Positions 1-14,207 of a stretch of DNA of 14,207 nt are shown here, piece by piece (position 1 is the stretch's first letter; every line of letters starts with the position of its first letter). Below the pieces are notes generated by a model that saw only the letters and a list, made by a program, of their open reading frames with translations, had not been told where the DNA came from and made no database searches. The stretch lies in NCBI GenBank assembly GCA_009838595.1, contig VXRI01000131.1, forward strand, positions 1-14,207. Reading direction: 5' to 3'. The DNA comes from Chloroflexota bacterium. Its GTDB lineage: Bacteria > Chloroflexota > Dehalococcoidia > Lucifugimonadales > JADFKI01. A program made the translations under genes and the position numbers.

Positions 1-27
1 TCAAGGCAATCTGGCAAGTTCGGTGAT

Positions 28-105
28 ATGGAACTGCAAATCCGCGTTCAGCCGCGCGCGAGCCGAGATGCAATCAGAGTTGATGGCTCGGGCGGATGGA
101 CTTGA
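28..105 (+). pseudogene. 5' fragment of a YggU/DUF167-family gene
   Basis: An ATG at 28 opens a 25-codon frame ending at the TGA at 103-105. Its peptide has the N-terminal signature of the YggU/DUF167 family: alternating hydrophobic residues, then the motif VQPRASRD, then a glycine-rich turn. The family is normally about 75-100 residues, so roughly three quarters is missing. The homology stops near base 100, where a minus-strand reading frame of a different family starts. The function of YggU proteins is poorly known. The family call comes from memory of the motif and the fragment is short. Confidence 0.45.
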
Positions 106-198
106 CCACGACTGGATTGGCTGTGAAGTCGAAGGGCACGCCAAGCACGTCGGCGTACTCCACCTCGAAGAGCGCGTCATCGTTCAAGCGTTGGACTG
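74..198 (-). pseudogene. Fragment resembling a type III restriction (Res) helicase subunit
   Basis: On the minus strand an open frame entering from inside the 3' end of the Uma2 gene reads through VEYADVLGVPFDFTANPVVVK and stops at 74-76. This resembles an internal segment of large type III restriction/DEAD-box helicase proteins, where an acidic stretch, YA(D/E)V.G.PF.F and a Pro/Lys-rich linker follow each other. No start codon or nuclease or helicase motif is present, so it is debris. Its last residues, below about base 100, are antisense to the YggU-like fragment and are probably not original coding. Assignment is by remembered family pattern; an unrelated origin is possible. Confidence 0.3.
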
Positions 199-960
199 AC
201 GGTGCAGCCGCTCCAACTCCGCCTCCAGTTCACGATTGCGCGCTTCCGCCGCCAGCCGCGCCTCGCGCTCGGCCAGCCGCGCCGCTTCCGTATCCGCGTG
301 CGCCTCAATCTCTTCAGACAAGTCGGCCAGCCACTCGCCCGTCGCGCTGTCTCGCAGCAAGAACCAGCTTATGCCGTCCTCTACACGATGACAAAAGTCC
401 ACGCCCAGAACCTCGCTGCGCGACCACTCATCACCATTCGCATCGGTGTGCAGTGGAAACCGCACATACTCCCCGTCCACCAGACGCTCGCCCACCAGAG
501 GCTCTCCATAGAAGCCGTGTCTGTCCAGACGCCAGTATTCCTGCGCTCTCATCCGCGCATACAACTCGCGCTTCTCGCCCAAGTCCCTGTGCGCCGTGCT
601 CTCCGAAGCCACTTCAAGCACGAACGCCGGCGCCACTCCCCACTCGTCTATGCGGTAGCTGCGGCGTTCCGTCTCTATCGTCCGGGCATCCACACCAAAG
701 ACGATATAGCCATCCGGTACGATGACGGAGCCGGGTACTTCCGAGTCATAGATGACATTAGTCTGATTCGACCAAAGCGTAGTGGGATCGTTCTTGTAGC
801 GAGCTCTGAGTATTGCCATTACATAATGGATAATGCTTGCTTGCTGCATAGCGTCCTCGGGCGGCTCCGGCGAGTCGTTGATGAGTTCGTACCAGGGAAC
901 TTCTTCGACGACATCATCCGCCAACGGCGCGGACGGCGCTTTGGTTCTGGCAGTGGTCAT
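184..960 (-). CDS. Uma2-family (DUF820) putative restriction endonuclease-like protein
   Basis: This is a 258-residue member of the Uma2/DUF820 family, which has a PD-(D/E)XK nuclease fold. The cellular role of these proteins is largely unknown. The likely active site is visible: Asp83 in VPDGYIVFG, Glu116 in FVLEVASEST, then Lys130 in the RDLGEKRELYA stretch, followed by the family's EYWRLD strand. Residues about 213-256 are rich in Glu, Ala and Arg with heptad spacing and form a predicted coiled coil, common at the C-terminus of this family. I chose the ATG at 960 because AGGAGG sits seven bases upstream. The in-frame TTG at 966 lies almost on that ribosome site. The 3' end overlaps the restriction-helicase-like debris in another frame. 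Confidence 0.85.
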   Translation of the reverse strand: MTTARTKAPSAPLADDVVEEVPWYELINDSPEPPEDAMQQASIIHYVMAILRARYKNDPTTLWSNQTNVIYDSEVPGSVIVPDGYIVFGVDARTIETERRSYRIDEWGVAPAFVLEVASESTAHRDLGEKRELYARMRAQEYWRLDRHGFYGEPLVGERLVDGEYVRFPLHTDANGDEWSRSEVLGVDFCHRVEDGISWFLLRDSATGEWLADLSEEIEAHADTEAARLAEREARLAAEARNRELEAELERLHRQSNA

Positions 961-1028
961 ACTCAAGCCTCCTGCAACTCCGTTGCCTTACGGCATTGTA
1001 GCATAGCGCACGGTCAGGCACGGTGCGA

Positions 1029-1103
1029 TCAATCCACCCGATCAATCCACTCGACAGGAATGTTCATGACATCGAGCGCGTGTTTCGTATATTCTAAATC
1101 CAT
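1029..1103 (-). pseudogene. DUF4258-like gene fragment truncated by a tandem duplication
   Basis: From the ATG at 1103 the minus strand encodes MDLEYTKHALDVMNIPVEWIDRVD and then stops. An in-frame ATG at 1127 would add eight residues. The pattern (Y/F)T.HA...M....IP.EW...V is typical of the start of DUF4258 proteins, small toxin-like proteins often found beside DUF2283 antitoxin-like genes. The full-length family is about 80-100 residues. Just before the stop, the 12-base unit cgatcaatccac occurs twice (1026-1037 and 1039-1050, period 13). Removing one 13-base copy would restore a frame running on toward the Uma2 ribosome site. Family call is moderate; the duplication is directly visible. Confidence 0.5.
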
Positions 1104-1186
1104 TATTTGAAGATTTGCTAACTTCATAAGATGTCCCACCTATATTATCCTTCCATCCAAATCCTTCCATCCGATAGGACACAACA

Positions 1187-4177
1187 ATGAACCTGCCCCG
1201 CCAAACCGAACCATCCGCCAACAACGCGCTCGCCGAACTGCTGCGCGGCATGCTGCACGCCGCCGACATTCGCTCCGAGAACACGCGCGCCATCGCCGGC
1301 AAGCCCGCGTTCCAGCCGGACATCATCGTCAGCGCGCCCGACCGCGCCCCCGTAGTCGTGGAAGCGGAGTTCATGCCGGCGTACAACGCCGAGCAAGAGG
1401 CGATCGACAGGCTGGGCTTGCGGCTGGCGCAATCCGGCAAGACCATCGAAGCCGCAATCGCTCTGCGCTACCCGGAAGCCGTCCCTGATGCCGCGGACCT
1501 CCACGCTGCAATAGCCGCCGCCCGCCTGTCGTACTGCGTGCACACGCTTGAAACCGAGCCGGGCGAAACCGAGGCAGGCGAAACCGTGCCCGCGCGCAAG
1601 CGCTTTCCCGAATCGGGCTGGCTGGAAGGCGGCGTCTCCGATGTCGCAGACCTTATACGGCTGGTGTCCGTGTCGCAAAGCGCAGTCAACGCCGCGTCCG
1701 CCCTGTTGGAGCGCGGCATTGAGCGCGCCGTGGGAACGCTGGACGACCTCGCGGAAACATCCCCCGTGGTCGTGCGCCAAATCGCGGACGCGCTAGGCAT
1801 GTCCGATGTGCCGCAGACGCGCCGCATGGCATGCGCCGTCATCGCCAACGCCATGGTCTTCCACGACCGCATAGCCGCCATGCACGCCGAAATCCAGCCG
1901 CTCAACCTGCTATGGCGCTCCGACGCGGACAACCCGCAGGGCAAAATCACCCACGCATGGGATGCTGTGCTGAACATCAACTATTGGCCCATATTCGCAG
2001 TCGCGCGCGACATCGTGAACTTGCTGCCCTCGCGTGACGCAGCGCGCATCCTGACCACGCTGCGAAGCACCGCACAGCGCATCAACTCCACCGGCGCATC
2101 CTTCGCGCACGACCTCACGGGGCGCATCTTCCAGCGCCTAATATCCGACCGCAAGTACCTTGCCACCTTCTACACGCTGCCCGCATCCGCCGCGCTGCTC
2201 GCCCGCCTAGCTGTGGAGAAACTGCAAAGCGTCCCTTCACCTTCGACGGGAAAAGGTCGGGATGGAGATGGAAGAACGATAGACTGGGCAGACCCCGCCG
2301 CAATCGCGAACCTCAAAGTCGGCGACTTCGCCTGCGGCACGGGCGCGCTGCTCTCCGCCGTCTATGAGCAGATAGCCAACAAGCACGAACGCGCCGGCGG
2401 CGATCCTGCAGCCCTCCACACCGCGATGATGGAAGATGTGCTATATGGCTGCGATGTGATGCCCTCCGCCATACACATCACCGGCTCCACGCTCTCCGGC
2501 ATGCAGCCCAACATCGGCTATGGCAGCTCCCGCCTGTACGCCATGCCCTATGGCAGGCAGCAGGACGGCTCAGTCGCAATCGGCTCGCTCGAACTGCTGC
2601 AAGCTTCATCCGTGCTGACGCTGTTCAACATGAGCGACCCCGCCCTGCGAACAGGCAGCGCAGGCGCAGAAACCGCTTCGCAGGTCATCGCCGACATCCC
2701 CGACAACTCGTTCGACATCGTGATAATGAACCCGCCGTTTACCAGCAACACCAAGCATTACGATGCTGATGATGGAGTCCTCAATGCTGCGTTTGCAGCT
2801 TTCGATAGCTCAAGAAATGAACAGGACGATATGGCGTCTCGCCTAAAAGAGAAAACTCGGGATACCTGCTATCACGGGCATGCAGGGTTAGGCTCTGCGT
2901 TCGCGGCGCTTGCTCACCGCAAGTTACGCCCAGGCGGTATAGTCGCATTCGTGCTGCCGTTCACCGCAATCAATGGCGCATCGTGGGCAAAGTTCCGAGA
3001 ATTGATAGCAACTCACTACACGGATACAACCATAGTGAGCATAGCGGCAAACGGCAAAGAGATGTCGTTTTCTTCCGATACGGGCATGGCGGAATGTTTG
3101 ATAATTGGGCGCAAACTTGTAACAAACGAAGGGACAAGCCAACGGTCAGAGTTTATTTCACTACGCCGCAAGCCCGCCAACTTTGTCCACGCCTTGGAAC
3201 TTGCAAATGGAATGTCGCACGATACGGAAGTTCGTCAGATTGAAGACGGACCATACGGAGGCAATTCGATTTACTGCGGTGAGGAACTTGCGGGCGAGTT
3301 GCTAATTGCGCCGACTGATGACTATAAGAATGGCTGGGGCTCTGCGCGTATCGCAGACGTATCAGTGGCACAGACCGCGCATGCGTTGTCCAATGGCAAG
3401 CTGTGGCTGCCCACAGATCTTGTTGGGATTGATATGAACATGGCTCAATTGAAGGATGTAGGGCAACGGGGGCTGCACCATGGCTTGATAGCAGTACGGT
3501 CATCTGGTGGCCCATTTGACAGGGCGACACCTAGCCAAACATCAACATATCCTGCCATGTGGAATCATAATAACAAGAACGAGAAACGAATAGTCTGCGA
3601 ACCTGATTCGCAACTGCGAGTCAGGCAGGGCATGGAAGAAAAGGCGGCTACGGTCTGGGCAAGAGCAAGTCGTTCACATCTGAACGCCGAATACACATTT
3701 GGGGCGCAGCCTCTTGGCGTAGCGTTCACCGAGCGAAAATCAATGGGCGGCAGGGTATGGCCTAATGTCCTATTCGACGATGAACAGTACGACTACGCAT
3801 TCGCCGTATGGGGCAACAGTACGCTAGGCTTGCTCTCATACTGGTGGCATTCCAGCCGTCAGCAGTCCAGCAAGGCGGGCATGACTGTAACCGCTGTTGA
3901 GACCCTCCCCATCCTTGACCTCTGCGCGCTGACGGACGAGCAGCACGGCATCGCCAAGGACATCTTCGACGAGTTCCGCGAGCGCGACCTGAAGCCGGCG
4001 TACCTTGCCGACGCCGACCCGAACCGCGCGCTGCTTGACTGGCGCGTCGTGTGCGACATGCTCGGCTTTGGGGAGGATGTGTACGAGGGCGTGCGGCTGC
4101 TTGCGGCGAAGTGGTGCGCGGAGCCGTCTGTGCATGGTGGGAAGCGGCGGCCGAGGAGAGCGCGGCTGGTGGTGTGA
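1187..4177 (+). CDS. N6-adenine DNA methyltransferase, probable Type IIG-like restriction-modification enzyme
   Basis: This 996-residue protein is a gamma-class-like N6-adenine DNA methyltransferase. SAM-binding motif I is DFACGTGALL at residues 380-389 and the catalytic NPPF is at 515-518, in the order expected for HsdM/Type IIG enzymes. Near the N-terminus, Pro44-Asp45 (QPDIIV) followed by Glu59-Ala-Glu61 (VVVEAEF) looks like a PD-(D/E)XK nuclease core, though the last position is Glu rather than Lys, so cleavage is unproven. Residues about 520-900 would include target recognition. This stretch (about 2740-3800) is visibly less GC-rich than both ends. Residues 350-364 (2234-2278) look like a read-through interspersed repeat. 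The C-terminus (LTDEQ to the end) is repeated in fragments downstream. No separate S or R gene is adjacent. A BREX PglX-like role is less likely because no BREX genes are seen. Confidence 0.85.
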   Translation: MNLPRQTEPSANNALAELLRGMLHAADIRSENTRAIAGKPAFQPDIIVSAPDRAPVVVEAEFMPAYNAEQEAIDRLGLRLAQSGKTIEAAIALRYPEAVPDAADLHAAIAAARLSYCVHTLETEPGETEAGETVPARKRFPESGWLEGGVSDVADLIRLVSVSQSAVNAASALLERGIERAVGTLDDLAETSPVVVRQIADALGMSDVPQTRRMACAVIANAMVFHDRIAAMHAEIQPLNLLWRSDADNPQGKITHAWDAVLNINYWPIFAVARDIVNLLPSRDAARILTTLRSTAQRINSTGASFAHDLTGRIFQRLISDRKYLATFYTLPASAALLARLAVEKLQSVPSPSTGKGRDGDGRTIDWADPAAIANLKVGDFACGTGALLSAVYEQIANKHERAGGDPAALHTAMMEDVLYGCDVMPSAIHITGSTLSGMQPNIGYGSSRLYAMPYGRQQDGSVAIGSLELLQASSVLTLFNMSDPALRTGSAGAETASQVIADIPDNSFDIVIMNPPFTSNTKHYDADDGVLNAAFAAFDSSRNEQDDMASRLKEKTRDTCYHGHAGLGSAFAALAHRKLRPGGIVAFVLPFTAINGASWAKFRELIATHYTDTTIVSIAANGKEMSFSSDTGMAECLIIGRKLVTNEGTSQRSEFISLRRKPANFVHALELANGMSHDTEVRQIEDGPYGGNSIYCGEELAGELLIAPTDDYKNGWGSARIADVSVAQTAHALSNGKLWLPTDLVGIDMNMAQLKDVGQRGLHHGLIAVRSSGGPFDRATPSQTSTYPAMWNHNNKNEKRIVCEPDSQLRVRQGMEEKAATVWARASRSHLNAEYTFGAQPLGVAFTERKSMGGRVWPNVLFDDEQYDYAFAVWGNSTLGLLSYWWHSSRQQSSKAGMTVTAVETLPILDLCALTDEQHGIAKDIFDEFRERDLKPAYLADADPNRALLDWRVVCDMLGFGEDVYEGVRLLAAKWCAEPSVHGGKRRPRRARLVV
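2234..2278 (+). repeat. Interspersed-repeat-like insert inside the methyltransferase
   Basis: This stretch encodes the low-complexity peptide PSPSTGKGRDGDGRT at residues 350-364, just before motif I. At base level its core gggaaaaggtcgggatggag matches about 12 of 20 bases of the minus strand of the intergenic palindromic repeat near 13222-13250, including the shared GGT..GG.TG pattern. It is therefore read here as a decayed interspersed repeat kept in frame. A natural linker of biased composition is the alternative. Confidence 0.4.
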
Positions 4178-4245
4178 TGGGGGGAGAAGGCGAAGTAGAG
4201 AATGCGATTGCGCTAGAGGTTTAGAACAGTGCCAGAGGCATAGAA

Positions 4246-4551
4246 TCAGAAATCTAAGTATAGTGTAGGTTCGGGCAATCTTTCCACATAGCGCATTCTT
4301 ACGATAGTACCGTCAAATGTGTACCATATTCGTAATGCAGGAACTCCGTCATGAATCAGTCGGTATAAGTTTGAACCCCTCACACGGTCAAGCTTTGTAG
4401 GAATTCGGGCGATGATAAACTCAATACCAACTAAACGATTGTCGCGCGCTATTGGATCCGGTTCGATTTTGGCGAACTCTTGCTCAAATAATTCGTCGTA
4501 AACCACCTCATAGGGGATAGCTGCGTATATTGGATTGTCGCTACCATCCAT
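4246..4551 (-). CDS. Small protein partner of Panacea antitoxin, putative RelE/ParE-like toxin
   Basis: The gene encodes 101 residues and starts inside the end of the upstream Panacea-domain gene, overlapping it by 11 bases, so the two are probably translationally coupled. Residues about 59-91 (SNLYRLIHDGVPALRIWYTF, then IVRMRYVE) alternate like the last beta strands of RelE/ParE-type toxins, with an LYR.I..G..R..Y-like pattern. I cannot identify a catalytic set. Panacea-domain genes are known to sit beside many unrelated toxins, so the toxin role rests on position plus this weak fold resemblance. Base composition is low in GC compared with the metabolic genes on the right, suggesting acquired DNA. 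It could instead be an accessory protein. Confidence 0.55.
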   Translation of the reverse strand: MDGSDNPIYAAIPYEVVYDELFEQEFAKIEPDPIARDNRLVGIEFIIARIPTKLDRVRGSNLYRLIHDGVPALRIWYTFDGTIVRMRYVERLPEPTLYLDF

Positions 4552-5101
4552 GCTTTTTCATCAACTCCAATCCATGAGCATTTTCAAATTCGTCCATTGG
4601 AGGATTTTCAACAAAAACAGTGGAATATGGAATTGAAACATATTCTCCTGATTGCTCGCCCTCTGCCGTAGCAGCTTGCCAACCCAAGAATATGTGCGAA
4701 ATCTCGCTGGTTTCATCAGCGTTATAGCCGCGCAAAATGTCAATGACTTTGTCAACTAACGCTATCTCACTAGCCGAGAAAACATCGTAGTCAGGATCTC
4801 TTAACGCTATGGTGCGGTGCTGCCGCCGTTTAGACAGAGATATATCCCCATCCGCTATCATCTGGTCTCGAACAGGCAACAACCTACGCGGCGCCGGCCC
4901 GTAAGGCAATGCAAAGTAGTCAGATCCTGTGATAGGCTTGCCATTTGTCTTATATGCCAAAAAGTCTGAAAAAAACAGGATTTTATTTAGCTTAGTCGCA
5001 TTATAGTAAAGGTCATTCTCACACTTCTCGGATATGTAAACTATCAACTCTCTGAACTTTTTCTCGTCGTAGGTTGGATGCAAATCGTGTGCCATAATCA
5101 T
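4541..5101 (-). CDS. Panacea (DUF4065/SocA-like) domain antitoxin
   Basis: The 186-residue product has the hallmark of the Panacea domain: KLNKILFFSDFLAY at residues 37-50 followed by ITGSDYFALPYGPAP at 57-71. The family includes SocA, an adaptor that targets its toxin for proteolysis, and PanA antitoxins that neutralise many different toxins directly. The segment after residue 80 is helical and ends close to the overlapping partner gene. Two starts compete: ATG at 5101 and ATG at 5095. The purine-rich GAGGAAGG is better spaced for the one at 5095. The upstream gap holds a candidate operator and weak promoter, consistent with autoregulation, although no DNA-binding domain is obvious in either protein. 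Confidence 0.85.
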   Translation of the reverse strand: MIMAHDLHPTYDEKKFRELIVYISEKCENDLYYNATKLNKILFFSDFLAYKTNGKPITGSDYFALPYGPAPRRLLPVRDQMIADGDISLSKRRQHRTIALRDPDYDVFSASEIALVDKVIDILRGYNADETSEISHIFLGWQAATAEGEQSGEYVSIPYSTVFVENPPMDEFENAHGLELMKKHGW

Positions 5102-5173
5102 CCTTCCTCTAAAAAGTTATGAGGCCTCGTCAATTAAAAAGGATATATGTTCTCACACTCTTGTGGTAAATCT

Positions 5174-5203
5174 AGTTTAGCACCTATCCATTGGATGCGC
5201 CAA
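5174..5203 (-). promoter_or_regulatory. Candidate promoter and operator of the Panacea pair
   Basis: On the minus strand a -35-like TTGGCG (5198-5203) and a -10-like TAAACT (5174-5179) are separated by 18 bases; each matches four of six consensus positions. Between them lies the perfect inverted repeat ATCCA-T-TGGAT (5186-5196), placed where a repressor would block RNA polymerase. The promoter assignment is weak; the palindrome is plainly visible. Confidence 0.3.
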
Positions 5204-5211
5204 TAAACTAA

Positions 5212-5385
5212 CGACGGCACCGCCCCGAACCGCACGCTGCTGGACAGGCGCGTTGTCTGCGACATACTGGGCTTTGGGGAAGATGTGTATCGCGGGGTGC
5301 GGCTGCTGGCGGCGAAGTGGTGCGTGGAGCCGTCGGTGCATGGTGGGAAGCGGCGGCCGCGGGGGCGTGGCTGGTGGTGTGATGG
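5212..5385 (+). pseudogene. C-terminal fragment of a second methyltransferase copy (3' half)
   Basis: This piece encodes PNRTLLDRRVVCDILGFGED and onward through RLLAAKWCVEPSVHGGKRRP. It is closely similar to the last 55 or so residues of the 996-residue methyltransferase, and the similarity begins abruptly near 5212. Near its end it has one base fewer than the full gene (the cgg-ccg to ggctggtggtgtg interval), so the original stop is read out of frame. Even so, the terminal ggctggtggtgtgatgg string is retained. There is no upstream methyltransferase sequence, so it is a dead remnant. Confidence 0.85.
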
Positions 5386-5421
5386 CTATTATTGAAGATG
5401 CGAAGGTGAAGCCATAAAGAT

Positions 5422-5673
5422 GTGTCGCTCTATGCTATGATAAATCAGACGGCTTTCCAAAATGAAGATAACTATGGCGGAAAGAAGCAACTAATTGGCA
5501 GCGCAATTCTTGGAATATCTACCGCACTTGTCGTAATTCCATTGGCGTTACTTTTCGTCATAAGTCTCCCCTTTGGAAGTACGCCCACTTTCATACAGCA
5601 AGTGATTGCTGTGCCCTTGATACTCGGCGCAGTTGGCCTGGGCGACGGCATGGCCGTCGCTAAGGGAAATTAG
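5422..5673 (+). CDS. Small two-helix membrane protein of unknown function
   Basis: An 83-residue frame with two hydrophobic spans, about residues 24-50 and 57-79, suggests a small inner-membrane protein. I do not recognise the family. The start is uncertain: GTG at 5422 is the first in frame, and ATG at 5437 would give 78 residues. Neither has a clear ribosome site; AAGGTGA at about 5404 is rather far upstream. It lies between a methyltransferase fragment and hicB, 34 bases before hicB, on the same strand. Its composition is less GC-rich than hicB. It may be an orphan left by rearrangement rather than a functional member of the toxin-antitoxin unit. Confidence 0.45.
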   Translation: MSLYAMINQTAFQNEDNYGGKKQLIGSAILGISTALVVIPLALLFVISLPFGSTPTFIQQVIAVPLILGAVGLGDGMAVAKGN

Positions 5674-5704
5674 TATTTGCCAACATCGCAAGGGAGCCGG
5701 CCCA

Positions 5705-5962
5705 ATGGCACAATATCAGTTTGACTACATACTATACCCGCCCGAACTATCCACCGATCCCGAAATGTACATGGCGGAGATTCCCGCCCTGCCCGGCTGC
5801 CAAGCATGGGGCAACACCGAAGAAGAGACAATCGAGTTCCTCAAGGATATCGCCGCCAACTTCGTCGAACTCTACGGCGAACTCGACTTGGAACTGCCGC
5901 AAGACGCTATTCCCGGCGACATAGATAGGTCGCGCATCAAGACGGACAAAGTGCTGGTTTGA
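5705..5962 (+). CDS. hicB: HicB-family antitoxin
   Basis: The 85-residue product has the HicB partial RNase H fold signature: a first strand, then PALPGCQAWGNTEEE at residues 27-41, then the helix IEFLKDIAANFVELY. HicB proteins bind and neutralise HicA. No separate helix-turn-helix or ribbon-helix-helix domain is visible at the C-terminus, so operator binding may be weak or use the short tail. ATG at 5705 is chosen because AAGGGAG lies just upstream and the frame before it is not HicB-like. The stop codon overlaps the hicA start, indicating coupling in antitoxin-first order. Confidence 0.85.
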   Translation: MAQYQFDYILYPPELSTDPEMYMAEIPALPGCQAWGNTEEETIEFLKDIAANFVELYGELDLELPQDAIPGDIDRSRIKTDKVLV

Positions 5963-6168
5963 CATACCGAGACTTCACCGCCAAACTGCGACGGTTAGGT
6001 TGCGAGTTCAAGCGAAACGGAGCCGATAGCCACCGCATCCGGTTCAATCCTGCCACCAGAGGACTTACGTCCATACCCGACAAAGGGACAAGAGACCTGC
6101 CAATAGGGACAAGACGCCGCGTCCTCAACCAACTTGGCATATCCAGGCAAGAGTTCAACCGCGCCTAA
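5959..6168 (+). CDS. hicA: HicA-family mRNA interferase toxin
   Basis: The 69-residue product shows the double-stranded RNA-binding-like fold of HicA: an N-terminal helix (YRDFTAKLRRLGCEF), a strand with the catalytic-type histidine at His25 (GADSHRIRF), and the conserved C-terminal block GTRDLPIGTRRRVLNQLGI at residues 43-61. HicA cleaves mRNA when not bound by HicB. The start is TTG at 5959, whose last two bases are shared with the hicB stop TGA, a tight overlap that likely limits toxin translation. The catalytic region reads ADSHR rather than the commoner GSHH, but the key His is kept, so the toxin is probably active. Confidence 0.85.
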   Translation: MTYRDFTAKLRRLGCEFKRNGADSHRIRFNPATRGLTSIPDKGTRDLPIGTRRRVLNQLGISRQEFNRA

Positions 6169-6235
6169 CTTTGAGCGACCATGAAAGAATTCACCAGCGT
6201 CAATCCCCGCAATGCGAAATAACCCTGCCCGACGA

Positions 6236-6374
6236 AGTCAGGCGCGCGCTGACGGACGAGCAGCTCGCCATCGCCAAGGACATCTTCGACGAGTTCCGCG
6301 AGCTGGACTTGCAGCCGGCGTATCTAGCGGACGCCGACCCGAACCGCGCGCTGCTGGACAGGCGCGTGGTGTGA
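6236..6374 (+). pseudogene. C-terminal fragment of a methyltransferase copy (5' half, internally deleted)
   Basis: The frame encodes ALTDEQLAIAKDIFDEFREL and onward through DADPNRALLDRRVV, close to residues about 914-953 of the full methyltransferase, then stops. The point of divergence is informative. The full gene has gcgcgtcgtgtgcgac here and ggctggtggtgtgatgg at its end; this copy has gcgcgtggtgtgaggg. It looks like a deletion that joined the two at the shared gtggtgtg, keeping a stop codon. Open reading frame continues upstream to a TTG at 6171, but no methyltransferase core is present, so it is not functional as an enzyme. Confidence 0.8.
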
Positions 6375-6422
6375 GGGAGGCGCTATTCAATGCCGTCTTA
6401 TTTCACCTATTGTCATCCCACA

Positions 6423-6845
6423 TTAAGGTTTCTGCTGTCCATTGTTCGTTTCAGAAAGCGATTGCAAGCTTTGCACCATCTCGCTCATGTTTTTAGGGTT
6501 TTCAAGCATAGCTTTCAGCAGCATCATGCCAGCCTGATATTGCATACTCACTTTCTCCGGGACTGCCGTTTCCTTCAAAATGGTTGTAACAGTTTCAAGC
6601 AATTGCTGTTGATTCGCAGATACAGTAGTCTCTATGACCGCTGCACTCTTATTTATCTCCGCTAGTACGTCTTTGGTTTTCTCATAGTTTTCTCTGCTCT
6701 CGCGCTCGGCAGATTTACTTATCCAAATCGCGACTATCGCAAGAACAATGGAAACAACTCCTGTCACGAACGAAATCATAGGGAAGTAACTTTCCACGGT
6801 ACGATACTTTCTGAACACCATAGACCTGATATACTGTCCAAGCAT
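6423..6845 (-). CDS. Single-pass membrane protein with coiled coil, unknown function
   Basis: This 141-residue protein (from the ATG at 6845) has one hydrophobic span at about residues 21-43. It is followed by a long charged helix (SAERESRENYEKTKDVLAEI and onward) with heptad-like hydrophobics, then a methionine-rich C-terminal region about residues 100-130. I do not recognise the family. It would sit in the membrane with the helical part in the cytoplasm. The frame stays open upstream past 6900 but there runs antisense to the ribosome site and start of the next gene. A TTG at about 6875 is an alternative start. No clear ribosome site precedes either. It is divergent from the antitoxin gene at 6937. 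The composition is AT-richer than most of the window. Confidence 0.55.
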   Translation of the reverse strand: MLGQYIRSMVFRKYRTVESYFPMISFVTGVVSIVLAIVAIWISKSAERESRENYEKTKDVLAEINKSAAVIETTVSANQQQLLETVTTILKETAVPEKVSMQYQAGMMLLKAMLENPKNMSEMVQSLQSLSETNNGQQKP

Positions 6846-6936
6846 CACTATAACGATTATTTGTTCGTGCGACAAGGCAATTTTGATGTGGGGAAAATGT
6901 AATATATCGCCTATAATCGGGTACGGAGGCAAAAGA

Positions 6937-7359
6937 ATGAAAACCACATTGAAATTAGACGACGACATTGCCGACTTCCTGCAAGAGCAGAGCCATATCC
7001 AGGACAAACCATTGGAGCAGGTCGTCAACGAAACCCTGAGGCTCGGCATAACCCGAATCCCAAAGCGCGTGGACGCCGCCAAGCCGCCGTTCCGCGTCAA
7101 GCCCAACAAGAGCGGCCTGGCTGAGGGCGTGGACCCGCTACACTTGAATCGCCTTATCGACGACCTCGAAGTCGAAAATTATCTCGCATGGAACGAACCC
7201 AACATCAACCCGTCGCCAGACGAGATGAGCCTTGAAGCCGCCTATGGCTCAGTGAAACCGTCGAACATGCCTGAAGACTTCAACGAAATCACCGCAATCG
7301 CCAAGCAAGCCAAAGCGGAAGAGACGGCACAAGAGTTGAACGACGAATGGAATTATTAG
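6937..7359 (+). CDS. Composite VapB-type antitoxin (ribbon-helix-helix plus second antitoxin-like tail)
   Basis: Residues 1-37 (MKTTLKLDDDIADFLQEQ and onward) form a ribbon-helix-helix DNA-binding domain. Residues 51-83 (PFRVKP, GLAEGVDPLHLNRLIDDLEV) match the usual end of DUF2191-type antitoxins, which normally stop there at about 75-85 residues. This protein continues to 140 residues. Residues about 97-135 (AAYGSVKPSNMPEDF, then a charged helix) resemble the toxin-binding tail of AbrB-type VapB antitoxins. It probably binds its own promoter and neutralises the PIN toxin it overlaps by 13 bases. ATG at 6937 is chosen because GGAGG lies eight bases upstream; earlier in-frame starts lack this. 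Confidence 0.75.
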   Translation: MKTTLKLDDDIADFLQEQSHIQDKPLEQVVNETLRLGITRIPKRVDAAKPPFRVKPNKSGLAEGVDPLHLNRLIDDLEVENYLAWNEPNINPSPDEMSLEAAYGSVKPSNMPEDFNEITAIAKQAKAEETAQELNDEWNY

Positions 7360-7757
7360 ACACCAACGTCATCCTCCGCTACCTTACTAAAGACGATGAA
7401 GCCAAAGCCGAGGCATGTTACGAACTGTTTGAGCAGGCAAGGCAGGGCGACAAAGCACTCTTTACCTGCGAGGCAATTATTGCGGAAGTCGTATATGTCC
7501 TCTCTTCCCCAAACCTATATCAACTTAGTCGCAATGACATCAGGGCGCGCTTGCTGCCCATAGTCTCATTACAAGGCTTGAGAATACCTAACAAATCCAT
7601 ATACATCCGCGCACTAGACATCTATGTTTCTCATCCACAACTGGACTTTGAGGACGCAATCGCGGTGTCGTATATGGAACGCATCGGTCTAACGCAGATT
7701 GTGAGCTACGATAGAGATTTCGACCGGATTGAGGACATCGAGCGCATTGAGCCATAA
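7347..7757 (+). CDS. vapC: PIN-domain ribonuclease toxin (VapC-like)
   Basis: The 136-residue product is a complete PIN domain. The acidic residues that hold the metal ions are all present: Asp5 in LLDTNVILRYL, Glu47 in IIAEVVYVL, Asp100/Asp103 in LDFEDAIAV, and Asp122/Asp124 in SYDRDFDRI. PIN toxins of this kind cleave tRNA or rRNA and are held inactive by the antitoxin. The gene begins inside the 3' end of the antitoxin gene, overlapping 13 bases in a different frame, so it is probably translated by coupling. Nothing looks truncated. The exact RNA target cannot be told from sequence. Confidence 0.85.
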   Translation: MELLDTNVILRYLTKDDEAKAEACYELFEQARQGDKALFTCEAIIAEVVYVLSSPNLYQLSRNDIRARLLPIVSLQGLRIPNKSIYIRALDIYVSHPQLDFEDAIAVSYMERIGLTQIVSYDRDFDRIEDIERIEP

Positions 7758-7867
7758 GGCCGCTGCGGGGGCCGCCCTTGTGCTCTTGTCCCATATCATC
7801 CGTTCGCTATCCGTTCTGCGGCAAAGGTCAATGTCAATCCCCCGCTCCGCCATTTGCCGCTTTCGCT

Positions 7868-7931
7868 TGCCTCTTGTATAGTGCTTTTGTTATACACTTG
7901 ATAAACAACACCATATTTTGGTGTGTATTAT
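7868..7931 (+). promoter_or_regulatory. Candidate promoter and inverted repeat before the acetyltransferase operon
   Basis: TTGCCT (7868-7873) and TATACA (7891-7896) are spaced 17 bases and each match four of six consensus positions. Downstream lies the inverted repeat ACACCA-TATTT-TGGTGT (7908-7924), followed by TATTAT (7926-7931). The palindrome is about 40 bases before the start codon, well placed for an operator or a 5' leader hairpin. Promoter assignment is tentative. Confidence 0.35.
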
Positions 7932-7962
7932 TTGGCGCACAGAACGGATGGCAGGTGAGATT

Positions 7963-8547
7963 ATGCCTCAAGAGATTAATTTGCAGATGGTTACGCGGGA
8001 CGATGTGGCGCGCATTCGGCGCTGGCTGCAAGACGAAGAGGTGGCGGAGTCGTGGTTCGGGCGCTACGCGTATGGCGACCCGGCGCACTTGGGCTACCAT
8101 CCCGAGGAGATGGACGATGTGGACGAGGAGGAGTGGGTGCATGTCTTCGACAATCCGGAGCATCGAATCCTGTCGATTTACAGCCCGGAAGCAGGGCATA
8201 TCGGCGAGGTTCACCTCGCCATCGAAGAGTCGCTCGGCGATGGGCAGCTATCGATTCTCATCGGGCGCAAGGATTTATGGCATCACGGCTATGGGTCGGC
8301 GGCGGCGCGGCGCGCGCTGGAAACGGCGTTCAACGAATACGGGCTTTACCGCGTCTGGGTCGATATTCCGGAGTACAACACCGCCGCGCGGAGCATGTTC
8401 GCGCATTTGGGCTTCACGCACGAAGGCACGCTGCGCAAGAGCCGCCCGCACGAAGGCGCGCGCTTCGACTCGGTGGTGATGGGCTTGCTGGCGAACGAGT
8501 ATATGCCGCTGGACAGCGCGTCTGTCCAAGCGATCCCGCGCGTGTAG
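7963..8547 (+). CDS. GNAT family N-acetyltransferase (RimJ/RimL type)
   Basis: This 194-residue protein has the GNAT fold of the Acetyltransf_3 (RimJ/RimL) group. The acetyl-CoA pyrophosphate loop is in GRKDLWHHGYGSAAARRALE at residues 101-120. It is followed by the helix-strand block with YGLYRVWVDIPEYNTAARSM at about 126-145 and the family ending LGFTHEGTLRKS. These enzymes transfer acetyl to amino groups of proteins, antibiotics or small molecules; the substrate is not predictable. ATG at 7963 is chosen because AGGTGA lies four bases before it; ATG at 7948 would add five residues. A CapA-like gene follows after about 40 bases on the same strand, so the two are probably co-transcribed. Confidence 0.85.
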   Translation: MPQEINLQMVTRDDVARIRRWLQDEEVAESWFGRYAYGDPAHLGYHPEEMDDVDEEEWVHVFDNPEHRILSIYSPEAGHIGEVHLAIEESLGDGQLSILIGRKDLWHHGYGSAAARRALETAFNEYGLYRVWVDIPEYNTAARSMFAHLGFTHEGTLRKSRPHEGARFDSVVMGLLANEYMPLDSASVQAIPRV

Positions 8548-8587
8548 CGTGTACGATGACGCAGAAGGGCACACAGGTGAGGCGAGA

Positions 8588-9913
8588 GTGTTATACGAAG
8601 CCCAAGCCGGCAACCTCACTATGGTTGCAAGCGGCGATACGATGATAACCCGCCGGATGTCAGTCTTCCGCGAGGACGGCTTCGAACGTCTGCGGAAGTT
8701 GTTCCAAGATGCGGATGTGGGGTTCACCAACCTAGAAATGCTAATGCACGAGTACGAGCATTCGCCGGGCATGGCGGGCGGCACTTACACTGCGTCCGAC
8801 CCGAAGAACCTGCGCGAGCTGGAGTGGATGGGCGTCAACCTGGTGTCATGCGCGAACAACCATAGCTACGACTACGGCGAAGGCGGCTTGCTGACGAATC
8901 TGGCGCATCTGCGCGAGTCCGATCTTGTTCATGCCGGCACTGGACGCAACCTGAGCGAGGCGCGCGCGCCGGCGTATTTGGACACGGCGAATGGCAGGGT
9001 CGCGCTTATATCGGCGTCGTCCACATTCGCGGAGGCGGGTCGCGCGCTGAACCAGCGGCCGGACATCAACGGGCGGCCCGGCTTGAACCCGCTGCGATTC
9101 AGCACGACGCACATCGTTGACCGGCCTGCGTTCGATGCGCTGCTCCGCGTCAACGCCGAGCTGGGCTTGGAGGCGCAGCGTAACGCTCTCCGCAACTTCC
9201 GCCATCCGGGCGCGATACCGGAAGATACGGACAGCCGCATGGTGTTCTTGGACAATGTGTTCGCGTTGGGCGAGGAGTTCAAGGTCAACACGCAGCTCAA
9301 CCGCAGCGACCTGATAGACAACCTGAAATGGGTGCGGGATGCGCGCCGCATGGCAGACTGGGTAATGGTGTCGGTGCACTGCCACGAAAGCGGCGACCAC
9401 CGCGATGAGCCGCCGCAATTTTTAGTGGACTTCGCGCACGCTTGCATCGACGAAGGCGCGGATGTGTTCGTCGGGCACGGGCCGCATACTACGCGCGGCA
9501 TAGAGATATACAAAGACCGCCCTATAATGTACAGCCTGGGCAACTTCATCTTCCAGAACGACACTGTGAAGTGGCAGCCGTCGTACAATTACGAAAGCGT
9601 GACGCTGGACGCGGACGCGACGCCGGCGGACTTTTACGATGCGCGCAGCGACCACGACAAGCGGGGATTTCCGGCGGACGCGCTGTATTGGGAGAGCGTG
9701 GTGGCGCGCTGCGAGTTCAAGCGGGAGTCGCTGCACAGCCTGACGCTGCACCCTATCGACCTGGGACACGGCAAAAAGCGTTCGCAGCGCGGCAGGCCGC
9801 TGTTGGCGTCGTCCGGAGTCAGCCGTCGTGCGCTAGAGCGCCTAAAGCGCCTATCAGAGCCGCTCGGTACCGACATCCGCATAGAACGCGGCGTAGGGAA
9901 GGTGCGGTTATAG
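8588..9913 (+). CDS. CapA-family (poly-gamma-glutamate synthesis-like) metallophosphatase
   Basis: The protein has the CapA/PgsA calcineurin-like metallophosphatase fold. Visible motifs in order are SGDTM (15-19), GFTNLEM (45-51), CANNHSYDYGEGG (88-100), HAGTGRNLSEARAP (115-128), VHCHES (about 263-268) and VGHGPH (295-300), ending with IMYSLGNFIF. These Asp, Asn and His residues bind the metals. CapA proteins take part in poly-gamma-glutamate capsule formation in Bacillus, but many relatives, including soluble ones, have unknown substrates. No signal peptide or membrane anchor is seen. GTG at 8588 is chosen because AGGTGAGG sits five bases upstream, giving 441 residues; the in-frame GTG at 8549 lacks such a site. 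No other capsule genes (capB or capC) are nearby. Confidence 0.85.
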   Translation: MLYEAQAGNLTMVASGDTMITRRMSVFREDGFERLRKLFQDADVGFTNLEMLMHEYEHSPGMAGGTYTASDPKNLRELEWMGVNLVSCANNHSYDYGEGGLLTNLAHLRESDLVHAGTGRNLSEARAPAYLDTANGRVALISASSTFAEAGRALNQRPDINGRPGLNPLRFSTTHIVDRPAFDALLRVNAELGLEAQRNALRNFRHPGAIPEDTDSRMVFLDNVFALGEEFKVNTQLNRSDLIDNLKWVRDARRMADWVMVSVHCHESGDHRDEPPQFLVDFAHACIDEGADVFVGHGPHTTRGIEIYKDRPIMYSLGNFIFQNDTVKWQPSYNYESVTLDADATPADFYDARSDHDKRGFPADALYWESVVARCEFKRESLHSLTLHPIDLGHGKKRSQRGRPLLASSGVSRRALERLKRLSEPLGTDIRIERGVGKVRL

Positions 9914-10101
9914 CGTCAGGCGGTGCAAGCGGCGCGAATGTGCATCGCTATCATCCTAGCAGCCTTCATCCGTGATGCAGAAAAGGATGTGCATTCAAGC
10001 CTATACCGCATATTCGAAACGCAGTGAGGAATCTGAAATATCCGAGCGCGTTACATCTACGACTGTGGATAGGGTTTAAGGCTTGACGCTCGGCATACGG
10101 T

Positions 10102-10131
10102 GGCATGATCAATCTCGGCATGGTCAATCTC
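10102..10131. repeat. 15-base tandem repeat upstream of the cyclodeaminase-family gene
   Basis: GGCATGATCAATCTC (10102-10116) is followed directly by GGCATGGTCAATCTC (10117-10131), identical at 14 of 15 positions. It begins 14 bases after a TTGACG. It could be a pair of protein-binding sites or a chance duplication. Confidence 0.8.
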
Positions 10132-10228
10132 CATGAAGGGGAAGAGACGATTGGAATCGGGCAGTTATGTTCACCGAAAAATAACATGCAAAATGCCAGC
10201 AGTTATCTTCAACCACTGGCATTATCCT

Positions 10229-10265
10229 GGAATCACCCACGACGCCCGCCGGGAATCACCCATGA
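10229..10265. repeat. 14-base direct repeat, period 23
   Basis: GGAATCACCCACGA (10229-10242) and GGAATCACCCATGA (10252-10265) differ at one base and are spaced by 23, about two helical turns. The sequence resembles the GGAATC core of the interspersed repeats seen elsewhere in the window. Confidence 0.75.
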
Positions 10266-10334
10266 ATCCATGATTAGGATAGCGTGTAGAAACGACGGAC
10301 ACAACAAGAGTTACTAAAAATCTGGAGATCAACT

Positions 10335-11291
10335 TTGACCCTCTACCTAACCGAAGCCGAAGTCAACCAAATCCTGACGATGGAACTCACCCTTGAAACC
10401 GTCGAGCAAGCCTTCAGGCTGCTATCCGATGGCGGCGCTACCAATAGCCCGCGTTCGCGCATTCGGCTGCCGGCGGGTGGGCTGTTCAACTTCATGTGCG
10501 CGGCGGCTCCCGGCGCGGGCGTTATGGGTCTCAAAGCGTATGGCGTAGTCCCCGGCAACCCCGTCAAGTTCTATGTGCAGCTGTTCAGTACGGACACGGG
10601 CGAACTTCTGGCGCTGCTGGAAGCGGGCGACCTGGGGCAGGTTCGCACCGGAGCGGCAAGCGGTGTCGCGACGAAGTACATGGCGCGCGAGGACGCGGCG
10701 AGCGTGGGCATCATCGGCTCAGGGTATCAGGCGCGCACGCAACTCGAGGCGGTGTGCAAAGTGCGCCCCATCACACGCGCGCGCGTGTTCAGTCGCAACT
10801 CCGAGCGCAGAGAGCGATTCGCCACAAGGATGGGCGAGCGTCTGAACATAGACATATCCGCCGTAGATAACGGCGAGGAGTGCGTGGCGGACGCGGATGT
10901 GGTCATCACGATGACGAGCGCGAATCGTCCCGTGCTCAACGGCGAGTGGCTCAAGCCGGGGACGCACATCAACGCGGCTGGCGCGAACCACTGGATGCGG
11001 CGCGAACTAGACGGCAACGCGGTGCGCCTATCAGATGTCATAGTAACAGACGACATAGAGCAGGCAAAGATGGAATGCGGCGACCTGATTTACCCTGCCG
11101 AACTCGGTTCGATTCGTTGGGAGCAGGTGCGCAGCCTAGCCGATGTAGTCGGCGGCACGGCATCCGGGCGCAACACGGACGACGACATAACGCTGTTTGA
11201 GTCACAGGGGCTTGCGGTGCAAGACATTACCACGGGGATACGAATATATCAGATGGCGTTAGAGCGCGGCATAGGCGCGGCGATGCCGTAA
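10335..11291 (+). CDS. Ornithine cyclodeaminase/mu-crystallin family NAD(P)-dependent enzyme
   Basis: This 318-residue protein matches the ornithine cyclodeaminase/mu-crystallin superfamily in length and layout. Lys67 in GLKAYGV fits the substrate carboxylate site. VRTGAASGVATKYMA (103-117) is the family's central motif. The Rossmann NAD(P) loop is VGIIGSGYQA (124-133), followed by a second half with ADADVVITMTSA (185-196) and DDIEQAKMECGDL (239-251). Members include ornithine cyclodeaminase, alanine dehydrogenase, ketimine reductase and tauropine-type enzymes; the exact reaction cannot be set from sequence. The start is TTG at 10335, supported by GGAG seven bases upstream. No proline or arginine pathway gene is adjacent to narrow the role. 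Confidence 0.85.
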   Translation: MTLYLTEAEVNQILTMELTLETVEQAFRLLSDGGATNSPRSRIRLPAGGLFNFMCAAAPGAGVMGLKAYGVVPGNPVKFYVQLFSTDTGELLALLEAGDLGQVRTGAASGVATKYMAREDAASVGIIGSGYQARTQLEAVCKVRPITRARVFSRNSERRERFATRMGERLNIDISAVDNGEECVADADVVITMTSANRPVLNGEWLKPGTHINAAGANHWMRRELDGNAVRLSDVIVTDDIEQAKMECGDLIYPAELGSIRWEQVRSLADVVGGTASGRNTDDDITLFESQGLAVQDITTGIRIYQMALERGIGAAMP

Positions 11292-11968
11292 CCGTCCTAG
11301 AAGTGGTGTGGAGTTTCGGACGGAGTGAGAAAGGCGCGGGGAGTTACGATTTCAGACATTGAGTGACTACGCCGCCAATTCCCTCAGCAACAGACCGTCT
11401 TCACCACTCCATACCCCTGCGTCAGCCACATGCCGTTGAACATCTCCGCGACACTCTTGTATCGCCTTGTGCCTTATCTCCGTTTTCACGAGGACATGCC
11501 TTACTCCTTCCCATCATTCGCTCCATTTTATTGTTCGCCGAGGGTAGCCCTCTAACTTGTTTGTATCTCGTCCGACTCCTCTACTTGATTGTAAAGGTTC
11601 TTCATCGGCTTATCGCCGCGCGTGCTTGTGAAAATCTACTCTGGCGCAATGCGGACATATCGAAGGACGAGTGTTGGGGTATTCCTTGACCTCCGGAAGG
11701 CTAAATCGTACTCTTGGCATTGGTCGGAACTCCTAGATACGGTGAGCATTCTTCGCCATCACTTTATCATCAGAGTCCCCGCCATATTGCTATCACGCCT
11801 TCTTGCGGACGATTACGGCAAGAGCGGCGGGGATTAAGCGAATGACTATCGCCTCCGCTTGACATAGGGATGAGTTAGGCGCACACTTTCACACGCGAAT
11901 CAGCCGCTGGCTGACGCGTTTTGACATATCTAATTCCAAAGACGGCATGAACACAGGAGGAAACGATA
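11292..11968. other. 677-base gap without a convincing gene
   Basis: Open frames of 108 codons (11363-11689) and 71 codons (11622-11837) occur on +, but neither has a ribosome site, a recognisable motif or the codon bias of neighbours. The gap contains a piece of the interspersed repeat (TCTCCGTTTTCACGAGG, 11477-11493, also at 14042-14058), two TTGACATA strings (11859-11866 and 11921-11928), and a hairpin listed separately. It is probably decayed sequence plus the upstream region of the Lin0512 gene. Confidence 0.6.
11893..11922 (+). promoter_or_regulatory. Hairpin upstream of the Lin0512 gene
   Basis: ACGCG-AA-TCAGCC-GCT-GGCTGA-CGCGT forms an eleven-pair stem with a two-base bulge and a three-base loop, followed by only a short T-run. 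It ends about 50 bases before the Lin0512 start. It could be a weak terminator, a leader hairpin or a repeat remnant. Confidence 0.4.
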
Positions 11969-12316
11969 ATGGCGCTGACACCTGCCATTTTGGAAATGGG
12001 AATGGGCATAGACTTGCACGGGCGGAACTACACAGAAGCCGCCAAGCGCGCGACTTGGAACGCTGTGCACCAGAGCAGCCTGATGTTTCTCGGCTTGCTC
12101 GGACCTGACACATCCAAAGAGATGATAGTAGAAGTAACGATTGCGATTCCAAATCCGGACGCTGTTGACCAAGACGAAGTGCTAAGCGTGCTACCCCACG
12201 GCAAAGGCGTGCTCAATGTGGTGCAGGGCGGCTTGGAAATCGAGCCGCGGGAAGGCTCAGGCGATTTCACCGTAATGGCGAATGCTGCCGTCGTCGTAAA
12301 GGTCGATGTCGAATGA
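11969..12316 (+). CDS. Lin0512-family conserved protein of unknown function
   Basis: The 115-residue product matches the Lin0512 family. The N-terminal MGMGIDLHGRNYTEAAKRAT (10-29) and a following alternating strand region (MIVEVTIAIPNPDAVDQDEV, about 52-71) are characteristic, and the length is usual for the family. The middle VLPHGKG segment and the beta-rich end (FTVMANAAVVVKVDVE) suggest a small alpha/beta protein that acts in the cytoplasm; no signal or membrane span is seen. The biochemical function is not known. ATG at 11969 has an AGGAGG about eight bases upstream, one of the best ribosome sites in the window. It appears to be a single-gene unit. Confidence 0.8.
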   Translation: MALTPAILEMGMGIDLHGRNYTEAAKRATWNAVHQSSLMFLGLLGPDTSKEMIVEVTIAIPNPDAVDQDEVLSVLPHGKGVLNVVQGGLEIEPREGSGDFTVMANAAVVVKVDVE

Positions 12317-12344
12317 TTGCCGCAATTGACCAGGGCCTTTCGGT

Positions 12345-12445
12345 TATTCTTGTCATTTCGAGCGCAGCGAAAAATCTAAAAGCGCCGACAGTGGCAAACC
12401 TTGTTTCTTTGCCTAGATTTTAGACACTTCACTCCGTTCAGGGAA
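12345..12445. repeat. Degenerate palindromic interspersed repeat
   Basis: The left arm begins GTCATTTCGAGCGCAGCGAA and the region contains the perfect inverted pair AAAATCTA (12370-12377) and TAGATTTT (12413-12420). GTCATTTCGAGCG(C/A)AGCGA..AATCT is a repeat seen in intergenic DNA of many bacteria; here the right arm has decayed. It lies in the 269-base gap between the Lin0512 and thioesterase genes. The rest of that gap shows nothing clear. Confidence 0.55.
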
Positions 12446-12585
12446 ACAACCGAAAGATCCCACGCAATAGACACTTCCATTGATTCCTTCTCTTTATAGA
12501 GCATTATCTCTAAAGGGCAGACTGATAATATCTCGTTTTGAATTGCCGTAACTGACGCCTGCCAGTAGAAGGGGACGCCGGCACA

Positions 12586-13020
12586 TTGCCTAAGGACGAC
12601 TTCAAGTTCAAGCACAGCCTGCGTGTGCGCTGGGGAGAGTGCGACGCGCAGCGGATTGTGTTTAATGCGCAATATGTGAACTACATCGAAGTCGCGCAGG
12701 CGGAGTACTTTCGCAATATCGGCATTTCGCATTACAGCGACGAAGTGCGCGCGCGGTTCGATCTTGCCACTGTCAAGGCTACTTTGGAATTTCTAGCGCC
12801 CGTGCGCATCGACAATATGCTTGATGTGTACACACGCGTCTCACGCATCGGCAACAGTAGCGTCACATTCATCACCGAGATGTACATTCAGGGCAAGGAT
12901 GCGCCGTGCAACCGTGCCGAGGCGATTTACGCCAACTTCGACGCTGCTACGGGCGTGCCGCGGCGTGTGCCGGATGATATACGCGAGGCGGTGCGGCAAT
13001 TTGAGGGCTGGCAGTATTAG
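12586..13020 (+). CDS. YbgC/FadM-like 4HBT hotdog acyl-CoA thioesterase
   Basis: The 144-residue product is a single hotdog domain of the 4-hydroxybenzoyl-CoA thioesterase class. The catalytic aspartate is Asp20 within RVRWGECDAQRIVFNAQYVN (residues 13-32), the family pattern of Asp, three or four residues, Val-(F/Y), then Tyr. It is followed by the long helix YIEVAQAEYFRNIGI and the strand region with LEFLAPVRIDNMLDVYTRVSR. Such enzymes release free acids from acyl-CoA or acyl-ACP; chain preference is not visible. The start is TTG at 12586, with a purine-rich AAGGGGA about ten bases upstream. It is followed by a repeat-rich convergent gap and a terminator. Confidence 0.85.
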   Translation: MPKDDFKFKHSLRVRWGECDAQRIVFNAQYVNYIEVAQAEYFRNIGISHYSDEVRARFDLATVKATLEFLAPVRIDNMLDVYTRVSRIGNSSVTFITEMYIQGKDAPCNRAEAIYANFDAATGVPRRVPDDIREAVRQFEGWQY

Positions 13021-13149
13021 GACCGCGCTGCCCCGTCCTAACCTTCCCCCCAAGGGAGCTTACAAGGGTATGTATTTGGCATTTCAGGCATAATTTCGTG
13101 GCAAATGCGGCAAAAACGCCTGAGGAAAGACAATTACACAAATACCATC

Positions 13150-13190
13150 AGCCAGCCCACTTCCGCTTTCGCGGGAATCTAGAGGGTCGC
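13150..13190. repeat. Remnant of GGAATC-type interspersed repeat
   Basis: The segment ccgctttcgcgggaatct matches the core of palindromic repeats of the form TTCCCGC.TTCGCGGGAATC that also appear, decayed, at 13958-14080. It is one half only. Confidence 0.45.
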
Positions 13191-13229
13191 GGAGTTACAG
13201 GCGTTCTGATGATTTTCACCTCACCCTAA

Positions 13230-13259
13230 CCCTCCCCCTTTGGGGGAGGGAACTTTTTT
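13230..13259 (+). terminator. Strong intrinsic terminator between convergent genes
   Basis: CCCTCCCCC-TTT-GGGGGAGGG is a perfect nine-pair GC-rich stem at 13230-13250, followed by AAC and six T residues at 13254-13259. It sits about 210 bases after the thioesterase stop and 57 bases beyond the 3' end of the minus-strand oxidoreductase gene, where it would end + strand transcription. A second copy of the right arm at 13275-13289 (CCCAAAGGGGGAGGG) can form an alternative, longer 15-pair stem with 13230-13244. Confidence 0.7.
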
Positions 13260-13315
13260 ATATGCCTTTGTCAGCCCAAAGGGGGAGGGGATGTATTGCA
13301 AATGGGCGCGAGAGT

Positions 13316-13696
13316 TTATGCAGGTGCAATTTTGACAATGACGCGCTGTTCGTCGGGGGTGCGGAGCGGGTATTCGTCCACGCCGAGGTATTTCTTGGCG
13401 AGCGCGTCGATGTGCGCGTCTGCGCCTTCGTGCGCGAATTCCACGACACGCCCGCGAATCGTAACCTGCTCGTAGGGATTGTCCGCATCGGTAACGGCGA
13501 TGGCGACTCGCGGATCGCGCCGCAGGTTCTCCGTCTTGACGCGCCCTTCGGCGGTGTTGAATATGACATGCTCGCCGTCGGTGTCTATCCACACGACGGT
13601 GGCTTGCGGCGAGCCATCGGGCATCACGGTGGCTATAGTGGCGATGTTCTTGCCCTCGTTAAGCATCTTAATGGCGTCCGCGCTTAGTTTGTTCAT
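13316..13696 (-). CDS. PPOX-class split-barrel oxidoreductase, probably F420- or FMN-dependent
   Basis: This 126-residue protein is a single split beta-barrel of the pyridoxamine 5'-phosphate oxidase-like superfamily, closest in pattern to the Rv1155-type F420-dependent group. Motifs are IATIATVMPDGSPQATVVW (18-36), the strand VIFNTAEGRVKTENLRRDPRVAI (about 44-66) that contacts the flavin phosphate, and YEQVTIRGRV (75-84). Members reduce or oxidise small substrates with F420 or FMN, and some bind heme; the substrate is not predictable. ATG at 13696 is supported by GGAGG eight bases upstream. It is convergent with the thioesterase gene. Confidence 0.8.
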   Translation of the reverse strand: MNKLSADAIKMLNEGKNIATIATVMPDGSPQATVVWIDTDGEHVIFNTAEGRVKTENLRRDPRVAIAVTDADNPYEQVTIRGRVVEFAHEGADAHIDALAKKYLGVDEYPLRTPDEQRVIVKIAPA

Positions 13697-14021
13697 ATCT
13701 GTGCCTCCAGTTGAGTTTTACTCTGTTCGCTGCGGCTTTTGCTCACTTCCCATAGCAAGTGGGGATTGTTGCGCCGAACGGACCCGACGGCTTCTTCCGA
13801 TATATCCAATATCACAAAGCAGTCCGAGGCTACATTTCGGTCATTGCCGCCCTTTTATGTAGTATATGAAAGTCTTGCCATTAGCGAGCACGCATAGGAT
13901 ACCCTTGTAACAGCCAACGAAATCTAGGTTCTGTTGACAATTCTATATTTCAGCCCGTCTTCCTACTTCCGCAGGAATCCAGTAGATTTCAGATAGCGCA
14001 AACATCATAAATCGGCTGCAT
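13697..14021. other. Gene-free gap upstream of the oxidoreductase gene
   Basis: I see no supportable gene on either strand. The half nearest the oxidoreductase should hold its promoter, but no good -35/-10 pair stands out. TTGACA at 13934-13939 on + lacks a correctly spaced -10. The far end (from about 13955) contains repeat sequence. Confidence 0.55.
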
Positions 14022-14085
14022 TTACAGCTCTGGATTCCCGTTCTCCGTTTTCACGAGGTCAGACTTCACCGGAATGACGCAAATG
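13955..14085. repeat. Two decayed copies of the GGAATCCAG interspersed repeat
   Basis: CCCGTCTTCCTACTTCCGCA followed by GGAATCCAGTAGA (about 13953-13985) and CTCTGGATTCCCGTTCTCCG through CACCGGAATGACG (14027-14077) have the form of a common palindromic intergenic repeat (TCATTCC..GGAATCCAG). TCTCCGTTTTCACGAGG at 14042-14058 recurs at 11477-11493. Confidence 0.55.
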
Positions 14086-14207
14086 TCAACATAACCTAGC
14101 TCTATCCTCGCAAAAATGGACGCCTGATAAGTTCCATCAGGCAAAGGCATTCCGTCGGATTCCGGATGAAGATTTTGCTGGCGGTCCGGGTAGTCATAGT
14201 CATGGAC
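14022..14207 (-). pseudogene. Partial minus-strand gene, possibly Uma2-like, ending in repeat sequence
   Basis: An open frame enters from the right edge and runs 61 codons to the TAA at 14022-14024. The first 40 residues (HDYDYPDRQQNLHPESDG, then MPLPDGTYQASIFARIELGY) look like normal protein. The ESDG.P..DG..QASI part is loosely like the N-terminal region of Uma2 proteins, including the one at 184-960 (PPEDAMQQASIIHYV). The last 21 residues are encoded by the interspersed repeat, so the gene was probably interrupted by it and is broken. The family call is weak. Confidence 0.35.

Follow-up and report, generated by a model that had tools for sequence, protein, structure and literature searches.

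Apparent swapping of a specificity block within conserved ends in a Type IIG-like gene family of presumed Chloroflexota

The window, the whole stretch of 14,207 nucleotides of a Chloroflexota bacterium analysed here (contig VXRI01000131.1), carries a gene predicted to encode a Type IIG-like restriction–modification (R–M) enzyme with a methyltransferase (MTase) and a target-recognition domain (TRD), together with toxin–antitoxin genes and two partial copies of the gene's own 3′ end (f1 and f2). The features are as follows.

1187–4177, plus strand: Type IIG-like gene (996 aa) for a putative N-terminal nuclease-like domain, helical domain, gamma-class m6A MTase, TRD and C-terminal helices
1187–1666, plus strand: putative N-terminal nuclease-like alpha/beta domain (residues 1–160), from conserved acidic residues and the structure model
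1667–2743, plus strand: backbone, comprising the helical domain and first MTase half up to motif IV, NPPF (residues 161–519); moves together with the N-terminus
2744–3916, plus strand: putative exchangeable specificity block (residues ~520–910), the second half of the MTase fold plus the TRD; low GC3
3542–3613, plus strand: conserved linker within the TRD, YPAMWNHN..EKR..CEPDSQ (residues ~786–809); an extra junction in the relative G082
3917–4174, plus strand: conserved tail of three helices (residues ~911–996), the putative 3′ anchor of exchange
4246–4551, minus strand: 101-aa partner of the Panacea gene; no match in Pfam
4541–5101, minus strand: Panacea (SocA-like) antitoxin gene (PF13274), between the Type IIG-like gene and f1
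5215–5385, plus strand: tail fragment f1 (residues ~942–996 plus ~25 bases beyond the stop), a probable relic
5633–6168, plus strand: HicB-like/HicA pair (PF21748 under its cut-off; PF07927), between f1 and f2
6244–6373, plus strand: tail fragment f2 (residues ~913–956, then a stop), a probable relic

The frame of the gene is uninterrupted and its product has the motif order of a gamma-class adenine MTase, with FACGTG at residues 381–386, then NPPF at 515–518 (nucleotides 2729–2740) and a TRD-like region to about residue 910; LTDEQ stands at residues 915–919 (nucleotide 3929 onward) and Pfam Eco57I matches residues 419–619. In the N-terminal domain E31, D45, E59 and E61 are invariant across 50 aligned sequences, and in a second set of 31 sequences D45 and E59 are invariant and E61 is absent from one row (L137); we take these acidic residues to be the BamHI-like ExE variant of PD-(D/E)XK. 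Mean identity to the window protein over the first 200 residues is 0.54–0.63, nearly as low as over residues 651–850. A structure model of the protein (pLDDT 84) resembles the folds of BpuSI, DrdV, CamA and M.TaqI. BpuSI is the top Foldseek match, with loose agreement over the whole chain (TM 0.34/0.38, rmsd 10.8), DrdV aligns between residues 1 and 961, and the C-terminus of M.TaqI falls at model residue 916, which places the TRD in the same chain; the family profile matches DrdV at E 0.0057. The window protein would thus share with the single-chain R–M–S enzymes BpuSI and DrdV the whole-chain fold, a gamma-class MTase, a C-terminal TRD and a (predicted) N-terminal nuclease-like domain, but identity is ~11–14%, the global superposition is loose and the activity of the window enzyme is a prediction. 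From the conserved residues and the whole-chain fold match we infer a nuclease domain in this chain, and the enzyme probably cuts DNA.

It is unlikely that the protein is instead an orphan MTase, or a partner-dependent one of the BREX PglX, MADS or DISARM type. Scores against the curated families are well under their cut-offs (17.8 bits against 500 for BREX PglX, 22.5 against 720 for MADS MAD2), the neighbour genes are not conserved (among ORFs of at least 80 aa no other cluster recurs in more than three of 40 loci), and the nuclease-like residues, invariant throughout the alignment of 50 sequences, speak against an orphan MTase. On sequence and model, a Type IIG-like enzyme that stands alone is the best reading of the gene.

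The sequence-only reading had pointed to a block of lower GC following NPPF, and this is borne out both by GC in 150-base windows (0.60–0.69 for residues 1–500, 0.46–0.58 for 501–900 and 0.66 for 901–950) and by GC3 (0.80 for residues 1–510, 0.54 for 525–905 and 0.89 for 915–990). As evidence of import the dip is not supported, and its reading as a sign of recent import was rejected, because GC3 is also lower in the middle than in the N-terminal half in 31 of 34 other family copies (a set that includes partial copies, several per genome and one gene twice, G166 being L018), so that the dip is not special to the window genome; the mean difference in these copies is 0.13, against 0.26 in the window gene.

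The case for exchange comes from comparing the parts of the gene with one another among 120 homologues. Identity over the N-terminal half (N, residues 60–510) correlates with identity over the middle (T, residues 525–905) with r of 0.43, whereas control correlations within each part are 0.87 (N–N) and 0.81 (T–T). Pairs with a near-identical N half and a dissimilar middle number 97 of 7140 and involve 43 proteins, while 70 pairs spread over 30 proteins have N >0.9 and T <0.6; as the homologues were picked by similarity to the window gene and pairs are not independent, these counts describe the chosen set. In 71 of the 97 discordant pairs the 5′ breakpoint lies at residues 515–530, directly after NPPF. 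Tail identity exceeds 0.8 in 76 of the 97, and in 44 of these 76 the 3′ breakpoint lies at residues 900–925; in part of the discordant pairs it lies near 782–786, by the TRD linker. When block classes of residues 525–640 are placed on the N-half tree 25 changes are needed, against a minimum of 2 and at least 36 in 100 shuffles. Other class cut-offs give 29 changes with 7 classes of the same region, and for residues 645–775 there are 24 changes with 11 classes and 23 with 14; residues 815–905 yield one class only and are uninformative. Clusters of residues 40–250, by comparison, need 8–13 changes (near the minimum) on the tree of residues 260–510 and 16–29 on the tree of 525–640. The block is thus decoupled from the N half at recurring breakpoints, and these coincide with the junctions (after NPPF and before LTDEQ) given in the sequence-only reading.

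The window gene's own position in this pattern is seen in its comparison with the homologue P0005, to which it is 0.88 identical in the N half, 0.51 in the block and 0.90 in the tail. With P0002 and P0005 it forms a single clade in the N tree (support 99), and an approximately unbiased (AU) test rejects that clade in the block (dlnL 240, p 0.0005), so by phylogeny the window's own gene is affected by block exchange. Whole-allele replacement also occurs, because at the syntenic locus of the congener G002 the downstream neighbours are 88–95% identical in nucleotides and the window gene 73%, with divergence along the entire gene including the N-terminus (N 0.55). No close donor of the window TRD was found, the best other match among the best 120 of 515 being 66% identical. 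The expectation of paralogues alike in their first 515 and last 90 residues but different between was answered in the relative G082, which holds three such copies, and not in the window's own metagenome-assembled genome (MAG; 80% complete), where no same-ended paralogue was found and other long matches are 31–32% identical. Only distant relatives were found on phages (7 viral contigs at 25–37%, 3 of full length, from a search with two peptide patterns) and on plasmids (6 at 27–36%).

The three copies in G082 (a, b1 and b2) show the contrast within one genome, since their ends are near-identical and their middles differ: nucleotide identity is 90–100% per 60 bases in the N half from codon ~33, ~50% directly after motif IV, and 93–100% in the tail up to the last ~14 codons. 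Here too the AU test rejects two of the copies as one clade in the block (p 2e-5). Copies b1 and b2 form a tandem pair with exchanged middles; over residues 830–910 they are 0.86 identical and copy a differs (0.59), whereas over residues 520–830 copies a and b2 are the same. Copy a is flanked by imperfect 31-base direct repeats beside a tRNA-Leu gene, and a third match to this repeat, the only one found in the G082 genome, lies between b1 and b2. The overlap of the repeat ends is 31 of 210 bases, which we estimate chance would give roughly one time in three, and it is for this reason taken only as a lead. Strict Campbell integration was considered and rejected: it agrees with the flanks, but the inner crossovers, two in number, lie at different places, so that a Campbell reading would need later conversion. 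A wider form of the idea is that the gene is a small mobile unit, circles of gene plus ~210-base spacer being excised and re-entering a resident copy by single crossover to give tandem hybrids and then new combinations of ends and middle, in which case the short free tails across the order would be scars of such cycles; we think this improbable.

A higher rate of evolution in the target-recognition region than elsewhere in the gene, with no exchange at all, would agree with residues 651–850 having the lowest mean identity to the window protein (0.46–0.63), but differences in rate preserve rank order and the N/T correlation is weak (0.43), pairs at 95–100% N go down to a T of ~0.52 (5th percentile), the breakpoints are sharp and recurring, the AU tests reject common ancestry of the block, and the class changes on the N-half tree contradict it. 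Pairs of the converse kind, in which dissimilar N halves carry one and the same block, also exist (P0006/P0105 and P0021/P0058), though they are rare (1 of 7140 pairs at N <0.75 and T >0.85). We regard this explanation as extremely unlikely. The earlier claim of a target-recognition region exchanged between conserved flanks is, in the family, strongly supported by these comparisons (r, discordant pairs, class changes and AU tests alike).

The recurrence of the conserved tail in two fragments was confirmed, at 86% identity for f1 (4009–4156 against 5215–5362) and 91% for f2 (3924–4053 against 6244–6373), and a 280-base tail query finds them at E = 3.3e-54 and 2.2e-46, far beyond chance. They overlap by ~45 bases and stand in reversed order. 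The frame of f1 has an in-frame stop at 5204, and its next ATG, GTG or TTG is the GTG at 5285, within the fragment; that of f2 is open as a 67-aa ORF starting at TTG 6171. Identity is 86–91% to the resident tail and 82–87% to the G002 tail, with 85% between these two tails, and by this measure a recent origin of the fragments by copying of the resident tail does not seem likely.

It has to be asked whether the fragments are recombination sites of an active in-genome switch, such as a shufflon or a set of silent cassettes, as the proposal of a specificity-swapping system had implied. A ~45-base core is common to the fragments and the gene, and G082 has both the exchanged middles of its tandem pair and the 31-base repeats around copy a, but neither fragment contains any of the block, and a role as working parts is for this reason unsupported. 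Among matches in 250 genomes of the order (at most three candidates scored per genome) there was no conspicuous free copy of the block. Nor did a silent block library stand out among these scored candidates, partial block matches adjoining their own N part in G033, G075, G188, G195, G197 and G201 and others being cut by contig ends (G002 C7, G185 C311, G231 C132, G192 C352, G257 C339 and G013 C87). Inverted repeats of at least 25 nt in the window are confined to pairs of 25–30 nt at 70–80% identity, 1.8–3.5 kb apart, with no strong ones, and no site-specific recombinase domain was found among the subset of window ORFs that were domain-searched. An active switch is therefore very unlikely. Somewhat less so, yet still improbable, is that elements integrating within the 3′ end of the gene displaced its original end and so left the fragments behind. 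Many free tails begin within residues ~940–962 (f1 942, G004 942, G165 944, G036 940, G187 952, G003 958, G075 945 and G231 962), the ends of N-terminal relics that lie within contigs are scattered (44, 118, 154, 182 and 222), and toxin–antitoxin genes come after the window gene and the fragments. Against this, start points vary base by base with no common core, f2 represents the wrong half, further matches to the tail alone start at 878 (G080, 52%), 888 (G050, 37%), 892 (G079, 62%), 903 (G000 C142, 33%) and 969 (G050, fused to an N stub), and detection is biased towards the tail because tail DNA is highly conserved. Most likely f1 and f2 are what is left of other copies, at a locus prone to turnover and crowded with toxin–antitoxin genes, and not switch parts; the earlier description of them, as leftovers from exchange or from a second locus, still fits best.

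Taken together we consider it highly probable that this is a stand-alone Type IIG-like R–M enzyme whose family block (residues ~520–910) is replaced by homologous recombination, the tails in the window most likely being relics. The block, which starts just past motif IV and stops just short of the C-terminal helices, would be swapped among alleles or paralogues, the conserved DNA on either side would serve as recombination substrate, and the linker inside the TRD may permit partial swaps. As a single TRD would direct the cutting as well as the methylation, exchange of the block should shift the two at once and the enzyme would stay self-consistent; that homologous recombination is the mechanism, and that the target motif is altered, we infer.

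In MmeI-family Type IIG enzymes a change of the S module shifts cutting and methylation jointly, and divergence is through mutation or domain exchange in general (PMC4081073); the present family would differ in that a block containing half the catalytic domain is exchanged in nature again and again. The Neisseria Type III modA, modB and modD alleles, with ends >90% conserved and a recognition domain typically <40% identical between alleles, likewise have conserved ends around a variable recognition domain, but they are Type III and vary in phase through simple repeats in the gene (PMC4751487). In Helicobacter pylori and others TRD homology groups vary independently of the remaining gene, as in the window family, and Type III TRDs recombine at DNA encoding conserved MTase motifs; the Type IIG case described there has two TRDs that switch position in an S subunit of its own, whereas the window family has one chain (PMC3077401, PMC3983042, PMC7379913, PMC4996451). 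In the titles and abstract openings of open-licence PMC literature neither the family nor a Chloroflexota example of the single-chain Type IIG kind was found. Such exchange is already known in Type I and Type III systems and in Type IIG systems with an S subunit, and what sets the present family apart is exchange within one chain, starting inside the catalytic domain, in presumed Chloroflexota. If this is true, uncultured Chloroflexota would retarget a one-protein defence by swapping a block of ~1.2 kb with their other genes unchanged. The junctions after NPPF and before the tail helices would be natural cut points between which half a catalytic domain and the TRD are interchangeable, and such cut points would guide both specificity engineering and the prediction of motifs from metagenomes.

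Family members were compared over the N half, which ends at NPPF (residues 515–518), the specificity block (about 520–910) and the tail (about 911–996) in 120 proteins, namely the window protein and the best 119 of 4203 matches. Homologue pairs of the P0021/P0118 type, read in 20-residue steps, are mostly 0.85–1.0 identical up to NPPF, mostly 0.2–0.65 past it and 0.8–0.95 beyond residue 920. Across the 120 proteins pair identities correlate at 0.87 between parts of the N half, at 0.81 between parts of the block and at 0.43 between N half and block. Discordant pairs (>0.93 identity at 300–480 and <0.60 at 650–830) number 97 of 7140, from 43 proteins; the best 5′ breakpoint is at 515–530 in 71 of the 97 (median 520), and the tail is >0.8 identical in 76, of which 44 have the 3′ breakpoint at 900–925 (median 907). 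The converse (N half <0.75, block >0.85) is seen in one of the 7140 pairs. For trees, 148 rows were used (155 minus seven partial or broken, one gene being in twice), and the three classes of residues 525–640 (98, 40 and 6 rows; four rows of smaller classes excluded) require 25 changes on the N-half tree versus two on their own, 100 label shuffles needing at least 36. Clusters of residues 40–250 (k = 7–12) require 8–13 changes on the 260–510 tree and 16–29 on the 525–640 tree, although pair and change counts do not equal events because the trees are FastTree trees and the pairs are non-independent. Decoupling, breakpoints and trees thus bear out, for the family, the specificity-block exchange proposed in the sequence-only reading.

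Eight genomes that carry at least two close copies each were compared; in five (G200, G082, G185, G033 and G002) one or more copy pairs differ in the block (525–650 identity 0.63 or less), and in three (G081, G192 and G195) no pair does. The blocks of P0013 and P0034 differ too (0.53); both come from a 38,654-base contig, which they probably share. G082, of the same order as the window and a single 2.75-Mb contig, has three close copies. Copies a and b2 are 0.97 identical in the N half (0.99 at 250–510), 0.98 at 525–650, 0.99 at 650–830, 0.59 at 830–910 and 0.97 in the tail; for the tandem copies b1 and b2 the values are 0.99 (0.98), 0.52, 0.49, 0.86 and 0.97. At the DNA level there are three switch points: one at motif IV, one in the linker around residue 800 and one ahead of the tail. 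Copy a adjoins tRNA-Leu(TAA) and is flanked by imperfect 31-base direct repeats, whose sole further match found in the genome lies between b1 and b2. The genome also holds a second tandem duplication, of a methyltransferase about 40% related; its two units, each 3.3 kb long, are 97.1% identical and include a single 90-base patch where identity is 82%.

Features of the window and of G082 (L, extracted loci)
1187–4177 (+), Eco57I methyltransferase domain gene, 996 aa
4246–7757, three toxin–antitoxin-like pairs: Panacea and partner; HicBA; PIN gene and upstream ORF
5215–5385, fragment f1, portion of tail alone, block absent
6244–6373, fragment f2, portion of tail alone, block absent
L103:4340–4425, around 4470 and 7570, and L104 ~8880, G082 tRNA-Leu(TAA)/31-base repeat sites
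L146:2715–9318 (G082:C1 ~284.7–291.3 kb), second G082 tandem methyltransferase duplication

The base composition described along the window gene was reproduced on recomputation and both tail fragments are present, but neither is what proves the exchange. The dip is family-wide (in GC3, 31 of 34 copies), and the fragments carry no block. The dip may reflect foreign blocks or relaxed codon use. The f1 frame has a stop at 5204 and its earliest possible start thereafter, GTG at 5285, is within the fragment; that of f2 is open, in a 67-aa ORF beginning with TTG at 6171. Their neighbours are Panacea and HicBA genes and then a PIN-domain gene, whose upstream ORF is taken, by position, as a putative antitoxin. 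The three pairs lie in the 3.5 kb from the window gene to conserved chromosomal genes, an interval of about 0.8 kb in the congener G002.

Further free tails occur in G003, G004, G036, G079 and G187, and at lower identity in G075, G080, G231, G050 and G000 (C142); G165 and G050 have, in addition, an N-terminal stub joined to a tail. These remnants and the two cases that follow look like the traces of a defence locus where genes are replaced and decay. In G004 (L117:4100–7155) a family tail lies about 27 bases past the stop of a 960-aa distant homologue (28%), as if one gene had taken another's place and left its end behind. In G036 (L114:1048–4131) a C5 methylase, DUF4928 and a Vsr endonuclease are flanked by an N-stub (residues 3–44) and a tail, one restriction–modification system apparently having displaced another. 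The ORFs just past the free tail in the window (6423–7109, −) and in L114 (4210–4545, +) are 45% identical over 87 residues (two-sequence E 2e-20). Distant members of the family may travel on phages, as full-length relatives (36–37% identity) sit on contigs classed as viral (L159, L160 and L161).

The window is one entire contig (C117) of a MAG of 2.42 Mb in 421 contigs, 80% complete. Among 28 chosen rows the window protein, P0002 and P0005 form one clade in the N half (SH-aLRT 99), which is rejected in the block (dlnL 240, p-AU 0.0005), the group having been picked with identities already known; the proposed exchange is thereby seen in the window gene's own history. Against P0005 identity is 0.88 in the N half, 0.51 in the block and 0.90 in the tail; against P0002 it falls later, to 0.54–0.68 at 701–850. 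As judged from sequence comparison, block exchange between conserved ends holds for the family and for the past of this gene. At the locus, one neighbour protein is 97% identical to that of G002. In the remaining three congeners protein searches gave no matches on the corresponding contigs. The gene is 73% identical to its G002 counterpart whereas downstream DNA is 88–95% identical, upstream DNA does not align to G002, and the gene is unmatched in the corresponding stretches read of the other three congeners; turnover therefore affects the entire allele, beyond the block alone.
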